64,000 nucleotides of DNA from Nitrospira defluvii (GTDB taxonomy: Bacteria > Nitrospirota > Nitrospiria > Nitrospirales > Nitrospiraceae). The notes beneath the pieces were generated by a model. That model saw only the letters and a program-made list of their open reading frames with translations. It had not been told where the DNA came from and made no database searches. How positions within the stretch are numbered: position 1 is the first letter of the stretch; every line of letters begins with the position of its first letter. The translations under genes were made by a program, and so were the position numbers. The stretch lies in NCBI GenBank assembly GCA_011525625.1, contig WYAX01000015.1, forward strand, positions 434,001 to 498,000. The letters run 5' to 3'. This document shows positions 1 to 64,000 of this stretch, in pieces.

Positions 1-46
1 CGTGAGGTCAGGATCGGTGCCCACTCGATGTGGCGAGGGCACGCCG

Positions 47-961
47 TCATTGGGTGTACAGCAACTTCCGGCACTCGCCCAGAATGTAGATCGGTCGCGT
101 GTCATTGCCCTTTTTGTCCGGGTTGTGCCCGATGGCCATGCCGGTGAGCACCATGCCTGGGGGACATGTCCAATGATCGACCCTCAGCATCCCGCCCAGT
201 CCGAAGGCGTCCGGTATCTTCTCGCTGAGCGTAAAGTCGTCGACGGGCCGAGCGTGTGTTCCGGCCGCCTGAATTGTCGCGGCGCCTGTGTGTTCCAGGG
301 CGATTTGCAACAGGCTTTTTCTACCGGTCAGGGCGTTGGCGACTTCGAAGATTCCGAACGTGAGGTGCTGGCTGGCCGCAGTCGCTTCGTACAGTTTGCC
401 TTCCCGTTCGAAATTAAACAGAAAATCGGATTTCTGCGCAGTCCCGATCATGCCGCCGTCCGGCGCGATATCGCGGCAGGAAAATCGGAACGATTCCCAT
501 GTGCGATTGTTGACCTCCTTGATGGAAAGGCCTGAGACCACGCCGTTGGGGAAGAGATCGAGGCAGGAGATGAAGCGGCTCTCGACGACCTTATCCTTGA
601 GGTAATCGAGGTCGTTGCAGGCCACCCATACCGATCCGACCGGGCCCTTGATGGGTAAATTCTTGGGCACACAGCCGGCGACCACAAAGGTGCGACCTGC
701 GTTGGAGGTGTATTGCTTGTCCTTCTCGTCCAGCGGGCTCTTGTCCACATAGTAGCCCTGCTGGTGATGGATGGTCGCCGTCACATCTGACCCGGCCTGG
801 GCCCAGAATCCCGCCGCGAGCGTCAGTTCCTGGGGATCGTCGTAGTAGCGAGCGGTGCCGTCTTTGATCACCTGGTTCAGCGTGGTGCCGGTGTCGGCTG
901 CGACCGGCAGGGCGAAGGCCGCCAGTAGCAAGGTGGTGGCTATCGTCGTGAGTCGCGTCAT
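47..961 (-). CDS. Exported protein of unknown function
   Basis: A 304-residue protein that begins with a clear Sec signal peptide (hydrophobic stretch of about residues 5-20 ending VAAD). The mature part is soluble-looking, has no transmembrane segment, and carries scattered cysteines (CVPKN, ACND, SCLD, CPPG, GECRK) that could form disulfides in the periplasm. I do not recognise the family. It lies 38 bases downstream of the next exported gene on the same strand, so the two may be co-transcribed. The ATG at 961 is chosen because the signal peptide starts directly after it. Confidence 0.8.
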   Translation of the reverse strand: MTRLTTIATTLLLAAFALPVAADTGTTLNQVIKDGTARYYDDPQELTLAAGFWAQAGSDVTATIHHQQGYYVDKSPLDEKDKQYTSNAGRTFVVAGCVPKNLPIKGPVGSVWVACNDLDYLKDKVVESRFISCLDLFPNGVVSGLSIKEVNNRTWESFRFSCRDIAPDGGMIGTAQKSDFLFNFEREGKLYEATAASQHLTFGIFEVANALTGRKSLLQIALEHTGAATIQAAGTHARPVDDFTLSEKIPDAFGLGGMLRVDHWTCPPGMVLTGMAIGHNPDKKGNDTRPIYILGECRKLLYTQ

Positions 962-999
962 GAGTCGGTTCTCTCCAAGTGGATGTGTGGTGATCCTAC

Positions 1000-1743
1000 C
1001 TACTGACTCTGTGCGTGGAGGGATGACCGGTCCCGCTCCAATCGGTGAAGCCTCGCCTGCAGCGACTCAATGGTCTTGTGCTGTTCAATGGCATGCAGCG
1101 TCAGCTCCTCGATTTTCCTGAGGAGTTTTGCCTGCATCTCGCCGAGACTGACGCCCGTGGCCGACACGTCGGCGGCGCTTGGCATATCCGGGAGGTGTTG
1201 ATGGTCCCGGATATAGGTCGCCACTTCCGGGAGTGTCGCGAGCCGGTAATCAGGTTGAAACACATAGTCCGCCCAATCCTTGATGAGCTTGATGCGGACT
1301 TCCTCGGCCAGCACCTTCCCTCCGACCACGAGTCGATAGTCGGTCGGGAGTCGTTCCGTGACGTTGTTGACGCCGACGGCGATCCCTCGTCCCACGGCGA
1401 GGTCGAAGACCCCGTCCGGCACCAGGGCGGTCCTAGTGGCCGCGCCGCCGAGGTACACGCGCTTGGTATCGGCCTGGAGAACCGTGGCTGTGGCCTCTCT
1501 GAACGTCGACCGGAGGCTGAGCAAAATGTCGTCGTCGCCGGAGAGCGGCCGCTGGATCTCAAGAAGCGGCTTGTTGCCTCCGCCCGCCGCCGGTTCGAAT
1601 CCTAACGCTACGCTTCCCGGTCGCCAAATGGCTCCGGTCGGAGTGTGCGGTCCGTTCCATGGCTCGGCGTGGACGGCGGCGGCCATGGTGCCGAGTAGGA
1701 AGAGCGTAGTCAGTGTAGCCTTCACGTGGATGTACGTAGACAT
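1000..1743 (-). CDS. Secreted protein with a tail-fibre-type C-terminal region
   Basis: A 247-residue protein with an N-terminal signal peptide ending in VHAEPW. The central part is beta-rich with repeated short motifs (AATRTALVPDGVFDLAVGRG). The C-terminal 80 residues read WADYVFQPDYRLATLPEV, then a HLPDMPSA motif, GVSLGEMQAKLLRKIEELTL and a coiled coil. This arrangement is typical of the C-terminal region of tail-fibre-like or self-trimerising surface proteins common in Bacteroidetes, where it acts as an assembly or chaperone region. That similarity is from memory of the motif. GGAGG lies about 8 bases before the ATG. Confidence 0.8.
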   Translation of the reverse strand: MSTYIHVKATLTTLFLLGTMAAAVHAEPWNGPHTPTGAIWRPGSVALGFEPAAGGGNKPLLEIQRPLSGDDDILLSLRSTFREATATVLQADTKRVYLGGAATRTALVPDGVFDLAVGRGIAVGVNNVTERLPTDYRLVVGGKVLAEEVRIKLIKDWADYVFQPDYRLATLPEVATYIRDHQHLPDMPSAADVSATGVSLGEMQAKLLRKIEELTLHAIEQHKTIESLQARLHRLERDRSSLHAQSQ

Positions 1744-1892
1744 GTCATGGTCCTCCGTGCGTCATGGTCGAATGGTGTGCAAGTGCATCGGCCGCTGTGC
1801 ATAGCAAGGAGCCTGCCTTGCTGTCGAGCGCATGGCACGAGCGCTTCATCTGCATTCCGTGAGGGCCACGATCGATTTGCCGGTGCAGGGTT

Positions 1893-1928
1893 GTATCTCT
1901 CTCGATACGATGTAGGAAAAACAGATAC
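1893..1928 (+). promoter_or_regulatory. GTATC/GATAC boxes upstream of the O-methyltransferase promoter
   Basis: GTATC (1893-1897) is followed after six bases by GATAC (1904-1908), forming an inverted repeat. The nine-base word GATACGATG occurs at 1904 and again at 1924, 20 bases (about two helical turns) apart. The block ends about 30 bases before the -35 element at 1958, a usual place for an activator site. The same GTATC-N6-GATAC pair recurs at 34475 and 34496. The regulator is unknown. Confidence 0.45.
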
Positions 1929-1957
1929 GATGCCGGTCCGCGGATCGGCCATCGAAA

Positions 1958-1986
1958 TTGACAGCGCCCGATCCCCCGCGTAGCCT
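1958..1986 (+). promoter_or_regulatory. Sigma-70-type promoter of the O-methyltransferase gene
   Basis: TTGACA at 1958-1963, a 17-base spacer and TAGCCT at 1981-1986. The -35 element is perfect and the -10 keeps the key TA and final T. Transcription would start near 1993, giving a leader of about 25 bases before the ATG at 2019. Confidence 0.5.
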
Positions 1987-2018
1987 CTGTTCATTTCTCC
2001 AATCACTGAAAGGACGGC

Positions 2019-3035
2019 ATGATGGGCACTCGGCAGTCGACCCCCGATCGAATCATGCAACTCGGGTTCGGGTTTTGGGGTTCAAAGACCCTGCTCAGCG
2101 CGGTGGAACTCGGGCTGTTCACGGAACTCGCAAACGGATCGCGCGACGCCAAGTCGCTCGCGAAGCGGCTCAAGCTGCATCCGCGAAGCGCGCGGGACTT
2201 CTTCGATGCCCTGGTGGCGCTAGGCTTGCTGAAACGGATCGGGGCCCGGTATGCGAACACGGCTGAGACCGGATTGTTTTTGGACCGCGCCAAGCCGACC
2301 TATGTCGGCGGCATACTCGAAATGGCCAATGCCAGGCTCTACCGGTTTTGGGGATCGTTGACGGAGGCGCTTCAGACCGGCAAGCCGCAAAATGAGGTCA
2401 AAACGGGCGAAGATTTTTTCGGCACGCTCTACACCGATCCCCAACGGCTGGAAGGATTCCTCAAAGCCATGACCGGCCTCAGCCGCGGCACGGCGCGGGC
2501 GATGGCGGCCCGGTTTCCTTGGAAGCGGTATCGCTCCTTCGCCGACATCGGATGCGCGCAGGGCGGTGTGGCGACGGAGATCGCGCTGGCGCACAGGCAT
2601 CTCACCGGGCAGGGTATGGATCTCCCCGTCGTGCAGCCGGTCTTCGAGGCCTACACAAAGAGTCGACGGGTGCAGAGGCGGGTCACGTTTCACCCCGGGG
2701 ACTTTTTCAAGGAGCCGCTGCCGAAGGCCGATGTGCTCATCATGGGCCACATCCTGCACGACTGGGATCTCAAAGAAAAAATGATGCTGTTGCGCAAGGC
2801 CTATGCCGCTTTGCCGACCGGGGGTGCCTTGATCGTGCACGAGGCGTTGATCGATGATACGCGGAAACAGAACGCATTCGGCTTGCTGATGAGTTTGAAT
2901 ATGCTGATCGAGACGCACGGCGGGTTCGACTTCACCGGTGCGGATTGCCGGAGTTGGATGAAGAAGGCCGGCTTCACACGCACGAAAGTCGAACCGCTGG
3001 CCGGGCCGGATTCCATGGTGATCGCCATCAAATGA
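2019..3035 (+). CDS. SAM-dependent O-methyltransferase (acetylserotonin/hydroxyneurosporene type)
   Basis: A 338-residue class I methyltransferase. The N-terminal third is a helical dimerisation/winged-helix region ([20 protein letters not shown]). The SAM-binding motif is [10 protein letters not shown] near residue 180, followed by the acidic GMDLP. The MGHILHDWD motif near residue 248 contains the His and Asp typical of plant-type and bacterial small-molecule O-methyltransferases. The C-terminus ends in [10 protein letters not shown], as usual for the family. The substrate cannot be read from sequence; aromatic or polyketide-like hydroxyls are usual. AAGGA lies 5 bases before the start. It appears to be a single-gene unit with its own promoter at 1958. 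Confidence 0.9.
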
Positions 3036-3090
3036 GGATCCGGTTCCATCCCGGCCCTCAGGAGTCCGTGAAGTTTGGCATTCCGGCGCC

Positions 3091-3119
3091 TTGACAGGTC
3101 GCACCGAGCAGCGTAAATT
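3091..3119 (+). promoter_or_regulatory. Strong sigma-70-type promoter
   Basis: A perfect TTGACA (3091-3096), a 17-base spacer and TAAATT (3114-3119). Transcription would start near 3126. A hairpin terminator follows within 80 bases, so this promoter would drive either a short RNA or an attenuated leader for the gene at 3255. Confidence 0.6.
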
Positions 3120-3125
3120 TCTCGC

Positions 3126-3203
3126 GGTTCCACATACTACGAGGCCAAAGAGCGTACCGCTCCGAGCCCGAACGACCCGTAACTGGGTGGTTCGGGCTTT
3201 TTT
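3126..3203 (+). ncRNA. Candidate small RNA or regulatory leader
   Basis: Between the promoter at 3091-3119 and a T-run at 3198-3203 there is room for a transcript of about 78 bases. It contains a small hairpin (GAGCG at 3150-3154, CGCTC at 3158-3162, loop TAC) followed by a strong terminator hairpin. No ribosome-binding site and ORF are evident inside it. It ends 51 bases before the gene at 3255, so it may act in cis as a leader or be an independent sRNA. It matches no riboswitch consensus I could recall. Confidence 0.4.
3165..3203 (+). terminator. Intrinsic terminator
   Basis: AGCCCGAACGACCC at 3165-3178 pairs with GGGTGGTTCGGGCT at 3185-3198 with one mismatch, and six T's follow at 3198-3203. 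It is the best rho-independent terminator in the window. Confidence 0.8.
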
Positions 3204-3254
3204 ATTGTCTGCGGCCGGGGTATTCGACACCCCGGCCTGCGCAGGAGGTGTCTT

Positions 3255-4118
3255 ATGTCCGGACATCGTTCACGCATCTACCGTCTTCTGTTCGTGCTGG
3301 CGCTGTGCTGTCTGGGAGGGGTCGCCCCCGCATGGGCGGACTACAACGTCATCGAGGTGCCCGACGGAGGAACCATCAAGGGCAAGGCGTTGTGGAAGGG
3401 GGCGATTCCCAAGGTGCCGCCGCTCAGGGTGTTCGCCGATCTCGATGCCTGCGGGACGCAGGTGCCATCGCCCGTGTTGCAGATCGATCCGGCAAGCATG
3501 GGTGTGCAGGATGTGCTGGTGTACCTTGAGCGAGTGGAGCGCGGGAAAGCGGCGGAGCCCGTCTATCGCCTTCCTATGGGGAAGGGAGGAGCGTCCTCCA
3601 CAGGGCAGGCCTGCCAGTTCCAGCATCCGGTCTTTCCATTTGTGCGTACGTCACAGGTCGGGATGGTCAATTTCGAACCGGTGCTGCACAATCCCCATTT
3701 CTTCAGCGAGACACAGGCCAGCCTGTTTAACCTCGCCCTGCCGACTCCCGATCGAGAAATCACGACCAGGCTCTTGCGTGCTCGCGGAGTCGGATTGCGG
3801 TTGCTGTGCGATGTGCACGTTCATATGAATGCCTGGGCGGCGGCGTTCGATCACCCCTATTTCGCCGTGACCGATTCACAGGGGCGCTTTGAAATCAGTG
3901 GCATCCCGCCGGGATCCTACACCGTGGTAGCCTGGCATTCCGGCTATAACATCCTCAAGTTCAACGCCTCTCGTCCGGTCTACGACGAACCTCATGTCAT
4001 TCGGAAGACGGTGACGATCGCACCGCGGGGTCTGGTCGAATCTCAATTTGAATTGCCTGTCCGTCCGGTCGACGTCGAGTGGAACATCGCCGGCGGGGAG
4101 GAACGTCCGCCTGAATAA
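3255..4118 (+). CDS. Exported cupredoxin-like protein with carboxypeptidase-regulatory fold
   Basis: A 287-residue protein with a signal peptide (cleavage near AWADY). The middle contains a candidate type-1 copper site: histidines at 145 and 148, then C185-D-V-H188-V-H-M191. The C-x2-H-x2-M spacing is that of amicyanin-like cupredoxins. It is followed by FAVTDSQGRFEISGIPPGSY, typical of carboxypeptidase-regulatory or methylamine-utilisation-like proteins. A periplasmic electron carrier or copper-binding role is inferred. AGGAGG (3243-3248) sits 6 bases before the ATG. Downstream is a barrel protein with a haem motif, so the two may work together. Confidence 0.8.
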   Translation: MSGHRSRIYRLLFVLALCCLGGVAPAWADYNVIEVPDGGTIKGKALWKGAIPKVPPLRVFADLDACGTQVPSPVLQIDPASMGVQDVLVYLERVERGKAAEPVYRLPMGKGGASSTGQACQFQHPVFPFVRTSQVGMVNFEPVLHNPHFFSETQASLFNLALPTPDREITTRLLRARGVGLRLLCDVHVHMNAWAAAFDHPYFAVTDSQGRFEISGIPPGSYTVVAWHSGYNILKFNASRPVYDEPHVIRKTVTIAPRGLVESQFELPVRPVDVEWNIAGGEERPPE

Positions 4119-4190
4119 CCACCCGTCGGGCCCGGCCGACGCTTGGGCCGATGGCATGTTCGACCACACAGTGAGTCATGGGAGGGAGCG

Positions 4191-5657
4191 ATGAAAAATT
4201 CGATGCTTCATGCCAGGGCTGGGATCGCGGCGCTGCTCGTGTTGTTCGCGCTGGCCAGCTACGAATTGAGCGGACTCGTCCAGAAGGCCGAGGCGATTCC
4301 GGCATTTGCCCGCAAATATGATTTTAAGTGTAACGTCTGCCACGTACCGGGATTTCCGAAGTTGAACGATTTCGGCAATCTGTTCCGGGATCGCGGCTAC
4401 CAACTCGGGTCCGATGCGGATTCGCCGGTGTACGAAGGCATCGGGATGGGTTATTGGCCGGTGTCGCTCCGTACCACCGTCGGGTATCAGGCGGCGAATG
4501 TGCGAACGGACGGGAGCGGCGTGACGACCGGAGGTTTCGGTTTCACCGGATTGGACCTCTTGAGTTTCGGCACGCTGGATCGCAATCTGGCCTTCGGCGT
4601 CGTCTTCACGCCCGGGCTCGGCAGCGCCGGTTTCGGCACGGGCGCGTCGGATGGCGACTTGGAAGCGGCCTTCGTCCGTCTCATGCGGCTGGAACGGTTT
4701 CTTGGGGTGAAGAGCTCGAGCGGCGATTACCTGCTGAACCTCAAGGTCGGCAAATTCGAGCTCGACCTTCCGTTCAGCGAAAAGCGCAGTCCCACCTTGA
4801 ACACGACGTTTGCGATGTACCATTACATGCCGGGGACGCCCTACACGGCGACGATCGGCGGTACGTCCACCAGTTCCTATCTCAATCCGAATACGTTTGC
4901 CATCGGCGAAAATCAACCCGGCGCGGAATTGTCGGGCATCAAAAAGACGACAGGCACCGACGGGTACTTTCGATATTCCCTCTCCGCCCTGGCGACAAAT
5001 AGTTTTTCCGGCCCGTTGAGCGGTTGCGCGTCCGACACCACCTGCGGAACGGGTGGGAGGAACGTGAATTTCTACGGCCATGTGACGCAATCGTTCGGTG
5101 GGTACGGCATCGTCACGGGACAGCGGATCGGCCTCTTCGGCGCCTACGGCACGGCCCCGACGCTGGTCAATCCGACCTGCCCGACCTGCCAGGCCGTGGC
5201 CGGGAGCGGGCAACCGTTCAGTCGTCTAGGCGTCGATGTCAGTCTGACGTTGAACGGGGAATGGAACCTGTTCGGTGCCTGGATGTGGGGCAACGACAGC
5301 AAAAACATGTTTGTCTCCCAAGGCATTGCGGACGCGCAAAACGCCTCATGGAACGGTGCCTTTGTCGAACTCGACTACGCGCCGGCGCTCTTGCCGTTCT
5401 TTGAGATGCCGGATTGGTTTTTCGCCTACCGGTACGATCTCATCCGCAACAATCGGCAGGGCGACCCGACGTTCGCCAAGAATTATAATAACGTCGATTC
5501 ACATACGGTCTTGGTCCGCTACTTCATTCATCATTCGACCAGGACCGACTTGGCACTCCATGCGGAGTACAACAGTTATCGCACGACGGGCGTGGGAACG
5601 AACGGCGGCGATCTCCTGGGCCAGACGATGCTGGTTGGGTTCGATTTTGCGTACTAA
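4191..5657 (+). CDS. Outer-membrane beta-barrel protein with an N-terminal c-type haem motif
   Basis: A 488-residue exported protein. After a signal sequence (about residues 8-36) comes AFARKYDFKCNVCH, a CxxCH haem c site with C47, C50 and H51. The remaining 430 residues are rich in alternating aromatic/small-residue strands ending in LVGFDFAY, with a terminal aromatic residue as in barrel proteins. This suggests a porin-like barrel carrying one haem, possibly for electron transfer at the outer membrane. The ATG at 4191 is preferred over one 48 bases upstream because GGGAGG precedes it and the signal peptide starts there. It follows the cupredoxin-like gene by 72 bases. Confidence 0.8.
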   Translation: MKNSMLHARAGIAALLVLFALASYELSGLVQKAEAIPAFARKYDFKCNVCHVPGFPKLNDFGNLFRDRGYQLGSDADSPVYEGIGMGYWPVSLRTTVGYQAANVRTDGSGVTTGGFGFTGLDLLSFGTLDRNLAFGVVFTPGLGSAGFGTGASDGDLEAAFVRLMRLERFLGVKSSSGDYLLNLKVGKFELDLPFSEKRSPTLNTTFAMYHYMPGTPYTATIGGTSTSSYLNPNTFAIGENQPGAELSGIKKTTGTDGYFRYSLSALATNSFSGPLSGCASDTTCGTGGRNVNFYGHVTQSFGGYGIVTGQRIGLFGAYGTAPTLVNPTCPTCQAVAGSGQPFSRLGVDVSLTLNGEWNLFGAWMWGNDSKNMFVSQGIADAQNASWNGAFVELDYAPALLPFFEMPDWFFAYRYDLIRNNRQGDPTFAKNYNNVDSHTVLVRYFIHHSTRTDLALHAEYNSYRTTGVGTNGGDLLGQTMLVGFDFAY

Positions 5658-5701
5658 ACGATCCGGCAGGGACCCAGTGGCCACGGAGGAGGGCAGCCTT
5701 T

Positions 5702-6517
5702 ATGCGATGGGGTAAGGCGGGATGGTTGTGGCTGTGCCTGGTATCGGTCGGTTGCGCAACTGCAACGCCTCAGGCCGATACTCCCTGCTTCTCCTGCGAC
5801 GATCGGCAGGTGGTGCGAGTGGTGCCGCTGGCGACGCTCCGGTCGAGCGATCCGGAGATGCGACTGCAGCATCCGGTGAATCTGTCGCAGGCCGAGTGGG
5901 AGACCGTCTTGCGCGGTCTGATGGTGCGCAGTACGCACAGCCCGTTGCTCGGGCCGTCGTATCACGGCGTCACGGAACCGCTGTTTCTGGATACGGAGGT
6001 TCGCGCGCTGGGATCCTCACTTCGGCAGGCGTTTGAACAGGCCACGGAGCAAGAAGCGGTCGTCTTTGCCACGGCGCGGGCAACGGATGAGGGCCCTGCG
6101 CAAGTGACGTCGGGCGCCTGGTTTGTCGAGGGAGGCCGAATCCATCTCCGGTTGGCCAACTGTCGGATCGCCGTGAGCATGCCATCGATACGAAGGCAGA
6201 TCTGGATCGATCCGCTCTTTGCGCAGGCTGGAACATTCTATGAACTGGTGCCGGGGAATCGTCAGGCCTTACTGCGCAAGTCGCCAGCGGAGGGGGGGCT
6301 ATTTCATCCCGATCCGGTGGAACTGGTGATCGACGGTTCCGCGCGCAGTGAGGCGGCAGTGCCGGCAGTGCCGGCTGCGCCGGAGGGAGCGCCCACGGTT
6401 CCCTCCGCGTCTTCGTTGGAAGGACGGCTTGCCGTGCTCAAACGTCTTTACGACCGGGGACTGATTACGGAAGAGGAGTATCGGCTGAAGAAACAGCAGC
6501 TATTGGATCGGTTGTGA
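5702..6517 (+). CDS. Lipoprotein with C-terminal SHOCT domain
   Basis: A 271-residue protein starting with a lipoprotein signal (LCLVSVGC, modified Cys at 18). The central domain of about 180 residues is of unknown function. A proline/alanine linker precedes a C-terminal SHOCT motif (RLAVLKRLYDRGLITEEEY), a short helical oligomerisation element. GGAGGAGGG lies 6 bases before the start. It follows the haem-barrel gene by 44 bases and could belong to the same operon. Confidence 0.8.
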   Translation: MRWGKAGWLWLCLVSVGCATATPQADTPCFSCDDRQVVRVVPLATLRSSDPEMRLQHPVNLSQAEWETVLRGLMVRSTHSPLLGPSYHGVTEPLFLDTEVRALGSSLRQAFEQATEQEAVVFATARATDEGPAQVTSGAWFVEGGRIHLRLANCRIAVSMPSIRRQIWIDPLFAQAGTFYELVPGNRQALLRKSPAEGGLFHPDPVELVIDGSARSEAAVPAVPAAPEGAPTVPSASSLEGRLAVLKRLYDRGLITEEEYRLKKQQLLDRL

Positions 6518-6534
6518 CAGGGACGGACCCTGTC
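6516..6534 (+). terminator. Hairpin after the SHOCT lipoprotein gene
   Basis: GACAGGG (6516-6522), a five-base loop and CCCTGTC (6528-6534) form a perfect 7-bp stem starting in the stop codon. Only a short T-run follows (cattttc), so termination would be weak. Confidence 0.35.
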
Positions 6535-6605
6535 CGGCATTTTCGGTCGACCGGGCTGGAGAGAATTCTGACTTGCTCGGGCCTCTTCGAGTAAGATGCC
6601 GGGAC

Positions 6606-7400
6606 ATGACGATTCAGACGAAGGCATGGCCCCTCTCCTCGCAGGATGACTGGTCGACGCCGTTTGCCGAGGTTCTGTTGGAGCAACTCGACCTGCGTCC
6701 GGGGCTGACTATCCTCGACATCGCCAGCGGACACGGCATTCCGGCCTTCTATCTCGCAGAACAGGTCGGTCCGACCGGCTCCGTGACAGGCATCGATGCC
6801 AGCCGGAGCCAGGTTGCGAGTGCGCGCGCCATCCAGCGAGGCGAGCTTCCCTGGTTGCGATTCGAGTGTCTCGACATGCGCGCCCTGCCCTCAACCTACC
6901 CCGTATTCCAGCGGATCACCGGCAATCTCTCCGTGATGTTTCTCCGACCGAATCGGTTTGAGGCGATGAAGGGGCTCATCGAACATTTGGAACCCGGCGG
7001 TCAGCTGGTGGTGACCTTTCCCTCGCTCGGCACGTTCGATTCCATCTGGCAGCGAATCGATCAGGAGATGAGCCGGCACGGATTGACCATCGAGCGTGAA
7101 CGGCTGGCCGCGCATGTGGCCGAGCGGCCCTCGGCGGCGGAGGCGCGTGGTTGGCTCGAACAGCTCAATATGGAGCGGATCGACGCGATCGAGCGGCCGC
7201 TTGAGGTGGCCAGTGGGTCCGGGCAGCGGTTTCTCCAGCATCCGCTGTTACGTGGTGGATTTCTCGACGATGCCTATGAATGTTTCGAAGACGCCGGGCT
7301 GGCCGACGAGGTGATGACCCGGGTGTCGTTGGATCTGGAAAGCATGAGGCCGTTGATTGCGCAACGATGCGCTCTTAGTGGCTGGAAGCGCACCGGCTGA
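6606..7400 (+). CDS. Class I SAM-dependent methyltransferase
   Basis: About 264 residues. Motif I is LTILDIASGHGIPAFYLAE and the acidic motif is VTGIDAS, followed by a post-I region typical of UbiE/ubiquinone-type methyltransferases. The C-terminal half contains a helical lid. The substrate is unknown. The ATG at 6606 has no obvious ribosome-binding site; a TTG at 6573 in the same frame has GGAG about 11 bases upstream and would add 11 residues, so the start is uncertain. Confidence 0.85.
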   Translation: MTIQTKAWPLSSQDDWSTPFAEVLLEQLDLRPGLTILDIASGHGIPAFYLAEQVGPTGSVTGIDASRSQVASARAIQRGELPWLRFECLDMRALPSTYPVFQRITGNLSVMFLRPNRFEAMKGLIEHLEPGGQLVVTFPSLGTFDSIWQRIDQEMSRHGLTIERERLAAHVAERPSAAEARGWLEQLNMERIDAIERPLEVASGSGQRFLQHPLLRGGFLDDAYECFEDAGLADEVMTRVSLDLESMRPLIAQRCALSGWKRTG

Positions 7401-7610
7401 ATGCGTCGACAGTCGCTTCCGGTGGGAAGCCGTGGGCGGGGGAGGTGGGTCGTAGGGCTGGGCACGGATCGAACGAATCCCTTCGACTGAGGGGCCAGGA
7501 TCCTGTGGTTTTCGAAATGGCGTGACGGTGAATAGCGCAAGCCAATAGTCGATGTCTCGATCCCGCCTCGGCCCCGCCGTCGCGTAACACAAGATTAACC
7601 TCGACAAAAT

Positions 7611-7856
7611 GTGTGCGTGCTGCCTGTCGGCGATACTGCCGTGGTGACTACGCCAAGCAGCCAGCCTGCCATTCCCTTCGTCCCGTGTCGGTGCAACTGC
7701 ACGGCGAATGTCCATCGTTCTTCCCGTCACGGGTTCGTGGATACGATACAGCGCTTTCTGGGCCGGTACCCCTATAGCTGTTGGGACTGCGGCGGACGAT
7801 TCTATCGAAATAGACCGGCTGCGACATCGTTGCCGGCGCATTCAATCGGAGGGTGA
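7611..7856 (+). CDS. Small zinc-ribbon-like protein
   Basis: Up to 81 residues. The recognisable part is PCRCNCTANVHRSSRHG, then RFLGRYPYSCWDCGGRFYR: two cysteine clusters around an HRS...R...YPY..C..CG.RFY pattern that I associate with small zinc-ribbon proteins common in Nitrospira-like genomes. The stop codon overlaps the GTG start of the phosphatase gene (GTGA at 7853-7856), a layout typical of translational coupling. The start is unsure; in-frame GTG codons occur at 7611, 7617, 7641 and 7644. Confidence 0.5.
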   Translation: MCVLPVGDTAVVTTPSSQPAIPFVPCRCNCTANVHRSSRHGFVDTIQRFLGRYPYSCWDCGGRFYRNRPAATSLPAHSIGG

Positions 7857-9463
7857 CCTTGAACCTCGACGCGATCAGAACCGGGCGAGCCCAATGCGCC
7901 GGTTCCGGCGTCGTTCTGTCGGTCCGGTGTATCGCGAGGTACCTGGCCGCTGGAATCTACCTGTTGGCTTTCTTGCCGGTCCATGAAATCGCCTCGATAC
8001 AAGCGGCCGAGCTGGCGTCGCCTATTCCGAGGGTTGCGAGCGGTGATATCACGTTCGATCGCGCGATCATCTGGGGGCAGACGGACGAGGCGGCTGAGAT
8101 GGAGGTCGAGTATGCCGTGAATGCAGAGTTCCTCGATGCACGGCGGGTTCAGGGCCCCCTGGTCAATGCCTCGGCGGACTTTTCCGGACATATCGAATTG
8201 GATGCGCTCGCTCCTGCGACCCGTTATTTCTACCGGGTGTCCTTCCGGGAGCCCGACGAGCATCGGGCCGGCGAGCGTGTTACCAGCGCCACGGGCACGT
8301 TCCGCACCGCTCCGCTGCCTGGCTCCCCTACGTCCGTTAGATTTCTCTTCAGCGGGGATCTGGGTGGCCAGGGATACTGCCGGCATGTCGAGAACGGATA
8401 CCGCATTTTCTCCGCGATGCGCGAACAGGCACCGGACTTCTTTGTGCAGAACGGCGATTTCATCTATGCGGATAGTCCCTGTCCCGCTCAGGGACCCGAT
8501 GGATGGGCAAATGTACCCGGACGTTTCCCAAGCATCGGCGACAGCAGCGTGGACTGGACGGATCTCGCGGCGGTCTCCGCCGTCTATCGGCATCATTGGC
8601 GGTATCAATTGGAGGACGACCATCTGTCCGCCTTTCTGCATCACGTACCCGTGTATGCGCAGTGGGACGATCATGAGGTGATCAACGATGCCGGCTGGGC
8701 ATGGGACTACTGGAATGTCGATTCTCAGGCCCGTCGCGGATTTGCTAACCTTGTGAATGCCGGACGCGAGGCCTTTTTCCAACATGTGCCTCTCCGGCGC
8801 GATAGCCGGAACCCTGAACGGATCTATCGGCACTATGCCTGGGGGAACGACCTCGATCTGATCTTGGTCGACGGCCGTTCGTACCGAAGTCGGAACGATG
8901 CGCCGGATGGGCCGGGCAAGACGCTGTTGGGACAGGATCAGCTCGCCTGGCTCAAAGAGGTGCTGGGCCAATCCACTGCGACATGGAAGGTGGTCAGCGT
9001 GGATGTGCCGCTCTCGGTCCCTACAGGGGGAAAGTTCGGCCGCGATGCGTGGGCGAACGGCAATCCCGACGATCGGATGGGGCACACGGGTTTTGAACAT
9101 GAATTGGTGGATCTGCTTCGATTCCTGGAGGAACGGCATGTCAAGAATGTGGTGTTCCTCGCGGCCGATGTGCACTTTGCCGCACAGATTCGTTACGCCA
9201 TCGATCTCAACCGGGACGGAGAACCGTTGAGGTTCCATGAACTGATTGCCGGGCCCCTGGCTGCGGGTCGCAGGCAGCCGCCCGTGCCGAATCTCGATTC
9301 CACACTGCACCCCACGGTCCTCTATGCGGAGGGAGGGCTCTTCAATTTTGGCTCTGTGACAATCGCGCGCGGAGCGGACGGCCTGCCGCATCTGACCGCT
9401 CAGGTCCATGACGAGAGGGGGCAGACCCGTCCCAATTCGACCCTGGATCTGACACCGCAGTAA
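7853..9463 (+). CDS. phoD: PhoD-family alkaline phosphatase/phosphodiesterase
   Basis: About 536 residues. A membrane or signal segment lies near residues 22-50, followed by a fibronectin-like N-domain (ASGDITFDRAIIWGQTD). The metallophosphatase domain has FSGDLGGQG, QNGDFIYAD and the signature YAQWDDHEVINDAGW. These metal-binding motifs are those of PhoD, a Ca/Fe-dependent phosphodiesterase that releases phosphate from organic esters outside the cytoplasm. No twin-arginine motif is evident, unlike many PhoD proteins. GTG at 7853 fits coupling with the upstream small gene; TTG at 7859, 5 bases after GGAGGG, is an alternative. Confidence 0.88.
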   Translation: MTLNLDAIRTGRAQCAGSGVVLSVRCIARYLAAGIYLLAFLPVHEIASIQAAELASPIPRVASGDITFDRAIIWGQTDEAAEMEVEYAVNAEFLDARRVQGPLVNASADFSGHIELDALAPATRYFYRVSFREPDEHRAGERVTSATGTFRTAPLPGSPTSVRFLFSGDLGGQGYCRHVENGYRIFSAMREQAPDFFVQNGDFIYADSPCPAQGPDGWANVPGRFPSIGDSSVDWTDLAAVSAVYRHHWRYQLEDDHLSAFLHHVPVYAQWDDHEVINDAGWAWDYWNVDSQARRGFANLVNAGREAFFQHVPLRRDSRNPERIYRHYAWGNDLDLILVDGRSYRSRNDAPDGPGKTLLGQDQLAWLKEVLGQSTATWKVVSVDVPLSVPTGGKFGRDAWANGNPDDRMGHTGFEHELVDLLRFLEERHVKNVVFLAADVHFAAQIRYAIDLNRDGEPLRFHELIAGPLAAGRRQPPVPNLDSTLHPTVLYAEGGLFNFGSVTIARGADGLPHLTAQVHDERGQTRPNSTLDLTPQ

Positions 9464-9583
9464 AAGACCACGACCGGACGCCATCCAGCAGGCGGTACGC
9501 CGTTCCTCTTCCGCGGCCGATATCCTGAAACTGCCTGGCTGTACCTTGCCTCCGGTTCGAGCGTTGTGCGGCCCCATCGATAG

Positions 9584-9904
9584 TCAGACGGTCGGCGTGC
9601 CCCGTTCTTCCGTGAGTACCTGCAGCCTGACCAGCTGTTCGGCCTCCAGCCAGTCGTCGTCCGCCGTCACGGCTTGACGTTTCAGATAGAGCTCAAATGC
9701 CTTTTGAGCGACGCGCGCCTGAAATTCCTCCTGTGTCAGGATATGTCCGCCCGTCGGGGATGACATTGCATCGTGCTGTGCTGGACGATCGCGTACCTTC
9801 TTTTTCGGTTCTTGGAGCGAATCCTGCGCTTTCGCCTCAGATGTCTTTCTGGCGGTCTTTCGAACGGCGGTCTTCTGTTGTCTGCTGCCTTGTGAATTGC
9901 CCAT
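9584..9904 (-). CDS. DUF2934-like small protein
   Basis: A 106-residue protein with a basic, lysine-rich N-terminal half (about residues 8-45). The C-terminal motif, QARVAQKAFELYLKRQ then DDWLEAEQLVRLQ, matches the DUF2934 pattern of an amphipathic helix followed by DW..AE. Its function is not known. The ATG at 9904 is chosen over an upstream GTG because the protein composition becomes normal there and GAGAGG precedes it. Confidence 0.7.
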   Translation of the reverse strand: MGNSQGSRQQKTAVRKTARKTSEAKAQDSLQEPKKKVRDRPAQHDAMSSPTGGHILTQEEFQARVAQKAFELYLKRQAVTADDDWLEAEQLVRLQVLTEERGTPTV

Positions 9905-10204
9905 GGTGCACGTCCTCTCTTTGGCCGAACGCATGTCGGCATGCCTGCTGTGTGTGAAACGCCCTGCATCGGCGAAGAGGAACGGACAGGCCTTGCGATG
10001 GGCGCCCGGGGATTGAAGCCGTCTGCTCGTTGCAGTTACGCATGTACTGGTCACGTCCTGGTCTGGGTTTCGTCAAATATCGGTTAATCCGGTTGGGCTC
10101 GTCATCCCCCCGGTGGCAGGAATAGCGACAACGCGCTGGTTGATCCTCCGACGGAGGCCGTTTACCATACCTTTCCTGTGCCCGCGCCACGGAGATGTCT
10201 ATCG
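9905..10204. other. Intergenic region between divergent genes
   Basis: About 300 bases separating the DUF2934-like gene and the CHAD gene, which point away from each other. Promoters for both must lie here, but no convincing -35/-10 pair or operator was found by eye. Confidence 0.5.
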
Positions 10205-11713
10205 ATGATCCGGGCCCACAAGGAAACGCTCGAACGGGAAATCAAGCTCGGTGTGGATCGAGGGTTTGCTCTGCCCCGACTGGGGGGGAAGGCGCTGCCT
10301 CCCCGAGTCCTGACCTCCATCTACTACGATACGGACAACTATCGACTCGCACAGGCCCACATCACGCTTCGGTATCGCATCGAAGCTGCCAAGGGATCAT
10401 GGCAACTGAAGCTTCCTCGTGACTCGGCCAGACTGGAATTGGAGTTTTCCGGCGACCGCAGGGGGCCGCCGGAGTCCCTCCGGACACTCCTGTTCGCACA
10501 CCTGCGAGGTCATCCCCTACGACCGATTGCCACGCTTCGCACGCGGCGGACAGGCACGCGCATCGGAGGGACTCGCAGGCCCTTGGCCGATGTCGTGCTG
10601 GACTCCGTCGACTCGCTGGAGGGACGGCGGGTGGTGGATCGCCTGCATGAGTTGGAAGTCGAGCGCCTGGCCGGCGATGAGAAGGATCTTCGCCGGATCG
10701 AACAGGTGCTACGCGCGGCCGGAGCCGTCGATGGCGATCCGAGGCCAAAGGTGTTTCAGTTATTGGGACTGGGGTCGACCGCAGCCCCTGATCCGGTACC
10801 GCCATTGGCTCAGCCGATTGAGCATATCAAGGCCGCGCTGCGTACTCACGTGCAACTCCTGTTGACCCATGATCCCGGCACCCGTCTTGGCAGCGACCCA
10901 GAGGAACTCCACAAGATGCGGGTGGCGACGCGACGGCTTCGCGCCTATTTGCGGGCCGCGCACTCGCTCTTCGTGCCGGAGTGGGTCGCGCAGATCCGTA
11001 CCGAAACGGCCTGGCTGGGAAGCGCGCTGGGGCCGGTCCGTGACCTGGATGTCCTGTTGGCGCACCTTCGTGAAGCCTGCGCCACACTCCGCCCTTCTGA
11101 ACGTCGCGCGTGCGAACGGTTGTTGGAGCGGCTCGAAGCAGAACGAACCGCCGCGCGGGCGGCCCTCCTACAAACCCTCGAAAGCGATCGCTATCTGCTG
11201 TTGCTCGAACGACTGGAAACCGCCGCGCAGGAACCGGTCGTGAGCGATACCATCGTGTCGCTGATGGATATTGCCGGGGCGGAATTCAAGAAGCTGCGTC
11301 GAGCGGTCAAGGTGAGCGGGTTCGATGCGAGCGACGCGAAACTCCATGAGATTCGTATCAAGGGGAAGCGGGCACGTTATGCGGCGGAGCTGGCGCAGAC
11401 CTCTGTCGGTAAACCTGCCGCTCGCTTCCTTCTTCACGCCAAAGCGTTTCAAGACCTCCTTGGTGAGCATCACGATGCGGCGGTGACCGAGCAGCGATTG
11501 CGCACACTCATTCGGTCGGCACGCAATGGGATGGCAGCGGTGGCTTTAGGACGATTGATCGAGCGGCAATTCGAGAGGCGTCGGCGTGTCCGAAAGGCCC
11601 TCCCGACCGTGTGGCGGAAGCTGAAAAAGCAAGGGGAGGCCACATGGCATCGGTCGATGGAGAGCTCGGGGACAGGCCCAGAAGAAGGCGCAAGGGGCTC
11701 CGATAGAAGCTGA
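10205..11713 (+). CDS. CYTH and CHAD domain protein
   Basis: About 502 residues. The N-terminal CYTH domain starts with the ExExK motif (LEREIKLGV) and continues with YYDTDNYRLA and an RYR core, so a triphosphate or polyphosphate ligand is expected. The C-terminal CHAD domain (from about residue 205) has the conserved histidine/arginine helices HKMRVATRRLRAYLRA and HEIRIKGKRARYAAEL. CHAD domains bind inorganic polyphosphate, so a role in polyphosphate metabolism or granule targeting is likely. The ATG at 10205 is favoured (GGAG about 10 bases upstream); a GTG 27 bases earlier is possible. Confidence 0.9.
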   Translation: MIRAHKETLEREIKLGVDRGFALPRLGGKALPPRVLTSIYYDTDNYRLAQAHITLRYRIEAAKGSWQLKLPRDSARLELEFSGDRRGPPESLRTLLFAHLRGHPLRPIATLRTRRTGTRIGGTRRPLADVVLDSVDSLEGRRVVDRLHELEVERLAGDEKDLRRIEQVLRAAGAVDGDPRPKVFQLLGLGSTAAPDPVPPLAQPIEHIKAALRTHVQLLLTHDPGTRLGSDPEELHKMRVATRRLRAYLRAAHSLFVPEWVAQIRTETAWLGSALGPVRDLDVLLAHLREACATLRPSERRACERLLERLEAERTAARAALLQTLESDRYLLLLERLETAAQEPVVSDTIVSLMDIAGAEFKKLRRAVKVSGFDASDAKLHEIRIKGKRARYAAELAQTSVGKPAARFLLHAKAFQDLLGEHHDAAVTEQRLRTLIRSARNGMAAVALGRLIERQFERRRRVRKALPTVWRKLKKQGEATWHRSMESSGTGPEEGARGSDRS

Positions 11714-11809
11714 CTGCCGGGGAGTGCACTGGAAATCGGTCGCGCAAGACCGGGCTGAAGTGTGTGCGCGTCCGACCTCGGGGAAAGAACCGCGTGATCC
11801 GAACAGGGC

Positions 11810-12565
11810 TTACGACTCCCGCCCGTCCGCATACCGGCTATGCAGTTTGACCGGCGCAGCCCGCTTCTTGCGCATGCGAATATTCAGCATCTCCACCGTG
11901 ACCGAGAACGCCATGGAAAAATAAATGTAGCCTTTCGGGACGTGCACGTCGAATCCTTCGACCATCAACGTCACGCCGACCAGGATCAAGAACGACAGGG
12001 CCAGAATCTTGATCGTCGGATGCGCTTCCACGAAATCGCCGATCGCCTTCGCAGCCATCAGCATCACCACCACCGCCAGAATGATGGCCACCGCCATGAT
12101 CGACACATGCTCGACCAGACCGACCGCCGTGATGACGGAGTCCAACGAAAAGACGATGTCCAGGAGCGCGATCTGGAGCAGCACCATCCCGAGGCCTGCG
12201 GCGGCGGCGGGCTTGTGGCCCTCCTCGACGCCCTCCAGGCTGTTGTGAATTTCGTGCGTGGCCTTGGCCATGAGGAACAGCCCGCCTCCGATCAAAATTA
12301 CATCACGGCCCGAGACGCCGTGACCGACCACCGTGAACCAGGGTTTGGTCAAGCCCATGACCCAGGAAATCGAAAACAGCAGCCCGAGCCTGGCCATCAT
12401 GGCGAGACCGAGGCCCACCCTGCGCGCGACGGCGCGTTGCGACTCCGGCAGGCGGCCGACCAGGACGGACAGGAAGATGATATTGTCGATGCCCAGCACG
12501 ATTTCCAATGCGGTAAGGGTTCCCAGGGCGATCCATACTTCAGGATTGGCAAGCCAGTCCAACAT
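11810..12565 (-). CDS. TerC-family integral membrane protein
   Basis: About 251 residues with seven or so hydrophobic segments. It carries the TerC motifs EIVLGIDNIIFLSVLVGRLP near the N-terminus and FSLDSVITAVG in the middle, whose acidic residues are thought to bind metal. Family members are linked to tellurite resistance and to Mn/Ca export at the membrane. The ATG at 12565 has GGAG 6 bases upstream; an ATG 12 bases earlier is an alternative. It is the last gene of a minus-strand stress/ion cluster (Usp, P-ATPase, CBS, TerC). Confidence 0.9.
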   Translation of the reverse strand: MLDWLANPEVWIALGTLTALEIVLGIDNIIFLSVLVGRLPESQRAVARRVGLGLAMMARLGLLFSISWVMGLTKPWFTVVGHGVSGRDVILIGGGLFLMAKATHEIHNSLEGVEEGHKPAAAAGLGMVLLQIALLDIVFSLDSVITAVGLVEHVSIMAVAIILAVVVMLMAAKAIGDFVEAHPTIKILALSFLILVGVTLMVEGFDVHVPKGYIYFSMAFSVTVEMLNIRMRKKRAAPVKLHSRYADGRES

Positions 12566-12735
12566 CAGCGGCTCCATTCGTCTAAGAGGGGGCGAGTGAC
12601 TCGATCCGTCATGCGCGCAGGCGTGGGAACATCGCGTATGAGGCGAGTCTACCGTTCGTGGCGGGTGTGCGCAATCAAAAGGTGGGTCCGAGCCGATGCG
12701 GCCGCGAAGGCGCCGTCACCCTCGCGGCCGGTCGA

Positions 12736-13581
12736 TCAGCTTCGACGGAGAAAATCCGGGCGGTCCCGAACGGCGACCATCTTGACCAGATCCCGGATCG
12801 AGAGGACGCCGACGACCTTCTCATGCTCCGTGACGGCCAGATGCCGGATTCGCTTCGCCGCCATCCGTTCGCTGGCATCCCGGATCGTGCGATTGATGTC
12901 GATGTCGAGGAGCGGTGAGTTCATGAGCGCTCCGACACGCATCGCGTCCGGGTCCAGTTGATAGGCGAGGAGCTTTCGCACCAGATCGCCCTCGGTGATG
13001 ATCCCCACGAGTTCATCGGCCTCGATCACAAACAGCGCGCCGATGTGTTTCTCGCTCATACGTTGGGCCGCGGCCAGCGCGGTTGCCTCGCTGCCGATGG
13101 TTTCAATGGCGGTTTTCATGAGGACACTCAACGGGCGGTACACATTCGACAGCGCTTGCACCGGCCCGCCGTCGGCATCGACAAAATGCCGCACTAGGTC
13201 GCGGACCGAGATCACGCCAAGCACGTCCGTTCCCTCGGTCACCACCAGGTGGCGCACGTTCTTGGTTTGCATCAGATGGCTGGCATCGACCATCGGACGA
13301 TCCGGTGCGATCGTGATGAGCGGGCTGCTCATAATGTCCGCCATGCTGGTTCTGGAGGGAACCTTGCCCTGTGCCAGGACCTTCGAAACCAGGTCGGTCT
13401 CGGTGACAATGCCTGCGATGCGGCAATCGTTGTGCGGGCGGTCGAAAGATTCCACCAGGACCGACCCGATACTGCGGGATTTCATTCTGGCGGCGACGGT
13501 CACGACGGAGGTGTCTTGCGGGACCACTTCCAATTGGCGGTGCATATAGTCGCTGACATGCTGGCCCGATGCGGTCGTCAT
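12736..13581 (-). CDS. Four-CBS-domain regulatory protein
   Basis: A 281-residue protein made of two CBS pairs. Each repeat has the VVTVAARMKSRSIGSVLVE or HLAVTEHEKVVGVLSIRDL pattern. CBS pairs bind adenine nucleotides such as AMP or ATP and usually regulate a partner protein. No catalytic domain is attached. It lies between a P-type ATPase gene and a terC gene on the same strand, so it may sense energy state for those transporters (inference). GGAGC precedes the ATG. Confidence 0.9.
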   Translation of the reverse strand: MTTASGQHVSDYMHRQLEVVPQDTSVVTVAARMKSRSIGSVLVESFDRPHNDCRIAGIVTETDLVSKVLAQGKVPSRTSMADIMSSPLITIAPDRPMVDASHLMQTKNVRHLVVTEGTDVLGVISVRDLVRHFVDADGGPVQALSNVYRPLSVLMKTAIETIGSEATALAAAQRMSEKHIGALFVIEADELVGIITEGDLVRKLLAYQLDPDAMRVGALMNSPLLDIDINRTIRDASERMAAKRIRHLAVTEHEKVVGVLSIRDLVKMVAVRDRPDFLRRS

Positions 13582-13685
13582 AGGTGCTCCTTTTCTTCAA
13601 CGCACGTTTCGCTGAGGCATGGTCTGTCGGACACCGGAGGCCTCTCAGGCATAGGTACGATCACCTCGAATGCGCCTGTTCGGCT

Positions 13686-16475
13686 TCACTTCGTCGGCAC
13701 CGGCTGTCCGGCTTTCAGCCGTCCGCCGACGAGCTTGTGGAGTTCGTCGGCGAGCAGCAGCCCGATGGCGCCCACAATCAGCGGGACGAAGATCCAGGCC
13801 GGGAGAGACGCGGTGCCCAGGACCCAGTGCCCCACCGGACTGTATGTCGCAATCATCAGGAGGGTCATTTCTACGATGATCCCGACCACGATCAACGGAT
13901 TGCTGAACCAGCCGAGGCGGAATGCGGAAGTCCGGTCGGAGCGGCAGGCAAACACGTTGGCCGCTTGGGCGGCGACGATCCCGGCAAAGGTCACGGTCGT
14001 GGCCTCCTGATATACCGGCGTGTTCCAATCGAGCGGGGTCCCCCACGTCCAACCCTGGCTATGCAGATACAAAAAAAAGCCTCCCATGGCAACGGCCGTT
14101 TCGATCGAGCCGAGGAAGCCATAGGCCCGTATCAGCACCGCACGGTTGAGCAGCCGCTCCGTTCGTGGCCGGGGAGGCTCATCCATGATGTTGCCGTGCG
14201 GCGGCTCGGCGGCAAGGGCTAATGCCGGGACCATGTCGGTACCCAGATCCACGGCGAGAATCTGCGGCACGGTCAGTGCCAATGGCGCCGATGAGAGGCC
14301 GAATGCCAGATAGGGCACGACTTCCGGCACGTTGCTCGCGAGGACGTAGGTGATGAATTTGCGGATGTTCGTGAAGACGGCGCGCCCTTCTTCGATCGCA
14401 CTGACGATCGTGGCGAAATTGTCGTCCAGCAGGATCATCGACGCCGTTTCCTTAGCCACATCCGTGCCGGCCACGCCCATGGCGATTCCGATGTCCGCCG
14501 TCTTCAGCGCCGGGGCATCGTTCACGCCGTCGCCGGTGACGGCCACGACCTCGCGCATCGCTTTGAGCGCCGACACGATGCGCATTTTGTGTCGAGGGGC
14601 CATGCGGGCGAAGATGGGGTCGGGCTCCCCCGGTGAGGTCGGGGTGAGCAGCCGGTGGAGTTGGTCCTCGCTGAAGGTGTCGAGCTGCGCCCCTTCGATG
14701 ACCGGCACGAATCGTCCGGGGGCCGTCACGACCGATTCCTGCGCCAGGCCGATTTGTCGCGCGATCGCCAGGGCCGTCAGAGGGTGGTCGCCCGTAATCA
14801 TGATGACCCGAATCCCGGCACGCCGGCACGTGGCGATGGCGCCAGGCACTTCGCGGTGCGGAGGGTCCATCATGGCCACCAACCCGAGGAAGGTCAACCC
14901 ATGTTCGACACTGTCGGCGTCCAGATCCTCTACGTCTCGTTCCACCTCGCGCATGGCCAGGGCCAGCACTCGATAGGCCTGTTGTGCGAAGATTTGTCCC
15001 TGGGCCAGGACCTTCTTCCGTTCGTCCAATGTGAGTTCCGTCACCGCCGATGAGCTCTGTTGCCTGGTGCACAGGGGAAGCACCGATTCCGGCGCCCCTT
15101 TCGTGAAGGCGAGAAAGCGTCCCTCGCCCCAGTGGAGGGTGGTCATTCGCTTGCGATCCGCATCGAAGGGCAGTTCGCCCATACGCCGCAGAGGCGGACG
15201 GTGGAGCAGTCCATGGTCGGCGGCAAACTCCAGCAGGGCGGTTTCGGTGGGATCGCCGGTGGCCTGACTGCGGCCGTCCGGTCGACGTGTGCGCTTCGCG
15301 TTGTTGCAGTGCACCATGGCATCGAAGAGCGGACGCCAGCGTTCGGCTTCGGCGGCGCTGACGAGCCGGTTTCTGGTAAACAGGCAGCTTTCCCGGGAAT
15401 CCACAACCAGGTCATCGACGTAGAGTTTGTCCACCCGCATGCGGTTTTCCGTCAACGTACCCGTCTTGTCGGTACAGATGACGGTGGTGCAGCCCAGGGT
15501 TTCGACGGAGGCGAGATGTTTGATGATCGCTTTGCGCGCAGCCATGCGCTGGCTGCCCATGGCCAGGGCCAGGGTGACTGTCGGGAGCAGGCCTTCGGGC
15601 ACGTTGGCGACGATGATGCCGATACCGAACATCGCGCTGGTCCAGAAGCCCAATCCCATGCCGACGCCGATGGTAAAAAAGGTCAGCCCCATGGCCAGCG
15701 AGAGTCCGGCGACCACGTGGGTCACGTTCACGATTTCCTGCTGGAGCGGACTCAGGCCCGTCCGCACGGTAGTGGTCAGGTTCGCAATGTTTCCGAATTC
15801 GGTCGTGAGGCCGGTGGCAAACACCACCCCCTGACCATGTCCGGACAAAACCGTGGTGCCGGCGAAGACCAGATTAGGGATGTCGAGCGGATGGCCGTCG
15901 GTGACGGACTCGGCGATCCGCCGTTGGGGTTTCGATTCGCCCGTGAGCGACGAATTGTCGACGCGCATACCGATGGCCTCCGTCAGTCTGGCATCGGCAG
16001 GTATCTGCTCGCCCTCTTCCAGGATGAGCACATCGCCCGGCACAAGCTCGCTCCGGGCGATCTGTTGTTGCTGACCGTCGCGCATCACCCAGGCTTTGGC
16101 CGGCAACAGGCTGCGCAAGGCCTGGACGGCGCGTTCGGCCTTGTACTCCTGGAGAAAGGCAAACACCGCATTGATGAGAATGACCCCGAGAATCGCCCAG
16201 CCGAGTGTGGCCATGCCCTCGCCTTGATGCAGCGCGTCGGCGACAAACGCCAGGCCTGCGGCTACCCAGAGGAGGAGTGCCAGAAAATGCGTGAATTGAC
16301 GTACAAACCGACCGATCAGCGGGGTGCGGCGCAGAGCCTGTAGGCTGTTCGGGCCGTGCCGGATGGTTCGGCGTCGCACGTCTTCCGCCGACAGCCCCTG
16401 AGGGCTTGTGGTGAGGGCGCGATACACTTGGCTGGGCGCCAGTCGGCAGATCTCAAGCGCAGAGAGGTCAGGCAC
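13686..16475 (-). CDS. P-type cation ATPase, Na/K-ATPase-like (P2C type)
   Basis: About 929 residues. It has an N-terminal cation-ATPase domain, the actuator motif LTGES, the membrane motif NVPEGLLPTVT (the form found in Na/K and H/K ATPases rather than calcium pumps), the phosphorylation site DKTGTLT (Asp near 336), TGDHPLT, MAPRHK and the hinge [12 protein letters not shown]. The C-terminus has the usual six membrane helices. The transported ion is inferred to be monovalent. A GTG at 16475 has AGGA 5 bases upstream and overlaps the upstream stop codon region; a TTG at 16490 is an alternative. The overlap suggests translational coupling to the Usp gene. Confidence 0.9.
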   Translation of the reverse strand: MPDLSALEICRLAPSQVYRALTTSPQGLSAEDVRRRTIRHGPNSLQALRRTPLIGRFVRQFTHFLALLLWVAAGLAFVADALHQGEGMATLGWAILGVILINAVFAFLQEYKAERAVQALRSLLPAKAWVMRDGQQQQIARSELVPGDVLILEEGEQIPADARLTEAIGMRVDNSSLTGESKPQRRIAESVTDGHPLDIPNLVFAGTTVLSGHGQGVVFATGLTTEFGNIANLTTTVRTGLSPLQQEIVNVTHVVAGLSLAMGLTFFTIGVGMGLGFWTSAMFGIGIIVANVPEGLLPTVTLALAMGSQRMAARKAIIKHLASVETLGCTTVICTDKTGTLTENRMRVDKLYVDDLVVDSRESCLFTRNRLVSAAEAERWRPLFDAMVHCNNAKRTRRPDGRSQATGDPTETALLEFAADHGLLHRPPLRRMGELPFDADRKRMTTLHWGEGRFLAFTKGAPESVLPLCTRQQSSSAVTELTLDERKKVLAQGQIFAQQAYRVLALAMREVERDVEDLDADSVEHGLTFLGLVAMMDPPHREVPGAIATCRRAGIRVIMITGDHPLTALAIARQIGLAQESVVTAPGRFVPVIEGAQLDTFSEDQLHRLLTPTSPGEPDPIFARMAPRHKMRIVSALKAMREVVAVTGDGVNDAPALKTADIGIAMGVAGTDVAKETASMILLDDNFATIVSAIEEGRAVFTNIRKFITYVLASNVPEVVPYLAFGLSSAPLALTVPQILAVDLGTDMVPALALAAEPPHGNIMDEPPRPRTERLLNRAVLIRAYGFLGSIETAVAMGGFFLYLHSQGWTWGTPLDWNTPVYQEATTVTFAGIVAAQAANVFACRSDRTSAFRLGWFSNPLIVVGIIVEMTLLMIATYSPVGHWVLGTASLPAWIFVPLIVGAIGLLLADELHKLVGGRLKAGQPVPTK

Positions 16476-17373
16476 GCCATCCTCGCACAATGAGCACCGA
16501 ACAGGGCGCGTACTTGAGTAAGGTTTCCGAGACGCTTCCCAATTGCAGCCGTTCGGACCCGGTCAGGCCTCGCGAGCCGGCCACCAGGAGATCGATGTCG
16601 CGTGAGGCGGCCTGCCGGAGGAGCGCGTCGGTCACATGGTCGAGCTGCACCTTGGTGGTCACCGCATAGTTGTCCGCGAGGAAACGGGCCCGGAGCTTCT
16701 CCACCATCTGCTCTGCTGCCAGACGTTTCGGCGCGGAAATCTGTTCAACCTGCTCTCGTGAGAGGTACTTGGTCGCGAGTTCCGTGACGGCGGGCTCGAC
16801 GACGGAGAGCACCGTGACATGCGCCGAGTCCGGGAGGAACCGTTTGCACAGAAAACTGCAGGCGCCTTGAGAATGTTTGGAGGTATCGGCAGCGAACAAC
16901 ACGTGAGCGAGGGACGTCAGCGGCCGTTTGACGACGAGTACCGGGCAGGGAGCCAACGCGCTGACTTTGCGTGACACACTGCCGAGCAGATAATGTTCCG
17001 CATCGCTGAGGCCGCGAGAGCCAACGACGAGCACGTCGACTTTCTTCTGTTTGGCGACCTTCGTAATGGTGTCCGCGACGCGGCCGTGCGCGAGGACCGT
17101 CTCGATGCCGGTGCGCGGTTTGGTCGAGGCTTGCTTCAGCGCAAGTTTCGCCAAGCCTTCGAAGCGCCGTAACATCTGATCGCCGGCTTTCGTCATGGCG
17201 GCGATGGCCTGTTTGGACAAGGTCGCATGTTTGCGGGCGGAGGATTTCAACGAGGCGCTATCCACCACGTGCAGCAGCGTGACGTGGTCCGGTGGCCGGC
17301 CGGCGATGGCCTCCAACATCTGCACGCTCCATTCGGCGAATTCCGACCCGTCCACGGCAATCAGCATCTTCAT
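16468..17373 (-). CDS. Tandem universal stress protein (UspA family)
   Basis: A 301-residue protein containing two Usp domains. Each ends in the ATP-binding motif G-x2-G-x9-GS: GSRGLSDAEHYLLGSVS and GSRGLTGSERLQLGSVS, so both halves should bind ATP. The role is general stress adaptation. AAGGAG precedes the ATG. It is the first gene of a minus-strand unit that continues, with overlap, into the P-type ATPase gene. Confidence 0.92.
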   Translation of the reverse strand: MKMLIAVDGSEFAEWSVQMLEAIAGRPPDHVTLLHVVDSASLKSSARKHATLSKQAIAAMTKAGDQMLRRFEGLAKLALKQASTKPRTGIETVLAHGRVADTITKVAKQKKVDVLVVGSRGLSDAEHYLLGSVSRKVSALAPCPVLVVKRPLTSLAHVLFAADTSKHSQGACSFLCKRFLPDSAHVTVLSVVEPAVTELATKYLSREQVEQISAPKRLAAEQMVEKLRARFLADNYAVTTKVQLDHVTDALLRQAASRDIDLLVAGSRGLTGSERLQLGSVSETLLKYAPCSVLIVRGWRA

Positions 17374-17693
17374 GTGTCGTTCTCCTTCGCGATCGGTCTT
17401 GGTCTATCCTGAAATAGGGTCTGCATCGGATGTGCCTGGGGCGACACGGGTTCCCGTTCGGTCATTTCAGCCGGTGCCGGACCCTTCGCGCAGGCGGCCA
17501 GGGTGCGGGGCTACGGCATTGCGGCGTTTTGCAGCAGTCTTGGGTGTCTTGTTGGGGTAATTGGCCTCAGTGGCCTCTGAGAGCCTGCGAGAGTGAGAGT
17601 CGGGGAAGGCGGATTCCGCGCCACCGTGAGCGGCAGCAGCCGGCGGTACTTAGGCATCACCATTGCGTGGAGAGCCGGCAGGAGGGTGTTCAC
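17374..17693. other. Intergenic region between divergent genes
   Basis: 320 bases between the Usp gene and the exported protein at 17694, which point away from each other. Promoters for both are expected here. No clear consensus promoter, inverted repeat or small gene was identified. Confidence 0.5.
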
Positions 17694-18236
17694 ATGAGAG
17701 GACGTGATCGCGTCGTGCTGATGGGCGGAATCCTCGGGTTGGTCTTGTCACTGTTCGGGTCGAGTGCCGATGCCGGGACGGCGGTGGCGCGGGTGCTGCC
17801 GACCGGAGATGGGATCGAGCTGGAGTTTCCCGCCGATACCGGATCGCAAAAAGAGGTCATCCCACTGTTTCAGAGCGGCAAGATTCGCTACTTCAGCGCC
17901 GGTATCGGCCAGGTTGAGCGCGAGGCGGCCTATCCGCCGTTCGGGTTGAAGCTGGTCTTTACGGCAGGAGGCAAACCCTTCGTGACCGGTGTAGGGGTGA
18001 CTCTGCGTCATGCCAAGGGCGGGGCATTGTTGACCATTCCCCGGGAGCAGATCACGGGACCGTGGTTGTTTATTGACTTGCCCGATGGAGTGTACGAGGT
18101 GGCGGCAACGCTCGGAGGCGTGACGCAAACCGTGAAGAGCGTGAAGGTCCGGCACGGGCATATCACCACTCAGCATGTGCGTTGGGCGGAGGATCGCAGT
18201 CCCCCGCTGCCTGCTGACGTAGGACCGGAGTCGTAG
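17694..18236 (+). CDS. Exported protein of unknown function
   Basis: A 180-residue protein with a signal peptide ending near SSADAGTA. The remainder is beta-rich and about 155 residues long (QKEVIPLFQSG, AAYPPFGLKLVF, TIPREQI, LFIDLPDGVYEVAATLGG). The PDGVYEVAA stretch recalls carboxypeptidase-regulatory folds, but I do not recognise the family. AGGAGGG lies 7 bases before the ATG. It is followed 31 bases later by a CBS protein gene. Confidence 0.75.
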   Translation: MRGRDRVVLMGGILGLVLSLFGSSADAGTAVARVLPTGDGIELEFPADTGSQKEVIPLFQSGKIRYFSAGIGQVEREAAYPPFGLKLVFTAGGKPFVTGVGVTLRHAKGGALLTIPREQITGPWLFIDLPDGVYEVAATLGGVTQTVKSVKVRHGHITTQHVRWAEDRSPPLPADVGPES

Positions 18237-18267
18237 CGGGAGCGAAGGCGACAGCCAAGGAGGATGC

Positions 18268-18732
18268 ATGGCGAGGACAGGGAAGGTTCCGGCGAAACGA
18301 GCGGCCGGTCGGAGGAGCCCCGGCACAGGGTTCGAGCAGATGACGGTGAAGGACATCGTGAATAGGCGCGCGAAGCCCGCGCGAGTCGACATGAAGGGCG
18401 ACAAGGTCGCGGCGTTGCTGGTGAAGGAGGGCTGCGCGGTTCCGGTGGTGGATAAGGCCCGGCGGCTCGTCGGGATCGTGAGCGAGCATGATTTGTTGTC
18501 TGCCCTCGATGCAGGTCGCGCGTGGAAGGCGCAGCAGGCGGATGAGCTGATGAGCGCCAACCCCTATTCGGTGAGGACGGAGACCACCCTGCCGACGCTC
18601 GTGCATGTGCTGACGGAGAGTGACCTGCTGTCGGCTCCGGTCGTGAATGAGGCGAACCGATTTCTGGGCGTCGTCACGCGTCGCGATGTGCTGCGGGCGG
18701 CACTCCGTCCTGCCGTGAAGCGGCGTCGCTAA
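18268..18732 (+). CDS. CBS domain pair protein
   Basis: A 154-residue protein with a basic N-terminal tail of about 25 residues and one CBS pair (MTVKDIVNRR, GCAVPVVDKARRLVGIVSEH, LSAPVVNEANRFLGVVTRRD). Stand-alone CBS pairs bind adenine nucleotides and act as energy sensors. AAGGAGG lies 5 bases before the ATG. It is followed by another CBS gene. Confidence 0.88.
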   Translation: MARTGKVPAKRAAGRRSPGTGFEQMTVKDIVNRRAKPARVDMKGDKVAALLVKEGCAVPVVDKARRLVGIVSEHDLLSALDAGRAWKAQQADELMSANPYSVRTETTLPTLVHVLTESDLLSAPVVNEANRFLGVVTRRDVLRAALRPAVKRRR

Positions 18733-18775
18733 GCCCGGCGTCCGAACAGCTGTCCGATGCGAGAGGGGATGATGT

Positions 18776-19210
18776 ATGCGCCGAATCGATTTGTTGACTC
18801 AGGCCTGTGACCCCAAAACGCTGACGGTGGGGCAACTGATGCAGGATGCGGTGTTTACCTGCACGCCGAGAACCGATGCGCTGACCATCGGCCGCCTCAT
18901 GACCAAACAGAATTTCGGCGGATTGCCGGTGGTCGGGGACGACGGCACGTTAGTCGGGCTGGTGACGGAGTACGACCTGCTGCAAGCGATGATCGAGGGG
19001 CGGGATTTGCGTAAAGTGCTCGCGTCGGAGATCATGACGACGGCACCGCTCACGGCGCGGGAGGAGATGTTGCTCGACGAAGTCGCGAACCTCTTCCAAG
19101 ATCGGTATGTGACCCGCCTGCCGGTGGTGCGGGAGAAGAAACTCGTCGGTCTGGTGGCAAGACGGGACCTCTTGCACGGGTACATGAAGGCATCGGCATA
19201 CTGGTCGTAG
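18776..19210 (+). CDS. CBS domain pair protein
   Basis: A 144-residue protein that is essentially one CBS pair (LTVGQLMQDAVFTC, NFGGLPVVGDDGTLVGLVTE, TRLPVVREKKLVGLVARRD). The start follows GAGAGGGGATG. It sits 43 bases after the preceding CBS gene and is probably co-transcribed with it. Its partner protein is unknown. Confidence 0.88.
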   Translation: MRRIDLLTQACDPKTLTVGQLMQDAVFTCTPRTDALTIGRLMTKQNFGGLPVVGDDGTLVGLVTEYDLLQAMIEGRDLRKVLASEIMTTAPLTAREEMLLDEVANLFQDRYVTRLPVVREKKLVGLVARRDLLHGYMKASAYWS

Positions 19211-19220
19211 GTGCTTGTCG

Positions 19221-19240
19221 GGACAGACCGGAACCTGTCC
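19221..19240. terminator. Hairpin after the CBS genes
   Basis: GGACAG (19221-19226) pairs with CTGTCC (19235-19240) around an eight-base loop. No T-run follows. It resembles the GACAGGG hairpin after the gene at 5702, so it may be a small dispersed repeat rather than a terminator. Confidence 0.3.
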
Positions 19241-19342
19241 GGTGCGTGTGATGCAGTGGGTCGTGCTCCTGCTCATTCTGTTCGCGTCCGGCATCTTGCG
19301 CGGGGAAGAGCCTGTGCCAAGGCGGACCACCGAAGCCTGTTC

Positions 19343-20533
19343 TTAGCGCAGCCGTCGTTCCGACAACGCCGGAGCACACAGGGTGCCGACGACGGCGAGC
19401 AGGCAGAAGCAGGCGCCCGCGTAAAATGTGAACGCCGCGCCGAGACGGTCCCACAAGAACCCCGCCAGCACGCTGGCAACCAGCATTGCCAGTCCGCTCC
19501 CCAGGTTGAAACAGCCGTAAGCCGTTCCACGCAAGTCGGCCGGCGCGACGTCCGCGACCATGGCGGCCAGCAGGCCTTGCGTCATGCCCATGTGGATCCC
19601 CCAGAGCACCACGCCCGTCAGCACCATGCTCCAGTGCACGTTTGCGGCGAGGACCAGATCGGCGGCTACCAGCACCAGGAGGCCGAGGGTGAGCAGTGTC
19701 TTGTGGCTGATTGTGTCGGAGAGTGTGCCGAACGGATAGGCCGACGCGGCATAGACCAGATTCATCGCGACCATGACGAGAGGAATGAACGCGAGGGGTA
19801 TACCGCCCTGCTGGGCGCGCAACACGAGAAAGGCTTCGCTGAATCGCGCCAGCGTGAAGACGGCGCCGATGCCGACGACCCACCAATACCCGCTCCCTAA
19901 ACGCGAGAGATTGGTCCAGGAGACGGGGTTGGAGCGCATCGCGCGTGTGTGCGAAGCAGGCTCCTGCACGCCCACGATCAGCAATCCCACTGCCAGCAGA
20001 CCGGGCACCACCGCAATCCAGAAAACCGCTCGGAAGTCGTCGGCCCAGAGCAGCATCAATCCGGTGGCCAAGAGGGGGCCGACGAACGCCCCTATCGTAT
20101 CCAGCGATTGTCGCAACCCGAAGGCTGCGCCGCGCAACGCCGGTGGAGCGATATCCGCTACCAACGCATCACGGGGCGCCCCGCGAATTCCTTTTCCCAT
20201 CCGATCCACCAGGCGGGCGCTGAGAAGGACGCCCAGGTTGGGCGCCAGTGCGAACAGCGGTTTGGTGAGCGCGCCCAGGGCATAACCGAATACTGCCAGC
20301 TCTTTGCGTCTGCCGAGGTAGTCACTCACGACGCCGGAGAATACCTTGACCACGAGGGCCAGGGACTCAGCCAAGCCTTCGACCACCCCGACGGCGATGG
20401 TGCCGACTCCGAGCGTCGTAACCATAAACAGCGGCAAGAGGCTGTGAATCATCTCCGAGGAGATGTCCATCAGGAGGCTGACGAACCCCAGCACCCAGAT
20501 GGCGGAGGGCAGTCGTTGACACCCAGCATCCAC
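19343..20533 (-). CDS. Major facilitator superfamily transporter
   Basis: About 396 residues with roughly twelve hydrophobic segments. The MFS loop motif is YLGRRKELAVFGYALGALTK between helices 2 and 3, then DRMGKGIRGAPRDALVAD, close to a subfamily often annotated as drug or sugar efflux. The substrate cannot be deduced. The listed start is a GTG without a clear ribosome-binding site; a downstream Met at residue 22 is possible. Its 3' end faces the CBS genes. Confidence 0.88.
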   Translation of the reverse strand: MDAGCQRLPSAIWVLGFVSLLMDISSEMIHSLLPLFMVTTLGVGTIAVGVVEGLAESLALVVKVFSGVVSDYLGRRKELAVFGYALGALTKPLFALAPNLGVLLSARLVDRMGKGIRGAPRDALVADIAPPALRGAAFGLRQSLDTIGAFVGPLLATGLMLLWADDFRAVFWIAVVPGLLAVGLLIVGVQEPASHTRAMRSNPVSWTNLSRLGSGYWWVVGIGAVFTLARFSEAFLVLRAQQGGIPLAFIPLVMVAMNLVYAASAYPFGTLSDTISHKTLLTLGLLVLVAADLVLAANVHWSMVLTGVVLWGIHMGMTQGLLAAMVADVAPADLRGTAYGCFNLGSGLAMLVASVLAGFLWDRLGAAFTFYAGACFCLLAVVGTLCAPALSERRLR

Positions 20534-20542
20534 ACCGATGCT

Positions 20543-20959
20543 TTACCAGGTCTTGGAGAAGGTGAGCAAGTCTTCCCCCTGTCTCCAGTCATAGGGTTCC
20601 GCATGGGCCGGTTGTCCATCTCCCTTGCGATCCACCAACATGATCCAGTGCCCGTCCTGGTCGGCGTCATACCAATAGAACAACGGGTAGGGTGCCACGT
20701 CTAGCGACTCGATGGCGGGGTCGTCATAGGCCAGCCCGAGGATGTGGCGAGCAGTGCGATAGTCTACCCGGCCGTTGCCACGCAGGGAATAGTCCCGGAA
20801 GAACAGGCCCGCGATGGTGTCGTAGTATTGGGAGATCAGGGAGGGCTCTCCCGGTTCTTCGGGAAACGCCTGCTCGGCCCGGACGATGACCGGCACGGTC
20901 AGGCTCAGCAGCAGGAGGAGAGCGGCAAGTGATTGAGTTCGGCGCAGTCTGGCTGCCAT
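20543..20959 (-). CDS. Small exported protein of unknown function
   Basis: A 138-residue protein with a signal peptide (LAALLLLLSLTVPVIVRAEQ). The mature part contains RGNGRVDYRTARHILGLAYDD and YPLFYWYDADQDGHWIMLVD. The DADQDG stretch resembles a calcium loop, and the whole recalls small periplasmic proteins of unknown role. GGGAGGT precedes the ATG by 6 bases. It lies 9 bases upstream of the MFS gene on the same strand, so the two are probably one operon. Confidence 0.8.
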   Translation of the reverse strand: MAARLRRTQSLAALLLLLSLTVPVIVRAEQAFPEEPGEPSLISQYYDTIAGLFFRDYSLRGNGRVDYRTARHILGLAYDDPAIESLDVAPYPLFYWYDADQDGHWIMLVDRKGDGQPAHAEPYDWRQGEDLLTFSKTW

Positions 20960-21604
20960 GACAATACCTCCCTTTCTACATAGGACGTTCGAGAGCCGGG
21001 AAGATGCAGTCGTTGAAATCACGGTCGGATGCAGGGAAGGTCCACGCGAACGATGTGCTTGGCCTGCCGACCTTGCCATCCTTCCGGCCGACACCTGTGG
21101 AGGCATCGTGCTCGCGACACGGGTCTTCCACGCAGTTGCAGGTGTCTGGCCTCCCGATGTCTTTCGTCGGGCGCTGAGTGACTCATAAGGGGATCCTTTT
21201 CACATTCGCCTGCGAAGCCCGGCATCCAGTCGTGCTGCCCTACCAGGCTCTGGATGCTGCGTCGTAGGTGTGGTCGATCGGCACGTCATCTCCCGGTTCA
21301 CCGGGAAGCGGAGCCTGCGCGTGAGAGGCGTTCGGCCAGACCCTGGAGATGTATCTCGTTCAGAAGGTGTGCAACTCCAAGCGGAGAACGGGTGATCTGC
21401 CACGAGAAGTCAGCTGAACGGCAAGGACATGCACTGGTCGAGGTACGAGGAGGAGGGCCGTCGCGCAATCAGGGGTGGTGGAACGTGCGCGTCACAGGGA
21501 CCGCAGCGGGACGCGGGGGCAACCGGGTACGGGGGCTGGGCCTCTGCGTGTGTGCCAGGCGTGCGCAGGGCTCAGCTGCATGATCGCGAAAAAAGGCCTT
21601 CTCG
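20960..21604. other. Intergenic region without a supported gene
   Basis: 645 bases between two minus-strand genes. On the minus strand a stop-free, high-GC3 stretch runs from about 21180 to 20981 (it contains DTCNCVEDPCREHDAS) but lacks a credible start with a ribosome-binding site. On the other frames only short low-quality ORFs occur. It may hold a decayed gene and must contain the promoter of the 20543-20959 gene. Confidence 0.4.
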
Positions 21605-23047
21605 TTACGGTTTCCGCTGCTGGCGTGGAATGTGGCAGGCCTGCGGCCGTTGTAGGTCCGCAGGAAGGCGGGTTGCCTCGTCCAGGCAGGCCTGGTCCAG
21701 CTGTGCCTGCACCAGGCCCAGTGCGCCGCTGAGGTTGGTCCCGCGCAAGTTCGTCTGTTGTAGGTCGGCGTTGTTGAGTTGAGCTCCCGTCAGGTCGGCC
21801 GCACTTAAGTTGGCGTTGCGGAGATTGGCTTCCTGCAGGTTGGCCTGCACCACGACGGCGTGACTGAGATCGGCCTGGCGTAAGTCAGCGGCGACGAGGT
21901 TCGCCAGTTCCAGGTTGGCTTCGCTGAGCCGGGCTTGTTCCAGATGGGCCTTCGGGGCATAGATTTCCGTCAGGTCTGCTTTAGAGAGATCGGCGCGCGT
22001 CAGACGGGCATCGATCAGGACGGCATGGTGAAGCCTTGCCCCGTGGAGCTTGGCGGAGTGCAGGTTGGCCTTGTACAGGACGGTCATGGTCATGGTGGCG
22101 GAGTCGAGCCGGGCGTTGAGGAGGCGAGCCCCTTCCAAGTTCGCGTGTTCGAGATTTGTTCGCTGCAGGTTGGCGTCGTCGAGCCGGGCATAACGAAAAT
22201 CTGCCCCGCGGAGGCTCGCCTCGTGAAGATCCACCTTGACCAGCGAGGCATCGTCAAGATAGGCGCTGTCCAGATCGGCTTCCACCAGGGAGGCCCCATC
22301 AAGGACGGCGCTGTCCAGCAGTGCCCCCTGCAGATTGGCTCGGCGCGCGTTGGCCTGCCGGAGATTGGTGCGTCGCAGATCCGTGCCGGCCAGGTCGGCG
22401 CCGGTTAAGTTGGCCTTCGACAGATTCGCTCCATAAAAATACCCGTCCAGTAAGGTGGCGCCGCTTAGATCCGCCAGTTGCAAATCCGCGTCTTCAAAGT
22501 GAGCGCGTTCCAAGAGCGCTTCCTTGAGCAGTGCTCCCTGAAGATTCGCGCCGTACAACGCCGCTTCATCGGCGGCGACGCGGTTGAGATGGGCCTTGAC
22601 CAGCAATCCTTTACGCAGGTCCGCCCCCTCCAGGTTGGCATCGTCGAGGATCGCCTGGGACAGGTCGGCACCCTTCAGGTGGGCTTGCACCAGACTGGCG
22701 GTCCGGAGATTCGCGCCTTTGAGATTCGCTCCTGCCAGGTTGATGCGTTCGAGATTCGCTCCCACGAATCGAAGTTGGTGCAAGTCTGTGCGGCAGAGGT
22801 TGGCGCGGCGGCCGTCGGCGGAGTCACGGTCTTCAAGCCAGCGCGCATGCGACTGCAGGACGTTGTCCAATTGCTTGGCGCCCGGGCGCTGGTGAGTGAA
22901 GGGGCTGTCACAAGCAGGCGCCTGCGCAGGTTTCCGGGCGGACTTCGCCGCGGCGTCCGCCTGATCCGGGAGCGAAAGCAGGGAGGCGAGCAGTCCACTC
23001 GCGACGAGGGTGAGGGCGTGGGTGAGAAATAGGGGATGCTGATTCAT
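21605..23047 (-). CDS. Secreted pentapeptide-repeat protein
   Basis: About 480 residues. A signal peptide (LVASGLLASLLSLPDQADA) precedes about 370 residues of tandem A(D/N)Lxx pentapeptides, for example ANLERINLAGANLKGANL. Such repeats form a right-handed quadrilateral beta helix. Most characterised members are cytoplasmic; export makes this one a likely periplasmic or surface scaffold. The ATG at 23047 has GGAGG 8 bases upstream. The gene is free-standing, with a 66-base gap to the next gene upstream. Confidence 0.9.
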   Translation of the reverse strand: MNQHPLFLTHALTLVASGLLASLLSLPDQADAAAKSARKPAQAPACDSPFTHQRPGAKQLDNVLQSHARWLEDRDSADGRRANLCRTDLHQLRFVGANLERINLAGANLKGANLRTASLVQAHLKGADLSQAILDDANLEGADLRKGLLVKAHLNRVAADEAALYGANLQGALLKEALLERAHFEDADLQLADLSGATLLDGYFYGANLSKANLTGADLAGTDLRRTNLRQANARRANLQGALLDSAVLDGASLVEADLDSAYLDDASLVKVDLHEASLRGADFRYARLDDANLQRTNLEHANLEGARLLNARLDSATMTMTVLYKANLHSAKLHGARLHHAVLIDARLTRADLSKADLTEIYAPKAHLEQARLSEANLELANLVAADLRQADLSHAVVVQANLQEANLRNANLSAADLTGAQLNNADLQQTNLRGTNLSGALGLVQAQLDQACLDEATRLPADLQRPQACHIPRQQRKP

Positions 23048-23113
23048 CAAGGAGCCTCCTTCACAAGCATGGGTGCCGTTCCTGGATGGAGCGGCAGGAC
23101 TGTTTGCCTGGGG

Positions 23114-24448
23114 TCATGTGTGTCGGTCGACCTGTTGCGCCAACTGTTCCAGGGCCTCGGCAATCCGGACGTCGTAGGGCGGGGCCTGGTCTAATCGGCG
23201 TAGCGTATCCGGAAGTTCCGCCAACGCCGATCGTGCACGATCGCGAATCTCCTCAATCGAAGGGCTTGGAGCCAGTCGGCGTCCATTCTGCATGACTGGT
23301 TGCAGGAGAGGCAGCCCGGGTCGGGTCTCGCCTTCGATGGTGATGATGTCTCCGTCCAGTCGTCCGTCTCGTCCCAGCCGGCGATAGACCTGCTTTCTGC
23401 CCGGCCAGGTCGCTTTGCCTTCCGAGCGCTTGCGGCAGGGTCTTCCGGCATATTCCTGGAGTTTGTAGGCGCAGTCCAGATAGGGCGCATCGGCGGAGGT
23501 GGTCATGGCCGTGCCGACTGCGAACCGGTCGATCGGTGCCCCGCTCTTCAGCAATGCCTCCACCCGTTCCTCGTCGAGATTTCCGCTGGCCAGGATCTTG
23601 GTATCCGTGAGACCTCCGCGGTCGAGAATCAGCCGGACCTTCTGCGCATGGTCGGCTAAATCGCCGCTGTCGAGACGCACGCCGTGGATCGAAATGCCCT
23701 GATTCTTCAGGGAGGTGGCCAGCGCGACCGCCTTTTCTGCCGCGGCTTCCGTATCGTAGGTGTCGATCAGGAGGACGACATTGCGCGGTTGTGCCTGGGC
23801 AATGTGGAGGAAGGCCTCTGCTTCGTCGTGATGGGCCTGCACAAAGGCATGCGCCATCGTGCCGTAGGTCGGCATGCCGAACCGTGCTCCGGCCAGGACG
23901 TTCGACGTGCCGGCGAATCCGGCCAGGTAACTGGCGCGGGCGGCCAACAGACCGGCTTCTGCTCCATGAGAGCGGCGCAGGCCGAAATCGATCAGCGGTC
24001 TCCCCTCGCCCACCAGCACGGAGCGGCAGGCTTTGGAGGCGACCATGGTTTGGAAATTCAACAGATTCATCACTCTGGTTTCGACGAGCTGCGCTTCTGG
24101 CAGCGGCGCGGTCACGCGGAGGATGGGTTCGTGCGGGAAAAACACCGTGCCCTCGGGCATGGCGTGGACATCGCCGGTGAAGCGCAGGGTACGGAGGGCG
24201 TCGAGTGTCGCCGGCGTGAAATGTCCCGTCTGCGAGAGCCAGTCGAGATCGCGCTCGGCGAAATGAAATGTCTCCAGATAGGTGAGCACCTGCTCCAACC
24301 CTGCCGCCATGAAGAAATTCCGGCGAGGCGGCAACTTGCGGACAAAAAATTCGAAGACGGCGATGCCCGTCATCTTCTGGGCGAGGTACGCTTGGGCCAT
24401 CGTGAGTTCGTACAGGTCGGTGAGCAATGTTTCGGATACAGCGTTCAT
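23114..24448 (-). CDS. pncB: Nicotinate phosphoribosyltransferase
   Basis: A 444-residue enzyme that converts nicotinate and PRPP to nicotinate mononucleotide in NAD salvage. The start ETLLTDLYELTMAQAYL is diagnostic of the family, and IHGVRLDSGDLADHA and KILASGNLDEERVEAL match the phosphate-binding and active-site regions. Its ATG overlaps the stop codon of the upstream nicotinamidase gene (24445-24448, ATGA), so the two steps of the salvage route are translationally coupled. Confidence 0.93.
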   Translation of the reverse strand: MNAVSETLLTDLYELTMAQAYLAQKMTGIAVFEFFVRKLPPRRNFFMAAGLEQVLTYLETFHFAERDLDWLSQTGHFTPATLDALRTLRFTGDVHAMPEGTVFFPHEPILRVTAPLPEAQLVETRVMNLLNFQTMVASKACRSVLVGEGRPLIDFGLRRSHGAEAGLLAARASYLAGFAGTSNVLAGARFGMPTYGTMAHAFVQAHHDEAEAFLHIAQAQPRNVVLLIDTYDTEAAAEKAVALATSLKNQGISIHGVRLDSGDLADHAQKVRLILDRGGLTDTKILASGNLDEERVEALLKSGAPIDRFAVGTAMTTSADAPYLDCAYKLQEYAGRPCRKRSEGKATWPGRKQVYRRLGRDGRLDGDIITIEGETRPGLPLLQPVMQNGRRLAPSPSIEEIRDRARSALAELPDTLRRLDQAPPYDVRIAEALEQLAQQVDRHT

Positions 24449-25026
24449 GCGACGAGTTGCTCCCAGCGGAGCGGGATCGCTCCGGCTGCTACCATCGATT
24501 CTTCGGCGCGTGGCCCATCTTCCGGGAGCACGTTCACGGCCCGCACGGCGTCCATGAGCAGATAGACCAGATAGTTGAGCCGGCGGGCATCGTGCACGGT
24601 GTGGAGGACGCAATAGTCCGTCGCCAGGCCTCCGACGAAGAGGCGGCCGATGCCGGCGGCCCGGAGATGATCGTGCAGCGATGTGCCCTGGAACCCGGAA
24701 TAGGCTTCCTGGTTCGGCTCGGTGCCTTTTGAGATGACGATGGACGAGGGCGGCAGGTGGAGCGATGGCGGAAATTCGGCACCGTGGGTCCGTGCGACGC
24801 AATGGGCCGGCCAGGGTCCGCCTTGCGCATGGAAGGAACAGTGGTTGGGTGGATGCCAGTCGCGTGTGGCGAACACGGGTGCGCTCGCCTCCGCAAAGAC
24901 GTCGAGATACCGTTGCAGCGCCGGAATGATCTCCTGGCCCTCCGGCACCGCGAGTGTTCCGCCGGGCAAAAAATCGTTCTGCACGTCCACCACAAGCAGC
25001 GCATCGCCTGGTCGAAGGTAATTCAT
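24445..25026 (-). CDS. pncA: Nicotinamidase
   Basis: A 193-residue isochorismatase-fold hydrolase that deamidates nicotinamide to nicotinate. The catalytic triad is visible: D14 in LVVDVQNDF, K100 in SKGTEPNQEAYSGF and C139 in GGLATDYCVL. The metal-binding stretch TRDWHPPNHCSFH is intact. The downstream gene encodes nicotinate phosphoribosyltransferase, the next step in NAD salvage. The ATG at 25026 is chosen because the enzyme fold begins there. Confidence 0.93.
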   Translation of the reverse strand: MNYLRPGDALLVVDVQNDFLPGGTLAVPEGQEIIPALQRYLDVFAEASAPVFATRDWHPPNHCSFHAQGGPWPAHCVARTHGAEFPPSLHLPPSSIVISKGTEPNQEAYSGFQGTSLHDHLRAAGIGRLFVGGLATDYCVLHTVHDARRLNYLVYLLMDAVRAVNVLPEDGPRAEESMVAAGAIPLRWEQLVA

Positions 25027-25058
25027 GGAACTCCTGGCGGAGCTGGTTCTCCGGCCTG

Positions 25059-25442
25059 TTATCGTCCTTGCTGCACCAGCAACCGGATATAGGCGACTGC
25101 GTCCTGCCTCTCGGTCTCGGTCAATTGTCCCTGCCACGAATGCATCGGGCTGAATACAATGCCGTGCTCGATCGTTCGGAGCAACTCCTCGTCCGATTTG
25201 AGGAAGGATTTGAATCGGTGGAAGTTGGCCGGCGGGACCCGCAAGGCGGCGGCATCGGGGCCGTCACCCCATCCGCCCGTGCCATGACAGCGGAGGCAGT
25301 GTCGTTGATAGACGGCTTTCCCTCTCGTCACGTCCGGAGGAAAGTCTTGCGCGGGCGTGGGGGCTGGGAGCGTTACAACGGCCGCAACGAAGGCGAGGGC
25401 ACGTAGGAGCTCGCGAACGTGACTGGTTGTGAAGCGAGCCAT
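25059..25442 (-). CDS. Periplasmic mono-haem cytochrome c
   Basis: A 127-residue class I cytochrome. The signal peptide ends near PTPAQD, the haem site is C49LRC52H53, and M100 in FSPMHSW is the probable axial ligand. It ends LTETERQDAVAYIRLLVQQ, the usual C-terminal helix. It probably passes electrons in the periplasm; its partner is unknown. It lies 32 bases upstream of the nicotinamidase gene. Confidence 0.9.
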   Translation of the reverse strand: MARFTTSHVRELLRALAFVAAVVTLPAPTPAQDFPPDVTRGKAVYQRHCLRCHGTGGWGDGPDAAALRVPPANFHRFKSFLKSDEELLRTIEHGIVFSPMHSWQGQLTETERQDAVAYIRLLVQQGR

Positions 25443-25457
25443 AGGACTCTCCGATCC

Positions 25458-25622
25458 TCAGCTTTTTTTCGTCGTGTGGGCGATGAAGGACGAGAAGTGC
25501 TGCTGTAGCTTGGTGCTGCCGCAAGCCGGACATTGCACCTCGCCTTTTTCGTGCTGCTTCAATGTCACCACGATGAGCGACTCTTTCCCGCACTCCAGAC
25601 AGGTATAGTCATACATGGGCAT
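25458..25622 (-). CDS. FmdB-type zinc-ribbon microprotein
   Basis: A 54-residue protein starting MPMYDYTCLECGKES, with a second knuckle VQCPACGSTKLQQHF. The CxxC...CxxC layout with the PMYDY start is the FmdB putative regulatory protein family, whose molecular role is unknown. It is 83 bases downstream of the Lon-like protease gene and 16 bases upstream of the cytochrome c gene on the same strand. Confidence 0.8.
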   Translation of the reverse strand: MPMYDYTCLECGKESLIVVTLKQHEKGEVQCPACGSTKLQQHFSSFIAHTTKKS

Positions 25623-25705
25623 AGGCACCTCGTGTGATACGTGCTCCGTCGTCGGTGATCGAGGCAGGGGCCGGCGTCCTCGCCGATGCGTCGCTGACGT
25701 ACGTG

Positions 25706-28111
25706 CTAATCGTTGACCTTCTCCTCCGCCTCTCCCCAGCTCGCGACGATTTGCGCCAGCTCATCCAGCCGTGCGGCGGTGCGGCCGTAGATGCTCTCCG
25801 GCGGGAAGGTTCCGTCTGCTCCTCGTTCTCCGGCGGGAACCCCGATGAGGAGTTCAAGCGCCTGCTCGATGGTGTCGACCCCGTAGACGGCGAATTTTCC
25901 CTCCTCCACCGCTGTGACCACTTCCCGATTTAACGCCAGGTGTTTGGTGTTCCGTGCGGGAATGATGACACCCTGCGTCCCCGTCAGCCCGCGTCGTTTG
26001 CAGGATTCAAAGAAGCCCTCGATCTTTTCATTCACGCCGCCGATGGGCTGAATCTCTCCGAGTTGATTCACCGAGCCGGTGACGGCCAGAGACTGGCGGA
26101 CAGGGAGCGCCGAAAGGCTTGAGAGCACCGCGGTCAACTCGGCCACGGCAGCGCTGTCGCCTTCGACCTCGGAGTAGGTCTGTTCGAAGGTCAAGGTGGC
26201 GCTGAGGGCGAAGGGTTGCAACCCGGCGAATTTTCCCGCCAGAAATCCGGCCAGTGTCATGACGCCTTTACTGTGGATATGCCCGGCCAGTTCGACCTCG
26301 CGTTGGATGTCGATCACGCCCTTCGTTCCGACGTAGGTGCGGGCGGTGATCCTCGTCGGGCGGCCGAAGGCATAGTCGCCGAGTTGGTAGACAGACAACC
26401 CATTGACCTGGCCGACGACCTCGCCTTGCAGATCGACCATCAACGTGCCTTCTTTGATCTCATCCTGAATCCATTGCTCCGGCAGATCGGCACGTCGCCG
26501 CTGGTGCGCCAGGGCCGATTCCACGTCCGCCCGCGTCACGAAGGAGTGACCGTCTTTTCTGGCCCAATAGCCGGCTTCGCGGATCAAGTCGCTCACGAGG
26601 CTGAACCGCAGGGACAAGCGATCGTGCCGGTCGGCGAAGCGGAAGCCCTGGCGAATCACTTCCGCCACGGCGTCGGCGCCGAAGGGCGGCAATGCTTCCT
26701 CGCGACAGAGTTTCGCCACGAAGCGCGCATACTGGCGCTCCTGCCGCTCGTCATGGGGCACTTCCACGTCGAAATCGGCCTTCACCTTGAACAGCTTGGC
26801 GAAGTCTTCCTCGTAGGCCTGGAGCAGATGGTAGATGCCGGCGGTACCCACCAGGATGACCTTGACCGAGACGGGGATCGGCTCAGGTCGCAGGCCGGCG
26901 GTGGCGAAGCCGTAAAATTCCGCCGGGTCTTCGATGGTGACCGCGCCGGTTTTGATGACCCGCTTGAGCGCCTCCCAGGAAAACGGTTGGCGGAGCAGAT
27001 CCAGGGCTTGCAGGATCAGGTAGCCGCCGTTGGCCTGGAGCATGGCGCCGGCGCGGATCTCGGTGAAGTCGGTATACATCACGCCCAGGTGGGCGCGCCG
27101 CTCGATCTTCCCGATCAGGTTGCTGTAGGTCGGATGCGATTCGTCGACCACGGGCGCGCCGGCGGAGGCATCACGGGCCACGATCAGGTTGACGGCGAAT
27201 CGTGTCATGTCCGGACGTCGGGCTTGCTCCAATCCGGGGATCGGCAGCATCGGTACGCTATGCGGCAGGAAATCTTTGTACTGGTGAATGATGTCGTGAT
27301 GGACGCGTTGGAGATACGTCGTCACCGGCTGGAGACGTTGGTACGTGTGCAGCAAGGTCTCGTAGGCGCCTTTCATGACGTTGGCGACGATTTGATGGTC
27401 GAGATGATGCAGGGCCTGCTCGGCCTCCCGTTCGAGCGTGTGCATCCGAACGTGAAATTCCCGCATGTCGCTTTCCAGCGACTGCCGCCGCTCGGTCAGT
27501 TCCTGTTGGGCCTGTTCGGACAGCGCCTCCATTTCTTTCTCGTTCATCGGGCGATCGTCTTTGAGCGGGACGAGCCCGAAGCCCACCGGGGTCTCTTCGA
27601 ATCCGAACCCGCGTTGGCGGCAGAGGGCCGTGAGTTCGTGAAAGAGGGCCTTTTTTTTTCCTTCCGTGTCCTCGATGATTTTGGCTTTGGCGTCGAGGTA
27701 CTTCTTCCCTTCAAAGGCGGCGGGAATATCGCGGCGTAGCCCATCGATGAACGCGCCCATCTCGCGTTTGAACGCGGCCCCTTGTCCTGCGGGAAACGAC
27801 AGGCAGGTGGGGCGTGAGGCATCCTGAAAGTTGTGGACATAACACCAGTCGGACGGTGCCGGCGCGGACCGGGCCAGACGTGTCACCATCTGCCGCACCA
27901 GCGTGCCCTTTCCGGTTCCCACCGGTCCGGAGACAAAGATGTTGAACCCGGAACTGGTCATCTGCAGCCCGAACTCCAGGGCTTCGACCGCCCGCTCCTG
28001 TCCGATGGTGTCCTCCAGCGGTTCGATCTCACTCGTATCCTCGAATCCCAAGCGACCGGGATCGACATGCGGAGCCAGCAGACTCGCGGGAAGCTTGTGT
28101 TTGTCCGACAT
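25706..28111 (-). CDS. Lon-like ATP-dependent protease (AAA plus S16 peptidase)
   Basis: An 801-residue protein. An N-terminal AAA region has Walker A GPVGTGKGT (K68), a long helical insertion spans about 110-260, and the C-terminus is an S16 Lon peptidase domain. The Ser-Lys dyad is S653 in EGDSAAVAEL and K696 in GGVNEKIEGF, 43 residues apart as in classical Lon. Family members degrade damaged or regulatory proteins. AGGAG precedes the ATG. The gene starts 11 bases after the HPF/cold-shock fusion gene, so the two form an operon. Confidence 0.92.
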   Translation of the reverse strand: MSDKHKLPASLLAPHVDPGRLGFEDTSEIEPLEDTIGQERAVEALEFGLQMTSSGFNIFVSGPVGTGKGTLVRQMVTRLARSAPAPSDWCYVHNFQDASRPTCLSFPAGQGAAFKREMGAFIDGLRRDIPAAFEGKKYLDAKAKIIEDTEGKKKALFHELTALCRQRGFGFEETPVGFGLVPLKDDRPMNEKEMEALSEQAQQELTERRQSLESDMREFHVRMHTLEREAEQALHHLDHQIVANVMKGAYETLLHTYQRLQPVTTYLQRVHHDIIHQYKDFLPHSVPMLPIPGLEQARRPDMTRFAVNLIVARDASAGAPVVDESHPTYSNLIGKIERRAHLGVMYTDFTEIRAGAMLQANGGYLILQALDLLRQPFSWEALKRVIKTGAVTIEDPAEFYGFATAGLRPEPIPVSVKVILVGTAGIYHLLQAYEEDFAKLFKVKADFDVEVPHDERQERQYARFVAKLCREEALPPFGADAVAEVIRQGFRFADRHDRLSLRFSLVSDLIREAGYWARKDGHSFVTRADVESALAHQRRRADLPEQWIQDEIKEGTLMVDLQGEVVGQVNGLSVYQLGDYAFGRPTRITARTYVGTKGVIDIQREVELAGHIHSKGVMTLAGFLAGKFAGLQPFALSATLTFEQTYSEVEGDSAAVAELTAVLSSLSALPVRQSLAVTGSVNQLGEIQPIGGVNEKIEGFFESCKRRGLTGTQGVIIPARNTKHLALNREVVTAVEEGKFAVYGVDTIEQALELLIGVPAGERGADGTFPPESIYGRTAARLDELAQIVASWGEAEEKVND

Positions 28112-28122
28112 CGTTCCCGCTC

Positions 28123-28668
28123 CTACGGCTTCAGGAGGTGAGGCGTTTGTACGATGGTGGCATGCAGGCCCTTCTCGCCGGGTTCGCTCTCGAAGAGCAC
28201 TTCCAGGCCATCTTGCACCTCGTCGAAGGAGATGCCTTTCAGCGCATTCTTGTGGAAATAGACTTCCCCGCCTCCGTCGTTCAGAATGAAGCCGTAACCC
28301 TGGTTCGGGAAGATTTTGCTCACCACGCCACGGAGTTGCGGCAGCGGTTCGATCCGCGCGACTTTGTCGGCGCGTTTGTCGCGATATTTCCGCAGCTCGA
28401 TCGCCACCGCATCGAAGGCGGCCCGGATCGCCTCTTCGAAGGTCTTGTCTTCCTTGCGGGAGGTGAGGGTCTGCCGGGTCGGCACCGTGACGAGCACGAG
28501 CGCCTCGGCGACATTGTCCAGCTTCTTGTGATGGCGGTTTTTGGTCAACGTGACGCGTCCGTGGATGATATCGTCATGGCCACGTTGCAGGGCGGCCATC
28601 CGCTCTTCGATTTCGGTTTTCCACCGCGGGGTCATGGCGATGTTGCGGGCCTCGACTTCTAGGTTCAT
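28123..28668 (-). CDS. HPF/RaiA-type ribosome-associated protein fused to a cold-shock domain
   Basis: A 181-residue fusion. Residues 1-105 resemble the ribosome hibernation factor fold (NLEVEARNIAMTPRWKTEIE, RKEDKTFEEAIRAAFDAVAI). Residues 112-178 form a cold-shock domain with the RNA-binding patch GVVSKIFPNQGYGFI and VYFHKN. A role at the ribosome under stress is likely. GAGGAGG lies 6 bases before the ATG. It is first in a minus-strand run with the Lon-like protease. Confidence 0.85.
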   Translation of the reverse strand: MNLEVEARNIAMTPRWKTEIEERMAALQRGHDDIIHGRVTLTKNRHHKKLDNVAEALVLVTVPTRQTLTSRKEDKTFEEAIRAAFDAVAIELRKYRDKRADKVARIEPLPQLRGVVSKIFPNQGYGFILNDGGGEVYFHKNALKGISFDEVQDGLEVLFESEPGEKGLHATIVQTPHLLKP

Positions 28669-28949
28669 GCGTTCCTCCTCTCGTCTCAGGTCAGGTCACT
28701 GTCCACGCCCTGTCTCAGCAAAGCACATGCCTTCCCCATGGCAGACTGCCGGTATGCGCATGCCGATGAATCGGCTGAAAGTGAGGCCTTTGTCGGGTGT
28801 CCGGCACTCGGTCGGACGCAAGAGGGGCCGAGACTGGCGCAAAATTCCTCAGTGGCGACGGCCTGGCTGAAGCTCAATGCGCCAGTGTCTGGGAAAATCA
28901 CTCGTCTACGCGGGCGTTTTCTGGAACATGTCTTGCGAAGAGCCAGGGC

Positions 28950-30035
28950 ATGCCGGTGTTGAAAAAATCTGCCCTGGAGGCCTATCTCAAAGCTCGATTC
29001 GGCCCGAGTGCCGAATTGCTGGCCTATGGACCGATCGGAAAAGAAACCAGCGGGTCCCGCTACAAACAGTATGGCTATGGTGCGCCGGTCCGGTTGACCT
29101 TCTGCCAGGGTGACCAGACCCGACGGGTGGTACTGGGCACGATGAGTCCCGGTCCGTTCGGTCATGAGCATTCAGCCGACCGTGCCCAGGCCATGCTGTG
29201 GGACTATGACTGCTACGGTCGCCTGCCCGGGCACATCGCCGCCCTGGATGTGGGCGCGTTTACGGAAGACGACGAGTTGATGTCCGTGGCCAAGGCCAAA
29301 GAGTTTTTCTTGCTGACCCAATGGTCGGACGGTGAGACCTATCACAAGGATCTGGAACGGCTTGTGAGCGCGAAGAAGCCCACTGCCCTCGACCGGAAGC
29401 GGACGGAGGCCCTGGCCGGGTACTTGGCGACGATTCACCGCAAGAAACACAAGGATCCGCAGTTGTACCGGCGGCGACTGCGGGAGTTGCTGGGCCACGG
29501 CGAATGCATTATGGGGCTGACGGACAGTTACCCGGATCGGCTTGCGTTTATCACAGAGGAGTTGCTGCAGCGGATCGAAGTGGCCTGCAATGTTTGGCGG
29601 TGGCGGCTGCGTGGCAAGCATGCCCGGCTGTCGCAGGTGCACGGCGATTTTCATCCTTGGAATGTGTTGTTTCGCCGTGGCGCCGACTTTTCGGTGTTGG
29701 ATCGCTCGCGGGGGGAATGGGGGGAGCCGGCGGACGACGTGACCTCGATGTCGATCAACTACCTGTTCTTTTCGCTCTGTCGGTATGGAACCCTGAAAGG
29801 CGCGCTCGAAATCGTCTACCGTTCCTTTTGGGATCGGTATCTTCTGGAGAGTCGCGACCAGGGCATACTGGAAACGACGGCGCCGTTCTTCGCCTTTCGG
29901 GGGCTGGTGTTGGCCAGTCCACTCTGGTACCCGAAACTCACCGTGACCGTGCGGCGGAAGATTTTCCGGTTCATCGAGAATGTGTTGGCGACATCGCGCT
30001 TCGACCCGGCGGATATCAATCGTTATTGCGAATGA
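28950..30035 (+). CDS. Aminoglycoside-phosphotransferase-fold kinase of unknown substrate
   Basis: A 361-residue protein of the APH/choline-kinase superfamily. The catalytic loop is VHGDFHPWNVLF and the metal-binding region is VLDRSRGEWGEPADDV. It is longer than resistance-type APH enzymes and has a fully bacterial style, so a metabolic kinase is more likely than antibiotic resistance. Its stop overlaps the start of the next gene (ATGA at 30032-30035), which encodes a second kinase-like protein. The ATG at 28950 is chosen because homology-like sequence begins there. Confidence 0.8.
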   Translation: MPVLKKSALEAYLKARFGPSAELLAYGPIGKETSGSRYKQYGYGAPVRLTFCQGDQTRRVVLGTMSPGPFGHEHSADRAQAMLWDYDCYGRLPGHIAALDVGAFTEDDELMSVAKAKEFFLLTQWSDGETYHKDLERLVSAKKPTALDRKRTEALAGYLATIHRKKHKDPQLYRRRLRELLGHGECIMGLTDSYPDRLAFITEELLQRIEVACNVWRWRLRGKHARLSQVHGDFHPWNVLFRRGADFSVLDRSRGEWGEPADDVTSMSINYLFFSLCRYGTLKGALEIVYRSFWDRYLLESRDQGILETTAPFFAFRGLVLASPLWYPKLTVTVRRKIFRFIENVLATSRFDPADINRYCE

Positions 30036-30571
30036 GTGCTGTGATGACCCGCGCCCCCTTCGCCATCTGGCTTACCGGGCTCCCGGCCTCGGGGAAAAGC
30101 TCGATCGTCGAGCGGCTGCTCCCAAAACTTTCGGCCCTGGGCATGACCGTGGAGGTGCTGGAGTCCGATGCCCTCCGTCGGGTGTTGACGCCGGAGGCCA
30201 GCTACTCGCGCGAGGAGCGGGATCTGTTTTATCGCGCCTTGGGGTTTATGGGGGCCAGACTGCTGGCCCATGGGGTCAATGTGATCTTCGATGCCACCGC
30301 GAGCCGTCGGGCCTATCGGGAATTTGCGCGCACGTTCATTCCCGGCTTGTTGGAAGTCTCCATCGAGTGTCCGCTGGAAGTCTGCATGCAGCGCGACAAG
30401 AAGGGGACCTACAGGCGAGGGCTGGAAGGCGGGTCGTCCACCGTCCCCGGGCTGCAGGAGACGTATGAACCGCCCGCCTCGCCGGCATTGGCTATCGATA
30501 CGACGGTCACCTCGTCCGAGGTCGCGGCGGATCGGATCGTGGCGCTGATTCGTGCCACTCGCCCCAAGTGA
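30032..30571 (+). CDS. Adenylylsulfate-kinase-like P-loop protein
   Basis: A 179-residue P-loop kinase. Walker A is WLTGLPASGKSS, followed by ESDALRRVLTPEASYSREERD and a CysC-like FDATASRRAYREFAR region, then CPLEVCMQRDKKGTYR. It resembles APS kinase (CysC), which makes PAPS, but the usual DNVR motif reads ESDALR, so the substrate may differ. Translation is coupled to the upstream APH-fold kinase by an ATGA overlap. Confidence 0.8.
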   Translation: MSAVMTRAPFAIWLTGLPASGKSSIVERLLPKLSALGMTVEVLESDALRRVLTPEASYSREERDLFYRALGFMGARLLAHGVNVIFDATASRRAYREFARTFIPGLLEVSIECPLEVCMQRDKKGTYRRGLEGGSSTVPGLQETYEPPASPALAIDTTVTSSEVAADRIVALIRATRPK

Positions 30572-30639
30572 GAGGTACGTTCTGTCGTGTTTCTCTTGTT
30601 CGGTGCAGCGGCATTCGATAGGATGCGCTTGTCGCCGCG

Positions 30640-32571
30640 ATGGCTGCTTCGAAGGTCCCTATGCCCGCCTCACTCGCACACATCTATCCCGACACGCCGA
30701 TGGGCGCCAACCTCGTGGCCGGCGGCGCGACTTTTCGCGTGTGGGCTCCGCAGGCGAAGGCCGTCTATGTCGTGGGCGACTTCAATCATCGCGTGCGGAA
30801 TGACGCGGCGTTGCTCACGCGGGATCGGCAGGGGCATTGGCGGGGTTTTCTCCCCGGCGTGAAGGACCGCCAGCGGTACATGTTCTATGTCATCGGGGAA
30901 GGAAGCGAAGGGCCGAAGCGCGACCCCTACGCCCGCGAACTGGAATCGCCCTTTCCTGCTGAATGCATCATCCGCCGCACGGACTTTCCCTGGCACGACT
31001 GCGGGTATGTCCCGCCGCCGTTCCACGAGTTTGTGATCTATCAACTCCATGTCGGCACCTTTTTTACCCCCAACCTGCCGAAGAAGGGCGGGACGTTTCT
31101 CGATGTGGTGCGCAAGTTGCCCTATCTGGCCGAACTCGGCGTGACCGCGTTGCAGCTCATGCCCATTCAGGAATTTCAGACCAGCTTCAGCCTCGGGTAC
31201 AACGGGACGGACTATTTTTCACCGGAAATGGATTTCGCCGTGGCCGATGCCGACCTGCCTGCTTATGTGGCGGAGGTGAACAAGTTGCTGGATGGGAAGG
31301 GGCTGCGTCGGTATCAGGAGGCGGACTTACGTGGGGAGATGAATCAGCTCAAGGCTCTGGTCGATCTGGCGCATTGTTATGGCCTGGCCCTGTTGCTCGA
31401 TGTGGTCTACAACCATGCAGGCGGAGATTTCGGCGACCAGAGCCTGTATTTTTTCGACCGGCAATCCAGTTCCGGCGGGCAGCGGAATTCGTTGTATTTC
31501 ACCGACCGGGGCCACGCGGGTGGGCTGGTCTTCGATTTCGCCAAGCCGGAGGTGCGGGACTTTCTGATTCAGAATGCCAAATTTTTCTTGAGTGAATATC
31601 GCGTCGACGGATTCCGGTACGACCAGGTCAGCGTCATCGATCACGACGGTGCGCCGGACGGCTGGCGATTTTGCCAGGACCTGACCGGGACGGTGCATGC
31701 GCAGCGGCCGGAGACCTTGCACCATGCGGAGTATTGGGACGTGAACCCCTTCATCGTCACTCCGCCTCCGGTCGGCGCCGGGTTCGATACCACGCTGACA
31801 GATGGATTGCGACTCGCCATTCGCGATGTCATTGCGAATGCCGCCGCGCCGGATGAACGGCCGCTCGACATGACTGGGTTGGCACGCAGCCTCTGGCCCG
31901 AGGGGTTCCATCAGCAGTGGCGGTGTGTGCAGGGGCCGGAGAACCACGATCTGGTCTACAGGGGGAGGGAGTTGCGCATCGCCCGGCTCGGCGATCCGGA
32001 CCATCCGCGATCCTGGTTCGCTCGCAGCCGCGCGCGTGTGGCCACCGGCCTGAGCCTGACCGCGCCGGGCATCCCGATGTTGTTCATGGGGCAGGAATTT
32101 CTGGAGGACAAGCAGTGGTCCGATGATTTCGTGGCGCACAGCAACCTGCTGCTCCATTGGGCCGGCCTGGATCAGGGGGACAGGCAAATGCTGGATCATC
32201 TGCGGTTCACGAGAGAACTGTTGGCGGTCAGGCGACGGTCTCCGGGCTTGCGAGGGGAAGGGTTTCGTGTGGTGCATGTGCACGATCAGCACCGTGTCCT
32301 TGCGTTTCACCGCTGGGTCGTGGGGGAAGGCCTTGACGTGCTGGTGGTCCTGCACCTTGCCAACTTTACCCGTGTCGGCTATCGGGTCGGCTTTCCCGGT
32401 GCGGGCGACTGGCGTGAAATATTCAACAGCGATGCCTATGAGAACTGGGTCAATGCCGGAGTCGAGGGTAACAGTGGGCGTGTCACGGCCATAGCGAACC
32501 CCATGGACGGTTTCGACGACTCCGCCGCCCTTGTGCTGCCTGCCAACAGCCTGCTGGTTTTTGCACGGTAA
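30640..32571 (+). CDS. GH13 alpha-glucan enzyme (branching-enzyme-like)
   Basis: A 643-residue glycoside hydrolase. An N-terminal CBM48/E-set domain (GATFRVWAPQAKAVYVVGDFN) is followed by a GH13 barrel. The four GH13 regions are visible: DVVYNH (D254-H259), GFRYD with nucleophile D328, HHAEYW with acid/base E364, and ENHD (H436-D437). IPMLFMGQEF is typical of branching enzymes and trehalohydrolases. Which of these it is cannot be settled by eye; 1,4-alpha-glucan branching enzyme is the best guess. The start at 30640 has no clear ribosome-binding site, and an ATG at 30661 is possible. Confidence 0.88.
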   Translation: MAASKVPMPASLAHIYPDTPMGANLVAGGATFRVWAPQAKAVYVVGDFNHRVRNDAALLTRDRQGHWRGFLPGVKDRQRYMFYVIGEGSEGPKRDPYARELESPFPAECIIRRTDFPWHDCGYVPPPFHEFVIYQLHVGTFFTPNLPKKGGTFLDVVRKLPYLAELGVTALQLMPIQEFQTSFSLGYNGTDYFSPEMDFAVADADLPAYVAEVNKLLDGKGLRRYQEADLRGEMNQLKALVDLAHCYGLALLLDVVYNHAGGDFGDQSLYFFDRQSSSGGQRNSLYFTDRGHAGGLVFDFAKPEVRDFLIQNAKFFLSEYRVDGFRYDQVSVIDHDGAPDGWRFCQDLTGTVHAQRPETLHHAEYWDVNPFIVTPPPVGAGFDTTLTDGLRLAIRDVIANAAAPDERPLDMTGLARSLWPEGFHQQWRCVQGPENHDLVYRGRELRIARLGDPDHPRSWFARSRARVATGLSLTAPGIPMLFMGQEFLEDKQWSDDFVAHSNLLLHWAGLDQGDRQMLDHLRFTRELLAVRRRSPGLRGEGFRVVHVHDQHRVLAFHRWVVGEGLDVLVVLHLANFTRVGYRVGFPGAGDWREIFNSDAYENWVNAGVEGNSGRVTAIANPMDGFDDSAALVLPANSLLVFAR

Positions 32572-32819
32572 CCTCTTCCTCCTCCTTTTCCGGCCCTCAT
32601 TCTATTCATGTCCGCGAGCCAAGGCTCGATCCTGACGGCTCCCTTGCCTGGCGCACGAGGGACCGGTTTCGTAGAACGGGTGACCGCAGGCCGCGGCCAC
32701 ATGTCCGCGACAGAATGGCAGGGGGATCGACAGACTGCGTGAGGGAGAGGCGGTAGAGTCTCGCTGTGAGCGAGATCCGTGGTCTTGTTCCTCACAGCTG
32801 CAATCGAGAGGAGGTCGCC

Positions 32820-33137
32820 ATGACCATGCGTATTCTGATGGCTGTCGCGCTTATCTCAGCCGGGTTCCTCGCGCCGGTGCTCGGATTTCAGACCGCTGCC
32901 GTGTTTCCCGTGAGTTGGGTCGAACACGTGGACCATCGCAATCATGTGCTGACGTTCAAAACCGAAGACGGTCAGGTGCGGATGATGCGCGTCGCCGACA
33001 GGGTGGCGATGCGGCGCGAAGGGTTACGTCAAGGAGATCTCGTCAGCATCGAAGTCGATCTCGACGACCAGATCGTCAACATCGTGAAAGTGGATCGGAG
33101 AGCCGAGTCCGACCGACCGACGTCACGTCGCAAATGA
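32820..33137 (+). CDS. Small exported beta-rich protein
   Basis: A 105-residue protein with a signal peptide (LMAVALISAGFLAPVLGF). The remaining 85 residues contain EHVDHRNHVLTFKTEDGQVRMMRV and REGLRQGDLVSIEVDLDD, a small beta-barrel-like pattern, and end in a basic tail. The function is unknown. GAGAGGAGG lies 5 bases before the ATG. About 250 bases of apparently empty DNA precede it. Confidence 0.75.
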   Translation: MTMRILMAVALISAGFLAPVLGFQTAAVFPVSWVEHVDHRNHVLTFKTEDGQVRMMRVADRVAMRREGLRQGDLVSIEVDLDDQIVNIVKVDRRAESDRPTSRRK

Positions 33138-33259
33138 CGGTCGGTCGGTCGTTCGTGACACGTCGTTCGTCTCTCGTCCTCAGTGAAGTACGTACGGCTT
33201 CCACACGTCGAGAGTGGTTCTGTGTCGAAACATCCGCCAGCGAACGTTTCTGCATCCTG

Positions 33260-34111
33260 CTAAGTCGTCCACCAGGAGGCGACCGGGGGATGAGGCCGCG
33301 GTCGCAATGGCTGCGGATGGACCCAGTGGCCCTGTGAACGGAGCCCCGCACGACGACAATAGTCGGCCGCCACGTCCGTCTCCTCCAGGCCTTGATTGAC
33401 CATAAAAAAGGTGCCGTTCCTTGCAAGATTGCACGCGATGCGCAGAAAGAAGCGTTCCGGCGAGAAGAGCGTCAACGGCAGTCTCCAGGCCAGGACCGGC
33501 GCAGGTGTGACAAACGGAAACCATGCCGTGATCACATCGGCCTGTTCTTTCACCTCGCTGTAGTCGGCCACCACGAATGCAGTGTGCGGAAGGTCCGCAA
33601 TGTATCCGGCTGCGGCGTCATAACGGCTGTAGCCGGTGGGGTAGAGCCGAAATCCTTCCACATCGACGCCGGTCAGGGTGGACGGGCGAAAGAACGTGTG
33701 CAGGGCCCGGGCATACCAGAAATTGGCGCAGCCCACATCCGTCACACGGCCACCTTCGGGAATCGGGCGAGCCGTGGCGTTCCAGGCCTGGTCTAGCAGA
33801 TCGAGATAGGCATAGCTGGCCAGCGCGGTCTGGTGGCCATAGGAGGATTCGAAGCGGACGTCGTAACGAGTTCGTAGGCTGTGAACGCAGGCTGCTTGCC
33901 AGGATTCCAGACCGGCTAGATGCGTGGCCGGCACCTCGTGATACGGCTTCCTGGACCACCGGAGCCGCTCGGAAAGTCGGAACCAAAGCCCATGGTACAG
34001 GGACCGGCAGCGTTGTCCGAGCGAGCTGTGATGACTCGCCTGCGAACGGTCGGGTAGCCCTGCGGTCCGTCCGGTCGCTGAGTCGGATGCCGTCGCCGGT
34101 GTTGTGCCCAT
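33260..34111 (-). CDS. SAM-dependent methyltransferase-like protein next to the RiPP locus
   Basis: A 283-residue protein. The candidate SAM site is RVTDVGCANFWYARALHTFF near residue 130, followed by TGVDVEGFRLY. The rest (AFVVADYSEVKEQADVITAWFPF) fits a class I methyltransferase. The ATG at 34111 is preferred; the frame is open a further 309 bases upstream, but that part has poor composition and no ribosome-binding site. It is transcribed away from the cysteine-rich precursor gene across an 865-base gap. A link to the RiPP genes is inferred from position only. Confidence 0.6.
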   Translation of the reverse strand: MGTTPATASDSATGRTAGLPDRSQASHHSSLGQRCRSLYHGLWFRLSERLRWSRKPYHEVPATHLAGLESWQAACVHSLRTRYDVRFESSYGHQTALASYAYLDLLDQAWNATARPIPEGGRVTDVGCANFWYARALHTFFRPSTLTGVDVEGFRLYPTGYSRYDAAAGYIADLPHTAFVVADYSEVKEQADVITAWFPFVTPAPVLAWRLPLTLFSPERFFLRIACNLARNGTFFMVNQGLEETDVAADYCRRAGLRSQGHWVHPQPLRPRPHPPVASWWTT

Positions 34112-34474
34112 GATAGGAAAGTCTCCACCACCCTGCCGGCCTTGCCAATGAAAAATGAAAAGATCGCCGGGCTTGTTGACAGGGACGCACGAACCGGAGC
34201 AGGTGCTGAACCGGCAGACGCACGGCCTGTTGGAGGGACCGTCCGGGCCGACACGGTGGTGGCGGATGCTAGGCCGGTGTTCTTTGTGAAACGTCGCGCC
34301 GGTAATCCGGAACAGACCCACCTGCTTGATATTCGGTTTTGCGGACAGCGCATGACGGTAGGCGTCTTGGACGAATGCGTCCCGATGGGTTGAAATTCCG
34401 ACGACCTGATTCTGATTCACGCGTCAGACGGCCTGTCTCGATACAGGATGTGTCCCAATAATCTTGCCTTATAC

Positions 34475-34511
34475 GTATCTCGTCGGATACAGCGGGTATC
34501 GCCTTGGATAC
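34475..34511 (+). promoter_or_regulatory. Helically phased GTATC/GATAC box array
   Basis: GTATC at 34475-34479, GATAC at 34486-34490, GTATC at 34496-34500 and GATAC at 34507-34511. The start-to-start spacing is 11, 10 and 11 bases, one helical turn each, so all boxes face the same side of the DNA. Adjacent boxes form inverted repeats. The same GTATC-N6-GATAC pair lies before the O-methyltransferase promoter (1893-1908). A dimeric or oligomeric regulator site is inferred. Confidence 0.5.
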
Positions 34512-34771
34512 AGAGGATTTCCCTTCTGAGGCAGCTCAACTCGGTGAGCATCGACGCTCTCGTCGCTGTATACATGGTTGATCACTGGCATGGGCCGCGT
34601 TCTCCGTGGCCGGATACAAACTATCTAACGGAACACACCTTGCATTCAACATTGCAGAACACGTCGCATACGAAGGATGTCCGAACCTGGTGAACCGGTG
34701 GCCGGACAGGCACGGCGTGCGATGTTGTGAGTGCGCCTGTTGCGCGCTTCAATGTCATGGAGGTGTGAGCT

Positions 34772-34792
34772 ATGCCGAGGACCAATGTGTGA
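34772..34792 (+). other. Six-codon leader-peptide-like mini-ORF
   Basis: ATG at 34772 is preceded by GGAGG (34759-34763) with 8-base spacing and encodes MPRTNV before a TGA. A hairpin, ACGCCC (34811-34816) with GGGCGT (34820-34825), follows 18 bases later. This could be a translated leader before the precursor gene, or chance. Confidence 0.25.
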
Positions 34793-34976
34793 AAGCTCGT
34801 GGTCTTCTTCACGCCCCGTGGGCGTTTCGTCCTGTGTGGTCGTTGAAATGGACGAGACATCGTCGTGCTCCCACCATGAGGGCAGGAAGAGGATACAGGC
34901 GTGGCTTCGGGAGCGCTTGGCGAATGGCCGTGCAAATCGAATCGCGGCTACCTTCACGTTTCAAGAGGAGGTCTGT

Positions 34977-35342
34977 ATGCCTGACAAGCCTGTTCGCGCA
35001 ATTGATCCCGTTGGTCTGATCGCTCTTGCTAACGTACTCCGATTCCATGACAACCCGGACTGTTCGTGTCAACTGAAGTGTGTCTGTGACAACCAGTGCT
35101 CATGTGAATTGAAGTGCGTCTCGGAATGTTCATGTGAAACGAAGCCCGTCTTCTGTGATCTCAAGGATGGAACCAATATACTCGACTTGCTGTCCAATCC
35201 TGTCTTTCGAGAGGTCGTCAAAGAATTGGATGTCAACCGGATGAATACCATTCATGATTTTGTAGGGATTGTGGATGAGATACGTAAGAGGATGAATTTC
35301 GGTAAAACCACGACCCGCGGCACGAAAACCCCTAAGGCCTGA
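34977..35342 (+). CDS. Candidate RiPP precursor with cysteine-repeat core
   Basis: A 121-residue protein in three parts: a leader-like region (residues 1-28, VRAIDPVGLIALANVLRFHD), a core with ten cysteines in 32 residues (C29 to C60), and a helical, charged C-terminal part (61-121). The core is a short repeat: CSCQLKCVCDNQ, CSCELKCVSE, CSCETKPVFC. The next gene, 14 bases downstream, is a radical SAM/SPASM enzyme of the type that modifies such peptides. The cysteines could become thioethers or bind metal. AAGAGGAGG precedes the ATG. The extended C-terminal follower is unusual for a precursor, so a cysteine-rich protein modified in situ is also possible. Confidence 0.65.
   Translation: MPDKPVRAIDPVGLIALANVLRFHDNPDCSCQLKCVCDNQCSCELKCVSECSCETKPVFCDLKDGTNILDLLSNPVFREVVKELDVNRMNTIHDFVGIVDEIRKRMNFGKTTTRGTKTPKA
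35061..35156 (+). repeat. CSC[Q/E]xK cysteine repeat core
   Basis: Three consecutive in-frame units of 12, 10 and 10 codons. Each starts Cys-Ser-Cys, followed by an acidic or amide residue, a variable residue and Lys. The third unit replaces the fourth-position KC with KP and ends in Cys. At DNA level the repeats tgttcgtgtcaactgaagtg and the later tgctcatgtgaattgaagtg have diverged, so the pattern is kept mainly at protein level. Confidence 0.75.
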
Positions 35343-35356
35343 AACGAGGATCGACC

Positions 35357-36808
35357 ATGCCACAGACCTTACTCATGCCGAAAAAAGCCATGCGCGCCGG
35401 TAATCGCCCTGTGGAGCCATTCATCGAAGAACGTATCGAAGGAGCGGGAGAGACGTTCATGGTCTCATTTCTTGACGGGTACTTGTATTATGCGCCTCGC
35501 GCCAACGTCAGCATGATTCTTGACGAGTCCGGCGCCGCTACAGTCAGGAAATATTTTCGCCACGATCTCCTGCTGCCCCATGAACAATCGCTGATCGACA
35601 GCCTGGTCGGCCAGGGCGCGCTCCGGATTCCTGAGGAGCAGAACGAGATGCGTTCCAATGTGGAAACGTCCTGGTCCCCAACCAGTGTCACTTTCTCGAA
35701 CACTCAAAAGTGCACTCTGCGATGCAAGTACTGTTATGCCGAAGGAGGGCGGTTGGAGGACTTGGATATACCGTTGCCGGTCGCGAAGGCGGCCATCGAT
35801 TTAATCATGAAGCATGCCGTCGTCCGGCAGGCGAATCCGTCCGTCAGCTTTCTAGGGGAAGGCGAAGCCACGGCGAGTTGGAAGGTGTTTCAGAGTATCA
35901 TCGAATACTTCCAGGCACAGTGTGGACTGCATGGGTTCTCTCCCACTGTATCCCTGAGTACGAATGGCGTGTTTTCCCCGGCAAGGCTGGACTATATCGC
36001 AGAGAACTGCACCCACCTGACCTTCTCGTTAGACGGCGTGCGCGATGTGCACAACGAGAATCGGGTCTTGCCCAACGGTGGCGGGTCCTTCGATCGCATC
36101 GTCACCACCATGAAGGGGCTCGACGAGCGTGGAAAGAGTTACAACATCAGATCGACGGTGACGGTCGCAGGGTGTTACGCGCTGACAGAGTTTGTTCAGT
36201 TCGTCGGGGAGAATGTACAGTGTAAAAGTATCCATTTGGAGCCGGTATTTGACGCGACAGGAGTCACGAACCTCGCGGAAGAGATTGAGCGGATCGATGC
36301 TCACGCATTCGTGAAGAACTTTCGTGAGGCCAGACGTGTCGCCGCGGAGTTTGGGATCGAACTCTACTATTCCGGGGCCGCGTCCAAACATCGGGAAACC
36401 TTTTGCGGGGCCAGTAATGCGAGCACGTTCCTGGTCACCTCACGTGGAATCGTCACATCCTGCAACGAAGTTCTTCAACCTTCTGACCCAAGGGCACCGT
36501 TGTTTCAGTATGGCCAGTGGAATCAGGAGACTCGAGCGTTCGTCGTGGATCGGAATGCGATTGATCGACTTGGAAGACTCAACGTGCATGAAATGCCGAA
36601 GTGTCAGGGATGCATCGCCAAATACAATTGTGCCGGAGATTGCTACGCGAAGAGCGCATCGGTATCGGTGAGCGGCGAGCCGGCAGACGCAGGGTATACA
36701 GAACGCTGCCAGATAACCCGTGAATTGCTGAAGGATAACTTGCTTATCGGACTCATCTCACAATCCGCTGAAGGCGGCATGCTGGGGCAATCCTGCCGCT
36801 CTTGTTGA
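35357..36808 (+). CDS. Radical SAM/SPASM peptide-modifying enzyme
   Basis: A 483-residue enzyme. An N-terminal region of about 105 residues (FMVSFLDGYLYYAPRANVSM) resembles the peptide-recognition domains attached to RiPP maturases. The radical SAM core has the 4Fe-4S motif C119TLRC123KYC126. The C-terminal SPASM domain has further cysteines (FCGASNAS, SRGIVTSCNEV, KCQGCIAKYNCAGDCYAKS, ERC), able to hold two auxiliary clusters, and the protein ends in CRSC. Together with the cysteine-rich upstream gene, the likely reaction is thioether or other radical crosslinking of the peptide. The gene is 14 bases downstream of that gene, so they are one operon. Confidence 0.88.
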   Translation: MPQTLLMPKKAMRAGNRPVEPFIEERIEGAGETFMVSFLDGYLYYAPRANVSMILDESGAATVRKYFRHDLLLPHEQSLIDSLVGQGALRIPEEQNEMRSNVETSWSPTSVTFSNTQKCTLRCKYCYAEGGRLEDLDIPLPVAKAAIDLIMKHAVVRQANPSVSFLGEGEATASWKVFQSIIEYFQAQCGLHGFSPTVSLSTNGVFSPARLDYIAENCTHLTFSLDGVRDVHNENRVLPNGGGSFDRIVTTMKGLDERGKSYNIRSTVTVAGCYALTEFVQFVGENVQCKSIHLEPVFDATGVTNLAEEIERIDAHAFVKNFREARRVAAEFGIELYYSGAASKHRETFCGASNASTFLVTSRGIVTSCNEVLQPSDPRAPLFQYGQWNQETRAFVVDRNAIDRLGRLNVHEMPKCQGCIAKYNCAGDCYAKSASVSVSGEPADAGYTERCQITRELLKDNLLIGLISQSAEGGMLGQSCRSC

Positions 36809-36840
36809 AGCCGATAGAGGGGTGAGATGAGGGGCTTTCC

Positions 36841-37002
36841 ATGATTGCCACCTTCGGTATGGAACCGTGGGCCAAGCATGCAAACGATATAGATGGCCTG
36901 ACATGCATAGAATCTGATGTGGTTGGTGCCGATCGCGATGGCACAGGGGCGGTGGCATTCGCGTGGCCCAAGCTCGACGGAGAACTGCGGTCATCGAGGT
37001 GA
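36841..37002 (+). CDS. 53-residue ORF downstream of the radical SAM gene
   Basis: It begins MIATFGMEPWAKHANDIDG, continues LTCIESDVVGADRDGTGAV and ends in a short basic tail. AGGGG (36830-36834) lies 6 bases before the ATG, and the gene starts 32 bases after the radical SAM stop. The amino-acid composition looks like a real protein and codon third positions are mostly G or C. Its end overlaps the convergent acetyltransferase gene by 12 bases. It contains one cysteine and no recognised family motif. It could be an accessory protein or a second small substrate. Confidence 0.45.
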   Translation: MIATFGMEPWAKHANDIDGLTCIESDVVGADRDGTGAVAFAWPKLDGELRSSR

Positions 37003-37455
37003 CGCAGCCCTGACCGACTTCATGTCCCGCTCCATCTTCCGGTGCGGAATGCCGGCGTCCATAAAGGGCTCGCCGACCGTGTGGAATCCCGCTCGCTGAT
37101 AGAAACCGATCGCGTGGGTCTGAGCGGACAGGGTGACACGGGGGAGTCCTTGCCTCATCGCCAGATCGAGCAGCGTCTCAAGCAGCGCCCGTCCGATCCC
37201 ACGCCCGCGCCAGTCCTTGAGGACTGCCATGCGGCCGATCGTGCCGCTCGGTTGCATGCGTGCCGTGCCGATCGCTTCTCCGCGGTCATTCCACGCCAGC
37301 ACATGGGCGCAGGATGAGTCCAGCCCGTCCCACTCCAGTTCTACCGGCACGCCCTGTTCGTGGATGAACACCGTTTCGCGGATCACGCGGATGTCCGCTT
37401 TAGCTCCGTGCCATTCGACGAGGTCCACTCGCCTCTGTGCGCCCTGCTGCGTCAT
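36991..37455 (-). CDS. GNAT-family N-acetyltransferase
   Basis: A 154-residue acetyltransferase. The acetyl-CoA motif A is GRMAVLKDWRGRGIGRALLE (RGRGIGRA), and QTHAIGFYQRAGFHTVGE is the usual C-terminal part. The early IRETVFIHEQGVPVELEWDG is typical of ElaA/GNAT members. GGAGG precedes the ATG by 3-4 bases. It points toward the radical SAM gene, so it is probably not part of that operon. Confidence 0.88.
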   Translation of the reverse strand: MTQQGAQRRVDLVEWHGAKADIRVIRETVFIHEQGVPVELEWDGLDSSCAHVLAWNDRGEAIGTARMQPSGTIGRMAVLKDWRGRGIGRALLETLLDLAMRQGLPRVTLSAQTHAIGFYQRAGFHTVGEPFMDAGIPHRKMERDMKSVRAASPR

Positions 37456-38091
37456 GATCCTCCGGCTTGTGTAATCGGTCCGATATCCCTTGCCGACTTC
37501 CCCTGTACGGCGCACCAAATGTAAATCTCTTTTGGCGGATCGGCAACCCCATGGTAGCGTTCATCGTGAGCGTCTGCCCCTGGTGTGGGGCGGGTGATGA
37601 GCCGAGTGGCTCCGGTGTAGCGATGGGAGGTCCTGTGTGAACACGCAACGTCGAACCTATGATGTCGTGGCCGGCCGGAGGATCAGGGCTGGAATGTGGA
37701 ATTCCTGGTGCCGGGTCGGGAGGCAGAAGGAAACTCCGGGCCTGTTCAGTTGGGCATTTTTCCGATCGGTCTGGTCTCTGCTCTGGCAGGTGGCCTGGAG
37801 GAGGACCGGTCGACACAGCGCCCGACGATGTGCCTGGAAACCCGAGTCGCTCGGCTGTGCCGCCCCTCGCTCGACCGCTGTGTACGGGCGCCTCCGCTGA
37901 ATCCTCGTCGCAATCGGTCGGTATCAGACCCTCTCGGGCGACTTGCCCGTCTCTTCCCTTCTGTGTTCCTTCTTCTCGTCAAAAGAACCTATTGACCCGA
38001 CGATCCGTTGCGGCGAAGATGCGTCAGGCTGGCACATCGCTTGCTCAGCAAATAATAAAGAGACGGCAGACCGAATCAGAAGAGGCGACCT
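37456..38091. other. Intergenic region between divergent genes
   Basis: 636 bases between the acetyltransferase and the Usp gene at 38092. A weak promoter-like pair occurs (TTGACC at 37992-37997 and GAAGAT at 38015-38020, spacer 17). A GTG-started ORF at 37637-37900 with GGGAGG upstream encodes an arginine- and tryptophan-heavy sequence that I do not accept as a gene. Nothing else is supported. Confidence 0.4.
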
Positions 38092-38946
38092 ATGAAAGTG
38101 TTGATTGCAACCGATGGATCGAAGTACGGCAAGTGGGCGACGGAATGGGTGGCACGGATGCCCCTGGCGGACAAACCGGAGGTGACTCTCCTGCATGTGA
38201 CTGACGTGGAGGCGTTGCGCGCGCCCTTCATGTTTCAGCCGGTGGTGATCGGGAACGAACCATTCATTCAAGAGGAAATCAAGCGGATTGAAGCACGAGC
38301 GAAGACGACCATGGCCGAAGCCAAAGCGCAAATGGCCGCCCTCAAGCTGAAGGGAAAACTGGTCTCGGCGCGTGGCGCGGCCGGGCCGACCGTTCTGGAC
38401 GCGGCCCCGAAGCGCGACGGACTGGTGGCAATCGGGAGTCGCGGGTTGGATGCGCTCGACCGTCTGATGCTCGGGAGCGTGTCGACGCAGGTGACGTTGC
38501 ATGCGCCCTGTTCGGTGCTGATCGTGAAGGAAGAGCCGCGTCCGTTGAGCCGGATTCTGTTCGCCGCAGATGGATCGAAAGCCTCGGAGAAGGCCCTGCG
38601 GTTTCTCCTGACCAAGATTCAGCCGGAGGCTCGGGAAGGGTTGGAACCGATCGATGTGGTGGTGATGCATGCCATGCCGTTCTTGAAATACCCCGAGGTC
38701 AAGGAAGCAGGGGCCCGCTTGGTCGAACAATGTGCAAACAAACTGATCAAGGCCGGGTACGTGGTGGATGAAGTCGTGCAACTCGGCAAACCGGCCGATG
38801 AGATTTTGAAAGTGGCGTCGAAGAAGAAGGTCGACCTGATCGTAACCGGGGCGAAAGGCATGGGTGCCGTGGCCCGGTTTCTGCTCGGGAGTGTCTCAAC
38901 GAAGGTGGTTCAACACAGCCACTGCTCGGTGCTGGTGGTCCGTTAA
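38092..38946 (+). CDS. Tandem universal stress protein (UspA family)
   Basis: A 284-residue protein with two Usp domains. Each has the nucleotide-binding signature: GSRGLDALDRLMLGSVS and GAKGMGAVARFLLGSVS. It begins MKVLIATDGSKYGKWA, like the other Usp in this window. Overall it is a second stress-protein gene related to, but diverged from, the one at 16468. GAGGCG lies before the ATG. Confidence 0.92.
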   Translation: MKVLIATDGSKYGKWATEWVARMPLADKPEVTLLHVTDVEALRAPFMFQPVVIGNEPFIQEEIKRIEARAKTTMAEAKAQMAALKLKGKLVSARGAAGPTVLDAAPKRDGLVAIGSRGLDALDRLMLGSVSTQVTLHAPCSVLIVKEEPRPLSRILFAADGSKASEKALRFLLTKIQPEAREGLEPIDVVVMHAMPFLKYPEVKEAGARLVEQCANKLIKAGYVVDEVVQLGKPADEILKVASKKKVDLIVTGAKGMGAVARFLLGSVSTKVVQHSHCSVLVVR

Positions 38947-39128
38947 CCCGCGCCGTCTCCTCGGTGACGAGATCCTGGGCTGTGGCATTTCACCCCGATC
39001 CCCATTCCGGTAGCGTAGCAAAACGCTGCGATGGGCCTGCCGTTCCTGCCGAAATCTCCATTCGCCCCGCGGCATGTTCCCTGCTGGCTATCAGAGCAGC
39101 AGGGGTACGTAACACAGATCATCGACGC

Positions 39129-40367
39129 ATGGCCTCTCGAATGACGGACTCAAGGTGCGCGTGTTTGCCGCAGCAGCGGCGAGCTGGTGTCCCGTGCCGA
39201 CTGGTCGGTCCCTGCCTGCTGCTCGCCGCTCTTCTGACGGCGGTTGCCGGGTGCGATCGGGATCCGGTGGCGCCGCCGTCTCCCGATAGGCCCGCAGACC
39301 GGGCGGCCAATGGAGTGGTGCATTTGACGGAGGCGGAAGTCGCCCGGGCCGGCATCGAGGTCATGACGGTGAAGAAGGAGCCGTTTATCCTGCGCCGTGA
39401 GTTTCCGGCGACCATCCATGCCAACGAAAATGAACTGGCGGAAGTGACGACGTTGATCCGCGGCCGGGTGGTCGAGGTGCTGGTCGACGTGGGGAAAGAT
39501 GTCAAAAAGGGCGAACGGCTGGCCCTGCTCGACAGTGCGGACTTAGGCATGGCGGAGGGTCTCTATCTCAAGACTGCGGCGCGACAGCACGAAGCGCAGT
39601 TGGCCTATGAACGGGCGGCGAATCTGCATGAGCATCGAGCGATCAGTCTGGCCGAACTGCAACGCCGGGAGGCGGAGATGAAAACCGCACAGGCGGACGC
39701 GCGTGAAGCCGTGCATCGCTTGAAGCTGCTGGGTGTGCCCGACCAGGAACGTCAACGGCTCGAACGGGAGCAAACGATCCGATCCGACGTCGCGATCCGG
39801 GCCCCCTTCGCGGGGCGTGTGATTCTGCGTAACATCACGCGGGGTGAAGTGGTGGAAACCTCGCGGCACTGTTTCACCATCGCCGACCTGTCCGACGTGT
39901 GGGTGGTGGCCAGCGTCCCGGAAAAGGATGTGCGCTTCATTCATCCGAACGCGACGGTGCATGTGGTGGTGGCGGCCTATCCCCACGGGTTGTTTCCCGG
40001 GCGCATGACCTACATCAGCGACGTCCTGGATCAGGCGACCAGAACCATGCGGATCCGTGTGACCGTCCCCAACCCGGACCGGGCGTTGAAACCGGAGATG
40101 TTCGCCATGGTGCGGGTCGATGCCTCGCCGCAACCGGACGTGTTGGCCGTGCCCCTGGCCGCCGTGCAACAGGAGGGAGGGGGCACGGTGGTGTTCGTGC
40201 GGCAGCCAGGACAGCGTTTTGAGCTCAGGCGGGTGCGTCTGGGCGAGGAGCAGGACGGCAAGGTGATCGTCCTGGACGGGCTGCGCGACGGGGAGGAGGT
40301 GGCCGTCAAGGGAGCCTTCGCCATCAAGTCTGAACTCGACATCCACAAGATCGAGCCCACCCAATGA
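39129..40367 (+). CDS. RND efflux membrane-fusion lipoprotein (CusB/CzcB type)
   Basis: About 412 residues. A lipoprotein signal (LLAALLTAVAGC) leads to the adaptor fold: barrel-sandwich hybrid (TTLIRGRVVEVLVDVGKDV), alpha hairpin (about 140-210) and beta-barrel (VAIRAPFAGRVILRN, FTIADLSDVWVVASVPE). This is the periplasmic bridge of a tripartite pump. The stop overlaps the start of the RND pump gene (ATGA at 40364). The start could also be an ATG at 39141. No outer-membrane channel gene is adjacent. Confidence 0.9.
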   Translation: MASRMTDSRCACLPQQRRAGVPCRLVGPCLLLAALLTAVAGCDRDPVAPPSPDRPADRAANGVVHLTEAEVARAGIEVMTVKKEPFILRREFPATIHANENELAEVTTLIRGRVVEVLVDVGKDVKKGERLALLDSADLGMAEGLYLKTAARQHEAQLAYERAANLHEHRAISLAELQRREAEMKTAQADAREAVHRLKLLGVPDQERQRLEREQTIRSDVAIRAPFAGRVILRNITRGEVVETSRHCFTIADLSDVWVVASVPEKDVRFIHPNATVHVVVAAYPHGLFPGRMTYISDVLDQATRTMRIRVTVPNPDRALKPEMFAMVRVDASPQPDVLAVPLAAVQQEGGGTVVFVRQPGQRFELRRVRLGEEQDGKVIVLDGLRDGEEVAVKGAFAIKSELDIHKIEPTQ

Positions 40368-43300
40368 TCGCAGCCTTGCTGGAATTCTCCCTGCGCCAAC
40401 GGATTCTGATCCTCGGCCTGGCCTGCTTGTGCGCAGTGGCCGGTCTGTTCGCCTTCCAGTCGATTCCGATCGATGCCTATCCCGACGTGACCAATGTGCA
40501 GGTGCAGGTGTTAACGGAAGCTCCTGGCTTGTCTCCGGTCGAAGTGGAGCGGTTCGTGACCTACCCGATCGAATGGCAGATGAGCGGGTTGCCCGGTTTG
40601 AGGGAAATCCGCTCGATCTCCAAGTTCGCGTTGTCCCAACTGACGGTGGTGTTCGACGACGACGTGGATGTGTATTTCGCCCGCCAACTGGTGTTGGAAC
40701 GGGTCATGGCCGTCCGGGAGCGGCTCCCTGCAGGCCTCGAGCCGGTGCTGGCGCCGGTGACGACCGGGCTCGGGGAGATTTATCAGTACTATCTCGACGG
40801 CGCTGAACCGGTGGCGGCCGACTCCGCGTTGCGGGCCACCACGTTGACCGATCAGCGAACGGTGCAGGATTGGGTGCTGCGCCCGTTGTTGAAGACGGTG
40901 CCGGGTGTGATCGATGTGAACGGGCTGGGTGGGTTCGTGAAGCAGTTCCAGGTGCTGGTTGAGCCCGACAAGTTGAGAAAGTACGGGCTGACGCTGCGGG
41001 ACATCTTCGAGGCCGTTGAAAAGAATAATGCCAACGCCGGGGGGAACGTGCTGGAGCGGCACGCCGAACGAGCCATCGTCCGTGGGTTGGGGCTGATCAA
41101 GAGCCTGCCGGATATCGAACGCATCGTCGTGAAGGAAGCCGACGGGGTGCCGGTGTTTGTCCGCGATGTGGCCGAGGTCCGTATCGGTCATGCGGTGCGA
41201 CACGGAGCCGCCTTGTTGAACGGGGAGCGTGAAGTGGTGGCCGGTACGGTGCTCATGCTGCGCGGGGGCAATGCGCGGGAAGTGGTGCAGGCGGTGAAGC
41301 AGCGCGTCGAGGCCGTGCACCGGGATGGGGTGTTGCCGGACGGGCTCAGGATCGTCCCCTTCTACGACCGGATCGAACTCGTCAGCGCGGCGATTCACAC
41401 GGTGCGCGATGCGTTGATCGAAGGGGTCGTTCTGGTCACGCTGGTATTTTTTCTGTTTCTCGGACATATCCGAAGCGCGGTCGTGGTGACGGTGTCGTTG
41501 TTCGTGACGCCGTTGATTACGTTTCTGATCATGCAGCGGGCGGGCCTTTCCGCCAACCTCATGACGTTGGGCGGGTTGGCCATCGGCATCGGTGAAATTG
41601 CCGACGGCTCGCTGGTGGTGGTCGAGAATATTTATCGGCATTTGTCCGAGAATCGGCTGCAGCAGCGTGCCCGGTTGGAAGTCATTTTCCGGGCGACGAG
41701 CGAGGTGGGGCGGCCGATTCTCTTCGGTATCTTGATCATCAGCGTCGTGTTTCTTCCGTTGATGACCCTGCACGGCCTGGAAGGGAAGATGTTTGCCCCT
41801 CTGGCCTATACGTTGGTGATTTCGCTGTTGGCCTCGGTGATCGTCACGTTGACGTTATCTCCGGTGCTGGCCTCGCTCATCTTGCGCGGCGATCACCCGG
41901 AGGAGACCCGCTTGACCCTGTGGATGAAAGACCGGTACCGGCCGGTGCTGCGCTGGACACTGGACCACCGCGCGCCGGTCCTGTTGGGGGCGACCGCCGC
42001 GGTGCTGGCCAGCCTGATGCTCCTGCCGTTTGTGGGCCGGGAATTTATTCCGATCCTGGAGGAGGGGGCGCTGACCCCGCAGATTGTCCGCTTGCCGAGT
42101 GTCTCGCTGGAGGAGTCGATCGCCATCGAGAAGCAGACGCAGAAGGTCATGCTGGAATTGCCGGAAGTGCGCATGTCGGTCAGCAAGATCGGGAGACCGG
42201 ATATCGCCGTCGGCCCGGAGGAACCGAATGAGAGCGATCCGATCGTCACGCTGCGTCCCCGTGACACCTGGACCACCGCGCAGACCCAGGCCGGTCTGGT
42301 CGACGCGATCCGGCGGCGCCTGGCGGACATTCCCGGCATCTCGGTGTTGATGAGTCAGCCGATTCAGGAGCGGGTGGATGAATTGATTTCCGGCATCCGG
42401 ACCGAATGCGCGATCAAACTGTTCGGTGACGATCTGGATCTGCTGTATCAGCATGCGGAAAGCATTGCAGACCTGATGCGCACCATCGACGGGGTGAAGG
42501 ACGTCAAGGTCGAGCAGGTCGCCGGCCAGCCCTACCTCACCATCGACATCGACCGCCAGAAGATTGCCCGGTATGGCATCAATGTGTCGGATGTGCAGGA
42601 CATCATCACCACGGCAGTGGGCGGCAAGCCTGCCACGCAGGTGTACGAGGGAGAGCGCCGGTTTCAGTTGATTCTCCGATTCCCGGAGTCGTACCGCAAC
42701 AGCGTGGGGGCGATCGGCAATATCCGGGTGCGGTCGGCGTCAGGTGCACCGATCCCGCTGAGCGAACTGGCGTCGATCGACATGCGGGAAGGGCCGGCGC
42801 GCATCAGTCGGGAGCAGGCGAAGCGGCGGATCTACATCGGGTTCAACGTCGTGGGGCGAGACATCGGAAGCGTCGTCGATGAAGGGCGGAAGAAGCTGGC
42901 GGACGGCATTCGATTGCCGCAGGGCTACACGGTGACCTGGGGCGGCGCGTTCGAGAATATGGAACGCGCCAACGCGCGGTTGATGCTGGTGGTACCGATC
43001 ACGCTCGGATTGGTGTTTTTTCTGCTGTTCTGGGCCTTTCATTCGCTGCGGTATGCCGCCTTGATCATTCTCAACCTGCCGTTCGCGTTGATCGGAGGCG
43101 TCGTCTCCCTGTGGATGAGCGGGCAGTACTTGAGCGTTCCCGCATCGATCGGCTTCATCGAACTGTTCGGCCTGGCCGTCGGCAACGGCATCGTCCTTGT
43201 GTCGTATATCAATCAGCTGCGGAACGAAGGCCAACCGACGGAGGCGGCGATCGTGACCGGCTGTGTGTTGCGGCTTCGTCCCGTCGTGATGACCATGATG

Positions 43301-43492
43301 ACGACGTTGCTGGGACTCCTGCCGCTGGTGTTGGCGAAGGGAATCGGCGCGGAGGTGCAACGGCCGTTGGCCACGGTGGTCGTCGGGGGCCTGTTTACGT
43401 CGACGGCCCTCACCCTTCTGGTGTTACCGGCGTTGTATCGAACGTTTGCTGAGCGGGAGAGTGCACAAGCGCATGCCCCGGAGTGGGTGTGA
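40364..43492 (+). CDS. Heavy-metal RND efflux pump (CzcA/CusA family)
   Basis: A 1042-residue inner-membrane pump. It starts with LRQRILILGLACLCAVAGLF, has AYPDVTNVQVQV and the large periplasmic loops, and two sets of membrane helices with the conserved TM4 motif LGGLAIGIGEIADGSLVVVE. The DG within this motif is the proton relay region. The family exports divalent or monovalent metals such as Co/Zn/Cd or Cu/Ag; methionine-rich CusA-type sites are not obvious, so CzcA-like or broad specificity is more likely. It is coupled to the adaptor gene. Confidence 0.93.
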   Translation: MIAALLEFSLRQRILILGLACLCAVAGLFAFQSIPIDAYPDVTNVQVQVLTEAPGLSPVEVERFVTYPIEWQMSGLPGLREIRSISKFALSQLTVVFDDDVDVYFARQLVLERVMAVRERLPAGLEPVLAPVTTGLGEIYQYYLDGAEPVAADSALRATTLTDQRTVQDWVLRPLLKTVPGVIDVNGLGGFVKQFQVLVEPDKLRKYGLTLRDIFEAVEKNNANAGGNVLERHAERAIVRGLGLIKSLPDIERIVVKEADGVPVFVRDVAEVRIGHAVRHGAALLNGEREVVAGTVLMLRGGNAREVVQAVKQRVEAVHRDGVLPDGLRIVPFYDRIELVSAAIHTVRDALIEGVVLVTLVFFLFLGHIRSAVVVTVSLFVTPLITFLIMQRAGLSANLMTLGGLAIGIGEIADGSLVVVENIYRHLSENRLQQRARLEVIFRATSEVGRPILFGILIISVVFLPLMTLHGLEGKMFAPLAYTLVISLLASVIVTLTLSPVLASLILRGDHPEETRLTLWMKDRYRPVLRWTLDHRAPVLLGATAAVLASLMLLPFVGREFIPILEEGALTPQIVRLPSVSLEESIAIEKQTQKVMLELPEVRMSVSKIGRPDIAVGPEEPNESDPIVTLRPRDTWTTAQTQAGLVDAIRRRLADIPGISVLMSQPIQERVDELISGIRTECAIKLFGDDLDLLYQHAESIADLMRTIDGVKDVKVEQVAGQPYLTIDIDRQKIARYGINVSDVQDIITTAVGGKPATQVYEGERRFQLILRFPESYRNSVGAIGNIRVRSASGAPIPLSELASIDMREGPARISREQAKRRIYIGFNVVGRDIGSVVDEGRKKLADGIRLPQGYTVTWGGAFENMERANARLMLVVPITLGLVFFLLFWAFHSLRYAALIILNLPFALIGGVVSLWMSGQYLSVPASIGFIELFGLAVGNGIVLVSYINQLRNEGQPTEAAIVTGCVLRLRPVVMTMMTTLLGLLPLVLAKGIGAEVQRPLATVVVGGLFTSTALTLLVLPALYRTFAERESAQAHAPEWV

Positions 43493-43510
43493 CGGTACGG
43501 GGCTGGTGCC

Positions 43511-46036
43511 ATGCTGAACGGACGATCCTTCTGGGCCCTTTCCGAAGAGACGCTGCTGCGTGAATTGACGGTCACGCGGGCGGGGCTTTCTGCCGCCGAG
43601 GCGGAACGCCGACAGGTGCTGGCCCTCCCACCCAGGCTGAAACCCATCCGTGACAGTCAGCCGGTCCGCTTGCTGCTGGCGCAGTTCCGTAGTCCGATCA
43701 TTGCCATACTCCTGTTCGCCTCCGGGGTGTCGCTGTTCCTGGCGGAACCCAGTGATGCGCTGATCATCCTCGGCATTATCCTGGCCGGCGCCCTGTTGAG
43801 TTTCCGGCAGGAATACAGCGCGGCGCGCGCCGTAGCCGGGCTGTTGGCTCTTGTTCAAGTCACCGCTCGCGTCCGGCGGGACGGTCTGCTCATCGAAGTT
43901 CCGGCGGATACGGTCGTGCCGGGCGATGTCGTGGAATTGTCCGCCGGGTCGAGTGTGCCCGGGGATGCGCGACTGCTGGAAGCCCGGGATCTCTTTGTCG
44001 ATGAGGCGACGTTGACCGGAGAGACTTATCCGGTGGAGAAATCGGCAGCGATCTTACCGGGCGACATGCCGCTGCAGAGGCGCACGAATAGCCTCTTTCT
44101 TGGAACGCATGTCGTGAGCGGGCAAGCCCTTGCGGTGATCGTGGGGGTGGGGAAGGACACGGAATTCGGTCGCCTTGCCCGCCGGATGGCCGTCCGGCCG
44201 ACCGAGACGGAGTTTGAGCGCGGCGTCCGGCGGTTCGGGTATCTGCTGTTGGAGGTGACCCTTCTTCTGGTATTCGCCATTTTCGCGGTGAACGTCTACC
44301 TTGAGCGTCCGGTCCTGGAATCCTTTTTGTTCTCCATGGCCTTGGCGGTGGGACTGACGCCGCAATTGTTGCCCGCCATCATCAGCGTGAACCTCTCCCA
44401 TGGCGCGAGACGTATGGCGGAACAACGCGTTGTCGTCAAACGCCTGGCCTCGATCGAGAATTTCGGCAGTATGACGGTGTTGTGTTCCGACAAGACCGGC
44501 ACGCTGACCGAGGGGGCGATGCGGCTGCACGCGGCCCTCAACGTGGAGGGTGAGGCCAGCGAGCGCGTGTTGTTTCTCGGCTATCTGAACGCGGTGTTTG
44601 AAACGGGGTTCCCGAATCCGCTGGACGAGGCCCTGCGTCGAGATCGGGTCTTCGAACTCGCCGGTCATCACAAGTTGGACGAAGAGCCGTACGATTTCGT
44701 GCGCAAGCGACTCTCGATCCTGGTGGCCACTCCGCAGACGCACCTCTTGATTACCAAAGGCGCGGTCGAGAGCATGCTGACGATTTCTCTCCAGGCGGAG
44801 CAGGACGATGGTGCGCTTGTACCGATCGAGCAGGTTCGCCGGTCGGTGCGGGAGCAGGTTCGTCTATGGAGCGAGCAGGGGTTTCGTACCATCGGCTTGG
44901 CCTGCCGGGATATGGGGGGACTCGATCGTGTCTCGAAGGAGCACGAGGCCGGCATGACGTTCCTCGGCCTGTTGGTGTTCGCCGATCCGCTCAAATCCGG
45001 CATTGCCGAGACCGTAGACACACTCCGGCGACTCGGCGTGGCGCTGAAGATCGTGACGGGGGATCAGGCGGCGGCGGCGGCTCATGCGGGACGGGAGGTC
45101 GGCCTGACGGCTCCGCGCCTGCTGACCGGCCATGATCTGCGCGGGATGAGCGAGGATGCGCTGCACGCGCGAGCCGCTGATGTCGATATCTTCGCCGAAA
45201 TCGAGCCGAATCAAAAGGAACGGATCATTCGCGCGCTACGCGGATCGGGGCATGTGGTCGGGTATCTGGGGGACGGCATCAACGACGCCCCGGCGCTGCA
45301 CGCCGCCGATGTCGGTATTTCCGTGGATCAGGCAGTGGATGTCGCCAAAGAGGCCGCCGACCTGGTCTTGCTGGAGCACGATTTGAGTGTATTGGTAGAA
45401 GGTGTGCGCGAGGGGCGCAAGACCTTTGCGAATACGCTGAAGTATGTGTTTATGGCCACGAGCGCGAATTTCGGGAACATGTTCAGCATGGCCGGGGCTT
45501 CGCTGTTTCTCCCGTTTCTCCCCCTGTTGCCGAAGCAGATTCTGCTGACCAATGTCCTGACCGATATTCCGGAAATGACCATTGCGACCGACCAGGTCGA
45601 TCCCGAGCTGATCGATCGGCCGAGGCGCTGGGATATTCCGTTCATTCGCCGGTTCATGTTGACCTTCGGATTCGTGAGCTCCTTCTTCGACTACCTCACC
45701 TTCGCCGTCCTGCTGCTGGTCTTGCATGCGACGACCGGTCAGTTTCGCACCGGCTGGTTTGTCGAGTCGGTGCTCTCTGCCTCGGTCATCGTGCTGGTGA
45801 TCCGTACGAAGCGACCCTGTGTGACCAGTCGCCCGTCCAGGGGGTTGTGGCTCTCGACCCTGCTGGTGGGACTGGCGACCATGCTGCTGCCGGTGACACC
45901 GATCGGCGCGATCTTGGGGTTCGAACCTTTGCCGCCGCTGTTCTGGGCGGCGCTGCTCGCCATTCTCGCCGCCTACGTCGGCGCGGCAGAGTTGGCGAAG
46001 ACGCTCTTTTACCGGAAGGCCAAGAACGGGTGCTAA
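43511..46036 (+). CDS. MgtA-like P-type ATPase (P3B type)
   Basis: An 841-residue pump. It has the actuator motif LTGETYPVEKS, the membrane motif LTPQLLPAII typical of magnesium-type P3B pumps, the phosphorylation site DKTGTLT (D327), TGDQAAAAAHAG and the hinge GDGINDAPAL. The C-terminus carries MgtA-like membrane helices. Mg2+ import is the family role; the actual ion is not proven. It starts 18 bases after the RND pump stop and may be co-transcribed with it, which could mean a metal-linked role. Confidence 0.9.
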   Translation: MLNGRSFWALSEETLLRELTVTRAGLSAAEAERRQVLALPPRLKPIRDSQPVRLLLAQFRSPIIAILLFASGVSLFLAEPSDALIILGIILAGALLSFRQEYSAARAVAGLLALVQVTARVRRDGLLIEVPADTVVPGDVVELSAGSSVPGDARLLEARDLFVDEATLTGETYPVEKSAAILPGDMPLQRRTNSLFLGTHVVSGQALAVIVGVGKDTEFGRLARRMAVRPTETEFERGVRRFGYLLLEVTLLLVFAIFAVNVYLERPVLESFLFSMALAVGLTPQLLPAIISVNLSHGARRMAEQRVVVKRLASIENFGSMTVLCSDKTGTLTEGAMRLHAALNVEGEASERVLFLGYLNAVFETGFPNPLDEALRRDRVFELAGHHKLDEEPYDFVRKRLSILVATPQTHLLITKGAVESMLTISLQAEQDDGALVPIEQVRRSVREQVRLWSEQGFRTIGLACRDMGGLDRVSKEHEAGMTFLGLLVFADPLKSGIAETVDTLRRLGVALKIVTGDQAAAAAHAGREVGLTAPRLLTGHDLRGMSEDALHARAADVDIFAEIEPNQKERIIRALRGSGHVVGYLGDGINDAPALHAADVGISVDQAVDVAKEAADLVLLEHDLSVLVEGVREGRKTFANTLKYVFMATSANFGNMFSMAGASLFLPFLPLLPKQILLTNVLTDIPEMTIATDQVDPELIDRPRRWDIPFIRRFMLTFGFVSSFFDYLTFAVLLLVLHATTGQFRTGWFVESVLSASVIVLVIRTKRPCVTSRPSRGLWLSTLLVGLATMLLPVTPIGAILGFEPLPPLFWAALLAILAAYVGAAELAKTLFYRKAKNGC

Positions 46037-46179
46037 GGGATAGCAGGGCGGTCTTCACAGATTCCTACATCTCGTTCCATGCAATCGATCATCTCCTTGA
46101 CTGTATGCGGTGATGTAGTACAACCAAAGAAGCAGGCTCGCCCTGCGTACTCCATCCTTCGCTTCACACGAGGACGCTC

Positions 46180-47697
46180 ATGACCGGCTCTCCGCAATCC
46201 TCCAATGGTCGTTCCTATGATCCGCAAGTCCTGCTGAACTCGCAGCCGGTGGTGGTGACGGTCATCGATCCTGCCGGCCATGCCGTGCAGTTTCAGAATC
46301 AGACCAGCCTGGGTGCTTTCGGCGACATGGCCGGCGCACGCTGTCATGAACACATCGCGGGGAAGGCGTCGCCCTGCGACTTTTGTCGTATGCCCGACGC
46401 GCTGACCAGCGACGGTGTAGTCTCGGAGCAGGTAGACATGCCGGACGGTCGACGACTCTTGTTCCATTGGGCCAAAGCGCCGACCGTCGACGGGCGGGTG
46501 CATGTCATCGAAACGATTGTGGATGTGACCCAGCGAAAGCAGGACGAGCAGAGCGCGCGGCAGTCGCAAAAGATGGAGGCCCTGGGTCGGCTTGCCGCCG
46601 GCATTGCCCATGACTTCAATAACCTGCTGATGGTCGTGATCGGACACGCGCAGCGGGTGGCTCAGCAGTTGGGGTCTCATCCCTGTCATCATGAAATCGA
46701 GGTCATCGGACAGGCGGGGACGCGTGCCGCGGCGTTGACCAAGAAACTGTTGACCTTCAGCCGTCGCCAGGTCCTGGAGCAGCGGGATGTGCCGCTCAAT
46801 ACCCTGATTCGCGACATGGAGGATATTCTACGCCGGTTGATCGGGGAGCAGATCCAGACCGTCATCGTGCTCGATCCCCAGGCCGGGCACGTGTTGGGCG
46901 ATCCGGTACAGATCGAACAGGTGTTGCTCAATCTGGCGCTGAATGCCCGCGATGCCATGGCAGAAGGAGGGATCCTGACGATCGAAACGGGCAACGCCGA
47001 TCTGGACGACGTCTATGTCCGCGCGCACCCGGGGGCGGTTCCGGGCCCCTACGTCAAATTGGTGGTGGAGGATACCGGATCCGGCATCGATGGCGAGACC
47101 CTCGCCCATATTTTTGAACCGTTCTTCAGCACCAAGGCCTCCGATAAGGGGACGGGATTGGGATTGGCCACGGTTTATGGCATTGTGAAAGAGAGTCGTG
47201 GCTACATCGATGTGACCAGTCAGCTGGGTAAGGGCTCTCGCTTTACGGTCATGTTCCCGCGGGTGCCGTCCCAGGCCGCCGACGCCGAACAGGTGACTGC
47301 CCCGCGCCCGAAGCCTGAAACATCCGCCACGATTCTCTTGGTGGAAGACGACGAAGGAATTCGGCGTCTCGTGTCGGCGGTGCTTCGCGACCAGGGGTAT
47401 GAGCTGCTGGCGGCGGCCGACGGGGTGGAGGCGTTACAGATGTTGCAGTTGCGCAAGGGCGGTTGCGACCTCCTGATTACGGACGTCATTTTGCCGAGAA
47501 TGAAGGCTGCGGTGTTGGCTCAGGGGGCAAGGACGATGTTTCCTGACATCAAGGTATTGTACATCTCGGGTTATGCCGGAGATATGTTGGGGGCGCATGG
47601 GGTGGATGCCCAGGCCGCCTATCTGCAGAAACCGTTCTTGCCCCAGGCCATCATCGACAAAGTGGCTGAACTGCTCCAGTCCGGACGACCCCAGTAA
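46180..47697 (+). CDS. Hybrid histidine kinase with cysteine-rich PAS-like sensor and receiver
   Basis: A 505-residue cytoplasmic-type kinase. The N-terminal PAS-like region (1-120) contains C55-H56-E-H58 and C66-x2-C69, a possible metal or redox site. The kinase core follows: H-box GIAHDFNNLL (H144), N-box QVLLNLALNARDAM, and G boxes EDTGSGID and GTGLGLATVYGI. A C-terminal receiver (ILLVEDDEGIRRLVSAVLRD, DLLITDVILPRM) ends the protein. No membrane segment is present. The output partner is not adjacent. GAGGA precedes the ATG. Confidence 0.9.
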   Translation: MTGSPQSSNGRSYDPQVLLNSQPVVVTVIDPAGHAVQFQNQTSLGAFGDMAGARCHEHIAGKASPCDFCRMPDALTSDGVVSEQVDMPDGRRLLFHWAKAPTVDGRVHVIETIVDVTQRKQDEQSARQSQKMEALGRLAAGIAHDFNNLLMVVIGHAQRVAQQLGSHPCHHEIEVIGQAGTRAAALTKKLLTFSRRQVLEQRDVPLNTLIRDMEDILRRLIGEQIQTVIVLDPQAGHVLGDPVQIEQVLLNLALNARDAMAEGGILTIETGNADLDDVYVRAHPGAVPGPYVKLVVEDTGSGIDGETLAHIFEPFFSTKASDKGTGLGLATVYGIVKESRGYIDVTSQLGKGSRFTVMFPRVPSQAADAEQVTAPRPKPETSATILLVEDDEGIRRLVSAVLRDQGYELLAAADGVEALQMLQLRKGGCDLLITDVILPRMKAAVLAQGARTMFPDIKVLYISGYAGDMLGAHGVDAQAAYLQKPFLPQAIIDKVAELLQSGRPQ

Positions 47698-47919
47698 CAT
47701 TGACGGTTGTCAGAGCGCCTGATCGATTCGATCCCCCCGTCGTTCGCTCGCGTCGGTTACCGATATCTCTTCCTGTTGCCGTCCGTGGGCGCCAAGGGTG
47801 CATGGCCGATGTGCCGAGTCGATGCGGAGAGCGGCTTGACGCTCGCGTGCTCAAGGCGGCAGACTCCGGGTATCGCGGATCTTGGTCTTTTGACCGGAGC
47901 GCGCGGCCAGGAGTGATGT

Positions 47920-48936
47920 GTGCTTGTCTCATGGATCATCCTCGTGCTGAGCGGAGCCATGATCGTCATCGCGGGGACGCGACTCTCGCGTGACGGCGAT
48001 CAGATTGCTGCGCTGACCGGAATCGGGCGGGTCTGGATCGGCGTCGTGTTCATGGCGGGGGCGACGTCGCTGCCCGAGGTGTTCACGACGGTCAGCGCCT
48101 CTCTACTGGGTGCGCCGGATCTGGCCGCCGGGGATCTCTTCGGCGCGGTGCTGGCCAACATGTTCACCCTCGGCCTCATCGACCTGGTTCATCGTGATAA
48201 ACGGGTTTGGGAGCAGGCCGCTTTCGAACATACGCTCGTGGCCGCGCTCGCCATGCTCCTGACCGGCATGGCCGCATTTCTTCTGTTGTTTCGGAATGGG
48301 ACGGGGGCCTCGACCATCCAAGGTGGGAGCGCTCTGCTCTTCCTGATCTATGTCTTCGGCATGCGGGTCGTGTTTCGGCAGGAAGATGGGAAGCGGCGTC
48401 AACGGGCGCAGCAACTCCTTGCCGAAGCGGCGTCCGAGGACGCCCAGGGGCACGTCTCGGCCCGGCGAGACGGAATACGCCGAGCGGCCATCGGATTCGT
48501 CTCGGCCACCATGATTCTGGTTCTTGCCGCCCCCCTGCTCGCACAATCGGCCAAGGAGATCGCGGATCAATCCGGCGTCAGTACCACGTTCCTGGGGACG
48601 TCGCTCGTGGCCATGGTCACGACGTTGCCCGAGTTGGTCACGTCTCTGGCTGCTGTCCGGCTCGGGGCCTTCGATCTTGCCGTGGGCAATCTTTTCGGCA
48701 GCAACGCGTTCAACATGGCGGCGTTCCTGTTTGCGGATCTGGCCTATCGCGAGGGGTCGCTGTTCGGCGCGATCGCCTCCACGCATGCGCTGACCGCCCT
48801 GTGGGGCATTGTGATGATGAATATCGGGCTGATGGGAATCGTGTATCGAGTTGAGAAGCGGTATTGGCTTATCGAGCCGGACAGCCTCGTGATGATCCTT
48901 GGATATCTGCTCGGTCTCTTGCTGTTGTTTCGATGA
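47920..48936 (+). CDS. Sodium/calcium exchanger family protein (CaCA type)
   Basis: A 338-residue protein with about ten hydrophobic segments in two inverted halves. Each half has an exchanger motif: GATSLPEVFTTVSASL with GDLFGAVLANM, and VTTLPELVTSLAAVRLG with VGNLFGSNAFNM. These alpha repeats bind the cations. A hydrophilic loop of about 45 residues separates the halves. GTG at 47920 has AGGAG 6 bases upstream. Confidence 0.9.
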   Translation: MLVSWIILVLSGAMIVIAGTRLSRDGDQIAALTGIGRVWIGVVFMAGATSLPEVFTTVSASLLGAPDLAAGDLFGAVLANMFTLGLIDLVHRDKRVWEQAAFEHTLVAALAMLLTGMAAFLLLFRNGTGASTIQGGSALLFLIYVFGMRVVFRQEDGKRRQRAQQLLAEAASEDAQGHVSARRDGIRRAAIGFVSATMILVLAAPLLAQSAKEIADQSGVSTTFLGTSLVAMVTTLPELVTSLAAVRLGAFDLAVGNLFGSNAFNMAAFLFADLAYREGSLFGAIASTHALTALWGIVMMNIGLMGIVYRVEKRYWLIEPDSLVMILGYLLGLLLLFR

Positions 48937-48970
48937 TGCGGGGGCTGTCGCGAGAAGGTGCGGATGGGTC

Positions 48971-49354
48971 TTATTTCGCAGACGGTGAGGTCCAGGACAC
49001 GCCGGGCAGGGAGATGACCCGTTCGGACTCGTGTGCGGTTTGGGCCTCGAGCAGCAGTGCATACACGGCTTTCACCCGCGCCCGTGTGTCCATCGACAGC
49101 GAGAGAAATTCCACGCCGAAGGCATCTGTGCCGACCCAGGTCACGACGGCAGGTTTGATTTCGATGGGGTCGATACGGTCCGGCAGGGAAATCCGCAGCG
49201 TCACGCGCATCCCGCAATTCACCTTGGGATCGGCCTGCTGGATCCGGCAGCCTCCGGGAGAAAAATCACGCACAACGCCCTGACTCGACCCCCGCGCTCC
49301 CTGTATTTCGATCGGTCGATTCATCTCCACTCTGGTGCTCTTACGCTTGGCCAT
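48971..49354 (-). CDS. PilZ domain protein
   Basis: A 127-residue protein beginning MAKRKSTRVEMNRPIEIQG, with a PilZ-type DFSPGGCRIQ motif. The second signature arginine of the RxxxR box is partly retained (KRKSTRVE). PilZ domains usually bind cyclic-di-GMP; whether this copy does is uncertain. AAGGA precedes the ATG. It follows the TPR gene on the same strand. Confidence 0.82.
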   Translation of the reverse strand: MAKRKSTRVEMNRPIEIQGARGSSQGVVRDFSPGGCRIQQADPKVNCGMRVTLRISLPDRIDPIEIKPAVVTWVGTDAFGVEFLSLSMDTRARVKAVYALLLEAQTAHESERVISLPGVSWTSPSAK

Positions 49355-49403
49355 TGCTCTATCCTTCCGTGATCTGCTGCGCCGATGCGTGACGTAATCG
49401 TAT

Positions 49404-50393
49404 TCAGATGGCCGGTTGCACGAGGGATTCCGCCAACCGTCGAAAGGCCGGATCCGACATGAACCGGCTGAATGAAAGATCTTGTCGGGGGTCCGGCATC
49501 TGTTCGTCGCCCTGCCGGGTACGGTGGTGAAAGAATGCGGTGTCCAGGGCTTGCAGCATCTTCTCTCGGTCGTGCATTCCCGCGTAGGTACGTGCGAGTT
49601 CGTAGTGCCATATCGGATTCGCCGGATCCTTCGAGAGGCCGTAGTCGAACGTCGCTTTCGCTCGCTCGAAGCTTCCGGTCCGGCCGTACGCCGTGCCGAG
49701 GTTGTGGATCAGTAGCTGCCAGAGGGACCGATCCAACGTCGGGTTGGCCTGTTCGAGGACGAGCGCCTGTTCATAGTGCGGGATGGCGAGGGCGAATTTC
49801 CCCTGTAGGTAGGGGGCACTTCCTGCCCGGAAGTGATCGAGACTGCTGGGCGCCGGCGCCGCGACGATGGTGAGGCTATCCAGTAGGGCGTGTAGCAATG
49901 CGGCATCGCTACCCTTCCCGCGCGGTTGAGAGAGGTGAATATCGGTATACACATCGTCCTTGCCGGTGCAGGCCAGGAGATGGAGCTGTTCTGCCGGAGC
50001 CTTGGCTGTCGCGGGGAGGACGTACTCGAGCAGGGTGAGGTTCCGCCTGGTATCTCGAACGGGGCCCTGGTCCGCCGCCGGTCTGGTTGTCCGGGCGACA
50101 TGCTCCAACTGGAGGAGGCACCCCTGCTCGGTGGCTGGTTCGGGAACCGATTGGAGTGTCACCGAGAGCTGTATGGATCGAGTGTCGTCGGTGGCGAACA
50201 GGTATCGCCGGCCGTCCGGTTTCACTCCGTCAGCGAGCACGCGGAATCCGGTGACATCAAGGCGCACCGCCCAGGGTTTATCGACGAGAGCGAGGGTCGC
50301 CAGGTGCGGCGCGTCCTCCGCGACGACGGGGCCGATCGGTATGAGCGTCGAGATGATCGCGATGGCGACACAGGGGTGCATTGGCAACGGCAT
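49404..50393 (-). CDS. Exported TPR-repeat protein
   Basis: A 329-residue protein with a signal peptide (AIAIISTLIPIGPVVAED). An N-terminal domain of about 150 residues is of unknown type, followed by TPR-like helices from about 190 (YLQGKFALAIPHYEQALVLE, FERAKATFDYGLSKDPANPI, WHYELARTYAGMHDREKMLQ). TPRs mediate protein contacts, so a periplasmic scaffold or assembly role is possible. No partner is evident. Confidence 0.8.
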   Translation of the reverse strand: MPLPMHPCVAIAIISTLIPIGPVVAEDAPHLATLALVDKPWAVRLDVTGFRVLADGVKPDGRRYLFATDDTRSIQLSVTLQSVPEPATEQGCLLQLEHVARTTRPAADQGPVRDTRRNLTLLEYVLPATAKAPAEQLHLLACTGKDDVYTDIHLSQPRGKGSDAALLHALLDSLTIVAAPAPSSLDHFRAGSAPYLQGKFALAIPHYEQALVLEQANPTLDRSLWQLLIHNLGTAYGRTGSFERAKATFDYGLSKDPANPIWHYELARTYAGMHDREKMLQALDTAFFHHRTRQGDEQMPDPRQDLSFSRFMSDPAFRRLAESLVQPAI

Positions 50394-50710
50394 GCGAGTT
50401 CGTAGCCCTCTGTTGACCGCACAGCGACGATGGTGTGGTCACCGTAGTGTATCGTTCAGACGGCAGCGGCCAAAGAAAAAGTACAAAAGCCGCGGGCGTT
50501 GCGTGCGCAGATAGGAGGCGAAATCGGCCGTGAGGCGAACGCGGGCTGTGGCATCCTGCGCCAGTCGGCCGTGGCGCCTGTGGTGTGTGTCCGCGATGGC
50601 TCGTGACGGCAGCGAGGCCGGCGGCCTTGAGAGGCGGTATCGGCGTTGCATAGTTGTCCCCAAGGATGTCAGTGTGTCGGAGAGAATCGGCAGATCCCGA
50701 GAGGAGACGA
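50394..50710. other. Intergenic region between divergent genes
   Basis: 317 bases between the TPR gene and the exported protein gene at 50711. No promoter, RNA gene or additional ORF could be supported. A modest AT-rich stretch (aaagaaaaagtacaaaag) lies near 50475. Confidence 0.4.
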
Positions 50711-51334
50711 ATGACGATGCGAGAACCGTGCAGAGGGAAGGTCAAGTCGGATGGAGGCGTCGCCTGGTTGACTGGACGGATGCTCACGCTGTTGGCGGTC
50801 CTGGTGTTGTGGCAGGGGGAAGGCCTCGCTTACGCGGTCGTGCAGGTGCTTCCCGACATGGTGTTGACGCGTGAGGGCAAGACGATCAGCGGCGCCAAGG
50901 CGGTACAGGCCGATCCCACGGTGAAAGAGGTCTTGGCGGCATTCAATCGCGCTGAGCAGGCATTAGAGAAACAGGATCGCGCCGCCCTCCTGCAGTTTTA
51001 CGCCCCGGAGTACAACTATCACGGTTTGCATGTGGCGGATGTCGAGCGTATTTGGAGTGAAGTCTTCGAGCATTATCGCGCCTTGTCGTCGACGCACCTC
51101 TTTTCCGAGATGAAGGTGTTGCAGGGCGAGGAGGGGATTCGGGTGGAGTTGACCTGTACCGGGGGCCTCTATGGGACGGAGGTACAGTCAGGCTCCCGCG
51201 TGACGCTGGATAGTTGGTTTCAGGAAGTACACTATCTCGTTCGAGACAAGCAGGGATGGCGATTTCTCGGGAATCGAGGGAACGCGCCGCGCTCGGCGCC
51301 CTTTTCTTCCTCCCCGCACCATCCGTTGTTCTGA
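50711..51334 (+). CDS. Membrane-anchored or exported NTF2/SnoaL-like protein
   Basis: A 207-residue protein. An N-terminal hydrophobic segment (LTLLAVLVLWQGEGLAYAV) precedes an NTF2-like domain: VKEVLAAFNRAEQALEKQDR, LQFYAPEYNYHG, EVHYLVRDKQGWRFLGNRG. Such cone-shaped domains bind small ligands or mediate contacts; no catalytic residues can be assigned. GAGGAG lies 5 bases before the ATG. A similar NTF2-like lipoprotein occurs at 58172. Confidence 0.78.
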   Translation: MTMREPCRGKVKSDGGVAWLTGRMLTLLAVLVLWQGEGLAYAVVQVLPDMVLTREGKTISGAKAVQADPTVKEVLAAFNRAEQALEKQDRAALLQFYAPEYNYHGLHVADVERIWSEVFEHYRALSSTHLFSEMKVLQGEEGIRVELTCTGGLYGTEVQSGSRVTLDSWFQEVHYLVRDKQGWRFLGNRGNAPRSAPFSSSPHHPLF

Positions 51335-51355
51335 CGGCCGGCCCGGTTGAGGTGG

Positions 51356-51808
51356 TCAGGCGGCGGCTGCTGCGGCATCGGTCGTGGCCGTGCTCAGTAA
51401 CTTTTTGACGCTGGCGTGAGCCAGGACGACATCCGGAGTCCGCTGTAACGCTTCGTAGTAGCTGCGTTCGAAGCCGTCGCCCTCTTCGGACGGACGCAGC
51501 ATGTGGCGTGCTTCCACCAGCAGGTCCTGGGCGGTTTCAATGGTGGTCTCGTCCTGGTCTTCGAGGACCACGTCGATGCGGACGACCAGGTGCGACAAGG
51601 GGTGGAGCCAGGCGAACCACGGATCGTTCATCACCAGCTGCAAGAGTTCCCCTGCCGAGGCGATCCGCCCGTAGATGCGTTCATACGTAACCTGTTCCGA
51701 GACGATCAGGGATTTGTGGAGACCGAGCAGACCGTGACGGAGATCCTTGAGGCTGCGGCGAAGATTCTCCGGAATCGGATGCGGAGACGACCAGGAGGAG
51801 CGTGTCAT
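51356..51808 (-). CDS. Helical cytoplasmic protein of unknown function
   Basis: A 150-residue protein with predicted helices throughout (IPENLRRSLKDLRHGLLGLH, AGELLQLVMNDPWFAWLHPL, TTIETAQDLLVEARHML) and an alanine-rich end. I do not recognise the family with confidence. It is transcribed convergently with the 50711 gene. The ribosome-binding site is weak. Confidence 0.7.
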   Translation of the reverse strand: MTRSSWSSPHPIPENLRRSLKDLRHGLLGLHKSLIVSEQVTYERIYGRIASAGELLQLVMNDPWFAWLHPLSHLVVRIDVVLEDQDETTIETAQDLLVEARHMLRPSEEGDGFERSYYEALQRTPDVVLAHASVKKLLSTATTDAAAAAA

Positions 51809-52097
51809 AGATCACCAGTTCTCACAGATCCACAGCGTCAAGCGACGGCCATTCCCACCACAGGAACGATGCCCTTGGTCGGGCCCCTTCCGTCCTTTGT
51901 GGATACTCTATCGGCGAGTTTGCGCTGGGGTTGAGTCCTGGGGCTATGGAGACGGGGTATTTTTTTTGCCAAGCGGGAACCAGGCCGAAGTCGTCGATTT
52001 TACATGAAACGTGTCGTGACGTTCCCGGATCGCGTCGGCACCGGGCCTGTCCTTAGGGAATCAGCCCCAGAGAAAGCGGAAGGAGACGTCGGAGCCT

Positions 52098-54824
52098 ATG
52101 ACCGACCAGCAGCAGCAGCGCCCCCGGTGGTATGCCCGCTCGCAGGGCGAGATCGAGCGAGAGTTCGCTGTCGATCCGGCCGCAGGGCTCAGCGAGGAAG
52201 AGGCCGCACGACGATTGTCGACGCATGGCCGCAATGAGTTACCTGAAGCGCCGCCGCCCTCCCCATGGCACATTCTGGCTACCCAATTTACGAGCCTCAT
52301 TGTCTGGGTCTTGATCGGCGCCGCATTGGTGTCCGGTCTGCTGGGGGAGTGGATCGATGCCGGCGCGATTCTCGCCATTGTTTTGCTGAACGGCCTGCTG
52401 GGATTCCTCCAGGAGTATCGAGCCGAACAGTCGTTGGCAGCTCTGCGTACCATGGCCGTGACCTACGCGCGAGTCGTGCGCGACGGGACGCGACTCAACC
52501 TGTCTTCAACGGAATTGGTCCCCGGCGACATCATCGACGTGGAGGCAGGGGACCACGTTCCGGCCGATGCCCGCCTGCTCCAGGCCGCGGCCTTCCGGAC
52601 ACAGGAAGCGGCGCTGACCGGGGAGTCCACGCCGGTTGAAAAGCTCAGTGCGGCCTTGCCCGACAGCGATCTGCCTCTGGCCGATCAACGAAACATGCTG
52701 TTCATGGGGACCACCGTCACCGGCGGCAAAGGCCGGGCGGTCGTCGTGGCGACCGGCCGTGTGACTGAATTGGGCCGCATTGCGACGTTGATGACCGCGG
52801 TGCCGATCGATCCGACTCCGCTGCAACGTCGTCTGGAGCAATTCGGTCATGTGCTGTTGGCGCTTTCGTTGGGAATCGTGTTGGTGGTGTTCGGGCTGGG
52901 GGTGTGGCGGGGGGAGCCGCTCTTCGACATGTTTCTGACGGCCGTCAGCCTCGCGGTGGCGGCGATTCCAGAAGGATTGCCGGCGATCGTGACCACAACC
53001 CTGGCCTTGGGGGTGATGCGTATGGTGAGTCGGCACGCGCTCATTCGTCGCCTGCCGGCTGTGGAAACCTTGGGCGCGGCGACGGTGATTTGTACCGACA
53101 AAACCGGGACCTTGACCAAAAACGAAATGACGGTCACGAAGCTGGCCATCGATGACCTGGTGATGGAGGTGACCGGAGAAGGGTATGCACCGGCGGGGAC
53201 GATTGTCGGCGGTGAGCCCCGTGAGGGTGCGCTGCGTGATCTGCTCTGGACGGCGCTGTTGTGTAACGGCGCCTCACTGAAACAGGCTGAAGGCAAATGG
53301 GCGGTCGTGGGCGATCCCACTGAAGGCGCGCTGCTCGTTGCGGGCCGAAAGGGCGGATGGGTGCAAGAGGAATTAGAGCGGGCCCAGCCGCTTTTGGGAG
53401 AAATCCCGTTCGATTCCGACCGCAAGATGATGACGATGGTGCGCCGCTCTGAGGCGCGGGCCGTGGCTTATGTGAAGGGCGCGCCCGATGTATTGCTTGG
53501 TTGCTGCGACGAGTATGTGACGAAGACAGGCGAGCGACGGCCTCTGACTGAATCTCTGCGCATGTCGATGTTGTCCGTCAATCGGCAGTTTGCACAGCAG
53601 GCGCTTCGTGTGGTTGCGTTGGCCTACCGCGTTCTCGATCCACAGCCGGCATCGTTCGATCCCGACCTGGTTGAGCGCCGCTTGTGCTTCCTGGGGTTGG
53701 CGGCCATGAAGGACCCCTTGCGTCCTGAGGCCAAATCCGCAGTCGATCTCTGCCGGTCGGCGGGCATCGCGACGGTCATGATCACCGGCGACCATAAGGA
53801 GACGGCGCTCGCTATCGCACGGGAGGCGGGTTTCGCGAGCGGTCCGACGCAGGCCCTTTCCGGTCTTGAGTTGAACGGGCTGAGTGATGCCGATCTGGCG
53901 TCGCGGGTGCGGAACGTGTCGGTGTACGCGCGGGTCACGGCGGAACATAAGCTCCGTATCGTGAAGGCTTGGCGCGCGCAGGGGGCGGTCGTGGCGATGA
54001 CCGGCGACGGAGTCAATGATGCGCCGGCGGTGCGGGAGGCAGATATCGGGATTGCGATGGGCGTGACCGGGACGGACGTGACCAAGGATGCGTCGGATAT
54101 GGTGGTGACCGACGACAACTTCGCGTCCATCGCCGCCGCAGTCGAAGAAGGGCGCAGCATTTACGCGAACATTCGTAAATCGGTTCACTATCTGTTGTCG
54201 TGCAATCTCAGTGAGGTCCTGGTGATGCTGGGGAGCACGGTATTGGGGTGGCCGCTGCCGCTTCTGCCGATCCACATTCTTTGGATCAATTTAGTGACCG
54301 ACGGCTTTCCCGCCCTCGCCCTCGCCGTCGATCCGAAAGATCCCGATGTGATGAAACGGCCGCCTCGCGACCCGCAGGCTCCGCTGCTCGACCGTGGCCG
54401 GTTTCTCACGGTCTGTGTGCAGGGCCTGGTGATGGCCGCGGCGACGCTGGCGGTGTTCGGCATCGCGCTCTCGATCGTGAAGGATGAAGTGCCTTTCGCG
54501 CGGACGATGACGTTCACCACGCTGGTCTTGGTGCAGTTTCTTCACGCCTTTACCTGCCGCCACGACCGGTATTCGCTGTTCCAGGTCGGGGTGGCCAGCA
54601 ACCGGATGCTGGTGGGAGCCGTGCTCGTTTCGGCGCTCCTCCAGGGGGCGATCCTCCTCAGCCCCTGGGGACAGGAGATTTTTAAAGTCGTTTCCCTGCG
54701 GGCCGACGAATGGTTGGTGATCGTCGGGTTCGGGCTGCTGCCGTTTCTGGTGATGGAAGTGTGGAAGGCTTGGAGCCGTGCGCGAAGCGGAAGAGTGGAG
54801 ACGGTTAGCCCGCATTATTCCTGA
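52098..54824 (+). CDS. P-type cation ATPase, calcium-pump-like (P2A type)
   Basis: A 908-residue pump. It has [18 protein letters not shown] at the N-terminus, the actuator motif LTGES, the membrane motif [12 protein letters not shown] typical of SERCA/PMCA-like pumps, the phosphorylation site DKTGTLT (D334), TGDHKETA and the hinge [11 protein letters not shown]. It is the third P-type ATPase in the window and of a different subclass. Its last six codons and stop (SPHYS) lie inside the inverted-repeat element at 54806-54932, so its C-terminus was altered by insertion. Confidence 0.9.
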
Positions 54825-54932
54825 CGGTTCGTCGCGGAAGCGCCGAGTCACGTGGCGAGCCCGCCGGCCGAAGGTTCGTCGTAGCAGTGAATCGGCGGTT
54901 GCAGCAGAAGTGCTCATGAATAATGCGGGCTA
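54806..54932. mobile_element. MITE-like element with 15-bp terminal inverted repeats
   Basis: TAGCCCGCATTATTC at 54806-54820 is the exact reverse complement of GAATAATGCGGGCTA at 54918-54932, separated by 97 bases with no ORF. The left end supplies the last codons and TGA of the P-type ATPase, and the right end supplies the TAG of the convergent phosphatase. No clear target-site duplication is seen. It could also act as a bidirectional terminator-like hairpin. The family is unidentified. Confidence 0.65.
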
Positions 54933-55799
54933 GGGTGTGACTGCCGGTGTGGCCCAGATCGTGGAGAGGGGCAGCGCTTGGCGGCTGAGGCCGACTGGTT
55001 TCGCGCCATACATATCGGTGATGGTTCTCAATAATCCGTAATGGTCCAAGGGCTCTCCATAACGGCCCGGTCGCACCATCGGTCCCACCAGAATCGTCGG
55101 AATGTGATTGTCTGATTTCCCGTTGTCTTCGTCCCAGGTAATGATCAAGAGACTGTTGTGTGTGTGCGCCCATTCGACGTAGCGATCGAGATGGGTCTGG
55201 AGCCACTGGTCTCCGCGTTGAATCCGGTCGGGCTCCTTGCCGTCGTGCATATCGTTGAGCTGATTGGGGATGACAAAGCTGACCGTGGGCAGCCTCTCGA
55301 AGTCGGCGGGAAAGTCGGAAAAAGGGCGATTGTCTTCGGCGGGCACGGTATGGATGGGAGAGAATTGCCAGTTGACCCAGGGATTGTGTTTCCGGGCATA
55401 CGCGCCTGCGACGCAGTCTACGGAACCGGTGGAGGGGAGATCCTCCGCGTAGCCGGCAAAGGTCCGGCCGACGAGTGCCAGGGTACTATGAAGATTCGGA
55501 GCGGTTAACGATGTGGGGCAATGGTTCCGGCTGACGCCGTCGGTGGATCCGGCAAAGAGGGCGATGTAGTTCGGTTGACTGGGGTGAGTCACGCCGAAGG
55601 AGTTGGTCAACAGCGCGCCTTTCCGGGCCAATGTGTTGAGATACGGGGCTGCCGGTGAGTCGATGATCTGGGAAAACGCATGGTTTTCCTCGATCACGAT
55701 CACGATGTGGTCGGGCTTCGGCAGGGGCGGCGAGGCAAACAGCAGATTCGTCGAGAAGAGGAAAACTGCGAGTGCGGTGGCTACGACCTGCCTGTTCAT
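54930..55799 (-). CDS. Exported phosphoesterase (acid phosphatase-like)
   Basis: A 289-residue protein with a signal peptide (AVFLFSTNLLFASPP). The active-site region VIVIEENHAFSQII, TNSFGVTHPSQPNY, and later NSLLIITWDEDNGKSDNHI match the phospholipase C/acid phosphatase (AcpA-like) fold with metal-binding Glu, Asn, Asp and His. It probably hydrolyses phosphate esters in the periplasm. Its TAG stop is the last base triplet of the MITE-like element. Confidence 0.85.
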   Translation of the reverse strand: MNRQVVATALAVFLFSTNLLFASPPLPKPDHIVIVIEENHAFSQIIDSPAAPYLNTLARKGALLTNSFGVTHPSQPNYIALFAGSTDGVSRNHCPTSLTAPNLHSTLALVGRTFAGYAEDLPSTGSVDCVAGAYARKHNPWVNWQFSPIHTVPAEDNRPFSDFPADFERLPTVSFVIPNQLNDMHDGKEPDRIQRGDQWLQTHLDRYVEWAHTHNSLLIITWDEDNGKSDNHIPTILVGPMVRPGRYGEPLDHYGLLRTITDMYGAKPVGLSRQALPLSTIWATPAVTP

Positions 55800-55818
55800 C
55801 AGGGGGCCTCGCGAGTGA

Positions 55819-57549
55819 TTAGACCGGAAGTTCGCTTAGCCGCAACGTGTATAAGTAATGATAGAGTCCCCGCTGCTCCAGCAGAGCCGTGTGGGTCCCC
55901 GATTCGACAATGTGGCCCTTATTCAGGACCAGGATGCGGTCGGCGCGTTGAATCGTGCTGAGCCGGTGGGCGACGACAAAGGTCGTGCGATTGACCATGA
56001 GACGTTCCAAGGCTTCCTGCACCAATCGCTCCGATTCGGTGTCGAGCGCAGAGGTGGCTTCGTCGAGCAGGAGAATACGCGGGTTCTTCAGAATCGCGCG
56101 GGCAATCGCGACGCGTTGACGTTGGCCGCCGGAAAGATTGATGCCCTTTTCTCCGACGATGGTCTGGTAGCCGTCGGGGAATCCCGCAATGAATTCGTGG
56201 GCATGCGCGGCTTTGCTCGCAGCGATGATCTCCTCTTCGCTGGCATCCTCGCGCCCGTAGCGGATGTTATCCCGGATCGGGCCGCCGAACAGAATCGTAT
56301 CCTGGGGGACCAGAGCGATCTGCCGGTAGAGGCTATCGAGCCGGACATCCTTGACGTCATGGCCGTCCACCGTCAGCCGTCCCGACGTGGGGTCGTAAAA
56401 GCGATGGAGGAGATTCATGATCGTCGTTTTCCCTGAACCGGTCGGTCCGACGATCGCAATCAGTTCGCCCGGTTTGGCTTCAAAGGACACATCCGCCAAC
56501 ACGGGTTGCCGGGGGTCATAGGCGAAGGTGATATGCTCTGCGCGCACATGCCCCTGCACGGGCGGCAGGTCGATCGCATTGGGCGCATCGGCGATTTCTG
56601 CATGCGTGTCGAGAATTTCGAAGACACGCTGCATGGCGCCCTGGGCTTCTTTGATCTGCGCAAACACGCGGGCGGCTGACCCGAACGGTCCGATCAAAAT
56701 CCCGGCGAAGAGCACGAAGGCAAACAGGTCGCCTGGAGACACCGAGCCGTCGATGACCTGGCGTCCCCCATACCACAACACCATGGCGGCGGCGGCGAAG
56801 GTGACGAACGTGATCGTCGGCACGAACCACGCCATGATGGTGGCACGGCGCAGCGCCAGTTCCATCGCGGATTGCACCTGGGTGATGAAGCGTTGCTCCT
56901 CCCGCTTGGTCTGCACGAAGGATTTCACGACACGAATACCGGCGATGACTTCCTCCACCAGCGTGCTGACGGAGGCGGTTTGATCCTGAATGGTGGTCGA
57001 GAGGGCGCGCAGGCGCCGGCCGAAGAGTTTGGCCACGACAACCAGCAAGGGGAGCAGGACCAGGATGAGGAGGCAGAGCTGCCAGTTCATCGCAAACAGG
57101 AAACCGGCGCCGCCGATGAACGTAACGACCTGTTTGGCTGCGTCAATGGGAGTGTCGGTGACGACGTTCTGAATCACGGTCACATCGTTCATCAGACGCG
57201 ACATTAATTCGCCCGTCCGGCGCTTGGAGAAGAAATTGACGGACAGGGTTTGCAGATGCGCAAAGAGATGAGTTCGGAAGTCCGCCATGACTCGTTGGGA
57301 CACCCAGGCCGTCAGGTAACTGTGTCCCATGGAACAGAGCCCTTGCAGCAAGACGAGCCCGAGGAGCAGCAGGATCATCTGCGCCATTCGATCGGCATCG
57401 TGCTGCACGGTGATGACGTCCCACAGGGTGCCACCCAACCGAAGCAGGGCCAGGTTCACGGCGGCGACCGCCATGACCATGATGGCGGCAGCGATCATCC
57501 GGGGGACGTAGGGCTTGAGGAAGGGGAAAAATCGTTTGAACGAAAACAT
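55819..57549 (-). CDS. ABC exporter, MsbA-like (fused permease and ATPase)
   Basis: About 576 residues. Six membrane helices occupy residues 10-300; the nucleotide-binding domain follows with Walker A GPTGSGKTT, the signature NLSGGQRQRVAIARA, Walker B ILLLDEATSALD and the H-loop VAHRLST. It is a half-transporter that works as a homodimer. Lipid or drug export is usual for the family. The ATG at 57549 (FSFKRFFPFLKPYV) is preferred over an upstream GTG. The stop is 19 bases from the phosphoesterase start. Confidence 0.92.
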   Translation of the reverse strand: MFSFKRFFPFLKPYVPRMIAAAIMVMAVAAVNLALLRLGGTLWDVITVQHDADRMAQMILLLLGLVLLQGLCSMGHSYLTAWVSQRVMADFRTHLFAHLQTLSVNFFSKRRTGELMSRLMNDVTVIQNVVTDTPIDAAKQVVTFIGGAGFLFAMNWQLCLLILVLLPLLVVVAKLFGRRLRALSTTIQDQTASVSTLVEEVIAGIRVVKSFVQTKREEQRFITQVQSAMELALRRATIMAWFVPTITFVTFAAAAMVLWYGGRQVIDGSVSPGDLFAFVLFAGILIGPFGSAARVFAQIKEAQGAMQRVFEILDTHAEIADAPNAIDLPPVQGHVRAEHITFAYDPRQPVLADVSFEAKPGELIAIVGPTGSGKTTIMNLLHRFYDPTSGRLTVDGHDVKDVRLDSLYRQIALVPQDTILFGGPIRDNIRYGREDASEEEIIAASKAAHAHEFIAGFPDGYQTIVGEKGINLSGGQRQRVAIARAILKNPRILLLDEATSALDTESERLVQEALERLMVNRTTFVVAHRLSTIQRADRILVLNKGHIVESGTHTALLEQRGLYHYLYTLRLSELPV

Positions 57550-57651
57550 CGGTGTTACGACAATGAACTCAGGGGGGACGGGCACAGAGCCCGTGACCGT
57601 GGATGCGGTGATCGGGCTATGACACGACCTTCGTCATGAGGTGAGGGCGCG

Positions 57652-57870
57652 CTAGAGCTGAGCGATGGACTCGATCAGGTTCTTATTGATCGCCACGAAG
57701 TCCGACCGATCCTTGTCATTGATCAAGACGTCAGTCAAGCTGATAAACAGCCGCTGCTCCTCGTTGATCGCATCGGACACACGATTACGCATGGGCGGGA
57801 TGAGGAAATCCCCGACGTAGATGCAGTTCACAGTTCGAACGCGGATGCGAACTTTTTTTCCTTCGGGCAC
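57652..57870 (-). CDS. Small conserved-looking protein of unknown function
   Basis: A 72-residue protein: MPEGKKVRIRVRTVNCIYVG, then VSDAINEEQRLFISLTDV and DFVAINKNLIESIAQL. The pattern of a beta-barrel-like small protein with an LIND loop recalls a group of Nitrospira hypothetical proteins, but I cannot name the family. The start is a GTG with GGAGGG 5 bases upstream. It lies 31 bases from the small ribosomal gene. Confidence 0.75.
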   Translation of the reverse strand: MPEGKKVRIRVRTVNCIYVGDFLIPPMRNRVSDAINEEQRLFISLTDVLINDKDRSDFVAINKNLIESIAQL

Positions 57871-57901
57871 GGATCCCTCCGTCCATTATGTCGTGATGAG
57901 C

Positions 57902-57997
57902 TCAGCTCTTGCGACGCAAGAATTTCTGACGCCGGCGCAATTTCTTGTACTTGTGCTTGCGCATCTTCTTCCGGCGTTTCTTGAGGACACTCGCCAT
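57902..57997 (-). CDS. COX24/mS38-like small ribosomal protein (31 residues)
   Basis: A 31-residue, extremely basic protein: MASVLKKRRKKMRKHKYKK, then LRRRQKFLRRKS. The start and the KKRRKKM..H..KLRR pattern match the AURKAIP1/COX24 domain found in mitochondrial mS38 and in bacterial small-subunit proteins (bS22 of mycobacteria). A structural role in the 30S subunit is likely. GGAG lies 9 bases before the ATG. It is too short for standard ORF length limits. Confidence 0.75.
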   Translation of the reverse strand: MASVLKKRRKKMRKHKYKKLRRRQKFLRRKS

Positions 57998-58171
57998 ACG
58001 TTCAATCTCCAACTGCTAGGCGCGGGAGTCTAGTGGGTTTCATTCCAAAATGCAAGCCAAGATTCTGCCCTCCGTCTGCGGCTCCGCCGCGTGATAGACC
58101 GCGCGTCATGCGGCTGCGGGCGAGCGGGTCCCTTGCTTGACCTCGTTCTGCCAAGGTTCCTATACTGCGCC

Positions 58172-58687
58172 ATGATTCGTTCCCGCACAGCGTGCCGGCG
58201 CTCCCTTGCTCGCTTCCTGGTCGGGTTTCTGCTCGTGCTCTCGGTGGGTTGTTCGGGAAAAACCCTTCAATATAAAGACGACCACGACCGTATCCTCCGA
58301 ATCGATCAAGCAGTGGAGTCGCTCCGGAAATCCTACGTCGAACGGGACCGCAATGCGTTGGATGCCTTGCTGTTGCCTTCAGGCAATTTTGATCAAGTCC
58401 AGCGGGAGATCCAGAGTGACTTCGAGACCTTTCAGGATATCCAGTTGGAGTTTTCGATCGAGCGTATTCTGATCGAGGGCGACAACGTCGATGTCTTTGT
58501 CCATTGGCAAGGCCAGTGGAAGCGGAATTCCGGTGAGGCCGGCACGCGCCAACGCGGTCATGGACGACTGGCCTGGGTGGGAACCCAGTCTATTTTGCTT
58601 CGAGAGGCTCAGGGCGATTTGCCGTTCGGCATGGCCTCGCGGGCGAATCCCAGCGAAGATCCCGCTCGCAGAGCCTCCAAACCCTGA
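58172..58687 (+). CDS. Lipoprotein with NTF2-like domain
   Basis: A 171-residue lipoprotein (LLVLSVGCSG, modified Cys near 27). The mature part, LRIDQAVESLRKSYVERDRN, ALDALLLPSG and VDVFVHWQGQWKR, fits a small cone-shaped NTF2/SnoaL-like fold. It is positioned 2 bases upstream of nadB and probably shares its transcript, though a functional link is not evident. Confidence 0.75.
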   Translation: MIRSRTACRRSLARFLVGFLLVLSVGCSGKTLQYKDDHDRILRIDQAVESLRKSYVERDRNALDALLLPSGNFDQVQREIQSDFETFQDIQLEFSIERILIEGDNVDVFVHWQGQWKRNSGEAGTRQRGHGRLAWVGTQSILLREAQGDLPFGMASRANPSEDPARRASKP

Positions 58688-58689
58688 CC

Positions 58690-60366
58690 ATGTCATCCCG
58701 CAGTGCTTCCCCAAAAATTGAGACAGACTTTCTTGTGGTCGGCAGCGGCGTCGCGGGACTTCGTGCGGCGATCGAGCTCAGCCGTGCGGGGCGTGTGCTC
58801 ATGTTGACCAAGGGCCATCCGCTGGAAAGCAACTCCATGTATGCCCAGGGTGGTGTCGCGGTGGCCCTCAGCGAAGAGGATGATGTCGGCAGCCATCTGG
58901 CGGATACGCTCAAGGCCGGGCACGGCCTGTGCCGCCGCGAAGCCGTGCGGGTGTTGGTGGAAGAGGGGCCGGACCGGATTCAGGAACTGATTGCGTGGGG
59001 CGCGAAGTTCGACAAGATCGGCAAGCGATTTGCGTACACGCGAGAAGCTGCGCACAGCCGGAGCCGGATTCTCCGTGCGCGGGGAGATGCCACCGGCAAT
59101 GAAATGGTCCGCGCGCTCATGACCTATGCCGCCAGGCAGCCTCGTATTCAGCGGTTGGATCGGCGCTTCACGGTGGATGTGGTGGTGGTCGACGGTCGGT
59201 GCTGCGGCGCGATCGTGCTCAATGAGATCTCGGGCGAACGCACGGTCCTTCCGGCCGGCGCGGTGGTGTTGTCGACGGGCGGCGCAGGACAGATCTACGC
59301 GCGTACCACCAATCCCGGCAATGCGACCGGCGACGGCATGGCGATGGCGTTACGGGCCGGGGCGTTGTTGATGGACATGGAGTTCGTGCAGTTTCATCCC
59401 ACCTCGTTGTACCTGCCGTCGAGTCCGCCCTTCTTGTTGTCGGAGGCGATTCGGGGAGAAGGCGGGCAGCTGCGGAACATCAAGGGTGAGTTATTTATGC
59501 AGCGGTATCATCCCGACGGGGCGCTCGCCCCGCGCGATGTGGTCTCACGGGCGATTTGGTCGGAGATGGCCGCGACACGCGCGCGGCACGTCTATCTGGA
59601 TGTGACGCATCTCGGCGCCGCCTTTGTGAAACGGCGGTTTCCCACGATCTATGCCACCTGCCTGCGATATGACATCGACATGACGGAAGAATGGATTCCC
59701 GTCTCGCCCAGCGCCCACTATATGATGGGCGGGGTCTGGACGGATGTGCATGGGGCGACGACTTTGCCGGGGTTGTTTGCAGCCGGCGAGGTGGCCTGCA
59801 GCGGTGTGCACGGGGCGAATCGGTTGGCGAGCAACTCACTCCTGGAAGGGCTGGTGTTCGGCATGCGTGCGGCGCAGTCTGCGGTGGCCCATGCCGGGCA
59901 TGTCTCCGGCCCGACGAGCCTGCCTCGGCTTGAGGAGCTGGAGCGGGGACGACCGACGGACCTGGATGATCCGGAGAAGTTGCGAAGCTCGTTGCGTCGT
60001 CTGATGTGGGGGAAGGTCGGCCTGGTGCGCTCGGGAGATTCGTTGATCAGCGCCTCCGCGCAGCTGGTACGGTGGATGCGTGTGCTGACGAATCCCTTTT
60101 CCTCGCGAGCGGCCCTTGAAGTGAAGAATATGGTCCAGGTGGCGCGCTGTGTTGCCGATGCGGCCCTCTGGCGGGAAAACAGCGTCGGGGCCCACTACCG
60201 GTCGGATTTTCCAGAGGCCGCTCGGCCAGGATGGCGGCAGCACAGTCAGTTGCTCTTAGCTCAGGGGCGGGTCAGCGGGATGCCATCGAACGAGCAAGAC
60301 CTCGTCCTTGCGACCCGGGAGACGGTGCGCGGTAAGGCCGTGAAGAAGAAAGCCGGTCGTTCGTGA
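58690..60366 (+). CDS. nadB: L-aspartate oxidase
   Basis: A 558-residue flavoenzyme that oxidises L-aspartate to iminoaspartate, the first step of de novo NAD synthesis. FAD binding is by VVGSGVAGLRAAIEL near the N-terminus. Diagnostic stretches include SNSMYAQGGVAVALS, AHSRSRILRARGDATG, EFVQFHPTSLYLP, SAHYMMGGVWTDVHGAT and GEVACSGVHGANRLASNSLL. The last 95 bases overlap the convergent lytic transglycosylase gene. It complements the salvage genes pncA/pncB at 23-25 kb. Confidence 0.95.
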   Translation: MSSRSASPKIETDFLVVGSGVAGLRAAIELSRAGRVLMLTKGHPLESNSMYAQGGVAVALSEEDDVGSHLADTLKAGHGLCRREAVRVLVEEGPDRIQELIAWGAKFDKIGKRFAYTREAAHSRSRILRARGDATGNEMVRALMTYAARQPRIQRLDRRFTVDVVVVDGRCCGAIVLNEISGERTVLPAGAVVLSTGGAGQIYARTTNPGNATGDGMAMALRAGALLMDMEFVQFHPTSLYLPSSPPFLLSEAIRGEGGQLRNIKGELFMQRYHPDGALAPRDVVSRAIWSEMAATRARHVYLDVTHLGAAFVKRRFPTIYATCLRYDIDMTEEWIPVSPSAHYMMGGVWTDVHGATTLPGLFAAGEVACSGVHGANRLASNSLLEGLVFGMRAAQSAVAHAGHVSGPTSLPRLEELERGRPTDLDDPEKLRSSLRRLMWGKVGLVRSGDSLISASAQLVRWMRVLTNPFSSRAALEVKNMVQVARCVADAALWRENSVGAHYRSDFPEAARPGWRQHSQLLLAQGRVSGMPSNEQDLVLATRETVRGKAVKKKAGRS

Positions 60367-60937
60367 GGAAGGTGCGGTAGTAGCGCAGCACCTTGAGGAC
60401 GTATTGCCGTGTTTCCGGGATCGGGGGAAGCCCCTGGTACCGTTCGACCGCATGTTCTCCCGCATTGTAGGCCGCCAAGGCCAATGGAAGATTTCCGTTA
60501 AAGCGATCCAGCAGCTGCCGCAGGTATTTGGTTCCCCCGCCGATATTGTCATCCGGATTATACGAATCCCGCACGTCGAGACGCATCGCGGTCTGCGGCA
60601 TCAGCTGCATCAGGCCGATCGCCCCGGCCCGTGAGACCGCCTGCGGGTCGAAGTCGGATTCGGTTTTGATGACCGCGCGAATCAGCGCCGGATGGAGGCG
60701 ATGGGCGCGCGAATGTCGAGCGATCACAGGGTCGAGTTCACGATCGGAGATGATGCTGCGGGAGCGAGGGAGTTCAGCCGTCACGCGTTTGTATCGTGGG
60801 TCGTTCGGCACATTGGTCAAGGAGATGGTGCCGTTGGCGTCAACGTATTGGTAGACCTCGGCCTGGACCGGGGCAGCCGACAGCAAGAGTGTCGCGGACA
60901 GCAGAAGCAGGGGGGCGGTGCGGTTGAATCGGGCCAT
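60272..60937 (-). CDS. Lytic transglycosylase (SLT type)
   Basis: A 221-residue periplasmic enzyme that cleaves peptidoglycan. A signal peptide is followed by a DUF4124-like segment (EVYQYVDANGTISLTN), then the SLT domain: ALIRAVIKTESDFDPQAVS (catalytic Glu), GAIGLMQLMP, NIGGGTKYLRQLL and ALAAYNAGEHAVERY. The C-terminal 30 residues, encoded opposite the end of nadB, are low-complexity and basic. A promoter lies about 45 bases upstream. Confidence 0.92.
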   Translation of the reverse strand: MARFNRTAPLLLLSATLLLSAAPVQAEVYQYVDANGTISLTNVPNDPRYKRVTAELPRSRSIISDRELDPVIARHSRAHRLHPALIRAVIKTESDFDPQAVSRAGAIGLMQLMPQTAMRLDVRDSYNPDDNIGGGTKYLRQLLDRFNGNLPLALAAYNAGEHAVERYQGLPPIPETRQYVLKVLRYYRTFLTNDRLSSSRPYRAPSPGSQGRGLARSMASR

Positions 60938-60978
60938 CGGGTTGAGGCGCCTGGTTGGTGTCTACGAGCGATGCTTCA

Positions 60979-61007
60979 ACCGTAGCAGCAGCCCCCCGAC
61001 CTGTCAA
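60979..61007 (-). promoter_or_regulatory. Sigma-70-type promoter of the lytic transglycosylase gene
   Basis: On the minus strand TTGACA (61007-61002), a 17-base spacer and TACGGT (60984-60979). The -35 is perfect and the -10 keeps TA and the final T. Transcription would start near 60972, about 35 bases before the ATG at 60937. Confidence 0.5.
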
Positions 61008-61069
61008 AAACCCTTACTCTCTGTCCACAGCAGGGTCGTGGTTGTAAGATATTGATATAAAATACATCT

Positions 61070-61963
61070 TCAGAAATTTGGCTCGGGGGCTACTTCACAA
61101 AACCTGGTTCGGCTGGCGGCGAAGCGCTTCTGGAGCCGGCGGGTGACTGGGCCGGGGCGACCGTCCCCGATCGTGAAGGTCTCGACACGTGACACCGGCA
61201 TGACTTCCATGCTGGTATTCGTCAGAAAACATTCCTCTGCCTTGTGAAGGTGGGTGAGATGGTAGTAACCCTCCTGAACCGGCAGCCCTTCCTCCTCGGC
61301 GAGGGTCATGACAATGCCGCGCGTGATGCCGTCTAGAATGCCGCAGTCGAGTGCCGGTGTATGCACGGTGCCGTCGGCAACGAAAAAGAGATTGCTGATC
61401 GTGCACTCGGTCAGTTCATCCCTCCAATTCAGAAACAGACTATCGAAGGTCCCGGCTGCGATGGATTCGCGTTTCGCTAGAATGTTGTTCAGAAAGTTGG
61501 TGGATTTGATCTGCGGGGACAGGGCCGCGGGCAGATTCCGCCTCGTCTGGGCGACGGTGAGCGAGACTCCGTCGCCCAGCAGCTCCGGTGAAGGGGCGTG
61601 AAGCGCCTTCGTCATGATCACCACGGTGGGGCGAGGACAGAGTGCCGGGTCGAGGCCGATCTCTCCCTCGCCCCGTGAGATGGTGATGCGGAGGTAGGCG
61701 TCGACCTGATCGTTACCGACCTCATTGCGTCGCATGGCTTCGTGGAGCAACTCCGGCCACTGCTCGTCGGGAATGGGAATTCTCAGGCCGATGGACTCGG
61801 CTGAGCGCCGCAGCCGGGAGAGGTGCTGGTCGCGCATAAAGATCCGGGTGCCATAGGATCGCAAGGTTTCGTACACGCCGTCTCCATAGAGAAACCCGTG
61901 GTCGAACACGGAGACGACGGCCTCTTCTTTCCGCACGAATCGATCGTTCACAAACACCCACAT
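61070..61963 (-). CDS. Class IV PLP aminotransferase / aminodeoxychorismate lyase-like
   Basis: A 297-residue fold-type IV PLP enzyme. Typical stretches are FDHGFLYGDGVYETLRSYG, SPQIKSTNFLNNILAKRES (with the PLP lysine) and ECTISNLFFVADGTVHTP. The adjacent upstream gene encodes a chorismate-binding enzyme and the two overlap by one base (TAATG), which favours a PabC-type role (4-amino-4-deoxychorismate to p-aminobenzoate for folate). A branched-chain aminotransferase role cannot be excluded by eye. Confidence 0.88.
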   Translation of the reverse strand: MWVFVNDRFVRKEEAVVSVFDHGFLYGDGVYETLRSYGTRIFMRDQHLSRLRRSAESIGLRIPIPDEQWPELLHEAMRRNEVGNDQVDAYLRITISRGEGEIGLDPALCPRPTVVIMTKALHAPSPELLGDGVSLTVAQTRRNLPAALSPQIKSTNFLNNILAKRESIAAGTFDSLFLNWRDELTECTISNLFFVADGTVHTPALDCGILDGITRGIVMTLAEEEGLPVQEGYYHLTHLHKAEECFLTNTSMEVMPVSRVETFTIGDGRPGPVTRRLQKRFAASRTRFCEVAPEPNF

Positions 61964-63447
61964 TAGCGGCCAGCCTCCAGAATGTTAAAAAATGCGCCCG
62001 CTTTGGCGAGCGTTTCCTCATACTCACGATCGGGGTCCGAGTCGGCCACGATGCCGGCGCCGACTTGCAGATACCCGTGCGTCTTCGTCAGGAGCAGCGT
62101 GCGAATCAGAATATTCAAGTCCAAGTCGCCGCTCCAACAGAAGTACCCGAGGGCTCCCGTGTACAGCCCGCGCCGCACCGGCTCTAACTCCTCGATGATC
62201 TCCATGCAACGGAGTTTCGGCACGCCGGTGATGGTGCCGCCGGGAAACACGGCCCGGACAAGGTCGAGTGGCGAGGTCCCCGGCTGCAGGGTTCCGGTCA
62301 CGTCGGAGACCAGATGGCGAACGTGCGAATACTGTTCGACAGTCATGAACTCATCGACCTGAACCGTACCGTATCGGCAGACCTTGCCGAGGTCGTTGCG
62401 CTCCAGGTCGACCAGCATGACATGTTCGGCACGTTCCTTGGGGCTGGCGAGTAATTCGGCGCGCAGCGCTTGGTCTTCCTGGGGTCCGACCCCCCGGGGC
62501 CTGGTTCCGGCGATGGGCCTCGTGCCGGCTTGTGCTCCGGACAGGCGGACAAGCCGCTCGGGAGAGTTGCTGACGAGGCTGAGTTCTGGGAAGTGACAGA
62601 TTCCTGCGAACGGAGACGGGTTGACCGTGCGTAGGCGGCCGTACAGCGCTGTTGCGTAGGCAGTGGTTTCAGGCGGCGATACCGCCGCGCCGCGGCTGAG
62701 GGTGAACCGATGAGACAAATTGGCCTGATAGATGTCGCCGGCGGCGATGTAGTCTTGGCAGCGTCGGACGCGTGCGGTGTAGGCTTCACGCGACTGGTTC
62801 GGGATCAACGTCGCTTCATGGGGCCAGTCCTGGAAGGTGATGAGGGGGCGTGGACTCATCAGGCGAGCCTCCAACTCCGCCAGTCGGTCACGGCCTTCGC
62901 GATACAGTGTTTCGCGGGGTTCGGCATGAAACCGGGACAGGGGAGGGCAGTACATCAGATACAACTGGTGTGTGAGATGGTCGACTGCCGCGATCAGGTC
63001 ATAGAATGCGAGATGGAGATCAGGGAGTGCGATGTCGTCTGCCGCCAGACTGGGCAATGATTCGAAGGAACGGACCAGGTCGTAACTGAGGTACCCAACG
63101 GCGCCGCCAAAAAACGGCGGGATGCCCTCGAGTTGCGGGATCGTCGATGCGTCGAGGATCCGGCCGAGGGCCTCGAATGCGGAGCCGGTGTAGAGCCTCG
63201 ACTGCCCTGCCTCCTGCAGCTGATACATCTGGGCGCGCCCGCTCATTGTGAGATATGGCTCGCTGCCGAAGAAGGAATACCGTGCGGTGAGAAGACTGCC
63301 GTTCCCGCTTTCGAGTAGAAACGACGGCCGATTGATGGACGCGAGGCGTCGGTGCAACTCAAACGGGTCGGCCTCGGGCCGCGGACGGACGACGACCAAC
63401 GGTTGCGGTGGCCCGTGAAGAAATGCCTGGTGTGAGGAATCAGTCAT
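61963..63447 (-). CDS. Chorismate-binding enzyme, PabB/TrpE family
   Basis: A 494-residue enzyme of the aminodeoxychorismate/anthranilate synthase component I family. The N-domain is followed by the chorismate-binding domain with AGDIYQANLSHRF, ELSLVSNSPERLV, PIAGTRPRG, HVMLVDLERNDLG and GGTITGVPKLRCMEIIEELE. The residue before GTR is Ala, as in TrpE; E. coli-type PabB has Lys there. Coupling to a class IV aminotransferase gene nevertheless suggests p-aminobenzoate synthesis. No glutamine amidotransferase gene is adjacent. The ATG at 63447 is chosen because the enzyme begins there. Confidence 0.88.
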   Translation of the reverse strand: MTDSSHQAFLHGPPQPLVVVRPRPEADPFELHRRLASINRPSFLLESGNGSLLTARYSFFGSEPYLTMSGRAQMYQLQEAGQSRLYTGSAFEALGRILDASTIPQLEGIPPFFGGAVGYLSYDLVRSFESLPSLAADDIALPDLHLAFYDLIAAVDHLTHQLYLMYCPPLSRFHAEPRETLYREGRDRLAELEARLMSPRPLITFQDWPHEATLIPNQSREAYTARVRRCQDYIAAGDIYQANLSHRFTLSRGAAVSPPETTAYATALYGRLRTVNPSPFAGICHFPELSLVSNSPERLVRLSGAQAGTRPIAGTRPRGVGPQEDQALRAELLASPKERAEHVMLVDLERNDLGKVCRYGTVQVDEFMTVEQYSHVRHLVSDVTGTLQPGTSPLDLVRAVFPGGTITGVPKLRCMEIIEELEPVRRGLYTGALGYFCWSGDLDLNILIRTLLLTKTHGYLQVGAGIVADSDPDREYEETLAKAGAFFNILEAGR

Positions 63448-63554
63448 GGCACTCGGTGTCGGCAGGTGTTCCTCCGAGGAAAAGACTATACCGCATCGTA
63501 CGGCCTGGTCATAGCGGGCCAACTTCTTGACAAGCCCCCGGCGAATTTGCTTGA

Positions 63555-63839
63555 ATGGCGCGCCCGCCGATGGGTGCACTCTCTCCGACTGTGCTGAAGA
63601 GTGCCGCACGTGAGCGCGTGATGCCCCCCTCTCAGGATCCGTTATATGCGGGGCTTGGGCAGGCTGTCCGGATCGGGACGGAACTGCTCGCTGCGTTGAT
63701 TGTCGGAGGGGGTTTGGGCTGGGTGGTCGACACCTACCTGCTGGATTCCAATCCCTGGGGGCTGGTTATCGGGTTAGGGTTGGGCGCTGCGGCCGGGGTG
63801 CGAAATGCCTATCGAGCCGCGCAGCGATGGCAGAGTTAA
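63555..63839 (+). CDS. AtpI/AtpZ-like ATP synthase assembly protein
   Basis: A 94-residue protein with two membrane helices (IGTELLAALIVGGGLGWVVD and GLVIGLGLGAAAGVRNAYR), matching the small AtpI-type proteins encoded just before F0 subunit genes. It helps c-ring assembly or magnesium supply in the family. An internal ATG at 63621 may be the true start. It precedes the start of atpB by 30 bases. Confidence 0.85.
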   Translation: MARPPMGALSPTVLKSAARERVMPPSQDPLYAGLGQAVRIGTELLAALIVGGGLGWVVDTYLLDSNPWGLVIGLGLGAAAGVRNAYRAAQRWQS

Positions 63840-63869
63840 CCTGAATCGTCTGACTGAAAAAGGATCATC

Positions 63870-64000
63870 GTGGAAGAAAGTCCGTTACATGCGTTTGAAT
63901 TGCACGATCTGATTCCGCTGGTTCCGGCAGGGATCGACATCTCGATCAACAAGGCCGTGATCTTGATGTGGGTGGTAGTAGGCCTCGTCTCGTTTCTGAT
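63870..64000 (+). CDS. atpB: ATP synthase F0 subunit a (partial, 5' end)
   Basis: The reading frame from GTG 63870 encodes MEESPLHAFELHDLIPLVPA followed by the first membrane helix (KAVILMWVVVGLVSFL) and runs off the window. This is the N-terminal pattern of the F0 a subunit. AAAAGGA lies 6 bases before the GTG. It begins the ATP synthase operon downstream of the AtpI-like gene. Confidence 0.85.
   Translation, partial: MEESPLHAFELHDLIPLVPAGIDISINKAVILMWVVVGLVSFL

Follow-up and report, generated by a model that had tools for sequence, protein, structure and literature searches.

The window is a stretch of 64,000 nucleotides from Nitrospira defluvii. It contains a gene for a cysteine-rich protein (called the precursor here), followed directly by a gene for a radical SAM/SPASM enzyme. 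The features of the locus are as follows, in coordinates of the window.

34025..37029, no strand: acquired segment, without homology to the syntenic interval of G027 (a genome of the same genus), where about 265 bp stands instead
34965..34971, + strand: strong ribosome-binding site (GAGGAGG) before the precursor gene, seen in the sequence; most homologous loci have an AGGAGG-like site in this position
34977-35342, + strand: precursor (substrate) protein of 121 aa, which immediately precedes the enzyme in 11 genomes; 12 intact copies in alignment A1
34977..35060, + strand: leader, residues 1-28 (MPDKPVRAIDPVGLIALANVL...), conserved in A1
35061..35159, + strand: core, residues 29-61 (CSCQLK CVCDNQ CSCELK CVSE CSCETK PVF CD), with C-x-C-[DENQ] in 43/43 cases
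35160..35339, + strand: follower, residues 62-121, with conserved SNPxFRE-V ... D-x8-DF-x5-EIR
35357-36808, + strand: radical SAM/SPASM maturase, 483 aa, above the cutoff of Pfam PF04055; among solved structures, CteB is its best relative in both sequence and fold
35426..35632, + strand: putative N-terminal RRE-like domain, residues ~24-92, from the predicted bbb-aa order and superposition on CteB
35711..35734, + strand: radical SAM motif CxxxCxxC (C119, C123, C126), invariant in alignment A2
36404..36709, + strand: SPASM domain with seven Cys, each of them invariant in A2 as well as A3 and matched in the alignment with CteB

The precursor reads, in order, MPDKPVRAIDPVGLIALANVLRFHDNPD-CSCQLKCVCDNQCSCELKCVSECSCETKPVFCD-LKDGTNILDLLSNPVFREVVKELDVNRMNTIHDFVGIVDEIRKRMNFGKTTTRGTKTPKA. 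It has exactly ten cysteines (residues 29, 31, 35, 37, 41, 43, 47, 51, 53 and 60), which span 32 residues, just as described in the original prediction. The ATG assigned to it has the GAGGAGG ribosome site, and is supported by the MPDKPVR start, which is kept in homologues. The DNA of the core is itself repetitive, with 25 nt units at spacings of 36 and 30 nt. Across the family the two ends of the protein are conserved, while the length of the core and the number of units differ between genera (A1). The invariant positions in A1 are M1, R7, D10, G13, A16, A18, V20 and L21 in the leader, and N74, P75, F77, R78, V81, D85, D94, F95, E101, I102 and R103 in the follower.

The enzyme gene begins 14 bp after the end of the precursor gene. 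Its product had been described as a radical SAM enzyme with CxxxCxxC and SPASM regions, and this was borne out, in that CxxxCxxC and all seven SPASM cysteines (C350-x13-G-x4-C369, C416-x2-C-x5-C-x3-C429 and C451) align with their counterparts in CteB. A structure was predicted with AlphaFold from 12 aligned sequences, with moderate confidence (mean pLDDT 67.8, pTM 0.69), and replaced a single-sequence model of pLDDT 43. The closest structure found by Foldseek was CteB (5why_B, E 8e-18), and VIA-align placed residues 30-464 of the model on CteB 5why_A with Z 22.9 and an rmsd of 4.6 over 385 aligned residues. The structures of anSME and ChlB are nearly level with CteB in this comparison (Z 20-21). 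Residues 21-90 of the model have a pLDDT of about 57-82 and form a bbb-aa order. The recognition-like N-terminal domain of the original prediction is therefore retained with moderate confidence only: the superposition on CteB, which starts at residue 30, includes the bbb-aa domain, and this is consistent with an RRE-like recognition domain.

The close form of the enzyme (about 65-78% identical) is present in eleven genomes including that of the window, namely ten Nitrospirota and one Candidatus Scalindua. Among 235 genomes of the order it was found in ten (that of the window and nine relatives), and a distant form (33% identical) is present in G205. A scan of 84,980 species genomes, made with short exact peptide patterns that reach close relatives only, added one further close enzyme, 70% identical, from a MAG of Candidatus Scalindua (Planctomycetota). 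All eleven genomes with the close form, from two phyla, have the precursor immediately upstream of it, so that the check on conservation of the gene pair came out in its favour. Two of the genomes have two precursor copies in tandem. One genome (G224) has a fragmentary second copy, and in the low-coverage MAG L005 the leader has a one-base frameshift. The precursor profile matched six of 395 Nitrospirota genomes, every one of which has the enzyme, and no precursor without the enzyme was found in the genomes searched. Plasmid and viral homologues of the precursor were looked for, and none were found. The sparse distribution indicates horizontal transfer.

The acquired segment is about 3.0 kb long, and the flanks on either side of it are 82-92% identical to G027. 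The pair is absent from G027, which retains intact the order kinase-like gene, glycosyl hydrolase, small ORF, methyltransferase, GNAT, UspA and RND efflux. The pair is thus a transferable cassette, as the site is empty in this relative. The GC content is 0.48 in the precursor gene and 0.55 in the enzyme gene, compared to 0.61-0.64 in the flanking genes. An all-against-all comparison of about 8-24 kb per locus showed that only the precursor and the enzyme are common to unrelated contexts, and it found no protease, exporter or any further gene conserved beside the pair. The lack of an adjacent protease or exporter, remarked on previously for this locus, consequently holds for the whole family. 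A missing linked protease or transporter is unusual for a secreted RiPP.

Two further genes had been listed with the pair, and both exist, but neither is part of the system. The divergent methyltransferase-like ORF of 386 aa is a real and common Nitrospira gene (27 of the 61 genomes searched), whose true start is probably internal, because relatives match it well only from residue ~65-137 onwards. The methyltransferase and GNAT genes are bystanders, because G027 keeps both in gene order without the pair. A tailoring role for the methyltransferase was rejected, given that it is common in Nitrospira without the pair and belongs to the native synteny round the empty site. The 53-aa ORF overlaps the end of the GNAT gene and is probably due to chance; it was rejected as a second precursor, since no homologues were found in 60 relatives. 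There is an operon for heavy-metal RND efflux 2 kb downstream in the window. A link to metal efflux was also rejected, as the operon is not conserved with the pair and is present round the empty G027 site.

A constant feature of the core is the kind of residue that follows each CxC. It is Asp, Glu, Asn or Gln in all 43 cases in the 12 intact precursors, a count that ignores the kinship of these related rows, and in 19/19 distinct hexamers. The overall frequency of these four residues is 0.17, and in other local proteins they follow CxC in just one case out of 12. In one relative (L004) the core consists of four perfect hexads (CSCELK CVCDGK CSCELK CVCDLK). The second Cys of a unit has been lost in three lineages, giving CVSE (the window), CPYD (L012/L013) and CPNQ (L015), in each of which D, E or Q is retained at position +3 from the first Cys. 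We infer from this retention that the first Cys and the fourth residue are the favoured bond partners.

The core is under purifying selection. Within one genus it shows zero nonsynonymous changes against 57 synonymous differences (from pooled pairs, which are not independent), while the C-terminal tail of the precursor is under weaker constraint (ratio 0.58). Because the pair is kept in 11/11 genomes with the close enzyme, and the core is kept without amino-acid change within one genus, the association of precursor and enzyme is not due to chance. It is almost certain, as a prediction, that the adjacent radical enzyme modifies the Cys-repeat protein.

More distant enzymes (about 24-33% identity) also adjoin CxC proteins. 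In G205, G364 and Candidatus Chlorohelix the enzyme has WD40 proteins as neighbours, whose signals are Tat-like and whose tails read, for example, LPCGSPIPPGAVCTCNCVPG...YCTCDLICTCNTVCTCQS; on a Caballeronia plasmid the neighbour is a short Tat-signal protein, and on a Methylocystis plasmid it is a 128-aa peptide with nine CxC. A DNA pattern of three hexads was searched in 395 Nitrospirota genomes, and gave full-length proteins that are not of low complexity only at the present locus and in two WD40 genes of G364. Both sites adjoin the enzyme.

The same pattern was followed in viral contigs, where 10 of 120 pattern loci have a full-length, non-low-complexity hexad ORF. A radical SAM gene matching the A3 profile occurs in the flank of five of these ten, compared to three of the other 110 (Fisher p = 7e-5); the criteria for a hexad ORF were fixed after seeing the data, and the association of motif and enzyme rests on this internal comparison. 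Two of the loci with a radical SAM gene (L128 and L130) match PHROG virion or tail-fibre families, and in both the sequence CxCNSDCACNxVCxCN stands immediately ahead of an SDxxLK segment, which we take to resemble the S74 chaperone domain. In Campylobacter phages, the Cys-rich CPT_0180 family and the radical SAM gene go together: 15 records have the former, and exactly those 15 have the latter (homologues of CPT_0180/CPT_0184), although these records are closely related and count as one event. A tree of the enzymes separates the bacterial CxCZ-associated forms (where Z is D, E, N or Q) from the phage ones, which lie with CteB, but its branches are long and their support is weak. This tree does not bring the CxCZ-associated enzymes together in a single clade, so that the motif common to them could be either ancestral or convergent. 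We suggest tentatively, and at rather less than even odds, that C-x-C-[D/E/N/Q] could be a general code for radical SAM crosslinking, one that hardens proteins as different as small peptides, Tat-signal WD40 tails and phage fibres or structural proteins, and is not confined to one RiPP class.

The reading that we favour, with a probability of roughly 0.6, is that the two genes encode a substrate and its maturase, in which the RRE-like domain binds the precursor and the enzyme makes ranthipeptide-type Cys thioethers at D/E/N/Q. In the precursor, a leader would be succeeded by repeats of the unit C-x-C-[D/E/N/Q]-x-x and then by a long follower; the leader, and perhaps also the follower, would be held on the N-terminal RRE-like domain of the enzyme. 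The radical SAM cluster would generate a 5'-deoxyadenosyl radical, and this would take a hydrogen from the fourth residue, at the carbon that adjoins its side-chain carbonyl (C-beta of Asp/Asn or C-gamma of Glu/Gln). The thiolate of a core Cys, bound as in CteB to an auxiliary SPASM cluster that has an open site, would then bond to this acceptor carbon. The product would be a non-alpha thioether (ranthipeptide-type), and each crosslink would lower the mass by 2 Da. As donor, the first Cys of a unit (CX2Z) is the most likely, which would leave the second free for disulfides or metal. As the pair has no protease or exporter, the product may stay on the follower or go to general processing machinery. 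The sequences themselves establish the conserved pair, its motif, the SPASM Cys, a mobile cassette and selection that is purifying; the use of the RRE, the chemistry with its donor and acceptor, the number of crosslinks, any cleavage, and the fate and function of the product are predictions.

Parts of this scheme have precedents. CteB is a thioether-forming enzyme whose SPASM cluster has an open site for the substrate Cys (PMC8326336). PapB joins Cys to C-beta of Asp or C-gamma of Glu, and tolerates CX0-6D (PMC9413430), while the acceptors are Asp/Glu for QhpD and Asn for the NxxcA enzyme (PMC8326336). Gln as a thioether acceptor was absent among the literature examples compared, and this counts against the favoured reading, as do a spacing other than that of PapA, the low score with the PapB model, the moderate quality of the structure prediction, the frequent use of CxC to bind metal, and the missing protease or transporter. 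Given the open-site cluster of CteB and the precedents for Asp, Glu and Asn as acceptors, a non-alpha thioether at the CxCZ units is the parsimonious choice.

The chemistry could be as in this favoured reading and the fate of the product different. The Cys-rich protein may remain unprocessed, as a stable crosslinked protein or an enzyme subunit, as is QhpC in quinohemoprotein amine dehydrogenase. This would account for a follower that is long and conserved and for the absence of a linked protease or exporter, and it fits with the related enzymes that adjoin full-length proteins in which the motif forms a tail. However, no partner enzyme subunits are conserved near the pair, and the enzyme scores only 77.8 bits with the QhpD model, against a cutoff of 453. 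We regard this as a real possibility, at about the level of one chance in three.

It is rather less likely that the same pair carries out another reaction at CxCZ, such as sactipeptide-type C-alpha thioethers, formylglycine formation (anSME-like) or some other carbon modification. All of these are known among SPASM radical SAM enzymes, and the fold comparison puts anSME and ChlB almost equal to CteB. Nevertheless, the strict D/E/N/Q at position 4 suits an acceptor beside a side-chain carbonyl and not a C-alpha acceptor, the sulfatase-maturase model gives 57.5 bits against a cutoff of 349, and the closest sequence relatives of the enzyme form non-alpha thioethers. Least probable, and in our view quite improbable, is a metallothionein-like metal binder whose metal site is altered by the enzyme, crosslinking not being the main purpose: CxC is also a common metal-binding motif, the protein has the look of a metallothionein (CxC and CC motifs, CGCNPMCGCESKPGCCEDKCECERK in L014) and the RND operon is close by, but this operon and UspA are native synteny round the empty G027 site and are unlinked to the pair elsewhere, metallothioneins do not require D/E/N/Q after every CxC, and C-x-C-[DENQ] is also present in phage tail fibres.

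If the favoured chemistry is confirmed, Nitrospira-type and anammox bacteria have in this pair a thioether system that is compact and mobile and whose substrate code is clear. The C-x-C-[DENQ] motif provides a handle for the substrates of orphan SPASM enzymes, and it led to the phage tail fibres described above. Radical crosslinking of tail fibres, if true, would be a new means of stabilising virus particles. Searches of the open-access literature gave nothing relevant on the pair, on ranthipeptides of Nitrospira, on radical SAM substrates of the WD40/Tat type or on thioethers in phage tail fibres, nor was a radical-SAM peptide from Nitrospira-type or anammox bacteria found described there.

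It remains to compare the pair with known systems. No family in NCBIfam, Pfam, PHROG or PADLOC fits it; a defence-system reading was rejected, since it had just weak viperin matches, to the radical SAM core. The enzyme is above cutoff only with the general radical SAM model PF04055. In NCBIfam its best match is the PapB family NF047865 (114.5 bits, cutoff 340), followed by the SCIFF maturase model TIGR03974 (108.5, cutoff 425), and the other models for Cys-rich substrates are lower still (CcpM 71.5/500, CefB 67.7/600, CXXX-repeat 67.7/350 and TIGR04463 53.2/525). The profiles miss the precursor altogether, in agreement with the earlier view that it does not fit the families considered there (SCIFF/ranthipeptides, QhpC/QhpD, sactipeptides), and this search, one of those named beforehand as able to refute a new RiPP locus, placed the pair in no described family. 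None of the profile libraries searched contains the precursor family or the enzyme subfamily.

The pair resembles SCIFF/CteB in having an RRE plus SPASM arrangement with the same seven SPASM Cys, and CteB is the closest solved structure. To our knowledge, SCIFF peptides have neither CxCZ repeats nor a follower of the present type, and the acceptor in CteA is Thr (PMC8326336). With the freyrasin/PapA-PapB ranthipeptides it shares a repeated motif of Cys and an acidic residue and a SPASM maturase. Unlike PapA, in which the spacing is CX3D, the spacing here is C-x-C-Z (CX2Z or C-Z), the fourth residue can be Asn/Gln, and there is a long follower. The predicted thioethers from Cys to Asp/Glu on a longer protein recall QhpC/QhpD, but dehydrogenase genes are not conserved beside the present pair. 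Asn, predicted as a partner here, is the thioether partner in the NxxcA-type ranthipeptide of Streptococcus (PMC8326336), where there is a single link and the Asn is upstream of the Cys, whereas here D/E/N/Q comes after a Cys pair. Clusters 59 and 115 of a 2022 SPASM survey also have Cys repeated beside an acidic residue, and cluster 59 is a short cassette; they are described as having Asp-Cys repeats and other neighbours (PMC9062424), though the present family may yet coincide with one of them. The reaction that we expect belongs to a known kind of chemistry, and the novelty would lie in the gene pair and its motif.

Outside the Nitrospira cassette, proteins with repeats of the precursor core motif (CxC followed by Asp, Glu, Asn or Gln, CxC[DENQ]) or with other Cys repeats were found in phages and viral contigs. 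Coordinates are counted within each locus. The families of both genes from Campylobacter phage CP220 are carried by the same 15 Campylobacter phage records.

L219 1161-2765, 534-residue Cys-rich protein CPT_0180, 19 CxC[DENQ]
L219 4971-6140, radical SAM gene CPT_0184

The motifs of CPT_0180 are arranged as CTCDCNY repeats, and CPT_0184 sits 2.2 kb downstream of it.

Further Cys-repeat proteins are viral:

L111 3863-13367 and L058 744-1823, large repeat ORFs of contig IMGVR_UViG_3300035505_000313
L042 40-2601, viral contig, Cys-repeat phage proteins with 76-82 Cys
L061 8778-9656, viral contig, 292-residue phage protein with repeats resembling those of L042
L067 3498-3998, 166-residue phage protein with CTCNQV/CTCDQQ hexads
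L169 5377-5760, 128-residue viral protein, C-terminal end NCNCNCACNCNCACNCNC

The large ORFs follow in succession with dozens of CxC[DNE]xR(T) repeats, and their contig also holds a radical SAM gene. The L042 and L061 repeats are of CxxC type (for example CDSCQTACYTGQC), and adjoin genes for SPASM radical SAM enzymes whose own N-termini bear such motifs. In the first of the L042 proteins, the N-terminal region is long and not Cys-rich. The L067 protein seems to belong to a tail/baseplate region, and a radical SAM gene lies directly downstream of it. The 128-residue protein recurs at L121 and several other viral loci or contigs, one locus having a radical SAM gene nearby, incomplete at the locus end.

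Two or more phyla are represented among Tat-signal proteins with Cys tails, WD40 in most cases, that adjoin SPASM radical SAM genes.

L027 234-2757
L052 1432-5376
L016 5-1423, minus strand

Their tails read LPCGSPIPPGAVCTCNCVPG...CTCDLICTCNTVCTCQS, and no name for them was found among NCBIfam models. A WD40 ORF also adjoins the enzyme at L041; the tail sequence given is that of the three loci listed. The start of the Scalindua enzyme copy is uncertain, the conserved position (L006 8001) having an ACG codon and no ATG.

Four viral contigs encode tail-fibre-like proteins, each with four CxC[DN] units and a directly adjoining radical SAM gene.

L128 8089-8799
L130 2310-3134, minus strand
L179 590-1417, minus strand
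L186 888-1676

These may be phage fibres crosslinked by radical SAM enzymes. The L186 protein ends shortly after its units; in the other three an SDxxLK segment follows immediately, which we take to be S74-like (chaperone domain).
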